Assembly (NCBI GenBank): GCA_903813345.2
Contig: CAIIXF020000010.1
Coordinates: 6,811,169 to 6,875,168, forward strand
Reading direction: 5' to 3'
DNA: 64,000 nucleotides
From: Owenia fusiformis
Taxonomy: Eukaryota > Annelida > Polychaeta > Sabellida > Oweniidae
The position numbers and the translations under genes are program-made. The number at the start of each line of letters is the position of its first letter. The stretch's first letter is position 1. A model generated the notes under the pieces. The model worked only from the letters and a program-made list of their open reading frames with translations, did not search any database and was not told where the DNA came from. Positions 1 to 64,000 of this stretch are shown piece after piece.

Positions 1-605
1 GATTACAGCATAAGGGGTGAACACCTGGCCTGGAACACTTGAGTTCATAGCAAGTCAAGGTCAAATTTAGGTCAGCTCAAAGGTCAAATCTTTATACGTA
101 AAGTACATGCGATGGGTCCCTGGCAGGCTGACAAAAATAAATAAGATAAATATTTTATAACATCTTGTTAATCTTAAAACGGATTGTTAGTTTTGTGATC
201 CGAGTGCAATTGTTGGAAACGGGTAATTTTTACTAAATATAGAATTAACATTAATCTGTTGTAAATTATAGAATGCACATTATAGTGTCTGATACATGTT
301 GGTTGGAATGGAAATATATTTCTATATATGAATTCAAATTAAATGCCTGTCTAGCGATGTCTGCTTACAACGCCCCATCACCCCAACCCCATCCACGTGA
401 AACCTTTTGTATCGCGATCGCACCCTTATGTGTCCTTTATTGTGATTTCTTCTTATTAATCGGGAGATTTAATAAGAATCTTCCGAAGACGAATGGTTCT
501 GTCATTTGGAATGACCATTGGCAAAATGAATACCGCCTGTCAATTTACTTGTAGTTTTATAAGCAGATTCATTTAGGTATAAAAAGTACTATTGTATATT
601 TTCAG
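1..605. other. 5' non-coding stretch, probably glutaminase intron
   Basis: No exon can be supported here. It lies directly upstream of the first recognisable glutaminase exon, which begins mid-protein after an AG acceptor, so the stretch is most simply part of the preceding intron. Bases 45-95 carry three AGGTCA/AAGGTCA-type words. The open frame across 273-554 has no recognisable protein character. Confidence 0.5.
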
Positions 606-3600
606 TGAGGAAAAATTGACAAATCTTCAGAAGCCAACTGATATTGATGACGTTTTGTTTGATCTATTGAAGGATTCAGAGGAGAATGTCCCCATCACAA
701 AATTCTGGGCGGTGAGTGACATTTTTATACGTACAGCTCATATCGTATATCGTGCAGTTCATGAGCTCAACTAATAGATTATTATAATACTCGGTATACG
801 TTGAAATTTAGAATCAAGAATTTCGGAAAACAATTTATTCAACTTAAAGTTCAAGTGTACATTATAGAATTGGCCCAAACCAAACATCACCAATGAACTT
901 GAATTTAACCCCATTTTTGATGTCTTATTGATGTCCGTTTAAGGTATGTACAGGATGTCCCGAAAGTATGGGACCCCCCCCCCTCCCCTAGGCAGACATA
1001 CACCAATGTTCCCATAGTATGTGTCATATATCATTTTAAAGCTCATCCAAAGTTACATTGATTTGCCAAGTATCATCGTTCAACTTACAAATGGGAAAAA
1101 GTTACATGTCTGCCTACGGGGGCCCCATACTTTCGGGACACCCTGTATAATGTATACAATATCCGATCATAATTTGATTCCAGGCATTGGACTGTACAGG
1201 TCTACGAGAAACTGATCCTAGACTGAAAGAAACAAGACAGCACTTCCAAACCATGCGGAACCAGTTGGCATATGATACTTCAAAATCAGGAGACAGCGTC
1301 TTAGATAGACAACGATTTAAAGAGTAAGTATGAATGGATCACCACCCTAATCAATACACTCGTTTCACTGTGATCCAACTTTTGGGTAAAACATTGATCT
1401 GAATTGTATGTGTTTTATCAATATTATTTGATTTCACAAACGATACATTATGGAAGGTCGAGTAGAATAAAAAAAATAGACTGAAATAGGTAAATAGGTC
1501 GAATTAAAAGTTCTTCAACAAGGCCAACTTAACAAATGATATCTTTTCCGTTATAGCTTCATCCACGAAAACATCGTATTGATAGGCAAAGCCTTTAAGA
1601 ATCAGTTTATCATCCCTGACTTCATCCAGTTCACCGAGCAGATACACGACATCTATGAAATATGTAAGAACGACAGGAGAGGAAAGGTAGGCCTACGTTT
1701 GTGTAAATATTATATCGACTTCAAATTGCAAAGTTAATTTGTTTTCAACTTTCTAGTAATACAATATTATTGATTGTTTGGAATTTAACAAGTTAACCGA
1801 AATGTAGTCGTGCCACACGCCCCTGTGATACCCCCCTCCCACTACTTGACTACACATCTCCTCACCAAGGTGAGGATGTGTGTAGTGGAGGGGGGAACTC
1901 ACAAAGCCTGTAGCTAGACTAACCGAAATGAAATCTGCACAAATGCCACTATTGGTCGTCCTTTTCAGTTTGTGACCCTGATTTCCAGTCTCTTTTGAAA
2001 TGTAGTTTAATAATTACTGAACTGACTGATGAGGTTCATCCCGGCAGAATTGCAATGCGTATGAGGAAACAGATGCCTGCCCTCTTTACCCTATCTACGA
2101 CTTACTACTTCTATTTTGTTCCAGCCGGCAGACTATATCCCTCAGCTTGCTAGAGCTAATCCTGATAACTGGGGCGTGGCACTCTGTACGGTGGATGGAC
2201 AAAGGTAGCCTCGCCCTTATTTTACTCTGGCTTGGCGCTCATATAGGCTAGTTTATGTCTCATAGGAAAGAAACTACATAAAAAGAGGATTCATTTTCAC
2301 TTTTTAGTCGCAGCGAAGCCTTATGGGAATGACGGCGCTGATGTACCATGTCTTTTCTATTTGTATAGGTATTCTGCAGGGGACACAACTATCCCTTTCT
2401 GCATTCAGTCATGTTCTAAACCGCTTAACTACGCCCTGGCGCTGACAGACATGGGAGCAGAGAAAGTACATAGCTATGTAGGTCAGGAACCAAGCGGCAG
2501 GAGCTTCAATGAAATATGTCTCGATTCTTCCAGTATGTACCCATTGCAATGAAATCTCTGCTTGGTTTTTCATTCATTTTTTTATTTCAAATTAATTTAA
2601 TTACATATAAACAAAAATTAACAGTAGCTATGTGTATATTTGCGACGCCATGGCCATGCATGGGACTTGTTTTCCTCACCGGCAAAATTTCAGAAATAAA
2701 TATTCAATCGCTATTTTGTTATTTATTTGTAAGAAGTTATTATATAGGATTGCATCTCTTTAGGCCTACTTTTCCTATCAAATTCCTTTATACTGCTAAT
2801 ATATTTTTAGTTTAATCATAGAAGCCGGGACAGAACAATTCTATAACACCTCTTTATCCTGATAACTTTTCAATTCTCAATAATTTTTCAAGAAATTTTC
2901 ACTGGAAAGTAGTAGGTCAGAATTCAAGAAGCAATCCCTAAATTAAGGTTGTACAAAATATCACAAATGAGACATATTTAATTTAAGTTATTAGATAAGG
3001 TCAGTGCAGAATAAGGTAACAAATGAAACTGATTATGTCATATGGTGAAAATCCAAATGGAGAAAATAAAATTTTGATTGGAATAAAGACGACGCCTATT
3101 CCTGAAAGAAAAGTTAGATATTTCACTTATCATTTTCAAACAAAAGACGCAAAATTAGTATCTTAGCAGCATATCGGGCCATCATTTTTGAAAAGCTGTA
3201 ATTATAAAAAATTCTGATGATGAGTCAAACAAAGACTGTATATGTTAGGAATGCTTTAAAGTTTATCAAGTGAAAATTTCATGAAAAATTATTGAGAATT
3301 TAAAAAGTTATCAGGAAAAGAGGTGTTTGACTTGTTATATCCCGGTTATTATATAACCCATCTTCTTCTTTGTCATAAGTTGTCAGTTATATGTTGGCAC
3401 ATATTATTGGAGCATTACACAATATATCCGGGGCCTGTAATGCCCTCGATGATTCACATGGTTATTGTTTCTCCACAGATAAACCACACAACCCAATGAT
3501 CAATGCGGGCGCAATCATTACCTCCTCACTGCTCAAACCAACACTCAGGATAGCTGATAGATTCGACTATGTAAGTCTTAGCCAACCATATCATTTAAAT

Positions 3601-6600
3601 TATGTAAGCACAATAGTCAAAGGGATACCCAAAGAAACAAACCAAGAAAATGGAACACCGAAATGTACAAGTAGCCGGACTGAATCCAAACCACAAAATA
3701 CCAACTAATGGAATAACCCAATTCCTCACCGCCAATGTATGTTGCCATTATCTTGTTAATGAAATACATGACTGGTGATGAAGAAAATCGGAAAATAAAT
3801 TAATTTGAATAAATCTAACTTAAACATAATTACTTTTCTCTTGAATGTTTTTCTTAGGTGCACAGTCAATATAAACGTATAGCTGGAGGAGAGTTTGTCG
3901 GCTTCAGCAACGCAACGTAAGTTAATTGCACCCGACCCCTGAAATATCGGGTCCAATATTGAAGCTTTTGGTTGTTTTAATATTTTTTCTACTTAGTGTT
4001 ATAAAACCCGTTAAGTTCATATTTTGTCATTAGATTTAATGTAAGTTCTCAGTGATACTGTTCGTGTAATTAACTCTTCATCTTTTAAAATAGGACCCTG
4101 CAATTCTTATGTGGATTCATTTTTAGTTAAGAACAAATTATACTGTACGTGGCCATGTAAAATTGATATACTCTAGTTGATTTAATCCGGGATTTAATCC
4201 AGTAATTTTATATATACATGCTAACCTTTGTTACTTAGCTACCTCTCAGAAAAGGAGACAGCTGATAGGAATTTCTCTTTAGCTTATTACATGAGAGAAA
4301 ATAAATGCTTCCCTGAAAATGCAGATCTGGTAAAAACGCTGGAGTTTTATTTCCAGGTAAGTGTAATATAATGTGTCCTTATAAAATATAAATGATTCTA
4401 AGTTTGTATTTTCCATCTTATGTAAAGATGTTTGTATAGGATGCACCATTTATCTTTGATGGTGCCACTAGCTAGTAGTTGTAATCATACATTAGTGCTA
4501 TGAACCATCATGATATACCATGACATCTCATTTCTTCTCAGCCCTGAGATGCCATGATATAATGAGCTTGATTTGGCGATCCAGGAGAGCCCAAAATTGA
4601 GGATTTTTGAGATCTTTCATCCCAGCTCATATTTCATTTAATTGGGGTCATTAAACTTGTGTACACATACCTGTGCTAATATCTGCTGTTAAATACAATG
4701 CCTATTATGTAATGTATTGACATTAGGTAAATGATTACATGATAACCATCACACTTATTGACAGTTATAACTCTTTCCATCTGATGTGCTCAGATCACAG
4801 AATATGCCTCATAATATCAGAGCATGTTTCGGGTGAAACAGAAAGATGCTATGAGTATCAGAATGGCTATGAACAGTTAAACTAATTATAAAACACTTCA
4901 CATTATGATTTTGACCGTATTATGCTCTTTGGTCCAGCTATGCTCGGTTGAGATTACGGCGGAGACTGGTGCTGTGATTGCCGCTACGCTCGCCAATGGA
5001 GGTATCTGCCCTACTACTGGTGAGAAAGTACTAACTGGAGATGCTGTCAGGAATACATTGTCGTTAATGTACTCGTGTGGCATGTATGACTACTCAGGGC
5101 AGTTTGCATTTAAGGTACCTTTTTCCAGTGTGTCATGTAAAATTACCCTATAAAAACAGGTTGCAAACAAACAAAGGACTAGAAACGGGATTGAAGGAGG
5201 AAAAATTCTCATATCCTTGGGAAAAGTATAAAATTTGATGTGAATAATTCCAAATTCGAAATATTTAACCAAATCTGTTGTAGGCCTACTCACATGACTC
5301 AGATATGCACCATCAAACATTTAATAGTATTTAATTCTCTCACGTACACGATCCATGCCCATATTGGAGATCTGATTGTACCATAGATCCTACTACTCCA
5401 TATTGTAATGTTTAGGGTTTCTACTTTGCAGTGTGGTTTACCTGCGAAATCCGGTGTTGCCGGGGCGATTCTTATTGTGGTACCAAATGTAATGGGTGTT
5501 TGTACGTGGGCGCCCTCCTTGGATGAACTTGGAAATAGTTGCAGAGGAATCACATTCTGCAAGGTATGTCTACTTTAAGAGAGATCTAGTGTGGCAACTG
5601 ATGGGAGGTTAAAACCCTTATCCTTTTATTGTTGTTACTTGTAACAGAATATACACGTATCTTTGTTCAATAGGGCATGACCCACCAGGTATATATGCTT
5701 TTTATGGGTTATGGACTTCTATTTTTCAGGAATTAGTAAACAAGTTCAGTTTCCATAACTATGACGATCTGATGCACACTACCAAAAAGATGGATCCGCG
5801 AAGCAGAAAGGCAGACGTCTCTGCTGAGTCTGTGGTGAATATTTTATTCGCAGCTGCTACTGGTGATATTACAGCATTAAGAAGGTAATGTAATGAAGCT
5901 GGATGTAAATGCGTATGGCACATCATTCAAGGTTTGCAGCTGTGCTCCCTGTCCAAATGGTTTGAATGTGATATATTAAAACTTCAAATACAATTGTTAA
6001 AATGGTTTGAATGTGGTATATTAAAACTTCAAATACAATTGTTAAATCTCTGTTCTTACATTTTTGAAGATTCAATTTCAAATGTTTTTGGTGTTTTAAA
6101 TGTAATCATTCTTTCGTATTTCAAAAAACGTGTAAAGGCGCAATGTCCGCATAGTTATCGTCCAGTATTTCTAAAAGACTTCATCCATAAATATTGTACA
6201 GTTTAAGTACAATTAAGAAAGAGTTGCTCTTGTAGATGTACAATTAATCATCTAAGCCACACTCTTTCAGGTTTGTGTTGTGTGGATGTGATATGGCTAT
6301 GTCAGATTATGACGGTCGCACAGCGATGCATCTTGGGGCGGCAGAAGGTCACATGACCGTACTTAAGTTCCTCATAGAGAAATGTAAAGTGCCAGTGAAT
6401 CCAAAAGACAGGTATTGACGTAGTTATGGAAATACATAGTAATACAAAAAACACAAATACATGAACAATTGTATTGCTGATCACGTATGACTCCTGAATG
6501 AGTTTCCTTCCTTTAACCTTTTCGGTCCTTTTAGAAAAAAAGTGGTGGAAAGCACTTCCTTAGCCCTGGTCGTTCTTCGCCATTTGACTCCCTGAACGTC

Positions 6601-6978
6601 TCTTCTAGTTGGGAGTCCAATTCATAAAGATCCACACAAAGGCATCCTCCGAACACACGTCTCACAAACTCGTACCTCGTCCTTCTTGAAGAAGGAAGGA
6701 ACATAGTGGATGATGCACGGTCTAGAGCCCTGCGCTCGGAGGATGCACAAATGTGCCTGGATGTCGAATAGTGATCTCCCACTTTATCCGAAAATCCACC
6801 CCTGTGTTTAGCATACCTTGTCAATCTCAACTTATACATCCGGATGATTAAAGTAAAATGTTCTATTTTCAGATGGGGATTTACACCATTGGATGATGCC
6901 AAGAGATTCAAACATTCAGAAGTTGTCAACTATCTACAATCTCACAAAGGAGTAGAATCTTCGTGTCTTTCTGATTAA
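606..6978 (+). CDS. GLS: Glutaminase (kidney/liver type), 3' 13 exons; 5' end outside window
   Basis: Phosphate-activated glutaminase converts glutamine to glutamate and ammonia in mitochondria. Exons joined by GT-AG sites with continuous frame: 606-711, 1184-1323, 1557-1686, 2125-2204, 2369-2532, 3479-3570, 3858-3916, 4239-4356, 4938-5114, 5432-5563, 5730-5884, 6271-6411, 6873-6978 (TAA 6976-6978), giving about 532 visible residues. The order is an N-terminal helical region (exons 1-3), the serine-dependent beta-lactamase-like glutaminase domain (exons 4-10), then ankyrin repeats (exons 11-13, with [16 protein letters not shown]). The catalytic Ser-x-x-Lys is in [13 protein letters not shown] (exon 5). 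[17 protein letters not shown] and [11 protein letters not shown] are family hallmarks. The mitochondrial presequence and about 100-130 N-terminal residues of a typical family member are missing, lying upstream of the window. Introns hold several MITEs. The frame is unbroken, so the gene looks functional. Confidence 0.96.
949..1147. mobile_element. Tc1/mariner-type MITE in glutaminase intron
   Basis: The ends are inverted repeats of about 50 bp: TACAGGATGTCCCGAAAGTA at 949-968 mirrors CCATACTTTCGGGACACCCTGTA (1125-1147), and TAGGCAGACAT (989-999) mirrors ATGTCTGCCTA further in. TA dinucleotides stand at both edges, as expected for the mariner superfamily. The element is 199 bp with no coding capacity. 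Confidence 0.85.
1794..1930. repeat. Hairpin-forming insertion flanked by 11-bp direct repeats
   Basis: TAACCGAAATG occurs at 1794-1804 and again at 1920-1930. Between them is a strong imperfect hairpin, from the CCCCCCTCCC tract at 1831 to the GGGGGG tract ending near 1895, with CACATCTCCTCACC facing GGTGAGGATGTG. The layout resembles a small insertion with a target-site duplication. Confidence 0.55.
2825..3345. mobile_element. Inverted-repeat MITE in glutaminase intron 5
   Basis: The left end (CCGGGA at 2825, ACACCTCTTT at 2848, then CTGATAACTTTTCAATTCTC) is mirrored by the right end (TATCCCGG at 3338-3345, preceded by TTATCAGGAAAAGAGGTGTT). Arms run about 80 bp around an AT-rich core. I saw no clear target duplication and no coding sequence. 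Confidence 0.65.
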
Positions 6979-8597
6979 TTGTTTGAAAAAGAGTACAATG
7001 TCGTGATGTAGATGCATGATTGAACAATAGTGCAGTCAGAAGTTGTAATTTCTACATGATTCTACAAAATAATGTGACTTCATGATAATACACACATCCA
7101 GCACATGAAAGTTGCATCTGCATGATTATACCAAATAGCTAGGTCATATGATTGTGTCACCGTACAGCTATAGGTCACATCGTAAAATGCCTACATAATT
7201 GTACAGCATAGATAGCGGATGTAAATACGTGACAGGACAGACCACAATGTACAAGGTAATATGTGGTAGAGAAATACAAAACGGACGGATCCTGAAATTA
7301 GGCGAGGAAACATTAATAGGCAGATGTAGGCATACATGTAATATAAGGAGGTATACTAGTATTACCACGCATGTTGACTTCACAAAGGTTTTAGTTGAAA
7401 GTGCCTGAAAATATGTTTTCTTGTAAAATGATGGCGAGGCAGTTGCTTCACCTACTGCATCATGCGCCTCGCCCATGATACAAGTCTTCCTGTACAGTAT
7501 AGTTAATTGTCTACAATCGCATGGTGCATCATGCTATCAGTCTTCATTTTATGTTTTCATTCATGAACCAGATTTCTAAGAATTTTTTTCTTTAAATTTT
7601 TTGACAAGGCAGTGGCCTCGACTGCCTCATGCGTAGCTTCGTTCATGGTCAGAGATCTGGATAGCTAAATACGATATACATATGTATTGGTGGTGTTACC
7701 GTTCAGCCATATCGGAAATAAGGGTACATGTTACTATATCCATGGGCTTTCAACTAGACTATATTGTTTTCGATTTATTGTACTATGTATTTGTGAAATA
7801 TATTTTATCCATACAGCATAATTACATAACATGTTTGTGATTTTTAAATGAGAGTCATGTGTGATGACGAGTCCAAGAGGAGGATATGCATAGGTGAATT
7901 CTGGGTTACCCCCCCCCCCCCCCTATTGACAAGTGTGGTCAGGGGACTCCGAACCCCAATACTTCAAAACACAATTCTCTGAAACTCAATACACCGAAAC
8001 ATTACTCCAAAACCTTTGAAAAATATTCAACACTCACAGAGAGATCAAAAATCTTAAGAATGATGGATATGCTGATTAAATCTTTAGTACCAGAGACGTT
8101 TAGAGAATTATGTCAGCATGGAGCGGGCAACCTGTCAATTGGATTCCAATTATGTTTTATGTCTTACTTTCATGATAGTTTTATCACTGAAACAGTATAT
8201 TGTCTTCAAAAATCTTAATTTAACAAATATATATTTAGTAATAATACCGAAATATGTCAATGAATAACTTTTATTCTGAAATACAAGCAACAGCGAAAGG
8301 GAATATATAGGAGAAACTCGTAAAACTTATGAGCCTTCTGTACTTCGTAACGATTTACAATGACCACGGTCCAACTCCCTGACCTATGAATTAATTTCAA
8401 TCAGATAAATAAATAATTTTCAAATTATCCGTACGCCCAAATGTTGTCATTAAATACATTTAATGATGCTGCGAAATTTGACATCCAAACATTCATAAAT
8501 AATTTTAAAAGTTCTCGTGGTAACTTAGTGTGTGGCCCAGGCAAGGTCCGCGTCGGTGTATAGGATAACAGGTGTCTCAAAGAATAATCGCACGCCC
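6979..8597. other. Intergenic stretch after glutaminase
   Basis: This holds the glutaminase 3' region and intergenic DNA. I see no obvious AATAAA close after the stop. A poly-C run occupies about 7910-7923. Related words containing GGCAGT and GCCTCATGCG/GCATCATGCGCCTC recur around 7440-7480 and 7610-7640. Open frames at 7199-7408 (+) and 7168-7476 (-) overlap each other and resemble no protein. Confidence 0.5.
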
Positions 8598-8606
8598 AAA
8601 ACCCTC

Positions 8607-8984
8607 TACCCTGCGTGCAGAGTCTAGTTAAACTACACTCTGCCTAGTAGAGACCATATCACAGTTTAGTAGCCCCGCCCCCACGACGGGTACCGGTGAC
8701 AGTTTGTGTAATAAATAACTTTTGACCTACGCGCTGACCTTTCTTCCACCAGTCAGCGAGCTTGAAGAAACAACGCTAAGATGCGTTCTGATTAAATATG
8801 CGCATGTCATTGGTCAATTCCGGGCTCAACGATGACGTCAGAAGGAATGACCATATATAGGACGTCGGTCAATTTTGGCCGACGAACACTGATTGGCGCG
8901 GTGAGTTCACAGGTTTATTTTAGTTTGAAAGAGTGAAGACGAAGCTCTCTTTTAAGAAGTGAAGTCAAACGAATGCAAAGGGTA
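8607..8984. mobile_element. 378-bp MITE with perfect 9-bp TSD (copy 1)
   Basis: The element begins TACCCTGCGTGCAGAG and ends GCAAAGGGTA. It is flanked by the 9-bp direct repeat AAAACCCTC at 8598-8606 and 8985-8993. A second copy in the opposite orientation, of identical length, is at 17790-18167. A 9-bp duplication is typical of Mutator-like (MULE) elements, so that superfamily is the best guess. It contains a CRE (TGACGTCA, about 8833) and a TATA-like TATATA (about 8853). It lies about 600 bp upstream of the PSMC1 start codon. Confidence 0.85.
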
Positions 8985-9238
8985 AAAACCCTCACAAAAA
9001 AATTTAAAACTTTTTTGAAAACATAATTTTTTTGGAAAACATTAAAAAATTATAGTTTGAAATGCTTAGAATGCACCAGATTATTTTTTGAGCCTATGTT
9101 GATCCCCTTCTACAATGGTTTGGCCGGTTTCTGTGGATCCCTGGATGAACCCCAGTTTTTGGGACTCGGTACGTTTGCAGTGATGCAACCTCCCCTCAAT
9201 TGCTGGCTACGCCCCTGAATAACAGTTATTGTTGAGTC

Positions 9239-9448
9239 CAGTGGCGGATACAGCCCCCCCCCCAGAAATTTTGGGCCCAAAATTGTGTAGGGCCTTAACA
9301 AAATGGGCCTTTTTGTGCATAATTATCCAAAAATGGGCCTTAATTTTCCAAAATTTGGGCCCAATTTTTGGTTTTAGGGGCCCGAAATTTTTTCCCGACT
9401 CAAAATTTGCCCCTCTCCCCCTTGTTAATTTTTGGATCCGCCACTGGA
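9239..9448. mobile_element. Short TIR MITE (CAGTGGCGGAT... ends)
   Basis: CAGTGGCGGATACAG at 9239 is mirrored by GGATCCGCCACTG ending at 9448. GAGTC(C) flanks both sides as a possible short target duplication. The interior is GC-rich poly-C/AAATTTTGGGCCC sequence. A diverged relative is at about 22700-22855. Confidence 0.7.
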
Positions 9449-9540
9449 GTCCAAGATAAAATTATTTTTAGATGATTAATATTGTCCCGGGAATTTGAAG
9501 GGAGAATGAACAATTGCACTGAACGATCATTTATGAAAAA

Positions 9541-9552
9541 TGCGCATGCGCA
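9541..9552. promoter_or_regulatory. NRF-1-type palindromic promoter site of PSMC1
   Basis: TGCGCATGCGCA is a perfect NRF-1 consensus palindrome. It lies about 30 bp upstream of the PSMC1 start codon at 9583, a usual position for NRF-1 sites in TATA-less housekeeping promoters. No TATA box is visible immediately upstream, which fits. Confidence 0.7.
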
Positions 9553-9582
9553 TTAAATACCGGCTAAACCTGAAGAGAAGAA

Positions 9583-20737
<11,155 letters not shown>

Positions 20738-20930
20738 TCATATTCCTTTAGAGTATGTTTCAAAAATAGAAAGTATGTAGAAATATGGACACATGTATGG
20801 AGATTGGATAATGTTATCACCTCTCAACAACAGATTAACCTGAATTATTTGTAAAATGTAAGTCTACATGTAAGAGCACTTACATTTTCTCATTGTATGT
20901 AAAATGGAGGATACATGTGTGTCTCTTCAC

Positions 20931-20990
20931 AATAAAATGAATGTTACTGTATGAAAATGTGTAAAACGTTGAGTATTGCCTCACAATAAA
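20931..20990 (+). terminator. Polyadenylation signals of PSMC1
   Basis: AATAAA hexamers stand at 20931-20936 and 20985-20990, about 195 and 250 bp after the stop codon, within near-duplicate contexts (CACAATAAAAT). Confidence 0.6.
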
Positions 20991-21602
20991 ATAATTGTGA
21001 CAAAAATGCGTCAGTTTCTCGAAGATATAAAAACGCTACCATCATGGATTGATTCCAATGTTTTGATAAGTACTGTACTCTAACTTTCATTTGACATGAA
21101 AAACAGCTCAAACGGGCCACATCAAAGCTTATAATTAATCATCAAAAAATATTTTCAATCTGTCAAACTTTATATAATATCATGTTTTTATCAATGTCAA
21201 TGAAAGATGGCGAGGTTGTTTGTATTACAAGATTCATTTATTTTCATAGAAGTGTCGACATCTTTTAAAAAACAAGAGTAATTTACAACATGCTTTTTGT
21301 CAAAAATTGGCCTGGACTTTAAGGATATCTGATCTCCAAATGCTTTTTTCTAGTTAGTTATTTTTTCTTTGTGCAATATAAAGCAAATTAAGCTTTTTGT
21401 CATATTTGAGTGAGTTACATATTTCAATGGTTATATTTTCCTCTTCTAAATTAAGCACAGTGGGCCTTTGGGAATATTTATAATTTCTTCTCCCCTTCAT
21501 CCATCAAACATAGACGCTACAGTTCAATGATATAACGTACTTATTGGGCTGCTCATGAGAGTTGTATTTCATATTTGAAGCAGTAAGAACCAAGTGTTTA
21601 TT

Positions 21603-22188
21603 ATCCCAACGAACGAAGTTCAGTAGGGATATATTGAAGCACTCCGTCAGTCAGTCCGTCCGTCTGTCCGGAAGATAACTCGAATACTAGTTGACAGTTT
21701 TCATATTTGGGAGAAAGCTGTATATTGGTGAATAGTTTCACGCAATTTTAAAAATGGAATTTTTCGCAAAAATTTATGTTTTTCATTTTGAACAAAAATA
21801 ATAAACATTATTATTGGAAATTTTAGCAGTATATTCACAACATCTATTTCACCCTGACCCCCAGCGACCATGAACAACGGGAATTTGCGTTAATTTTGAG
21901 ATGTTTTTGAAGTATAGCTTTATTATACTCAAATGAACTTTCAATTTAGAGTAGATTGCAAATATTGTATCGTTTTTCTGTTTCGGGCATCGTAAAATTC
22001 AAAATGGCCGACTAATGTAAGATTTCGCAATTATTTTCTAATCTCTTAAAAGTATGGCTAAATTATACTCAAATTGAAGGAATTTCAGAGCAGGTCACAA
22101 TTATGGTATTGTTTTTCTGATTTGTGCCTCAGACAATTCTATATTACATTGTGAATGTACATGATTTTTATATAGTGTTCGTTGGGAT
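21603..22188. repeat. Dispersed repeat with ATCCCAACGAAC ends
   Basis: ATCCCAACGAAC at 21603-21614 is mirrored by GTTCGTTGGGAT at 22177-22188. Inside is a GTCAGTCCGTCCGTCTGTCCGG-type run followed by AT-rich sequence. It is probably a non-autonomous transposon; no coding sequence. Confidence 0.55.
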
Positions 22189-24900
22189 TTGCTACTCCGT
22201 GGAGTTGCTGTTTTCTAGTTTTAATTTAAAACTCGGTTTTGAATGGACAAGACTGGCATAGGTCCGGCAAACGAAAATTTTCTATATGGTGTCACGTACC
22301 AGTCATGTCAATTAATTTAACATGTCCTAAGTGTGATGAACATAGATTTCAAGTAGTCTTCCTCTATGAGTGGATCCCTCCTTGTCCTTACCTTCAACGC
22401 CCTTGTGGGGAGGTGCGAAGTGGGGTGGAAATCATGAGGGCTTAAGCAAGACAACTAAATGAATTATTTTAATGGGCCAACGACGTTACATTCGAATGAA
22501 CCAGTGTGTACAACAACCGTGACTGCAGTCTTCGTTTACGGGTTGCCTCAGTTTGTAGTTGGGTGGGCAGCGCATTGCTAAGAAGAAAAACTAAAATAAT
22601 CGAAAAAGCCATGAATCCTCCAATGAGTTCCACAACTATCATCTTACTAAATCATCATCATGGAACAAATGATATATGGCTTGCTATATAGGTCCAAAGT
22701 CGGTGTCACTGGTGGAAAAAAATTGGGCCCAAAAAGTTAGTAGGGCCTCAATTAGTTGGCTTTTTGGGTATTACTTATATTAGCCTTTATAGGCTAAATT
22801 GTCTAAACTGGGCCTTAAAAGTTCTAAAAAGTTGGCTCCTGGGTCCGCCAGAGGGTGTCACCACAATCACGTCAATAAAGGATTTGATTTGTTTATGGGT
22901 ATTGACCCTGAACTCGCGTACTGCCTGTATCGTTTAAATAGCAATAAGTGCATCCTGTTCCCAGTCCTAAACACAGGGGAATCACCATTAAGTCTGTACT
23001 GTAGTATTATTCAAACATCAATTGATATAAGTGGATAATTTATTGATTCACAAGAGTTACAACAAATATTGCTCCTGATAAGAGTTTCTCTCACATGTTG
23101 GAACACGGGTCTTCGTGAACTTGAATACAACAATGCACGGACGCTCAACTAAAGTACATTTTATTTCAGTGGATATTAAGATTTCTGCCCAAGAAAACAG
23201 GTTAGTAGTTAGTATGCATTTTTCATATATTCATTTTAGCACATATATTGTTACGAATCGCAAAAGCGTCGGCATGAATGTTTTACTTTTCCATGGTACC
23301 ATGATATACTGCAAGAGACTGACCATTTAATACATCTTGAACCTAACATGATACAGACACCATCATCGGCATGACATAGTCAGAGCCAATTGCAACAACA
23401 GAAAGTAGTTTCATATTTGAAAAAAGTATATACACTACTAGTATTCGGAAATTCAAAATTGTGTTTGTCAGAGACTGCCACTTTGATAAAGGTGTTCGTA
23501 ACAGTATTAAAATAAGAATTTTCCAAAAGATTTAAAAGTGCTTTAATTTCCAGACTCTGATATGCATTTTTGTTTTAAATAATGTAATTTGCATTCTTTG
23601 TTAAACACAGGCTAAGGGAAAGTCTTAAGCTGTTAAGGTCGATCTTCTATATTGAGCTTAAACTACGTTAAATCTACTTTTCCCTTGGTCATTTAACAAG
23701 GGCACAAAGTTCATACAGTTCAGTGCGGTTGGTTCAATAAGGGGTGTTGTTATGTCGGCAATCACATTTCGTTATACATGCTATATCAAATATTTTAGAT
23801 TTAATCATTTTTATTGGCATTTAAGAATAAAATGTTCATGACTTATACTCATGTATGATACAACTTATCCTACTGCACCCAGGCTCGTTGCCAGGATTTG
23901 CCAAGGGGGAGGGGGGGGGGGTCATCGCCACCCAAGGTCTGATGATCAAAGCCTTAAAATTAATTTTCTCTTGACCTCATGAAGAATGTCTACTTATTTC
24001 ACAATATCTGACATTTCATATCTTACTAAATCAATATAGAGTCCTGGATTATTGGATTGCAATAACTGATAATTGAAAACTGCTATCTCATGACAGGAAC
24101 GACAAACTGAGAGGTACAGACTATAGACCTTAATGTACCCTGTATCAATCTATCGTCATCCGAACACGTTCACAAAACAAATAATCGAACAGACATTTGT
24201 TAAACAATTGTTAAACATGTACCAGAAAATTGATATATCATGGAAAAATTCGACATTTCACCCAATATTAATTAGGCCTATACTACTGATTTCGCAAATG
24301 ATATTTTAATCTGTTTGTTATTATCACCATGACGCGATGCAAAACTGTCAACAAAGCTTGATTACATCTGTAGCCATCTGCATAGTTGTGCTCATTAAAA
24401 CACAATATTATCAAAATGGTTGTGTTAGCTTATTTCTATGAACATAACAAATATGATGTTTTAATCTGTTTGTTATTAATTACCATGACGCGATGCAAAA
24501 CTGTCAACAAAGCTTGATTACATCTGAATTAGTTGTGCTCATCTAGGGACTGACACAACTGTTTTTGGAGATTTGTATTTATGTCATCTTGAGCCAAGTT
24601 TTTTGAGGAATTTGAACGATCCAAACTTGCAGATTATAACAGCTATGAAAAGAGGTTGATGTATATTGGATATAAGCCACATCTCTGGACATATCACATC
24701 AGTAACTCATCATCTAATAGAATTAAATGCCTTTTCAGCTTTTTGTTTGAGAGTTTATCAAAACTTGAAACCTTTGTTGGAACACCTGTACATCTACAAG
24801 GAACTGTTTTGGCCAATTTAGAGAGCGTTCCTTGTTCGCAGGTTTTACTGTTATGATAAAACATCGAGTTGTTACGTCTGTTTGTTTAGAACACGGCATC
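22189..24900. other. Intergenic DNA with minor repeats
   Basis: No gene can be supported. Contents: a diverged TIR element at about 22700-22855 (relative of 9239-9448), a poly-G tract near 23909-23922, and a tandem duplication of about 75 bp (24295-24372 and 24449-24527, both with CCATGACGCGATGCAAAACT), with partly repeated flanking sequence. Confidence 0.5.
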
Positions 24901-25027
24901 GCAGTGTGTTATTCAACCTTCATTTGTTATTTATGTTTCAGATATAAAAGTGGCAAATACATGGGCAAAACTCCAGTGACAAACTACAGAAAATCATAGC
25001 TGGTAGCTGATTCTAGCTGCTTTATAT

Positions 25028-27858
25028 ATGATGGAGGAGAAAAAGAAATTGGAAGACCCGATCGTTCAATCGGGGGAAGATAATTTTGAAATTGAAGTAA
25101 GTGAACAAAAAATGAAAAAATGAGCCCGATTCTTAAATGTAACGAATGATTTTTAGTCCGGAGTCCCCGGCTCTCAAACGATATAAAATCAAATTAAGTC
25201 GAGGTACCAGGTGATGACAGCTTTCCCGTAGCATAAACACAATTGAAACAACATCGCACAAAGATCGTGCATTTTAGTGCTTGCAGTTGATAAACGTTTA
25301 TCGAGTTTAGATGTTTACTTTATTAACACTGTCATTCGATTAATTTAATGAAAATCTTAAATGATTCGACTATTTGACGAGGAGCCATGCCAAATTCTAT
25401 AAATGTTGGAGAAGACAGAATCGCAACAAAAGTACAGTTGTTATATTATAAACCCTTTCCGAGTTATAATTTCCAATTTAATATCAATTCCAATTTTTTG
25501 AAATGGACGCAGAACTTTTAACCATTACTGCGTGTAGTAAATGGGCTTCCGGAGGTATGTAGACAGTAGATGATCGATAAACATTAGGAATATGCTGTTT
25601 GGTAACGGGTTTGGTAGCTGCAGGTTTATGGTGTATACTGGAAAGTTCACCTCCTTCTTCTATGAGCATATGCATTGGTTTTGTTTTTTGTCGATTTAAA
25701 CCTAAACTAAATATCGCATTTTTAGCTAAAATATATCGTACAGTCAATCGCATAATCGCTTTCCATTGTCCACTGCTGTTTTGATGCTTACGAAACAAAA
25801 AATATATTTCGTAACTTTTAATACAAACAAAAAGTTAGAAAAGAACAGTCAAAATACTTGAAATCCGAAAGATCGCATCTAATTCTCACAGATTCCCTTA
25901 TTTTGGCCGATCTGTATACTACTCTACATAGAATATATCGGCTTGGTAGCTATAGTACAGACAAGATCCCAAATCGGGACTACAATGACATGATCTCTAT
26001 TTCAGCCTGCAAGCACTGGTGATGGAGGGTTTGAAGAGATCGTCTGGTACAGAAGGCACGATATTTGGGCTTGGTTCGGTGGTATACTGTTCATCCTTGC
26101 CCTCATGGGAGCTATGATGGGAATCGGTGAGTGACTGTTCAATTCATGTTCGAAATATTAAATACGGCCGTAGAATAATTGTTCCTTGTCCGAACAAAAA
26201 TGAAATCAGATTTTTGGCCGATATAAAGATGGCAGCAGCAGTATAATCCTATCAACCAGATTGATTGACCTGCCCTCTTTAGATAAACTATATCGCCCTA
26301 TAGCCAAAACTAGCAGGGGACCGTGGTCAGACTTGATAAATAAGTTATCAACGCACTTACAAATGAAGCTCGTCTATTGTCGATAGCTATTGCTCATCAA
26401 TATGTTATTTCATTTCTAGGAGAAGCAAGGGGATGGGACGCTGCTGCAGGACACACTCATAATACTAGTGCAACATCGCTAGACCGTTTCCTCCCGGAGC
26501 CATATCTCGAAGAGCCGGGTGTGAAATGGCGGTCAGGAGCTGATAGAACCGGTCTCTGGTATTATTGGAAACTGGACCCTGCCAAGGTGACAGCTGCTAG
26601 TAGGGCCTTTATGTGGATCGGTTACGCTGGTCACCAGCTTTCCATATGGTTTGTGACCTATAGGGCGCAGGTGGCAAAGGCCTCTAGGCCTTTCGGCGAA
26701 AAGAAGTACACGCCTTTTATGGACAAATACAATTGGGCAGCGTTCGGATTGAACGCATTCTTTCATATACTACATTTAATTAATACACACACTACATATG
26801 ATGCCACAGCGCAAGATGTTTCAATTGCAAGTTCCCAAGGATCTGTCATCATGGCTTTGTGCTTTGTCATATTTTTAGAATACAGCGAACGTGGACTTTG
26901 GTTAGGATGGCCAGGGCCGAACGATCATGACAAAGTGGCCAAGAAAATACGAACAGCACCATTGGAAGCTGTAAGACTAATGCGAAAATACCATGGTTAT
27001 GCCATATCATGGGCTGCCATATACACCTTCTGGTACCATCCTATGGAGAACACCATCGGTCACGCATTTGGTTTCGTCCACACCTGGTTATTAGTATTGC
27101 AAGGCAGTCTCATGCACACTAAATTTCATCAAAACAAATGGTGGCGATTCATCCTCGAAGCATGGGTCACTATTCATGCGTTGCTAGTAGCTCTTCAAAC
27201 TGGAGACCCGAACGTACTCAATGGGACTCTACTTTGGCCAATGTTCCTGTTTGGCTTCCTCTTTACTCTTTGCTTTACTTGGATATACATTTTTCCATTC
27301 TGGTCAAAAATATCAGGATGGTTCCGTTTGGCCCCCGTTGTACTCTACTTCGCGGCTACGATCGGTAGTTACAGTCAGATTCTAGACAGACAAGGACGGC
27401 CATTTACAAGATTACAGGAAATTATTAGAATACCAGGCATAATATATATCTTCTTCTTCGTAATCTGGGGATTCGTCGCCCTTTTCCAATTAATTGACAA
27501 AAAGATCAACGGAGGTCCTACCACTAAGGCCCCTTCGGCCGGACAACAAGTCGGTTTGATATTTGGATTTCTATTCGGATATGCTGTGATGATTGGCGTA
27601 TCTATAATGTTTCATGTACTAGACTGGCAGACCCAAATGTTCACGTTAATGGCTATTTTAGTTGCTTTATTTACTATAGGTGTCGCTGCTACCAGTGTCT
27701 GCTTGCATAGACTAATCCCAGCGAGAATCAGTGCAAAAATTGAAGACATGGATGTATCCAATCAAGTTGTGCTGACGTCCATTGTGCCCAAGGGCGGCCA
27801 ACAAAATAATGGCTATGACCAATCAACAGAACAAATAGTGCAGACAAAATCTGTGTAG
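25028..27858 (+). CDS. Polytopic histidine-rich membrane protein, family not recognised
   Basis: Three exons join in frame: 25028-25096, 26006-26126, 26420-27858, or 1629 nt giving 542 aa. The start is ATGATG at 25028. The short acidic/lysine-rich cytosolic-like head (exon 1) is followed by about 12 predicted membrane helices: one in exon 2 (about residues 40-62), then about 124-145, 169-190, 200-220, 252-272, 276-297, 305-325, 333-358, 364-382, 401-420, 440-462 and 470-492. Hydrophilic loops and a 45-residue polar tail complete it. Histidines cluster in or beside helices 2-7 (H135, H179, H182, H187, H255, H270, H278, H284, H296, H300, H316), with the block FWYHPMENTIGHAFGF. The pattern could ligate haem or metal, but this is inference. 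No signal peptide. Almost all of the protein is one large exon. I cannot name the family with confidence, and it is not SLC22-like. Confidence 0.9.
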
Positions 27859-27874
27859 AACAAATAGGCTTAAA

Positions 27875-27943
27875 TACAGGGTGGGCAAAAAGTAATTTCT
27901 ATTCCATAATTTGAATTGGGGATTGTTTTTGCCCTACCCTGTA
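27875..27943. mobile_element. 69-bp mariner-type mini-MITE in the 3' UTR
   Basis: TACAGGGTGGGCAAAAAG at 27875 is mirrored by TTTTTGCCCTACCCTGTA ending at 27943, with TA at each edge. It starts 16 bp after the stop codon of the membrane-protein gene, so it is probably transcribed in its 3' UTR. Confidence 0.85.
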
Positions 27944-28514
27944 AAAACAGCAACTTCATATTGACAACTAATTTTTTAAGATTACATTTCACATATGTAA
28001 CATTCCTGTGTAAAAATGCTTGCAATAATATAATATGATAAATACAATGATTATTCACAAAATTTGTACTTTGTTGATTCTTCATGTTTTTGAATATACA
28101 ACTCTGAAGCCTTATTTAGCCCTGGTTTCATACACCTGAGTATATAAGCTTTCCAACGGAATATGATTTATCCACAAGGTACTAGTACTTTGGAAGTCAA
28201 ACGTTAAATTCTTGACCTTCCTGCATGCTGCAGGTCTATTATAGTAATAAGTGTTTCGCATACCTTTCCAACAATCTAGACTGTAGCTAGACTGGAGGTC
28301 CATGGTGTAACATTGCAAAATTTCGGGTTTTCAAACAGACACGTCATAGGGTGGATGAAGGGACGAACGGATAGAAGGGTGATTTCATAGCCTCGCCAAC
28401 AAGTGAGCTAATACATGGAAGATGTTGTAAAAATGCAAATAAGGAACAGAATGGGTCGAAAGATTGAACCCTAGTGAACACCACACGTGATTATAAATCT
28501 TCTAAGACGTTATC

Positions 28515-28670
28515 GTTATGTATTGTTTCTTGAATTCGGTTAGAGAGATCAGCCTAATGAACAACCTACGTTTATTTCTGACTCCAAACATGTCATTTTT
28601 GATCTCATGATTTATAGCATCGAAAGCTTCAGACAAGTCAATAAAAATTGCAATATTAATTTTTCGATTG
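28515..28670 (-). pseudogene. LINE reverse transcriptase fragment
   Basis: Read on the minus strand, the segment encodes AIFIDLSEAFDAINHEI followed by diverged sequence. This is the first catalytic-aspartate block of a non-LTR reverse transcriptase. The rest of the domain is absent, so this is a decayed fragment. Confidence 0.7.
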
Positions 28671-28737
28671 TCTCGCAGTTAGACACCCTTTCAAACAAGT
28701 CGTGCACTTGCCCGGGTCTCTAGTTCTACACGCATGT

Positions 28738-28782
28738 TCAGTTGAAATGGTTGTGTACATTGTACACAACCATTTCAACTGA
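28738..28782. repeat. Perfect 22-bp palindrome with 1-base spacer
   Basis: Bases 28738-28759 are exactly reverse-complementary to 28761-28782, with a single T at 28760. Key part: GGTTGTGTACA T TGTACACAACC. It lies 1.1 kb upstream of the SLC22 start codon. Confidence 0.85.
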
Positions 28783-29908
28783 TAGATTATGCTGGCTAAC
28801 CGCAAAATAACAAGGTAACATAATCATACTAAATGCTTGGCATCCTATAGATAAAAGACGAGTGATTATCATTTGATAGTATAATAACATATAATCAACA
28901 CTTTATTGTTCACACGTTAGCTGTCCCTCTTGAAGATAAACTCGGTTGTAAACATAGTTTTACAAGTTTTATACATCTCCCTCAATACACATTAGTTTGT
29001 AAACCGGATGGCTGCTTGATACTGTTTCTGAATTACGTTCTCTGTATATTCATGTAGTTCAAGTCCGTTGTCACCCTGTCTAATTGCAGAACGCAATGGC
29101 TAGCAGAAATCAAAGCGAGCTCGAAGTTTTGAAGGACTTTTGTCAGTTTTCATCCATGAAGATTGTGAAACGATCATAAAAAGTTCCAACACCGTTCAAT
29201 CCGTTCGCACAGTTTTAGCCCATTCAGTAATTCACACTTTAAACAGGCAATGTGCCTATTTTGGAAGGAAAAAGGACAAAATATTATATGAGACATGTCA
29301 ATCACACAGCCAATCAAATATGATAAAAACTTTAATTTGGGATAATACTGAACTGAAAAAAAAATTACTCGTATAGAAAACGGCATTTGAAGTTCAGAGA
29401 CTGAAAAAAGTGAATTACCACTTTTCACATTTGTGGATGTTTTAAATAACTCTTGGATTAAAAGATGGCGTATGCTTGAAAATCCTATCAAAATGAATGG
29501 ATAATTAATGCAAACAACAATGCCATCTTTCTATGGCATGGCTAAAAACTTGACACATATAAATTGATTGATCAAAAATATTTTTCATGATCTAGTGTCA
29601 ACTCTGATGTGGTCTGTTTGAGCTGTTTTGGTGTCAAATGAAAGATCGGGTACTTATTTATCCATTGGAAATACTATGAAGATCAAAAGTGAGACTTCAT
29701 TTACGCACTTTGTCCCTTTAAGTAGGTATTCAGATAGTCTAGTTTAATGTGACTTGGGGGTGGCCAAATGGGGACCTTTGATTGCCACATTTTTATTGGG
29801 GGGTGTAGAGTTCAAACGAAGGGGATGCCCTCTTATCATTGTTTCGACTTCACATTCTATCACAACATGATTTGCATTTTGGATTTTATTTCGTGAATGT
29901 AATACATC
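28783..29908. other. Intergenic DNA upstream of SLC22 gene
   Basis: No exon is supported before the ATG at 29909. A stretch near 29600-29680 (GTTTGAGCTGTTTTGGTGTC) is an inverted, diverged copy of 21045-21130, indicating a dispersed repeat. No obvious TATA box. Confidence 0.4.
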
Positions 29909-32900
29909 ATGAATGTTGACAAGGCGTTATCGAGTTTGGGACGCTATAGTCGATGGCAAATGTTTTATATGGTGTTCCTTGGTGTATTTTCGTGTTTACC
30001 AGATGCTTGGAGTATACTTGGTATCGTTTTCATAGGTAAGTAAATCGAAGTAGCATAAATCATTGACTTAATTATCAAGAGAGGTGACTCTACTTTGACA
30101 TTGCTACCGGATATTGCACTTCAAAGTGTACCATAGAGGGATATATATACTAAGTGAATGGATTATATGCACTGCTGCGAGTCATTTTTAGCAATTCAAT
30201 TCAGAGTCCTGTATAATGACAGCACTCAAACAACTGCAACAATTCAGATTCATAGATTGGTACTTGTTTATTATGTCACCACCAAAAGTGGTGACATATT
30301 GTTATGGTCTCCGTTTTTTTGCGACGGCGGTTGGTGGTTGGCGGTTGGTGGTTGGTGCTTGGAGGTTGGCGTCCGGCGTCCGGCGTCTGTAACAATTTCT
30401 TACAACTTCCTATAACTTAACAAATACTGTTTAGACTGACTTCAATTTTTTTCTAAATCATCTACATGTTCTCAGAAGTTCAAATCTGACTTTAGATTTG
30501 ACATTTGACCTTCAATGACCTTCTCAAGGTCAAAAAGGTCTTTTTTCAACTTGCTTCACATTGACTAAATTTTTTTTCAAAATCATCTACATGTTCTCAG
30601 AAATTCAAATCTGACTTTAGATTTGACTTTAGATTTGACATTTGACCTTCAAATCTGACTTTAGATTTGACATTTGACCTTCAATGACCTTCTCAAGGTC
30701 AAAAAAGGTCAAAAAGGTCTGTTTTCAACTTGCTTCAAATTGACTAATACTGTTTAGACTGACTTCAATTTTTTTCTAAATCATCTACATGTTCTCAGAA
30801 GTTCAAATCTGACTTTAGATTTGACATTTGACCTTCAATGACCTTCTCAAGGTCAAAAAGGTCTTTTTTCAACTTGCTTCACATTGACTAAATTTTTTTT
30901 CAAAATCATCTACATGTTCTCAGAAATTCAAATCTAACTTTAGATTTGACTTTAGATTGTACATTTGACCTTCAAATCTGACTTAAGATTTGACATTTGA
31001 CCTTCAATGACCTTCTCAAGGTCAAAAAAGGTCAAAAAGGTCTGTTTTCAACATTGACTAAATTTTTTTTTCAAAATCATCTACGTGTTCTCAGAAATTC
31101 AAATCTGACGTAAGATTTGACTTAAGATTTGACATTTGACCTTCAATTACCTTCTCAAGGTCAAAAAAGGTCAAAAAGGTCTGTTTTCAACTTGCTTCAA
31201 ATTGACTAAAAAAAAATTTCAAAATCATCTACGTGTTCTCAGAAATTCAAATCTGACTTTAGATTTGACTTAAGATTTGACATTGGACCTTCAATGACCT
31301 TCTCAAAGTCAATAAAGGTCAAAAAGGTCTTTTTTTCAACTTGCTTCAAATTGACTAAACTTTTTTTCAAAATCATCTACATGTTCTCAGAAATTCAAAT
31401 ATGACTTTAGATTTGACATTTGACCTTCAATGATTTTCTCAATGTCAAAAAGGTCAAAAAGGTATGTTTTCAACTTGGTTCAAATTGACTAAATTTTTTT
31501 TTCAAAATCATCTACGTGTTCTCAGAAATTCAAATCTGACTTAAGATTTGACTTACGATTTGACATTTGACCTTCAATGACCTTCTCAAGGTCAAAAAAG
31601 GTCAAAAAGGTCTGTTTTCAACTTGCTTCAAATTGACTAAAAAAAAATTTCAAAATCATCTACGTGTTCTCAGAAATTCAAATCTGACTTTAGATTTGAC
31701 TTAAGATTTGACATTTGACCTTCAATGACCTTCTCAAAGTCAAAAAAGGTCAAAAGGGTCTTTTTTCATCTTGCTTCAAATTGACTAAATTTTTTTTCAA
31801 AATTATCTACATGTTCTCAGAAATTCATATATGACTTTAGATTTGACTTTAGATTTGACATTTGACCTTCAATGACCTTCTCAAGGTCAAAAAAGGTCAA
31901 AAAGGTCTTTTTTCAACTTGCTTCAAATTGACTAATTTTTTTTCAAAATCATCTACATGTTCTCAGAAATTCAAATCTGACTTTAGATTTGACATTTGAC
32001 CTTTAATGACCTTCTCAAGGTCAAAAAAGGTCAAAAAGGTCTGTTTTCAACTTGCTTCAAATTGACCAAATTTTTTTTTCAAAATAATCTACATCTTTTC
32101 AGAAGTTCAAATTTGACTTTACAAGTTCTCAGAAGTTCAAATCTGACTTTAGATTTGACCTTTGACCTTCAATGACCTTCTCAAGGTCAAAAAGGTCTTT
32201 TTTCAACTTGCTTCAAATTAACTAAAAAAAAATTTCAAATTCATCTACGTGTTCTCAGAAATTCAAATCTGACTTTAGATTTGACTTAAGATTTGACACT
32301 TGACCTTCAATGACCTAACTAGGTGGTGACATTTTGTCATGTTAATGCCTTGTGAAAACTTTGTTTTTAGGGATTGTCGAAAATAGTGGGGCCAAGAACT
32401 TTATACTCCCTGCTGGGGGATCTGGTAAAGTTGAAAAACGGGGCATTTGAGTACCTTATATTTTTTTTTTCGATATGTCGGAATAAGGATCAAACATTTA
32501 ACGTGCATTTTTTGAAAGCTATTATGTCATGTTATATGTCGTTTTACGGTATGCCAACGACTGAGAATTCAAACAGTGTACTTAACTTCAGAATGATGAT
32601 GTCGCGGGTATTTTTCGTCGAAATTGAATGTATCACCACATTTTAACGCACCATTCGGAAGCTTTATTATGTCGTTTTAACCAGAAAACAGTCTTCTAAC
32701 AACTAAAAAATCAACCACTGAGTGTCACACAATCTCTTGAAAGCCCATGGTCACGCTAAGATTACAACGCTATTTGAGAGATGTTACGGACATTTTGTCC
32801 ACGAGATTTATGTATGTATGTAGTGACTGACCACACTTTGAACATAACATTTGCATAGTTGAATAAATGTTGTTTTTGCCAAAATGAAATTGGTCTTAAT

Positions 32901-35900
32901 TCAAGCCACTTGCCACTATTTGGACTGACTGAGAGACAGATGGACAAATCGATGTTAAGTAAAATGGCTTAAAATAATGGACATAATTTTTTGCCAATTA
33001 TTTGTAACAAAATTATTTCATACAACTACTCTTTACAGTGACATGGCTTTTTGCAATGCAGGATACCTGAAATAATTTGTAAAGCTAGGAAGTGTGCCAA
33101 AATTGAATTTCGAGAGACAAAAATTGTAACCATTTTGAAAATAGGCCAGGAGTCATAGGGGAGTTTTTTGTATTGATGTTGAACAAAAATAACTTGAAAC
33201 TGGAATCCTATCGACAGAGGTTTTAAAGGGGACCACCACCATGGTCACATGATCAGTCGTGTGGAGGTAAGCTCCCAGTTGAAATAAAAGCACTGTCCTC
33301 CTTTGGTTTATGTGAAAAGTAGCTAATACCCTCATGTATTGGTCAGTTTGTGTGTTACACGACTAATCCACACAATATGCTTCATTCAACATATTTTATG
33401 CTATAAAGCTGCATATAAAAACACTACTTTGCAGTAAAAACGTACTACTGGATGAACTAAGGTTAGGGTAATTAAATAAGTTGTTTCTCATTCTTGCCCG
33501 CGTGTGGCCCAATCCCCCTCCACCTTCTTCTGCCATTTCTGAGAAAAAACACCGTACCTCGCGCGCATCCATGGCGTGTGAAACACCTTTTTTTATTTTT
33601 ACTTTTTATGGATCAGGATAATTGACAATATCGTGGTACTGATATATGATCAAATATTCCAGTAAAGTAGGCTAAATTCAACATATAAATTCAACATAAA
33701 CTCAGTTTATTTCCTTCAAAATTAGTTATTTGTTTTTACAGTTATTTTAAAGAAAAAAATCATCCCGTCCCTCATCAGCATTTTAGATAGACAAAAAAGG
33801 TAATATAAAACCGTCATTCCCGTATCAATTTTGAAAAATAGAAGAAAGAGAAACAACTAATTTAATTACCCTGGCCTAACATAAAATACAAAGCCACTAG
33901 CTAGCTCATACAGTATACTTACCCCTTGCAAATTGTAATTTTTTGAATTCACAGTAAACCCATCAATTTAAAAAAATAATATTGTTCTCATGGATCTATT
34001 ATTCATGTTAAACTAACTATGAAAATATAAATATGAAATAATATGTTAGCTTGAAGTCATATATAAGATGAAAATATATGTTCATGCATTTGCATTTTTC
34101 CAAAGGGAATATATTCCCATGTAAGTAAATACAGGTGCAATATATAATTTATATGTATATCTATGTTATCTGTCTATGCATGCGCGTATAGTGATACATT
34201 TGAAAAAAGATGGTCCTGGAAAGATTTGAAATTTGAAAGTAAGTTCATTATTCTCAAGGGTACACTTCAAGTGAAAGCTACATTGCTACAGGGTGGCCTA
34301 TTATTCTGAGACAAATGTATTATCCAACGATTGTGATTTTCGAAGCTAAAATATGATATCTTGAGCAGATGGAAATACATTCCCATGAGATATGTATGTA
34401 AGTAAAAAGTGATAACTATTTATTGAGTGTAATGAAATGTATCCTTCGCTAACTGCTTTTGTTTGAGATAATTATCATGAAATATTTTTAGATTAATTTT
34501 TATGTGTGTCATTGATCCTAATCCGCCCTGTAGTCTGGTGTTTGTAGAGCATTGCACCTCGTACAACTTATTCTCACAAATATCAAACCTCATTTACTAA
34601 TTAATTTTTTGTGTGAATATGAAGAGTCCAAGCATTGCTTTTTTATGTTTACTGTATAGCTATATTTAGCCTTGATATCCATGATTTTTTAAAACAAAAT
34701 CTCACCATTAGATTTCGAGCTATTCATGTTTACTCATTTTTCTAATTGGAAAACAATGCAAATCTCATTTTTTCAAATGAAAAAATTGAAATTCTAAGAC
34801 GGTGAAAAATCATTAAAAATTACACAGATTCAGAATCCGGCAAGCATTTTCCCTTATTCCTCTCCGTTAAGAAGTTTTGTAAGGTGGTGGATCCCTTTAA
34901 GGCAAATGGTCCAAAAGAGGATCTCGCGAGACAGATGGACAACTTAAATATAGATATATAGATGTTAACTTAAATGGCTGAAAATAAAAAAATGGATATA
35001 AAATTTTGCCGATTTTTTGTAACAAAATTATTTCATACAATTACTCTTTACAGTGACATGACTTTTTACAATGCAGGACAGCTGAAATTATTTTTAAAGC
35101 TAGAAAATGGGCCAAAAGTGAATTTCGCGAGACAAGAATGGCGACCATTTTGAAAATAGGCGAGCTTTTGAATCAAGAGTCATGGGAGAGTTTTTTGTAT
35201 TGATGTTGAACAAAATTAACTTAAAACGGGAATCCTATCGACAGAGGGTTTAAGGCAAATGGTCCAAAAATGGATTTTGCGAGACAGATGGACAAATCAA
35301 TGTTAACTAATGGCTGAAAATAAGAAAAAAGATATAATTTTTTGCTGATTTTTTGTAACAAAATTATTTCATATATCTACTCTTTACATTGACATGGATT
35401 TTTACAATGTAGGACACCTGAAATTATTTGTAAAGCTAGGAAATGGGTCAAAAGTAAATTTCGTGAGACAAAAATGGCGGCCATTTTGAAAATGGGCGAG
35501 CTTTGAACCAGGAGTCATAGGGGAGTTTTCTGTATTGATGTTGAACAGAAATAACTTAAAACAGGAATCCTATCGACAGAGGTTTTAAAACGTGCCACTA
35601 TTGTTGACGGACGGACGGATGGACGTCTTGTAATATATAGATACCCTGTCCCACATGTTTTGTTAAAGAGCAACTGAAGCATACGATCTTTCCACAAAGA
35701 TAAATTCAGACCTGCATTTGGATATCTACATCATGTAGGTAGATTATAATTGTTTTATTTATTTGTCATATCCAGTATTTAATTTATTATAGGTTTAAAC
35801 CCATATTAATATTGAAGTCATATTTGGTAAGTTAAAATCCAGTATATATTAATTATAGGAAATACCCATATTAATATTTAAGTCATGATTGGTAAGATAA

Positions 35901-38900
35901 AAATCCACATTAGATATAAAAGCAGGTTCCTCAGGCTTGTGACTGGGCATAGGTGGGTTTAACGTTTTAGTCCATGGAAACACTCCCCTTCCCTGTATGG
36001 ATTCAATAAATAAGACATAACTGGTTCCCTGAACTATATTATTGTATTGTATTGTATCTTTATTTCCTCCTTATAAGAAGATTTACAAATTTATAGAACA
36101 AAAACAACTTTAAAATTTACATATTACAAAGTAGTTCTGCAATTATCGCAGAGTTTCATAGTAAGTATCTATTTACACCTATTCATATAAAACATATATA
36201 CGCGCATTGAATTAGCATGATTTAAAGAAAATATCTATGTGTGCTAAGCCCCTTGCACACGAAAGAATGAACTCGGTAAATTGAGTATCATCGAGTTGAA
36301 AGTCAACTCTGCTGCCAAGTATTGTTTCTAAGACTATATTTTCCTCCATGTCAAGTAATTTGACACAATTCTCTACGGACAGGGAGTTGAAAATATAGTT
36401 TTCAATGAAATCATTCTTTTCATTTATAAGTTCACCACATTTCATGAAATGTGTGACTATCGAGCCAGTAAAATCTTTGCAACGTTTACATTGATATAAC
36501 CTAAATCTTGCAGGTGTGGTCAAATACAATATGTGGGCTAATTCCCAAAGTTGCTCGGTAGCCTTTTGACCAAGTGTCCATAAAACCGAAGGTTCTATTG
36601 ACAATTGTACATTCGAAAATAATGATAATGAATCATCCGCATTTACTCGGGCACGCCATTTTGTTTCTTCATTTAATTTTATTTGATTAGTACACATCAT
36701 TTTAAATTTTACTTTGGTCAAAAGTTGGCCAGATCTGAGAAAGTTTTGAATTGACTCCTGTACATAGTCATACTCCATTGACATGACGTCTTTAATAAGA
36801 CCATTACAGATTTCATTTTTCTGAACTAAAAATGAAGAGAGTCTATATAGAAACAATTGTTTTGTGAAAACATGAGTGGCTCTGCATAGTCTATCAAAAA
36901 ACAACACCTTTGCTCTATCTATATAACTCTCAATTGACAGTAAACCGAGCGTAGAGAGGACAACTTCCGATGAGACGTTTTGCTCAAATCCTTGTATTAT
37001 TTTTGCAATTTTTCGAATGGTAACGTTAAGTGCGTGAAGTTCTACATTGGATGTTGTCCATAACTCGCAGCCGAACATGGCAGCGGGAAACACAATTGTT
37101 TTTAATAGCTTAACGGCAACAAGGGGGTTAATGCCACCTTTGCCAATACCAATAGGTTTGATGGAGTAAAAAATGTTGAGCATTTTACGCTTAGCTTGTT
37201 GCATTGCTTCAATGTCAGTTAATTGAGCATCAAGTGTGTTTCCAGCGTAGCACTGCGTTCTGGTTTTCATTTGTTTTCCATTTTTATAGTTAACTTTTTT
37301 TATTTATTTCATTTTTATTTTTCTATTCATATATCTATACCATTTACTCAGTATTTTAAACTATTTAAAAAAATCATATGTATATTTATTTTATTTAAAA
37401 ATTATGTTTAACCTGTTAGGCCTAGGGTATGGGATTAATGGACTATTTAGACTATACACCATGTGTATAAACCGGAAAAATTTTGTATAGTTTAAAGTCA
37501 TTTTCGGACCACTTACCAACGGAAGGACAGACGGACAAGTGAGTGATTGCAAAAGCTCACCATGTGAGCTAAAAATGGCAGATGACGTTACGAGCACATT
37601 TTCATTTCAAAACGGGGTTTTTCCAACGCACTTCCAGATTCTCCATCAGACATGGTGGATTTCGCAGGATTGTGTACCTGGCACCCGGTTTTTCAACAAA
37701 CACTTGTATTTGACTATGAGGACCGGGTGATCCATTCCTTAATGCTTAATTTGGGATTTGTGTTTACCAATCATTACAGGTGCAACCCCTGAGCACTACT
37801 GCAAACCTCATCCTGGTAGGAATATCACAGAATCAAGCCCATATGAGCTTAGAGATGGCGCTTTCGTACCATCTCAATGTCAAATGTATGCCAATGGTAC
37901 CAATTCTACAGTTCCATGTATGTATGGCTGGGAATATGGGGATGAATTTGAATCTACAATTGTCACAGATGTAAGTGGGGATAGGAGTATTAAGTCAGAA
38001 GTATCTTTCAAATTAAACATTAATCAAGGTAAAAGCTTTCTACAACAGTTCTGAACTCATGTACTTTCAAAAATATAAGATATCTCGAAAACCCCTTGGA
38101 ATCAATTGAACGTGTAGTTGAATAATCAGCAATTTCAAGTTCAACTTGTTTTAACAATATTCATATTTCGAGATGTACCAAAAATAACAATCAATGATTT
38201 AGATGATTTAGTAAGAAAATAGATTAAAGCTGATAACATTACTAAGTTGCATTCGTTTCCAGTGGGACCTTGTCTGTGGCAAAGCTGTGTACGTCCAGAC
38301 GTCTGCGGTGATATTCAGCTTGGGGATAGTAGTGGGAGCTATTTTGTTCACCTCGTTGGCAGGTAACAACGTAATCATTCTTTAGTAAATCATATGTACG
38401 TTCGTATAGTGTTAACATTATTCTAAAGACCTTCCATTAAGGTATTATCTTCTTTTGCAGACCTACTATTTTCAATACTTTAAAGCAATCTTTGATTTAT
38501 TTTTTTACAAAAACTAAATCCCTTTGGAGATTCATAAAGTTACAGCGGGGTTAAACAGCAAGGGTCCTTCTATAAGCAAAACTACTAACAAGAATTCAAA
38601 TTCATAAATTCACTGAGATATACTCTCTTTAAAGTGTGCGCCAAAGTTTAAAACTGCGCAGGCGCACCGCTCTCGCTAAACTATATAAAGAGATTACCGG
38701 GTACACGATTCAGAGGTAAGCCAGGAAGGCGAACGATCTTCGTCTCATGATGATTTCCCATATAATCGTAACCAGGGAAGTTTCACCATTGAAATTGAAA
38801 ATTACTATTAGATATACTTTGTAGATGTTATTTATGAAGCTATTTAGTGTTTGCATCAATCAAATGGCTCATTTTGAACATATAAAAAGTATTTGTGTTT

Positions 38901-41900
38901 TGTTTCCCATGGAATTGTATTGTGTACACACATAAATAGTGTACATTATACAGTACTTGAATAGCCTGGTTTACATAATATTGAAGGGCATGCTGATTAC
39001 ATGCACACGAGTACATGAATGAAGGCCTAATATTGATATACGTAGCTTGCATACCTAAATAAAAAATAAACTCTTCTAATCCCCTAATGTAAACACGGCG
39101 GTATACGTAGCCCGATTTATCGGAGACTTTAAAAGAAATCTCTACACAATATTAAATACAATGTAATTCTTGAAAACAGCCCCTTGCTAGGAAATGGAAA
39201 CTTTATTCAAAACCAGCATTGATGCCCTCAAAGCTGAGAACACAAAGCTAAGAGAAGATGTCCAATCACTGAATGCTGAAGTGTCCAACTTGAAAGGTGA
39301 TTTAAACAACATGAAAAGTGACATTAACAAGAACAATCAGTACTCTCGTAAGGACCAACTCATTGTCCATGGTATAAATGACACTAATGAACGAAATGAA
39401 GATTGCATTAAAGCTGTATCTACAAAGCTGAGCACCATTATGCCAAACACCATCGTCACCGAAGATGATATTGATGTGGCTCATAGGATTAAAGGCAAAA
39501 ATGGGAAACCGAGGCCAATAATTGTGCGATTTAGAAGCCGTAAACTTCGTGACCATCTAATCCAGACACGCAAGTCCCTTAAATCTACAGGAGTGTCTCT
39601 ACATGAAAGTCTCTCCCCATTGAACAAGAATCTCCTGTGGCGCCTGAAACAAGCAACTAATGTTAAGGACGCATGGGCCTACAATGGTAAAATTTGGGCA
39701 ATTGGACATATATCTGATCAAAGAAAACAGGTTGACATTACAGATGATATTTCATCTCTTTTCTGAACTTTCAACCCAAAGGGTTAATTGTGTCAGTATA
39801 CAAATACTATAACATGTATAAGTACATGTTACCTTTTCTTCTCAAAGTTGACTCAGTGCCAATGTTTATAAACACTCATACACTAATTTTTGTTGTAATC
39901 ACAGTGTGATCCTGAAAACCTTAATTTGTTTTCACACCAGTTCCTTTTGTTTGTTGAACCAACTTACAAACTTTGTGACCCATTCACAAAGGTTTTTCCC
40001 TTGCAAACCAAGCCAATAATCCTCCTTGGTGAAACACACTGGTCCTTTCTTATTTTATTGCTGCCAGACTCTGAACCACTCGCAAGATAGCAACTTAGTT
40101 GCCATCTATTATTTAACAGGTTAAAAACTTGTCATAGTCTTAATAAAGGTTCATTCACTTTGGCACTTACACACTTTGTTTACCTCTTCCTCATGAAACT
40201 TACATAGAAGAATGTAGCGTATGTACTCATCTTTCCATACCTCAACCTGATTTTTTTTTAATGTATATTTCTCTTATGCTAACTGCTTAATAAGGCAATG
40301 GGCATAGATACTCAATCTTGGCGTAGAGCCATTGGTCTATTCAGTAGTATCTGCAGTACAAATAAATTACTTGACTCTCCCAAACCTAGTAAATGCCAAA
40401 TGCTTCAAGTACTCTTTCAACTATTGACTGGATTACTATTGCTCCTTACAACGGTCAATGGTGTATTGCTTAATCTCTCACCGCATATGATTTCCTTAGT
40501 ACTCATAACTGTGTTTATTGTTTATATAAATATTATGGGCTTCCTAGTCTTAAGTATTATCAATTATGTCCAAGTTGCATGTAGTGCAACTTCATATAGT
40601 TTGCGTAATATGATATACAGTATGTTATCACTTCATTTGTGCTTCTTATCATTGTTTTTACTCCTCAACTTTGCTATATACCCAACACCATTGAATCCTT
40701 ACTTATTTTAAGTGGCGACATAGAATCACATCCTGGACCTCATAACTGGTCAACTGTAAAATTTTTGTTCTCCAACATAAATAGCATCAGTGCTCAATTT
40801 GGCGCTCGGTTTGATGCTCTTAAAACACGTATCTTAACAGAAGATTGCCAAGTTGTAGGTCTCTGTGAAGTCGGAACCTTTACCCAAGATGAAATTACCA
40901 ATCGTTTTTCCATTCCTAATTTCCATCCTCCAATTTACTCGGCTAAAAATCGTGGCTTACTTATCTATATATCTGAAGAAATCCCTATTATAGCTCGACA
41001 TGATTTTGTTAATGCTGAGGGAGATGCCTTATTTATTGAACTTAAGCTCCACCACAAGAGCATTATATATGGAGTTTTTTACCGTTCCCCTTCCCAAGAT
41101 ACTCAACAGTCTAAAGCATATTTTAAAAGATTTTATGATACCTGCTCCAACATTTTGACTAATGCCAATGCTGACCTGCTTGTCATTAATGGGGATTTTA
41201 ATGCTCGTAACAAAATTTGGTGGGATGCTGACAATGAAAACCTTTCTGGAAATGAGCTTAATAACCATCTCCAAAGTCTGGGTTTTTCGCAGTTAATTGA
41301 CCAACCAACTCGCGTCACAAATAGAAGCCAATCCTGCATTGATCTTCTTATTACTAATCAACCAAATCTTATATCCTCTTCAAATGTTACACCTCCAATC
41401 GGAAATACTGACCACAGCACTCTAGTCTGTACCTCATTTATTGGTACAGTAAAGGAACTGCCATATTTCCGTAGAATTTGGTCATATTCCGAGGCTGATG
41501 TTCAAAATATCAACGACTCAATTAGAAATTCAAAACTTGATCAACTTATTGAAAATTCATATGATATGGACATGTTATGTGATCAATTTACTAACCAACT
41601 CTACCAAATATTTACTAATACCATTCCAAATAAACTTATAAAGGTCCGGAGCAATGATAAACCATGGTTCAAGCCTCACATTAAAACACTAATTAATAAA
41701 CGGAATCGTCTACATTTCAAATACCGCCACAACAACAATCAAGAACGCTATCAAAAGTACATTGACCAATGTGATATTGTTAACGAGGAAATAACAAAGG
41801 CCAAACTTGAGTATGAATCACACATGTATGAGAAATTAAACTCCCTTAAATATGGCAGCAAGTCTTACTGGTCGGTCATATCTAAACTTTTATTCAAAAC

Positions 41901-44174
41901 TAAAGTTGTTAGGATTCCTATTTTGACCAACCAAAACGGCTCTTCTATACTCACCAGCACAGAAAAGGCTAATTTATTTCTTGACCATTTCATCAAAAAT
42001 TTTCATTCTGATCATAACGTAGATACAGACAGTGTTCAATTTGACCTTAGAACTGATTCTTTTTTAAATATCCTTTCAACAAATGACAGAGAGATTTATG
42101 AAATTCTTTTATCACTCGATGTTAGCAAAGCTTTAGGTCCTGACAAACTAAGTAATAAAATGCTCAAGTTAGCAGCTCCATCTTTATCAAAATTATTTTC
42201 AAAATTTCTCAATAAGATGTTTGAAATGAGAAAATTTCCTAATTCCTGGAAACTAGGGAATATTATCCCATGCCATAAAAAAAGTGACAAAAATCTTGTT
42301 TCTAATTACCGTCCAATAACTCTATTAAGCTGCCTTTCAAAGGTAGCCGAGAGAGTTATTTTTAAAAGGATGTTTGACCATTTGCTAACAAACAATCTTC
42401 TATTTAATTTTCAAAGTGGATTTCTCCCAGGTCACAGTACACAACACCAACTACTAAGTATTCTTGATTTTTTAACTTCTAATATGGATAATGGTAATGA
42501 TGTTCGTGCAGTCTTTCTTGATATATCGGCCGCCTTCGATACTTTACCCCATAAGCTATTACTTAAGAAGCTACATGCATACGGTTTTGGTCCAAATATA
42601 ATGCTACTTATTGAATCTTATCTTACCAATCGAAAAGTAAGAGTGCTTATTGACGGACACGAATCTCCATGGTCAGCCAGCGACTATATCAATTCGGGAG
42701 TTCCCCAGGGGTCCATCTTAGGACCTCTGCTATTCTTAGTTTACATAAACGATTTACCTGATGATATTTTAAGCAAGTGTTTTCTGTATGCAGATGACAC
42801 TTCTCTTTATCAGCCCTTCAGCCATGATAATATGCCTGAATGTATAAACACCCTCCAATCTGATCTAAATTCTATAAACAATTGGTCTGATAAATGGCAA
42901 TTAAAATTCAAACCCTCTAAAAGTGATGATCTGACATTTAGTAGTCCAAAAAAGAATGAAATAATAACCCCTGACCTAAAATTGGGAACTGAATCCATAC
43001 CTAGGTGTGCTTCGCATAAACACCTTGGCTTTATCCTTGACTCTAAATTATCTTTCAATTTCCACATTACCCATCTTGCAAAGAAAATTGATAAGCTTTT
43101 AAATCCACTTAAAGCATTAAGTAAAAAACTTAGTGGAAACCATCTAAATCTTATGTTCAAATCTTTTATCTTACCACATTTTGATTTCTGCGACATCCTC
43201 TATGGATGTGCAGATATTTCCAAATTAAAACGCATTGACCAACTCTACTACAAGGCAGCTCTGATTTGTAGTGGAACTATTCATGGGTCATCTTCTGAAA
43301 AGGTGCTCAATATTCTAAATTGGCCTAAACTAGAGACGAGGAGGAAGTTTCATCGACTAACCCTCATGTTCAATGTCCAAAATCAGAAAGTTCCTTCATA
43401 TGTTCAAAACATATTTGATAAATATAAGAGACAACAACCTCCTCTCTATTTGAGAAATCCAACTGAATTTGTCTTGCCCGCTAAAAGATCTGTGATATTA
43501 AAGAAAACATGCATTTTTACTGCTATCTCAGAATGGAACAAACTACCCAAACAACTCCAAGAGACAGACAATTTAAGTACTTTCAAATCTAAATTGACAC
43601 TTCTCATTTATCCAGAACCTATCATATCATCTACCTCATTGCATTTACCTAGACCAGAGGAAATCAGTCTTAATAGGACTAGAGTCGACTTGATTTTTCA
43701 ATCTCATTTTCATGCCCACAACTTTACTCTAGCTGATACACCAAAATGTAAGTGTGGATTCAAAAGTGAAACATCCAAGCATGTCATCTTTAACTGCAGA
43801 CTCCGTAGGACCCTCCTAACTGACTTCGAAATTAAACTAAATAACCTTGAAATCCAATATAAAAAGAATTTTAAGACCCAACAAGAGAAATTGAATTTCT
43901 TTCTTTTTGGCAGCTCAAAACTTAACTACGCTACAAACATAACTGTTCTTGAAACTAGTGCCTCTTTTCTCCAGAAGTGTGTAAGTGTCTGAGTGTTAGC
44001 AGCAATTATCAAACCTTCTATGCTTAATTTATTCACCAATTTGCTTCACCAATTGGATTGTTTTTTTGAAATAAAATTTTATAATTAACCCTGCGACTTA
44101 TAATGTTAAACAAAGTCGGCTTTTTGGAAATTTTCTTTTTACATATATTATTGTATTAAATAAAACATGATAAA

Positions 44175-44205
<31 letters not shown>

Positions 44206-47200
44206 CCCTTGCTAAAATCCACATCCATAACGTCAAAAAGGCGATTTCCAAAAAGGAGATTTTTCTAGGGGCTTTGTTAGTGCTAGTACAACACAAGTTC
44301 AATTAAGGTGTATTTACAAAGCAAACAGGAACCTACTATCCTCTGAACTTAAGATTCGAACTCAGTAAGACTTAATAATTATAGTTTGTTTTTTACTCTC
44401 GAACATACATGATTGTTCTACATTCGTCTATTTTGTTTCTACATGTGTAATTTTCGAGTGTACAGCACAATGTCACCTTTGCTTTTGGATTCACAGTGTC
44501 CTTCTGGGTTCTTGGCATTAAGTACGACACGTTTTACAATACCCATTGATAAATAAGTAGCTTACATTATTGTTGGACTGATACATATAGCCTATTGTTC
44601 TATTAGCCTATTGGTAAAGCATATCTTTGTTACAGACAAGATAGGGCGGAAACCTGTTTACTTTGGTTGCGCGTGGATGATGGCTGTCATCGGCATTTCA
44701 AGGTCCTTTTCTCAGAACTACACCACGTTCGCCATTCTTAGTTTCTTTATTGGTATGTTCGAACAGGTATACCCTTTGAAAAAATATCAGATGATATTAA
44801 TTAAATAAGCACATCAACTAAAGCTTCACCCTTCGCACGTAGAAACTCAGACATCATACACTCTGTTCCTGCCTTCTTTAGGAACGGAATGGATAATGCC
44901 TTGATCCCTGCGTTCGGAGAATGTCAATTTTCAATTAACATGCATAATTCTTAAATCGTTTTGGAGTACTCTTTTGCATATCTATTTATATAGTTTTTGC
45001 GTTTGTAATTTTCTTTTGTATTTTCTCACATGACTTATTATTCGAATCGAGCTTTTTCTCAACAGTGCCGATCGAAACGCCAATTGGAATTTAGTATCAG
45101 TGGTCATTTGGCACTCGATGTTCTTCTATAGGGTGTCTCAAAAATGTACCTTAAAGTGTATCAACCCCGGGATATCAACAGCACAGATGAACCAATCAAT
45201 AATTTCAGACATTTTCTGCATGGTCATATTCCCGAAGCATGCAAGTTTTCTCCCCAATACACAGTTTTTTTCGGTCTTGCCTTTTTGAAGCTGTAACTCT
45301 TTACACCACAAACATGACAAATATTATACCTCCTCGTCTACTGATGACAGCCTGTACCTTTACTGCTACATTGTTCATCACATTTGATAATGTTTCAGGT
45401 GGAATGTTCTGGATTTCTTTTTGGATGTTGGCCTTAAATTGCTCTAGGTCTCTTGGCTTGGAATTAGCATAAACATGGTCCTTCAAATAGCCCCAGAGAA
45501 AAACGTCGGGGTGTCAAATCTTGTGAATTGGGGACGTTCAAGAAACTGCGTTTGTAGGAATTCTCGTGTGGCTCTTGCTGTGTATGGAAAGACTATCTTT
45601 AAGATACCACTGTGTTTTCATTCGGATATCAGCTAGCCTACGTAACTCTCTAAAGTATGACTCCTACATCATTTGACGATAATTGACCTGTTTTCTGTGA
45701 TTGTTCTGCCATCGTCATCCACGGACTTCTTTCTCTGGGGCTATTCTACGGAGAATTTTTATGCTTATCCATGGCCAAAAGCCCTAGGCTAAACTTAAGG
45801 CCAACATCAGAAAAGAAATCCAAAACATTCCACCGCCATGTGAAGAACAATGTGGCAGTAAGGAAACATGCAGCTGTCATCTAAATATGAGGAGTTAACA
45901 TTGATTGTGTGGTGTAAAAGGTAAAGGGTTATAGCATGAAAAAGGCAAGATTGAGTTAAAAACTGCGTATCGGGGAGAACACTTACATGCAGAAATGTCT
46001 GAAAATATTGATTGGTTTATCTGTGCTGTCGATACTTTAGGGAATTTTTTTCTAGGGTGCTGATGTTGCTGCATTCGTACTAGCGCAGGAATTGTTCCCG
46101 GGAGACCAGAGAACGATGGCTGCCAGTATAATATGTTGTTTTTGGGCAATTTCGGTGGCCCTCTTAGCACCTGTAGCATATTTGGTCAGAAACTGGAGAT
46201 ATTTACAGCTTGTGCTAGTTATTCCCTCCGTACTAACAATCCCTATGTACTGGTAGGTAGCATGTATTGTACCACAACCTTTATAAAAAGAGTCGCTAAC
46301 ATCGAACAAAGTCTTTGGATTGTATTTAAGAGAAAAATGGTTCATTTTCATGTGTGATATATTTTTAATTTGTGTGTCTGTCCACTCTTGTTAGGTTTAC
46401 TCCAGAGTCGATTACTTGGTTAGTCGCAAATGGTCGGATAGAAGAGGCTATTGACACGTTGAAGAAAGCGGCCAAGTTTAACAACATCAAACTACCCGAT
46501 GCTGTACTTACTGCAAGTGTTTACAATATCAACAATAATGATCCAGAGTCTGATGAGAAAGAAACATTATCAAAACTTATGATGGAAGACGAGATTGTTG
46601 AACATAAAACAGTGGATGCAGTAAACGCTATGGAGAAGTCAACTCCGTTTCAGAGGCTTAAACTATGGCTAGGATGGCGAAAACAATTGAATTCAACGAG
46701 TGTTTTAGATCTCCTGAAACATCCCAAAATGATTCTATACTCAGGAATTATGGCTTTTTTGTGGTACGATTCTTGATTCTATCCCTCGAAAAATAGTTCA
46801 TACTTGGAAGCATTCAGTCAAGAGAGGGGGGCATTTGTCGTTATCTTTAACCTCAAGAAATGTTAAACTTATGATTTTTATTATAGGTTTGTGAATACCG
46901 TAACTTACTACGGATTAGCATTGAGTACGAACAATCTCTCTGGAAACAGATTCGTGAATTTCTTTATCGGTGGAATCGTGGAACTCCCTGCTTACCTGTT
47001 CATTATGTTTTTATTACACATGTTAGTATACAATATTGTATGTCTGGCTTTGGAAAATGTTGCATAATTATTTGACAAAATACATTACACATCTCTTGTT
47101 TTTATTGCTGTCTTACACTATTTTAAGTCTATCCTAATGAATAAGAATAGTATTTTTGCTATAATTTGCAATAAAAAAAATGTGCTTAGAAAAGCTATAA

Positions 47201-48905
47201 TGTTGCTGATGGAATGCCTCTGTCAGTCTGTCCAAAATGAATTTGTGAATTTCCTTAGTTGTTGTAATTATTTAAAGCTAGAAAACAAAACTTTAATGAG
47301 AATTTGACATTACAAAATCCAACAGAATTTTCCCTCTGAAAATATTTCAGCTGATTAAGTGAATAACCAATGTCAATTAATTCCAATTCAATCAATTACA
47401 AATTCATTTGGGATAGAAGCATTCCATATAAGTGACTTTTCTCTTTTATGTATAAAAAAATATTGCAACAAAAATCCTCATTCCTGATTCATTGAGATAG
47501 ACTTTAGTACCCTTTGTTTGTCTTATATTTGTATGTGTGCATTTGCAGATTGGGTATTTGGTAGAAATTATGCATTACGGTATTCTTTAATCTTTAAAAG
47601 TCTTGCCTTTGCAGATTTGTAAACGCAATTTTAGTATTGTTTATCGTTCATTTTTCAATTTTTGATTGTTTATCTTTCGGTTTTCAACTCCTTGACGCCA
47701 TTCCATCCATGCTTTCTTAAACATCATATTGCATTTTCAGATTGGGGAGACGCCATCCATTGTTTCTCTTTCATATTTTGGCAGGACTGGCATTAATAGC
47801 GTCTCCCTTCATTCCAAAAGGTACTTAATTTGTGCGCAGGATTCTATTTTATAATGTGAAGTTGCTGTTATGGTTTTGTGTTTTATTTTTAACTGTAAAT
47901 CCAATTCGACAACACAAATTCTCTCATTTGACTGCGATTTAAAACCTTTCTTTTAAAAAAAACTTAATATTCAATTTTATTTTTAGGACTTGGCGGTCTA
48001 AGCACAGCTTTGGTGATGATAGGGAAACTGGCAATTTCTTCTTCCTTTGGCATACTCTGGATATACGCTCCTGAAATATACCCAACCAATTTCAGGTACT
48101 ATTCCGATCCTTTAGTCGTTCAGGGTTCGTCTGCTGTCATATAAACTAGCAAAATTGGTCGGTTTCTGGTAATGGATAAATACGTTAAACGTATGATCAT
48201 GAAAAATTGCAAACCACTGGTTAAAATCTCGGGTCAATTAAAACACATCATTTCAAGCTAGGAATAAAATATCACTTTATTCTGTACTAGTATAGTTATA
48301 TTTTTGATATTTATTTTTCAGTTGCATTGTACTTTCATTGTAATTTTTCATTTTTTATGCACAGATTACATGTTATGGTGCCTAAATATGATCGTGTTTT
48401 ATATCTTGGCAGGAATATTGGCTTAGGATTTGCATCTGCCTCTGGTAGAATTGCAGGCATATTGGCACCATATACAGGATATGTGGTAATATGAATCGAG
48501 ATAAACCATCATTTATATTAGTTTTTATAAAATATTCCAGAATCAATCAATTTGATAAAAAAAGATGAATTATTTAATTATTTATATATTGATTTATTAC
48601 ACCTTTAAAACGTTGGCACTAATAAGGTGCTCAAGATTTTATCACTTTAATTTCAATAGGACACACTCATACCTTGGTTCAGCGGTGTGACGTTCGGGGT
48701 AGCGGCATTGATCTCAGCTTTCCTTGGTATTCTTCTCCCGGAGACTCTAAATCGTCCTCTGCCAATGACCTTCGATGAAGTCGTAGCATGGAAGAGGTCG
48801 CTCTCGAAAGAGGAAAAACAGAAACTGAAGTGGAAGTGCTGTTCAGGCGATAATGAAAGGAACAGTACTAATGTAACAGAACAAGAAGAGCTGAATAATT
48901 TGTGA
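29909..48905 (+). CDS. SLC22-family organic ion transporter (MFS)
   Basis: Eleven exons join in frame: 29909-30035, 37780-37970, 38263-38362, 44636-44766, 46056-46252, 46395-46763, 46887-47021, 47741-47820, 47987-48095, 48413-48485, 48660-48905 (TGA), or 1758 nt giving 585 aa. A plasma-membrane major-facilitator carrier for organic cations, zwitterions or anions; the substrate cannot be told from sequence. Seen: helix 1 in exon 1; the large extracellular loop in exon 2 with cysteines and N-glycosylation sites (NIT, NGT, NST); the family block TDWDLVCG across exons 2/3; MFS motif DKIGRKP (exon 4); FTPESITWLVANGR after helix 6 (exon 6); an enlarged intracellular loop (exon 6); PEIYPTNFR (exon 9); and LPETLNRPLP near the C-terminus. 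Length is slightly above the usual 550-560. Introns 1 and 3 are 7.7 and 6.3 kb, swollen by repeats and a LINE. Confidence 0.95.
30270..32352. repeat. 2.1-kb element with AGGTCA-rich minisatellite
   Basis: The edges are ATTATGTCACCACCAAAAG (30270) and GGTGGTGACATTTTGTCATG (about 32323-32342). Between them, about 30480-32320 is an imperfect tandem array with units of about 120-190 bp. Each unit has ATGACCTTCTCAAGGTCA, runs such as AAAAAAGGTCAAAAAGGTC, an oligo-T tract and TCATCTACATGTTCTCAGAA. I count about nine exact TCAAGGTCA words and three one-base variants. It lies in SLC22 intron 1. Confidence 0.85.
32903..35600. repeat. Three tandem ~320-350-bp units, one split by a transposon
   Basis: Units at about 32903-33226, 34901-35252 and 35253-35600 share GAGACAGATGGAC, TTTGTAACAAAATTATTTCAT, CATTTTGAAAATAGG and CCTATCGACAGAGG. 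A TTAA element (33227-34896) separates units 1 and 2. The unit 2/3 junction (about 35238-35262, AGAGGGTTTAAGGCAAATGG) is the matching empty site. Confidence 0.8.
33227..34896. mobile_element. TTAA-flanked piggyBac-like element, 1670 bp (copy 1)
   Basis: TTAA at 33223-33226 and 34897-34900. Ends AGGGGACCACCACC and GGTGGTGGATCCCT form imperfect inverted repeats. It is an inverted copy of 55724-57330. It contains a nested mariner-type repeat (TACAGGGTGG near 34288 to CCGCCCTGTA near 34535), present in both copies and therefore older than their separation. No transposase was found, so it is non-autonomous. Confidence 0.85.
35790..35925. repeat. Short tandem duplication (~70 bp x 2)
   Basis: Two adjacent copies contain CCCATATTAATATTGAAGTCAT / CCCATATTAATATTTAAGTCAT-type sequence followed by a TTGGTAAG(T/A)TAAAA word. 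SLC22 intron 1; no coding content. Confidence 0.6.
36042..37270 (-). pseudogene. 5'-truncated LINE: ORF2 C-terminal region
   Basis: A 352-codon open frame (37270 down to 36212) corresponds to the region after the reverse transcriptase core of a non-LTR ORF2. It starts with thumb-like sequence (LLKTIVFPAAMFGCELW) and has a C-terminal zinc-knuckle pattern CKRCKDFTGSIVTHFMKC. The endonuclease and RT catalytic blocks are absent, so the insertion is 5'-truncated. The 3' tail on this strand is an (ACAAT)n-type microsatellite at about 36042-36056, unlike the poly-A tail of the LINE at 39190-44202, so they belong to different families. Although long and open, it is not a working gene. Confidence 0.8.
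38633..39128. mobile_element. TTAA-flanked 496-bp element (copy 1)
   Basis: TTAA at 38629-38632 and 39129-39132. It starts AGTGTGCGCCAAAG and ends with TTTATCGGAGAC before TTAA. A second copy is at 53269-53770. It has an internal TATA-like ATATAAAG (about 38680) and a GTGCGCC ... GGCGCAC inverted pair at its left end. No coding capacity. It sits 60 bp from the LINE insertion in SLC22 intron 3. Confidence 0.8.
39194..39766 (+). CDS. LINE ORF1 protein (coiled coil plus RNA-binding domain)
   Basis: 190 aa. Residues 1-50 form a heptad-like coiled coil (LKAENTKLREDVQSLNAEV), followed by an RRM-like part (about 55-125; LIVHGINDTNERNEDCIKAV, DIDVAHRIKG, PIIVRFRSRKLRDHL) and a C-terminal region (about 130-190; SLSPLNKNLLWRLKQA). 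This is the L1 ORF1/transposase-22-type nucleic acid chaperone plan. The true N-terminus may be missing if the element is 5'-truncated. Confidence 0.85.
   Translation: METLFKTSIDALKAENTKLREDVQSLNAEVSNLKGDLNNMKSDINKNNQYSRKDQLIVHGINDTNERNEDCIKAVSTKLSTIMPNTIVTEDDIDVAHRIKGKNGKPRPIIVRFRSRKLRDHLIQTRKSLKSTGVSLHESLSPLNKNLLWRLKQATNVKDAWAYNGKIWAIGHISDQRKQVDITDDISSLF
40298..40711 (+). CDS. Hydrophobic open frame overlapping start of LINE ORF2
   Basis: 137 codons from an ATG. After a polar head of about 35 residues it has three hydrophobic stretches (LLTGLLLLLTTVNGVLL, LVLITVFIVYINIMGFLVLS, LHLCFLSLFLLLNF). It overlaps the beginning of the ORF2 frame by about 70 bp, one base out of register. ORF2 has no in-frame ATG ahead of its 2A-like motif, so this frame is probably the real N-terminus of ORF2, separated by a frameshift (mutational or programmed). 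It could also be an independent small membrane protein. Confidence 0.55.
   Translation: MGIDTQSWRRAIGLFSSICSTNKLLDSPKPSKCQMLQVLFQLLTGLLLLLTTVNGVLLNLSPHMISLVLITVFIVYINIMGFLVLSIINYVQVACSATSYSLRNMIYSMLSLHLCFLSLFLLLNFAIYPTPLNPYLF
40639..43992 (+). CDS. LINE ORF2: endonuclease, reverse transcriptase, zinc knuckle
   Basis: Open for about 1117 codons. Order: 2A-like motif SGDIESHPGP (about residues 27-36); APE-type endonuclease (about 45-275) with NINSI, INGDFNAR (about 41187) and GNTDHSTL; reverse transcriptase (about 490-760) with FLDISAAFDT (about 42511), VPQGSILGPLLF and the catalytic YADD (42787-42798); then a C-terminal CKCGFKSETSKHVIFNC zinc-knuckle pattern. All catalytic residues I can check are present. 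The frame is closed upstream by TAA at 40606-40608 and the 40639 codon is GTG, so initiation must come from a frameshift, non-AUG start or reinitiation. Confidence 0.92.
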   Translation: MLLIIVFTPQLCYIPNTIESLLILSGDIESHPGPHNWSTVKFLFSNINSISAQFGARFDALKTRILTEDCQVVGLCEVGTFTQDEITNRFSIPNFHPPIYSAKNRGLLIYISEEIPIIARHDFVNAEGDALFIELKLHHKSIIYGVFYRSPSQDTQQSKAYFKRFYDTCSNILTNANADLLVINGDFNARNKIWWDADNENLSGNELNNHLQSLGFSQLIDQPTRVTNRSQSCIDLLITNQPNLISSSNVTPPIGNTDHSTLVCTSFIGTVKELPYFRRIWSYSEADVQNINDSIRNSKLDQLIENSYDMDMLCDQFTNQLYQIFTNTIPNKLIKVRSNDKPWFKPHIKTLINKRNRLHFKYRHNNNQERYQKYIDQCDIVNEEITKAKLEYESHMYEKLNSLKYGSKSYWSVISKLLFKTKVVRIPILTNQNGSSILTSTEKANLFLDHFIKNFHSDHNVDTDSVQFDLRTDSFLNILSTNDREIYEILLSLDVSKALGPDKLSNKMLKLAAPSLSKLFSKFLNKMFEMRKFPNSWKLGNIIPCHKKSDKNLVSNYRPITLLSCLSKVAERVIFKRMFDHLLTNNLLFNFQSGFLPGHSTQHQLLSILDFLTSNMDNGNDVRAVFLDISAAFDTLPHKLLLKKLHAYGFGPNIMLLIESYLTNRKVRVLIDGHESPWSASDYINSGVPQGSILGPLLFLVYINDLPDDILSKCFLYADDTSLYQPFSHDNMPECINTLQSDLNSINNWSDKWQLKFKPSKSDDLTFSSPKKNEIITPDLKLGTESIPRCASHKHLGFILDSKLSFNFHITHLAKKIDKLLNPLKALSKKLSGNHLNLMFKSFILPHFDFCDILYGCADISKLKRIDQLYYKAALICSGTIHGSSSEKVLNILNWPKLETRRKFHRLTLMFNVQNQKVPSYVQNIFDKYKRQQPPLYLRNPTEFVLPAKRSVILKKTCIFTAISEWNKLPKQLQETDNLSTFKSKLTLLIYPEPIISSTSLHLPRPEEISLNRTRVDLIFQSHFHAHNFTLADTPKCKCGFKSETSKHVIFNCRLRRTLLTDFEIKLNNLEIQYKKNFKTQQEKLNFFLFGSSKLNYATNITVLETSASFLQKCVSV
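45129..46050. mobile_element. Head-to-head remnants of a mariner-type transposon
   Basis: On the minus strand, 45515 down to 45301 encodes a transposase C-terminus (DVFLWGYLKDHVYANSKPR ...). On the plus strand, about 45725-45880 has a decayed version of the same region (DFFLWGY, then stops and shifts). The two flanks, with CATCTGTGCTGTTGATATCC-like sequence and TAGGGTGTCTC at 45129, are inverted relatives of each other. Neither is functional. The right end reaches the acceptor of SLC22 exon 5 at 46056. Confidence 0.75.
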
Positions 48906-48941
48906 TCCACAGATTCCAATTACTGAACGGCCTACTAAAGT

Positions 48942-49050
48942 TGAACTATGTTACTGATAGTACACATATTAAAGACCAAAACAGAAAAGATTAGCATGGT
49001 CATCTGCGCTCGAGAATGAAACGGAATTTCGAGAAGCGTTCCATATTCTT
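48942..49050 (+). pseudogene. Decayed U6-like snRNA copy 3' of SLC22
   Basis: Matches U6 through AGATTAGCATGG and GAAGCGTTCCATATTCTT, but the ACAGAGA box is altered to ACAGAAAAGATT. It shares the variant 5' stem-loop (TTACTGATAGT) and both diagnostic inserted bases (GG-TCATCTGCGCT) with the array at 53957-57614. No TATA box at -31, so probably a retrocopy. It starts 37 bp after the SLC22 stop codon. Confidence 0.75.
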
Positions 49051-50368
49051 TAAAATGACCATCCAAAACAATGCTATTTGTAGATCGTTTCAAATAATCA
49101 GTTTTCATAATATAATGAACACTGTCTTTTTTGTCATCACATCAGTTTTTTGTTGTTTTTGTCTTGACAAGCCTCACCCTTTCATCGCCAAAATCTACTG
49201 AGTGAAGATTTCCAAATTCATATTTACCATCATAAATTAATAAATTGGCTCTCAATAAACGGTACTCCCACTGATAAAATTCATGTATTTTCTATAACAA
49301 AACTTCGATTTAATTACGCTCTCTCCGATAGGAATTAGGTTAACAAAAAAATAATACCAATTATCTTGTCCCTTAGGTCATAAATACAAAATATTCATTT
49401 TTTATGTACTTAATTGGTACTTTTATTTTTCGTGTACTCTATTCATAAACTCAATTACAAAAGAGGTATCATCTTCTTGTTTTCCACCCCGGGGTATCGG
49501 ATTGAAGTATTGATGCCTAGAGTGTATGTAGTGGAGTCAATAAATATGTTATTGTTTTTATAGGATTCATACAGATTTATGTTTGAAGGGATACACATCG
49601 AATGAAACAAACCTAACAACTATGAATGTTACCATGACAAATATAAATTACTTCCCAGAAAGAATTTTCTCAATTATGACGTCACAACTGAATAACCTTT
49701 ATTCTACTGTGATGTCATTTTTTATAATTAGGGATTTTAAAAATTCAATCGTGATGACATACAGTCTAGATAATGGAATGGTTGCTATAGGTTGTATATT
49801 TTATAGCAACAAGACGTGTGATGTCATACTACACAATTAGAATTACCTGGTGATAGAAATATTGTTTCTATAGTAAACACAAACAAAAGCAATTGCAATA
49901 CAAAATTTATAAACAAATTCTTGAAAATTGATCTCCAAAGAAACAAATTACACAAATATGGAAAAACAACCACCTGAAAGTCATAGGATTAGCAGTGCCA
50001 TGAGCAAGATCGCTATTTGGAAATCCAAAGAAAAAAGACAACTACGGTATGGAGGCGAAGCAATCGTATAGCTCCATTCAATGATGCCAAAAATGAGGAA
50101 ACGGTGGAAGAGGCCACAATGGTGATAGACCTAAATGCCATTCGTATACACGTTTATATGAAAAATGGGTAAAAGTGATAACAGTGCCAGTTTTGGGGAA
50201 TTCACACTATATATGCCCTGAAAATGGGAAGATGTTCTAACAATATGGAGTTTACGTTTGCAATGTTTTTCACAACCTAAACGGGAACGGAAAATATTTA
50301 AGCGATGCATTTGTATGGGCGATTGGTCATACGTATACTTGGTTGGCGTTTCGATTTTATATGCAAGC
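49051..50368. other. SLC22 3' flank and intergenic DNA
   Basis: A possible poly-A signal is CTCAATAAACGG near 49251-49262. No other gene is supported; the open frames here are short and atypical. Confidence 0.4.
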
Positions 50369-50800
50369 TTAAACTCCAGACCTCCTAGACTTCCAACAAC
50401 GCGAACATCAGTTCTGAGCTCGCGAACTACGTTGCTTGCGCTCGAAACACGATTCTCACGTCGCGAATGAGAAATATTTAGCCGCGCACCACCATTTCTT
50501 CGGTCCCGAACATATTTCTCACTCGCGAACAAAGATCCGTTCTCGCGAATCACACACCTGATCGAAAAAAGTCCGTAATTTTATTCGTATTATTACGTAT
50601 GACTTAAATACCAACGAAGTGTTTTGATTTGGAATTCGGAAGAAATATTTTCCCAGTTTTTATGCATGAATATCCACTATTTGAAGATAACAGCATCTTC
50701 AAGTCGCAAGCATCTTCAAATCGAGCGCAAGGAACGTAGTTCGCGAGCTCAGAACTGGTGTTCGCGTTGGTGGAGGTCTAGGAGGCCTGAACTCCCTCTA
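50369..50800. mobile_element. Inverted-repeat MITE
   Basis: The left arm (CTCCAGACCTCCTAGACTTC, AACGCGAACATCAG, GCTCGCGAACTACGTTGC) is mirrored by the right arm (GCAAGGAACGTAGTTCGCGAGC, GGTCTAGGAGGCC). Arms are about 85 bp and the total about 430 bp. It lies between the 3' ends of the convergent SLC22 and fibrinogen-related genes. Confidence 0.75.
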
Positions 50801-51179
50801 ATTAATTAATTAATTGATTGATTTTATTTAGCTTGTACAGCTTGTATGCTTTCATAAACAATGTATTTCAGAAGTATTTACAGAAATAGGGTTTTAAAAT
50901 AATATGTACATGTATATACTATTACTCTTGCCAAAACGTTTTTATCCGTTTTTTAGAATTGGACCATCTTGATTCTCAAGAGTTCAGCTGCTCAAACTTC
51001 AATTTACTTAAAAAGCAAACCAAAAGAAAATATCACAAACACCAAGGCCAGGTCTTCGTAAAACTACAATGTAGGCTTTAACATGTTGTCTCTTTTCACG
51101 TCCTTTAATTGTTTTTGGTGGCATGTTGTCTTTTTGAATAAGTATTAAGTAGATATTAGATCAAATGTCCCAAAATAAA

Positions 51180-53981
51180 TTAATTAGAATTTGGTCTCAA
51201 TTTCATTTCCACCTTCTTGAGAGAGTAAAATTCGTCATGCTTCAGTGTGTACCACACGATGCCATCCGCAAAGGAGCGTCCATTCTCCGAGTACCAGCGT
51301 TTCTGGTAGACGCCGTTCAGATGACTGGAAAAGCAGCTATGGAACCACCATCCTCCTTGGGAAAACAAAATGTGAAGGTTTAGAAATCAAGAATAATATT
51401 TGGTTACAATATACTTCTAGACATAATCAGTTTTCTCTATCGACTACTGGGGATTTCTTAAAGCCCAATATAGTGATTTTAGACAGAAAAATAAAACTTT
51501 GAATCGGACTCTCCGAAAAACCATGGGTTAAAACCAAATCTCGACACTTATTTCAACATAATGTTCGACTTATTTTCTAAAAATTGCATTTGCCCAGTGT
51601 ATGGTCAGTACTACCTTTATTATCTGCTGCACAATTCTTCACATGTCTGTCGTTATCGTAATCCTGGGTACTGAACGCCATGCCTTCATGGAACGTAAGT
51701 GAATCGCCGGCATTGCCAGAATACCCAGTAACGTTTAACGTGTACTTCTCTTTCTCGCTAGATATCTTCATCGTATGGTATTCTGCATACGCCTGATTGC
51801 CTTCCCAATCCCACATATCAACACGTAATGTATAATCTCTCTGGTTTGTGAGATGATGAAGCTGAAAACAATTGTGTGAAAAAGACGGAGTTGCCACCAA
51901 TTCTCTACTATGAGTCCGTCATATCAGCCTTAGTTGCTAGTTCGTTAGCGAAATCTCATCGATATCGGACACCCCGGCATCAGCATTAACAATTGAAACA
52001 GTCAAGCTACTATCATTTAAAACCAGAAACAATCGTGAATTATCGCATTTTTTTTTAAATTTGGAGGTCATTCAATGAAATCAGATGTTAATTAAAATCG
52101 GAAACAATCACTATTTTTCTCAAATTTTCCGCTAAAATCGGATTTTGTTATTAAAATTAAGATTTTCAAAATTAGGGGGTGGAATCAGAAAAATCTTAAA
52201 AATCGAAAGTAATGACGATACATAGGATTTCAATATATAACTACTTTTTTATTTGAGAATTCTCACCTTTTCATTGCCGAGCCAAAAGTCAGAATAAAGA
52301 TTTCCAAATCCATATTTGTATTCTATCCAGCCATTATTGAAACTAGTTACTCCATCCACCCGCCTCTGTATGACAGTCCAACCTTGCAAAACAAAGATAC
52401 AAATTAAAAAAGATGCAAACCTTTAATTTTAACTCTCTATAATTTTCTCATATATGATTTTTGTATACATAGGGTGTTCAGTGGCAACATTGACTTTAGG
52501 ATGAAAAGAAATTATCCCATTCCAAGGTCACTCAGTATACATGTGATAGATCCATAGGGCTTATAGGACCATATATATATAGGGATCAAACTTACTATTG
52601 TCCGACATTTTGAATATCATATGATAGATCCATATATGGTTTGTAGGACCATGTATGAAAAGTTACCAATACCAAGTAATACCAAAGAAATATGGGAGCT
52701 TATCACTTGTTCTGTCATTATTGCATTGCTTTATGACTAAAATACAGTATATCATATTGAGCATATGACAAAAACAAAATGGTGGTTCAAAAAGTCAAAA
52801 AAATTTAGTTAGAAATGTGATTTTGACTGATTGTCTAAGTGATCACAGAAGACGTGAGTATCTCCCATAATTCTTTGGTATTACTTGGTATTATTAGCTT
52901 TCCTAACATGGTCCTAAAAGCCATATATGGATCTATCACAAGAGATTCAAAATGGAGAACAATAATAAGTTGGATTCCTTTCACATAAATACCGCGTACC
53001 AAAAAACCAACTCAGTCTTGGAATCGTATTTCTCACTTCAAAATTTGAATCGCAAGTTTTGGCCTTATTACAAAACAAAAAAATTAAAAATACACACGAA
53101 GTGATCAAGATCATTAGTGGCTTAATTAATGACCATTTTTCACTATTTTAAATGCTGTGAATTTATAGCCAGCTAAATGTCAGACAATAATGACGCCAGC
53201 TTTGTTGGAGAATATCGTTCATTCTCCCCGCAGCCGTTAAACTGTACATCGCATTACTTGGAGATTAAAGTGTGCGCCAAAGTTTAAAACTGCGCAGGCG
53301 CACCGCTCTCGCTAAACTATATAAAGAGATTACCACGGTACAGGCTTCAGAGGTAAGCCAGGAAGGCGAACGATCTTCGTCTCGTCATGATTTCCCATAT
53401 AATCGTAACCAGGGAAGTTTCACCATTGAAATTGAAAATTACTATTAGATATACTTTGTAGATGTTATTTATGAAGCTATTTAGTGTTTGCATCAATCAA
53501 ATGGCTCATTTTGAACATATAAAAAGTATTTGTGTTTTGTTTCCCAGGGAATTGTATTGTATGTAGTACACACATAAATAGTGTACATTATACAGTACTT
53601 GAATAGCCTGGTTTACATAATATTGAAGGGCATGCTGATTACATGCACACGAGTACATGAATGAAGGCCTAATATTGATATACGTAGCTTGCATACCTAA
53701 ATAAAAAATAAACTCTTCTAATCCCCTAATGTAAACACGGCGGTATACGTAGCCCGATTTATCGGGGGCTTTAAAGAATATCGAGTTGGAACCCTGGCTT
53801 CCAATTGTCCTTGTCTCAAAACCAAACGTAACGCAAACGTTTACAAACACAATGATCACATGATTGAAGTCGTTTTAATAACATTTGGGCAACACCATAT
53901 GTTTGTGTTGAAAACTTGTAACGAGTATAAATATTTTTCACTCGCCTGTAGTAAATGTACTGTCACTGACAGTGCATATAA

Positions 53982-54013
<32 letters not shown>

Positions 54014-55385
54014 GGCCACCTGCGCTAAGGATGACACGCAAATTCGTGAAGCGTTCCATATTTTGAAAATTTCATCTGACAATGTTTATAATTTTGTGTA
54101 TTAAAGTATACCATTTTACATTTTTTTGTCCCTAGAATAGCCAGATAGGTCGATTGGCATTATTGTCCAACATGATACTTTCCTTCACACTAGTCTAGAA
54201 ACATGAATAGAGAAGGCTCTGATTGGACAGTTTGAATTCAGAACAATTCAGAACGAATTCAGAACGAAATCAGAACAAATTCAGAACAAGCCAACCAATC
54301 ACAGTCCAGCTCTCAATGAATTCAGAACAGTGTTTTGAATTCGTTCTGAATACAGTGAACTTTAGCTTGACCCGAACGCTAAGGATGACACACAAATTCG
54401 TGAAGCGTTCCATATTTTTGAAAATTTCATCCGACAATGTTTATGAGTTTGTGTAGTCCATTTTACTTTTTTATAAATTAATTGTCTATAGAATAGCCAG
54501 ATAGGTCGATTGGCATTATTGTCCAACATGATACTTTCCTTCACACTAGTCTTCAGAAGTACAAAATAGAAACATGAATAGAGAAGGCTCTGCACAGAGT
54601 CTGCAGTTGCCCCATGAGCATTCTCGTATAGATGTCGACATTACTTGGAGATTAAAGAATATCGAGTTGGAATTCTGGCTTCCAATCCTCCTTGCTCTCA
54701 AACCAAACGCAACACAAACGTAATGATCACGTGATTAAAATCGTTTTAGTAACATTTGAGCAACACCATATTTTGTGTCTTAAACCTTTAATGAGTATAA
54801 ATAGTTTAAACCATTCGCTTTTAAATGTACTGTCACTGACAGTGCATATAATAAAATTGCAACGATACAGAGAAGATTAGCATGGCCACCTGCGCTAAGG
54901 ATGACACGCAAATTCGTGAAGCGTTCCATATTTTTGAAAATTTCATCTGACAATGTTTATGATTTTGTGTATTAAAAGTATATGTAGTCAATTTGAATTT
55001 TTATAAATTAATTGTCTCTATAATAGCCACATAGGTCGATTGGCATTATTGTCCAACATGATACTTTACTTCACAACTAGTCTTCCGAAGTACAAAATAG
55101 AAACATGAATAGAGAAGGCTCTGCACAGAGTCTGTAGTTGCTCCATCAGCATATTTCTCGTATAGATGTCGACATTACTTGGAGATTAAAGAATATCGAG
55201 TTGGAACTCTGGCTTCCAATCCTCCTTGCTCTCAAACCAAACGCAACACAAACGTAATGATCACGTGATTAAAATCGTTTTAGTAACATTTGAGCAACAC
55301 CATATTTTGTGTCTTAAACCTTTAATGAGTATAAATAGTTTTGACTCGTCGCTTTTAAATGTACTGTCACTGACAGTGCATATAA

Positions 55386-55417
<32 letters not shown>

Positions 55418-57530
55418 GGCCACCTGCGCTAAGGATGACACGCAAATTCGTGAAGCGTTCCATATTTTTGAAAATTTCATCCGACAATGTTGATGATTTT
55501 GTGTATTAAAAGTATATGCAGTCAATTTGAATTTTTTATAAATTAATTGTCTCTATAATAGCCACATAGGTCGATTGGCATTATTGTCCAACATGATACT
55601 TTCCTTCACACTAGTCTTCAGAAGTACAAAATAGAAACATGAATAGAGAAGGCTCTGCACAGAGTCTGCAGTTGCCCCATCAGCATATTTCTCGTATAGA
55701 TGTCGACATTACTTGGAGATTAAAGGGATCCACCACCTTACAAAACTCCTTAACGGAGAGGACTAAGGGAAAATGCTTGCCGGATTCTGAATCTGTGTAT
55801 TGTATAATGATTTTTCACCATCTTAGAATTTCAATTTTTTCCTTTGAAAAAATGAGATTTGCATTGTTTTCCAATTAGAAAAATGAGTAAACATGAATAG
55901 CTCGAAATCTAACGGTGAGATTTTGTTTTAAAAAATCATGGATATCAAGGCTAAATATAGCTATATATATAAGTTGTACGAGGTGCAATGCTCTACAAAC
56001 ACCAGACTACAGGGTGGATTAGGATCAATGACACACATAAAAATTAATTAAAAAATATTTCATGATAATTATCTCAAACAAAAGCAGTTGGCGAAGGATA
56101 CGTTTCATTACACTCAATAAATAGTTATCACTTTTGACTATATATACATATCTCATGGGAATGTATTTCCATCTGCTCAAGATATTATATTTTAGCTTCG
56201 AAAATCACAATCGTTGGATAATACATTTGTCTCAGAATGATAGGCCACCCTGTAGCAATGTAGCTTTCACTTGAAGTGTACCCTTGAGAATAATGAACTT
56301 ACTTTCAAATTGGTCTTGCTTTTGTGGTGTATGTGGCTTTTTAGCAAATCTGCCACGCTCATTTCTTTCCAGAACCATCATCTTGTTCAAATGTATCACT
56401 ATACGCGAATGTATAGACAGATGACATAGATATACATATAAATTATATATTGCACCTGTATTTACTTACATGGGAATATATTCCCTTTGGAAAAATGCAA
56501 ATGCATGGACATATATTTTCATCTTATATATGACTTCAAGCTAACATATTATTTCATATTTATATTTTCATAGTTATTTTAACATGAATAATAGATCCAT
56601 GAGAACAATATTCTTTGTGTTTTTTTTAATTGATGGGTTTACTCTGTTACTGTGAATTCAATAAATTACAATTTGCAAGGGGTAAGTATACTGTATGAGC
56701 TGGCTAGTAGTTCTCTTTCTTCTATTTTTCAAAATTGATACGGGAATGACGGTTTTTATGTTACCTTTTTTCTATTTAAAATGCTGATGAGGGACGGGAT
56801 GATTTTTTTCTTTAAAATATCTGTAAAAACAGATAACTAATTTTGAAGGAAATAAACTGGGTTTATGTTGAATTTATATGTTGAATTTAGCCTACTTTAC
56901 TGGTATATTTGATCATATATCAGTACCACGATATTGTCAATTATCCTGATCCATAAAAAGTTTAAAAAAATGGTTTCAAACGCCATGGATGCGCGCGAGG
57001 TACGGTGTTTTTCTCAGAAATGGCAGAAAAAAGGTGGAGGGGGATTGGGCCACACGCGGGCAAGAATGATAAACAACTAATTTAATTACCCTAACCTTAG
57101 TTCATCCAGTAGTACGTTTTTACTGCAAAGTAGTGTTTTTATATGCAGCTTAATAGCATAAAATATGTTGAATGAAGCATATGGTGTGGATAAGTCGTGT
57201 GACACACAAACTGACCAATACATGAGGGTATTAGCTACTTTTCACAAAAACAAAAGGAGGACAGTGCTTTTATTTCAATTGGGAGCTTACCTCCACACGA
57301 CTGATCATGTGACCATGGTGGTGGTCCCCTTTAAAGAATATCGAGTTGGAACTCTGCCTTCCAATCCTCCTTGCTCTCAAACCAAACGCAACACAAACGT
57401 AATGATCACGTGATTAAAATCGTTTAAGTAACATTTGAGCAACACCATATTTTGTGTATTAAACCTTAAATGGGTATAAATAGTTTTGACTCGTCCCTAT
57501 TAAATGTACTGTCACTGACAGTGCATATAA

Positions 57531-57562
<32 letters not shown>

Positions 57563-60500
57563 GGCCACCTGCGCTAAGGATGACACGCAAATTCGTGAAG
57601 CGTTCCATATTTTTGAAAAAGTTTTTTTATAAAAAAATGTGGAAATTACCCCCAAATTAAATTATGAATATTCAAAAGAGGACATTTAAATCTCCAATAT
57701 GTAAAAATATCAAAATTGTCAGAAGCACTAAGCAGGCGTAACGTGCAGTAGACCGATTCAAAAAAATACAAGTCTCGGTTTGCAGAAGGAATTTCATCAA
57801 TCTACGTGGCTCTTGATTTTTTATGAAAAATATCGAAATAACACTGCGGTATCTGACATATTCCGCAAGTGAGTATGGCATATTCTGCATTGAAATTTGA
57901 TATAATGAATACCTTGTATTCACCTGCGTAATATGACATATTCACTCGAGGAATATGGCATTTACCGCGCGGTGAACGCCATACAAAATTACCTTGATTT
58001 GATTAGTTTAAAGAATCAACACTAAAGGTAAAACTATTGTTTTTATCGCTTCGAGCACTTAACTATGAATCCAGGAGTGATTAAGTAAGTTTATTACGTG
58101 TGATCGGTAAATGATACATCTGAAAGTAGCAGTAACGTATTAATCGCGATCAAATACTCGTGTTTTTCAAGTTTTTTTCTGGTCTTGGTAAACTGTTGAT
58201 TTGGTTGTAAAAGTCACTCATAAGCTTCACGAACGTTCGAACGTGGGTTCTTTATTTATGAGTAATGATGTATCACTTGAAGTGCGTTTTTGCGTGTAAA
58301 ACATATATAAAACAACATCAAACAATACAGGTACCACTGGTGTATGTTATTCAATTGTATCAGTTCATATATTCAATGCACTGACCTCTTGATTCAGTGA
58401 TCATTATAATAATTTATAGACTTTAACCCGTTCGTTGAATCGATGTAATTGACAATTGCGTACTTCCGTCTCGCGTTCTCATTGGTTAGTGTGTATGCCA
58501 TATACCGCAGGTGTATCTGCCATACACCGCAAGTGAACATGCCATATTCGTTGCGGAATATGACAAACATTTGTATCGTGTTTACCGTGTAACACTTGCA
58601 GCCTCTTTTTGCTTTTTATAATGTTGATTTGTTTGGCTGATAACGGGGCTGATAAGCAATTTTTCAAGATAAAAGTAACCTTTTCACTGGTCCCCAGTGG
58701 TATGAAACTTAGGCCCAGGAATACGTTACAAAAATGTGTTAAAAGTCCCGTAGTGTACTGCGTTGGTAATTTGTAATTGTATACTGTATACTTATACTGA
58801 ATTATGTAACTATATTTGCACATATACATGCGTACGGCTGCAGATGAAGATGGTCGAATGATGAACGCAACACAGGAAACGTTATTTCGGTACCCCGCAT
58901 CTTGATTCTCAAGGTTTTAGTTGATCCAACCACTTGGAATTCGAAGATGGTACCCCGGGCTCGGGTATAAAACGATTTAAATAATAAAATAAAGATGACA
59001 TGGTAACGGATCAGTGTTTATTCATATTATGAAACAGTTAGTCTCATCCGCAATGGCGAACACAATTATTTAAGAATGCAGTAATGCATTTTTCAAGACT
59101 GGTAGATTGCACAAATAACATAAATTACTACGTAATTATCAGTACGAGATTTAAAGATTTGAATATTTAAAGTTTCATCTTTTTAAAGACATATTTGAAT
59201 TCTAAAATATTTGTTCATAATATTATATTGCTCAGCATTTATTACCAGTGTTGTTGACATACTGGCAGTACACGTCATCCAACATGGCCGTCCCTTTGGG
59301 CATTATCCTGTAGACACCGCTGACTTCAAAACCATTCTTGTATAAATCATGGCAATCTGATGAATAATAAAAAAGCATTGGTCAATCATATTAAGATACA
59401 TCAAATAATGCTTTGATATGCGAGTATACATGTAGTGAATCGTGTATTGTAATATTTTGTGTAATTGTTATTATTACGATATTGTCAATATAACAAATAA
59501 ATAAACAAATACTATAGACCAATCAATCAAATAAAAACAAGATTATTTACCTTTTGGTATTGCTCTTGTTTTCTGTTGATTTCTCTCTGGTGGTTCTTTG
59601 ATTTCGACATGTTCGTTTTTAGGATTCCGTAAGCGAACTTTACCACCACCGAGAATATTTAGCATTGGTACATCGTCATCGCTCCCAATGTCTATCTTTT
59701 CATTTTGTTCATTCAGATCATTTGAATCTTTCTCAAACTGGTAGGTACCTATCTTTTTCAATAAATTTTCAATGGTGATTTGTGATGTCGATGTGTTCTT
59801 GCCACTTTCAACTATGGTCAGAAATTGTCGCTTGAGTTTGTTGGTTACCTCTTTTAGATATCTGACATCGTGTAACATTGCAGTTGAATCAGAATCCATT
59901 TGGGCCAACTTTTTTTTGATTTCTTCGTGCTCATATCTTGTGTTACTCTGGCTGTTTTTCAAAATGACATTATCTCCTTTTATCTCTTCTACCTTTCTCT
60001 TGAGAGCATTTATATTTGTGTTCAGTTCATTTTGAGTGTCTTTTAACGTTTTTGAGTCTTGTTCAGTTGATTCAATGCGTGTGTTTAGTGAAGCTGCCTC
60101 TGATATGATATCATTCTGACCGTATTTTAGCTGCATGCTTTCAGATCTTGAGTCTTGTACTTCTCTTTTGATTTGAATCCACTCAGATCTAAGATCACTC
60201 AAAGCGTTCTTTAAACTGCTGGCCAACCTTTCAGTAGTTTCAAATTTCTTTTTGAATTTTTCCAATCCTTTTTTCATTTCCCGGTGGTTTTGTTTCAACT
60301 TGTGTGCATCTCCTTTAATGTTTCTTACACCACCTTCCATCTTGGAAGTTAATTCATTTGTTCGACTGAGTTGATGTATAATGTCCTTTAACTTAGATTC
60401 AAATTCAACCTCTTTCACTTTTGATTTTAGAAGTCCCTTTTCCAAAGTCCCTGTGAGGTTTGTATCCCGCAAAGTTTTGGTGAAAATCTCGTTTCGTATA

Positions 60501-60691
60501 CGTAAGAATTCCCGATCCACCCGACTGCTTGTTGAAGTGACGATATAATTTAAATCCTGTATTTGCTGTATTATATTTTCGTTCGGTTTCCAAACCTGAA
60601 AGTTATACGCACATATATTCGAATCAACTACCGCAACCGCCACTGAAATAGATACTGAAACAAATAAGCAAACGTCCATTACCAGCTTCAT
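51180..60691 (-). CDS. Secreted coiled-coil fibrinogen-related protein
   Basis: Five exons on the minus strand: 60691-59551, 59356-59246, 52382-52267, 51861-51615, 51355-51180, or 1791 nt giving 596 aa, all junctions in frame. Exon 1 encodes a signal peptide (about residues 1-23, hydrophobic MKLVMDVCLFVSVSISVAVA) and a long polar coiled coil (about 40-300, rich in K, E, Q, L). Residues from about 381 form a complete fibrinogen C-terminal domain: DCHDLYKNGFEVSGVYRI, GWTVIQRRVDG, FWLGNEK, Ca-site-like STQDYDNDRHVKNCA and GGWWFHSCFSSHLNGVY. Such proteins act as multimeric secreted lectins (ficolin, FREP and angiopoietin-like groups); which one cannot be decided. Intron 2 (6.9 kb) contains the U6-like array on the other strand. 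Antisense open frames over exon 1 are shadows. Confidence 0.95.
52580..52985. mobile_element. Inverted-repeat MITE in FREP intron 2
   Basis: Left arm about 52582-52690 (GATAGATCCATATATGGTTT, TACCAAGTAATACCAAAGAA) mirrors right arm about 52855-52985 (TTCTTTGGTATTACTTGGTA, GCCATATATGGATCTATCAC). No coding sequence. Confidence 0.75.
53269..53770. mobile_element. TTAA-flanked 502-bp element (copy 2), inserted in U6 unit
   Basis: TTAA at 53265-53268 and 53771-53774. Same family as 38633-39128. The flanking sequence (ACTTGGAGA-TTAA-AGAATATCGAG) is exactly the unit junction that is intact at 54652 and 55185. Confidence 0.88.
53957..54064 (+). ncRNA. U6-like snRNA variant, array copy 1
   Basis: 108 nt from GTAC to the terminal T4. 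Has ATACAGAGAAGATTAGCATGG (ACAGAGA box and AGC triad) and GAAGCGTTCCATATTTT. TATAAATA at 53926-53933 (-31). The E-box is changed to CACATG (53857-53862). The TTTT terminator is one T shorter than in the other copies. Confidence 0.8.
54236..54419 (+). pseudogene. Truncated U6 copy fused to GAATTCAGAAC repeats
   Basis: 54377-54419 retains only the 3' half (GCTAAGGATGACACACAAATT ... CCATATTTTT). Its promoter and 5' half are replaced by about 140 bp of short repeats around GAATTCAGAAC plus an inverted GAATTCGTTCTGAAT. Not expressible as U6. Confidence 0.8.
54728..54803 (+). promoter_or_regulatory. U6-type Pol III promoter (copy 3): E-box, PSE-like block, TATA
   Basis: CACGTG at 54728-54733 (-99), a conserved TTTGAGCAACACCATATTTT block about -70 to -50 as PSE candidate, and TATAAATA at 54796-54803 (-31) relative to RNA start 54827. 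The same spacing recurs at 55262/55330 and 57407/57475. E-box, PSE and TATA together are what sea urchin U6 transcription is known to need. Confidence 0.75.
54827..54935 (+). ncRNA. U6-like snRNA variant, array copy 3
   Basis: 109 nt ending in T5. Same variant features as the other copies, with one further change (AATTGC in place of AATTGG before AACGATACAG). Confidence 0.82.
55361..55469 (+). ncRNA. U6-like snRNA variant, array copy 4
   Basis: 109 nt. The 5' stem-loop GTACTGTC-ACT-GACAGTGC pairs over 8 bp and replaces the usual U6 5' hairpin. The ACAGAGA box and AGC triad are intact. Relative to the metazoan U6 sequence GGCCCCTGCGCAAGG it reads GGCCACCTGCGCTAAGG, with extra A at 55422 and extra T at 55430. 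E-box 55262-55267 and TATAAATA 55330-55337 are intact. Confidence 0.85.
55724..57330. mobile_element. TTAA-flanked piggyBac-like element, 1607 bp (copy 2), in U6 array
   Basis: TTAA at 55720-55723 and 57331-57334. Ends AGGGATCCACCACC and GGTGGTGGTCCCCT. Inverted relative of 33227-34896. It interrupts the same unit junction that is intact at 54652 and 55185. Removing 1607 + 4 bp restores the 534-bp array spacing exactly. Confidence 0.92.
57506..57614 (+). ncRNA. U6-like snRNA variant, array copy 5
   Basis: 109 nt, same variant sequence, with E-box 57407-57412 and TATAAATA 57475-57482. The repeat unit ends soon after the T5 terminator; sequence beyond 57618 is unrelated. Confidence 0.85.
57857..58570. 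repeat. Scattered ~20-bp motif (ATGGCATATTC / CCGCAAGTGA)
   Basis: Variants of GACATATTCCGCAAGTGA and ATGGCATATTC recur around 57857-57965 and again around 58493-58570, on both strands, in two groups about 530 bp apart. They may be the complex ends of a transposon; nothing coding lies between. Confidence 0.45.
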
Positions 60692-61777
60692 CTTCGTTTA
60701 TGTTTGCTTTACTCGAGAAGGTATATTTTTTAGTCCTTAATAAGTCCTATGGTCTCAAACACAATTCCTTTTAAAATGGTCAAATAACAAACTCGGAGTA
60801 GAATGTCTGACTTTTGCCATCCAATTATCGCCGAGAGTGACAATTTAAGGGAATCAGGAAATCACAGTCCAGATTCAGCAGGATGTCTTGCAATTTCTGT
60901 CGAGTCATGTATCAAATGGCCACGAACTTTTATACGAAGAAGATTATGTGTTAAAGGACGTAAATTGATCAGATGTGGATAAGGTCGTCTTACAAAGCAT
61001 AACAGGGATATTTAAGTATGCTCGAATCGAGAGAATAAAAGAAGTAAGTGTCTATGAGGTTGAGAAGTACTGATTTGTCCGATAAATAAATGTCACACAC
61101 CCGTTTATATAAAATCCCAGCGAATCAGAGCATTTTTTCAAATATCAGCATTCTTTAGCTGTCCTGTTCATTCCTTCATTTTGTATATCATCAGTTTTTT
61201 AATATTCATTGCAGAAAAGAATTTTAGCACCGAACTCATTTGCTTTGTGAAATATGTCACTTCTGTCTTGGTTAAGGAAGGAACAATCCCCATGTTGATA
61301 GCCCCATATCCAAAACCTCCCAGTACATAACCCTTATTCATCCTATGCGTAGAGTTTTAGGGAGATAAGTTGGTAAGATATATCCCGTATCCTGATTTTG
61401 GGGTTTCCATATCCAGAACCTCCATATCTCCCGCCATTTCTCCCGCAATATTTCCCACTCCATGGCATATCTTCCCGCTTTGAAAAAAACAGTTGAAAAA
61501 AATATTGAAAAAAAATTGAGAAAAAAATTCAAATTCTATTTTCAAGAAACTCCCCTGGGTATAGGATAAAGCAGTTATGTATGGTCGGTTTGGATATGGG
61601 GTTTATCCCGCGTGAGATATGCACATCTACCTTCGGCCCCTACTGTCCCTCGGGTAGATATACATATATCCCTTTGGATAGCCCCATATCAAAAAAACTC
61701 CCCGTATATAACCCTTATGTACGCCTAGTAGAAATCCAGTTCTCGAAAATTAAGTTCTCAAAATGATGGGATGATGG
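60692..61777. other. Upstream region of the fibrinogen-related gene
   Basis: Probably promoter and 5' UTR of the minus-strand gene, then intergenic DNA. Diverged direct repeats (GATAGCCCCATATC, CCC(G/A)TA(T/C)ATAACCCTTAT) occur near 61300-61340 and 61678-61715. No clear TATA box was identified. Confidence 0.35.
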
Positions 61778-62525
61778 TACGGGGTGTTCAAAAAAACGCA
61801 ACCCAAAGAAATCGCGATATCTTGGAAAATACTTATCCAATTATGTTCATATTTTCAGGAAAGAAAGAAGAGACTGTGTATGTATATCCCCTCTTGTTAG
61901 TTAGTTGAAAAACATGATGTCTTGGACACCTGCTCAAATGACAGTTGTACTAGGAAAATATGAAAACGCAGTCAGAGGTGACTGCAACAGCAATAAAACC
62001 AAATAACTTTCTAACCATGGTGTTTTTGCACTTCAGATTTGTCACAAATTATCCTCATTCAATGTTTGGTGAATTTGTCAAGTTTCATCAAAATCACTCC
62101 AGGGACTTTATAGTCATGGTCAAAATGCCTTCTTAAGTCTCTCTGAACCAGGGCGTTTGACTGCGATTTGAAACCATTTCGACCATGACAGTGAAGTCCC
62201 TGAAGTGATTTTGATTTCACTCTACAGATTTATCATACAGTGAATGAAGATGGTTTGTGCTAAATTTGAAGAGCCAAAACACTATGGTTAGGAAGTTATT
62301 TAATTTTTTTGCGGTTGCAGTCACCCCTGACTGCGTTTTTCGCATTTTGCAAGTACAACTGTCTTTTGAGCAGGTGTCCAAGGCATCATGTTTTACAACT
62401 AACCATTGACAGGAGCTATACATACACAGTCTCTTCTTTATTTTCTGAAAATATGAACATAATTGAACCAGGATTTTTCAAGATATAGCAATTTCTTTGG
62501 GTTGCGTTTTTTTGAACACCCTGTA
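61778..62525. mobile_element. 748-bp palindromic mariner-type foldback
   Basis: TACGGGGTGTTCAAAAAAAC at 61778 is mirrored by GTTTTTTTGAACACCCTGTA ending at 62525, and the inverted similarity continues inward for about 370 bp to a centre near 62150. TA at both edges. The whole element can fold into one long hairpin. Confidence 0.85.
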
Positions 62526-62992
62526 GTCCATCCTTCTTCAAACGATTTCATTTATGCTTTGATTCATACCCTTACAACAAGGATGTGGTTGTCCCCTATA
62601 GGGGCTTTTATTCTCGGTATTTCTTTGGGGATTAGCCCGAACGATTAGGGGATAAAGACATATAACATTACAACCCTTTGGAGAAAGATTAATTCGCAGT
62701 AACAGCTTTCCTATAATTGAATTCAGTGCACAAATACCAAGAGACCGTCATTACAGACGCAGCACGATTAGACTTCAAAAATCTTCTCGCACTCGTTGTT
62801 GTGATATTTTGTTCTTTTGTGTTTATTGATTTGATTTTAAATTGTGCATGAAGTTTCCGTTAACTAACGGGTATTGATAAACTATTTAGATGTGTTAGCA
62901 AATAAATTAAATTTGCATGCATGCAGTACAATAACAATAGTCAATTTTGGTGTCCGTGTTGCAATGTCAATAGACTAGATGCGAGTAGAAAT

Positions 62993-63132
62993 AATTCTAG
63001 TCTTGCTTAAAATACCCTGTACTCCCCCCCCCCCCTTTATCCTTCTCCTGTATATTGCCAGGTAAAGAGAGTGGAGGTGACGGGGAGGGGGGGTGGATAC
63101 AGTCTTTGAGCAAGACTAAAATAATTCTGATT
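62993..63132. repeat. Short inverted-repeat element
   Basis: AATTCTAGTCTTGCTTAAA at 62993 is mirrored by GAGCAAGACTAAAATAATT near 63107-63125. The core has poly-C and poly-G tracts facing each other. Likely a small MITE. Confidence 0.5.
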
Positions 63133-63955
63133 TACTTAATAAAATATTCCAAATTTAGTTGAAGGGTTATCATATTTGAAATCTACATGAAAAATTGCAC
63201 CAGAAAGATGGTTTAAAGAAGTATTTATCAACTTTGAAAATTTAATCTTCTTTGAAAAGGTGACTTTTAGGTCGGGGAGATTTCCCATAAACCCCATTTT
63301 ACAAAATCACAAAAAGTGAAGTATCTTTTGTTGTGTTGGACAGAGAATATTTTCTTTTACTGTACATATTTTCGCTTGGGTATCATAATGATTATATGAA
63401 AATTGATCCACCTAAACTGATAATATTCAAGTTTAAGGGAACTTTCTGTCATGTTAAATTAATTAACCCGAATCAGCCACCTGGTGGTGAAACTGGTAAC
63501 TACCTACGCGCATCAGGTTAATTGCGATCATTCCCCGATGGGAACCCGAACAAACCAAATAAACTATATCACTGTGTATATTGTTATTGGGTAATGTCGA
63601 TGTCGTTTGCATACATCTCAACTGCGATGAAGAAAAGAATCAATGATGTTAGCCCATACGGTGCCCCACATTACGAGGCGACATTGAAAATCTGAACGTG
63701 AATATCTACATGTATGTACACCATTTTTTACAATGAGCAATAGACAATATCCGACATTATTATATCACTATCTAGCTAGCGACAGTATGATTGGTCAAAA
63801 CCGGGTCACATGTCGTGGGATATCTGGCGATATTCAATGGCAATGCTAATCAGATAAGACAACCGTGAGATATCTAGCGATATCCCACGCTCCCGGGAAT
63901 TTTCAAAGAATTTGTTTTCGTTCAGTGTAAATAATTTAGTTCAGTTTAAGTCAAA

Positions 63956-64000
63956 ATGGCAGACGAACCGAGTAGATTCGTAAAAATATCTGAAGACCTA
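63956..64000 (+). CDS. Possible start of a gene running off the window
   Basis: ATG at 63956 in the context TCAAAATGG (purine at -3, G at +4) opens a frame MADEPSRFVKISEDL that is uninterrupted to the window end. Only 15 codons are visible. N-termini of this style occur in tyrosine-recombinase (Crypton/DUF3504) proteins, but that is a weak recollection, not an assignment. Confidence 0.35.
   Translation, partial: MADEPSRFVKISEDL

Follow-up and report, generated by a model that had tools for sequence, protein, structure and literature searches.

Tandem genes in Owenia fusiformis for a variant U6 RNA whose internal stem-loop has two extra bases

Four full-length genes for a variant U6 RNA lie on the plus strand of the 64-kb stretch of Owenia fusiformis DNA analysed here (the window), and their pattern of conservation suggests that they have been preserved by selection. 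Copy 1 (53957..54065), copy 2 (54827..54935), copy 3 (55361..55469) and copy 4 (57506..57614) match the Rfam U6 model (RF00026; gathering score 44 bits) at 91.9, 92.7, 95.0 and 95.0 bits, respectively, in agreement with the first-pass annotation, which had listed four full copies with a common altered motif. In the internal stem-loop of all four, an A is inserted between C61 and C62 and a U between C68 and A69 (human numbering), two sites that are unoccupied in the Rfam U6 consensus. The inserted A and T are found at 54018 and 54026 in copy 1 (motif 54014-54030), at 54888 and 54896 in copy 2 (motif 54884-54900), at 55422 and 55430 in copy 3 (motif 55418-55434) and at 57567 and 57575 in copy 4 (motif 57563-57579). 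A search of the window for GGCCACCTGCGCTAAGG with up to three mismatches returned four matches, all exact (mean of 0.01 in 100 shuffles), and a search of the 498-Mb assembly with up to one mismatch returned four, all inside the window.

A whole-assembly search for canonical U6, proposed as a check in the first-pass annotation, identified three intact normal U6 genes beside the four variants. The normal genes are located on C1 and C9 (as an array on C9); a further match on C5 was judged to be due to chance. Because normal genes are present in the same assembly, the variants are a second U6 class, confined in this assembly to this window. The ACAGAGA box, the AGC triad and the 3' end are retained as first described, with ACAGAGAAGATTAGCATGG exact in each of the four copies, and, leaving aside the 5' hairpin, only one base and the two insertions separate the variant from the normal C1 U6. 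Copy 2 has a single base change within the RNA (TTGG to TTGC). The internal stem-loop departs from normal U6 length by its two inserted bases, but the score of the whole RNA is far above threshold, so this change is a departure within the U6 family and not an exclusion from it.

Conservation is limited to the transcribed stretch. Copies 1 and 3 show no differences in 103 positions of the RNA, compared with 28 of 175 upstream (16%; Fisher p 1e-6 against the RNA body) and 47 of 222 downstream (21%; Fisher p 3e-9 against the RNA body; copy 4, whose downstream sequence fails to align, is left out of the downstream comparison). Without gaps, copy 1 is identical to copies 3 and 4 from -5 to +108; this stretch stops 5 nt upstream of the start on one side and within the terminator on the other, and so corresponds to the transcribed unit. 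Upstream regions differ by 3.4-7.4% among copies 2-4 and by 16-19% between copy 1 and the others; the earlier suggestion of very recent amplification is thus compatible with copies 2-4 but not with copy 1.

Each of the four genes has a Pol III type snRNA promoter (PSE and TATA) and a T-run, although the PSE score of copy 1 is weak. PSE-like elements were identified at 53890..53907 (copy 1), 54761..54778 (copy 2), 55295..55312 (copy 3) and 57440..57457 (copy 4), with ACCA at -63 in copy 1 and -62 in the others. The matrix score of 13.96 shared by copies 2-4 is reached by four of 127,964 window sites, three of which are these elements; the score for copy 1 is the weakest of the four (6.11, with 229 of 127,964 window sites as high). 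The matrix was trained on five of seven distinct U2/U4/U5 upstream regions, those with ACCA at -56, using U5 gene starts that we fixed at ACTCTGG. We omitted a U5 gene on C7 that has no ACCA and one on C6 whose ACCA lies at -71, as well as a U2 gene on C5 (4984633) with no such element visible by eye. TATA boxes were located from the sequence at 53926..53933, 54796..54803, 55330..55337 and 57475..57482 in copies 1 to 4. As previously noted, TATAAA starts at -31 in every copy, CACGTG is found at -99 in three of them (copy 1 lacks it) and the terminator is kept, as TTTTG in copy 1 and TTTTTG in copies 2-4. The accompanying claim of constant promoter spacing is accurate for TATA; the PSE-like element of copy 1, however, is displaced by 1 nt, and its upstream block is 186 nt long rather than 175 nt. 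The normal C1 U6 gene has its PSE-like element at -63 and TATA at -32, the same register as the variants. The normal U6 genes on C9 have a poor PSE matrix score (3.36), and a TATA scan of their upstream regions gave no match.

The first-pass annotation had left two possibilities side by side, a functional variant and a homogenised family of non-functional copies. Identity of the RNA amid flanks that have diverged by 16-21%, together with promoters in the C1 register, argues for the functional one. Random decay among further copies, named there as evidence to the contrary, is present in a fifth, full-length copy at 48945..49050 (plus strand; 48 bits), the only one to resemble a U6 pseudogene in its spread decay and lack of a promoter; the four promoter-bearing copies differ from one another at no more than one of 103 nt. 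This decayed copy has 22 mismatches to copy 3 over 105 aligned positions, shares both insertions and aligns more closely with the variant than with normal U6. As it carries the variant bases but has no detectable flank homology, it was perhaps derived from the variant RNA by reverse transcription, which would speak for transcription of the variant genes. Inspection of its flanks revealed no target duplication of at least 6 nt, and an old DNA duplication could instead account for flankless decay.

Folding of the variant RNA was predicted without regard to proteins or modifications. The rebuilt 5' hairpin, said earlier to pair fully, does so in an 8-bp stem capped by a 3-nt loop (-9.1 kcal/mol; z -3.49; equalled by 1 of 200 shuffles). 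In the internal stem-loop, the phosphate of U74 (yeast U80) is a ligand of the catalytic metals. The probability that U74 is unpaired in the predicted full-length fold is 0.315 for the variant and 0.993 for normal U6, with the inserted A pairing to U74 at 0.65. The best fold of the variant internal stem-loop is at -5.2 kcal/mol and the next best, which leaves U74 free, is at -4.5 kcal/mol; neither the variant nor the normal stem-loop is more stable than its own shuffles (z 0.35 and 1.16). U4/U6 stem II is predicted to form with this genome's U4 at -21.3 kcal/mol for the variant and -24.0 kcal/mol for normal U6, a difference of 2.7. In PMC6859860, U80 of normal free yeast U6 is also described as able to stack in and pair with C67.

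No compensating U4 was found among the best 42 candidates scored, all at 123.5 bits, a set that a divergent U4 could escape. The single U4 locus inspected has the normal 5' end AGCTTTGCGCAGTGGC. The matching pattern GCTTAGCGCAGN{0,1}TGGC gave no match, while AGCTTNGCGCAGNTGGC with one mismatch was found at three places (one for the reversed control) and was judged from the matched letters alone to be a chance result.

With moderate confidence, we interpret the variant as a transcribed and selected U6 with altered kinetics. We infer that the genes are transcribed and that their RNA enters spliceosomes. In the proposed mechanism, the inserted A would pair with U74, leaving U74 mostly paired and A73 bulged, and the inserted U would give an apical loop of 6 rather than 5 nt. 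Both insertions together would give a stronger internal stem-loop and a weaker U4/U6 stem II, such that the variant would be expected to hold U4 less tightly and switch between the U4-bound and active forms with kinetics different from those of normal U6, perhaps serving particular introns, tissues or temperatures. Several observations count against this reading: identical bodies would equally result from gene conversion restricted to the RNA, there is the RNA change in copy 2, copy 1 combines a weak PSE with a run of only four T and a missing CACGTG, the predicted pairing of a catalytic U could cripple the RNA, and neither the best 42 U4 candidates nor the pattern searches yielded a U4 with matching changes. 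A divergent U2 trio on C7 has GUGAAAGUA in place of GUGUAGUA in the branch-site-recognition stretch. That variant U6 and this trio form a second, specialised major spliceosome for distinct introns or a life stage seems very unlikely.

Transposon sequence is present between copies 1 and 2. The right-end relic of a Dada-U6-like transposon (54217..54375, plus strand), approximately 90% alike to an element end within the U6 array of C9, is followed by the 3' half of a variant U6 (54376..54419, plus strand; right junction ACGCTAAGG) that contains the inserted T and differs from copy 3 at 1 of 43 positions (54377-54419). As the U6 half fused to the relic has the variant T, such an element apparently struck a variant gene as well. 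According to PMC3706591, the target duplication of Dada-U6 is 65-GCGCAA-70 of U6, and sub-terminal TCTTCTCTG and CAGAGAAGA are features of these elements. On C9, the array of normal U6 genes is broken up by Dada-U6-like insertions, and the element there sits in U6 at a 6-bp duplication, GCGCAA: the left junction is CCCCTGCGCAA in one of two cases (the other has no duplication) and the right junction is GCGCAAGG. Sub-terminal TCTTCTCTG is present in both left junctions on C9; at the right ends, CAGTGAAGT and CAGTGAACT are found, and the match is imperfect. In a search for a DDE transposase gene, no stop-to-stop frame of 120 amino acids was found in C9:40001-50000, and C9:37301-40000 contains none except those running through the N run that precedes it; the C9 element would be non-autonomous or decayed. 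An excision footprint was dismissed by reasoning as the source of the insertions, as GCGCAA would not leave a T inside the duplication and an A outside it.

Three rival explanations were weighed against a selected variant. The genes may be working U6 genes kept for dosage, with the inserted bases tolerated as passengers in a small tandem family and the RNA behaving normally. Body conservation and promoters apply equally to this account, copies 2-4 are young, and fold-compatible insertions are not rare, given that the upper stem is retained in prediction in 345 of 896 trials of a two-base insertion into the normal hairpin. We nevertheless consider it unlikely: the Rfam consensus leaves both sites empty, the predicted shifts in pairing, at U74 and with U4, are more than slight, and the hairpin is reported to be sensitive to stabilising changes (PMC13109388, PMC6859860).

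A second account, in which gene conversion or unequal exchange has homogenised a non-functional tandem family, would fit the location of the copies within 3.7 kb, the similar upstream flanks of copies 2-4 and the decayed and truncated copies close by. Such exchange would need to have ended only a few bases from each end of the transcript (copy 1 versus copies 3 and 4), and on its own would neither hold the remaining RNA equal to normal U6 nor keep PSE and TATA in register; we regard this account as unlikely. It is highly improbable that the insertions were favoured for spoiling the target of a U6-seeking Dada transposon, with the altered RNA as a side effect. The inserted T does fall inside the published duplication (PMC3706591) and the C9 array has been hit, but the inserted A falls outside it and the relic indicates that a variant gene was probably not spared.

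The sequence ACAGAGAAGATTAGCATGG had no matches among viral contigs and one among prokaryote genomes, a U6 fragment of the normal GGCCCCTGCGCAAGG form on a contig in a bacterial bin, taken as eukaryotic contamination. Within the portions of the open-licence PMC literature that we surveyed, neither the variant motif nor a U6 of this kind was found described. In flies and vertebrates, developmentally regulated snRNA isoforms (PMC4291461) likewise come from paralogous genes of unlike sequence in one genome; there, U1, U2, U4 and U5 vary, with fly U6 genes as the exception, lacking multiple nucleotide differences, whereas here U6 itself occurs in two classes that differ in the catalytic hairpin. 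U6 retropseudogenes, as characterized in PMC4476161, resemble the decayed copy in being transcript-length, decayed and promoterless, though it has no target duplication of the size sought; they are unlike the four variants, with their promoters and near-identical bodies. U6atac (RF00619) is also a second U6-type RNA in one genome, but is encoded separately here at two places (100.1 bits), while the variants match U6 itself. The variant agrees with normal U6 (RF00026; the C1 and C9 genes) in length, boxes, 3' end and terminator, and with the C1 gene also in promoter and nearly all post-hairpin sequence; it is set apart by its insertions, its other 5' hairpin, and the predicted pairing of U74 and weaker pairing with U4.

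Few RNAs are as conserved as U6, and the catalytic metals sit in its internal stem-loop. A natural U6 class that is two bases longer in this hairpin and is conserved amid diverged flanks, existing beside normal U6, would show the tolerance of the active site to change, and the conservation of the variant suggests that it may be a second working kind of U6.

Four U6 genes lie in a 3.7-kb stretch of the window, all on the forward strand, according to the window sequence and an Rfam scan (copies 1 to 4: 53957-54065, 54827-54935, 55361-55469 and 57506-57614). All four carry GGCCACCTGCGCTAAGG, in which C61 and C62 of the internal stem-loop are separated by an inserted A, and C68 and A69 by an inserted U (human numbering, anchored on base pairs named in an excerpt of PMC13109388), and alignment to the Rfam U6 model places extra bases in the hairpin stretch of every copy. 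This bears out the two-base insertion common to four copies that was described in the first-pass annotation. In the assembly searched (498 Mb, 525 contigs, the window belonging to contig C10), GGCCACCTGCGCTAAGG with at most one mismatch occurs at four places, which are these copies only. Outside the 5' hairpin, the variant differs from the normal U6 gene of contig C1 only by the two insertions and one base. AUAUAC after the 5' hairpin is part of the U6 capping signal; this stretch reads AUAUAA in the variant and AUAUAU in the C1 gene. The variants are a real, second class of U6, and this class is probably functional.

A U6 family search of the assembly, in which 48 candidates were scored, gave 12 matches: on C1 one normal gene (118.2 bits); on contig C9 a pair of normal genes 746 bp apart (109.6 bits) and three interrupted pieces; and in the window the four variants and a decayed copy (48945-49050; 48 bits). 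The twelfth is a sub-threshold fragment (39.8 bits). The genome search for canonical U6 proposed earlier thus sets three intact normal genes against four variants, the latter being four of the assembly's seven intact U6 genes; normal copies are perhaps undercounted, because the C9 array is near the contig start and adjoins a run of 500 N. The 19-mer ACAGAGAAGATTAGCATGG, with at most one mismatch, is found at 11 places (one on C1, four on C9, five on C10 and one on C5, the last rejected as a chance match). The C1 gene lies no more than about 3 kb from the first of four U1 genes (C1:49835563-49857036), and small contigs C350, C386 and C514 hold tandem arrays of alternating U4 and U5 genes with a unit of approximately 1147 bp.

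In the RNA, copy 1 shows 1, 0 and 0 differences from copies 2, 3 and 4 over 103 positions; upstream, the corresponding counts are 33, 28 and 31 of 175 aligned positions and, downstream, 46 and 47 of 222 for copies 2 and 3 (copies 1 vs 3, Fisher test: RNA vs upstream, p 1e-6; RNA vs downstream, p 3e-9). Upstream differences among copies 2-4 are 3.4-7.4%. Copy 1 is identical, without gaps, to copies 3 and 4 from -5 to +108, and an identity tract that stops at both transcript ends is, at the sequence level, the pattern that selection on the RNA would give. Gene conversion might also have produced identical RNA bodies, but its tracts would need to have the same borders as the transcript ends.

Aligned with copy 3 over 105 positions, the decayed copy shows 22 differences; it has both insertions and aligns better with the variant (score 133) than with normal U6 (119 and 106). 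Its flanks match those of copies 1, 3 and 4 no better than shuffles do (each score reached by at least 40 of 200), in a test where simulated 24% divergence scored at least 99 and 35% scored down to 22, inside the shuffled range. No target duplication of at least 6 nt was found around it. Since this copy extends over the whole transcript, variant RNA may have been its template, which would be an indirect sign of germ-line transcription; an ancient duplication at the DNA level, followed by late loss of function, would leave the same picture.

ACCA is present at -56 in five of the seven distinct U2, U4 and U5 upstream regions compared, and these five were used to build a promoter matrix. The variant genes have ACCA at -62 or -63 and TATAAA at -31, confirming the TATA noted there earlier, and the C1 gene has ACCA at -63 and TATATA at -32. 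Copies 2-4 score 13.96, a value reached at 4 of 127,964 window sites, three of which are these elements. The C1 gene scores 11.16, copy 1 scores 6.11 (229 sites as high), the C9 gene 3.36 (887 sites as high) and the decayed copy 2.06.

The C9 array is interrupted by a Dada-U6-like element (C9:37301-50000) with internal repeats, in which no long open frame was seen. The U6 pieces that flank this element are two 5' halves and one 3' half, and its left ends carry TCTTCTCTG. GCGCAA, the Dada-U6 target duplication according to an excerpt of PMC3706591, is seen at one left junction and at the right junction. Sequence comparison reveals a relic of a similar right end in the variant array of the window (54217-54375), where the adjoining U6 half carries the variant T (together 54217-54419); this U6 3' piece (54376-54419) has 1 change in 43 positions and its flank 8 in 146, too few for an RNA-versus-flank contrast. 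The window also contains a non-LTR retrotransposon, seen as a long open frame with Exo_endo_phos_2 (endonuclease) and RVT_1 (reverse transcriptase) domains (40609-43992); a 504-aa open frame without a Pfam match that looks by eye like a multi-pass membrane protein (26344-27858); a long tandem array of 21-bp-based GTGGCCCCCAGAAGCTATAC units that switches orientation near 15200-15220 (14100-15635); another with units of approximately 148, 283 and 431 bp (30423-32316); and, among its genes, an encoded fibrinogen domain.

Normal U2 scores approximately 188 bits in a search of the assembly, which also gave three divergent U2 genes (a, b and c; C7:22678328-22679540) at 101.8-113.3 bits. In all three, GUGAAAGUA replaces GUGUAGUA, which holds the branch-site-pairing stretch of normal U2. 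Between genes a and b, similarity is 97% in the RNA but falls to 70% in the upstream and 73% in the downstream flank (RNA vs upstream, Fisher p 1e-11). Against this contrast stands their upstream alignment score of 4, which is above the mean of 300 shuffles but below the best (16). Two of the three have ACCA at -56 with a moderate matrix score of 5.10, and copy a scores 2.24 with its element elsewhere. That these genes partner the variant U6 in a second spliceosome is very improbable, the odds being lowered because the similarity of b and c is about the same in the RNA (97%) as upstream (96%). U6atac is found at two places in the assembly, and therefore the variant does not replace it. A U2 copy at C2:10808549-10808735, probably damaged, has a normal 3' part and A/T-rich sequence in place of its first approximately 30 bases.

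The isolated hairpin is predicted to fold at -5.2 kcal/mol in the variant and -3.8 kcal/mol in normal U6, although neither is more stable than its own shuffles (z 0.35 and 1.16). In the predicted variant fold, the inserted A pairs with U74 (0.65), A73 is bulged and the apical loop has six nucleotides rather than five; U74 is free in the next-best fold (-4.5 kcal/mol). In full-RNA predictions U74 is unpaired at 0.315 in the variant versus 0.993 in normal U6. Among 896 two-base insertions introduced into the normal hairpin in prediction, the upper stem was retained in 345, and in 47 of these an inserted base also paired with U74. U4/U6 stem II, with the U4 of this genome, is predicted at -21.3 kcal/mol for the variant versus -24.0 for normal U6, with the inserted A pairing with a U of U4, one C bulging and the inserted U bulged or facing a U. 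According to excerpts of PMC6859860, phosphate oxygens of yeast U80 (equivalent to U74) coordinate two metal ions, free U80 at pH 8 is also able to stack in, pairing with C67, and the stabilising A79G change is cold-sensitive. For human U6, an excerpt of PMC13109388 links an over-stabilised hairpin to reduced U4/U6 interaction, and G72 methylation reportedly requires the U74 bulge and the apical-loop sequence. On these predicted folds, the variant is probably less methylated at G72, and it would shift the balance between the U4-bound and active forms of U6. We infer that O. fusiformis has, beside its normal U6, a variant that works in splicing with this balance so altered.
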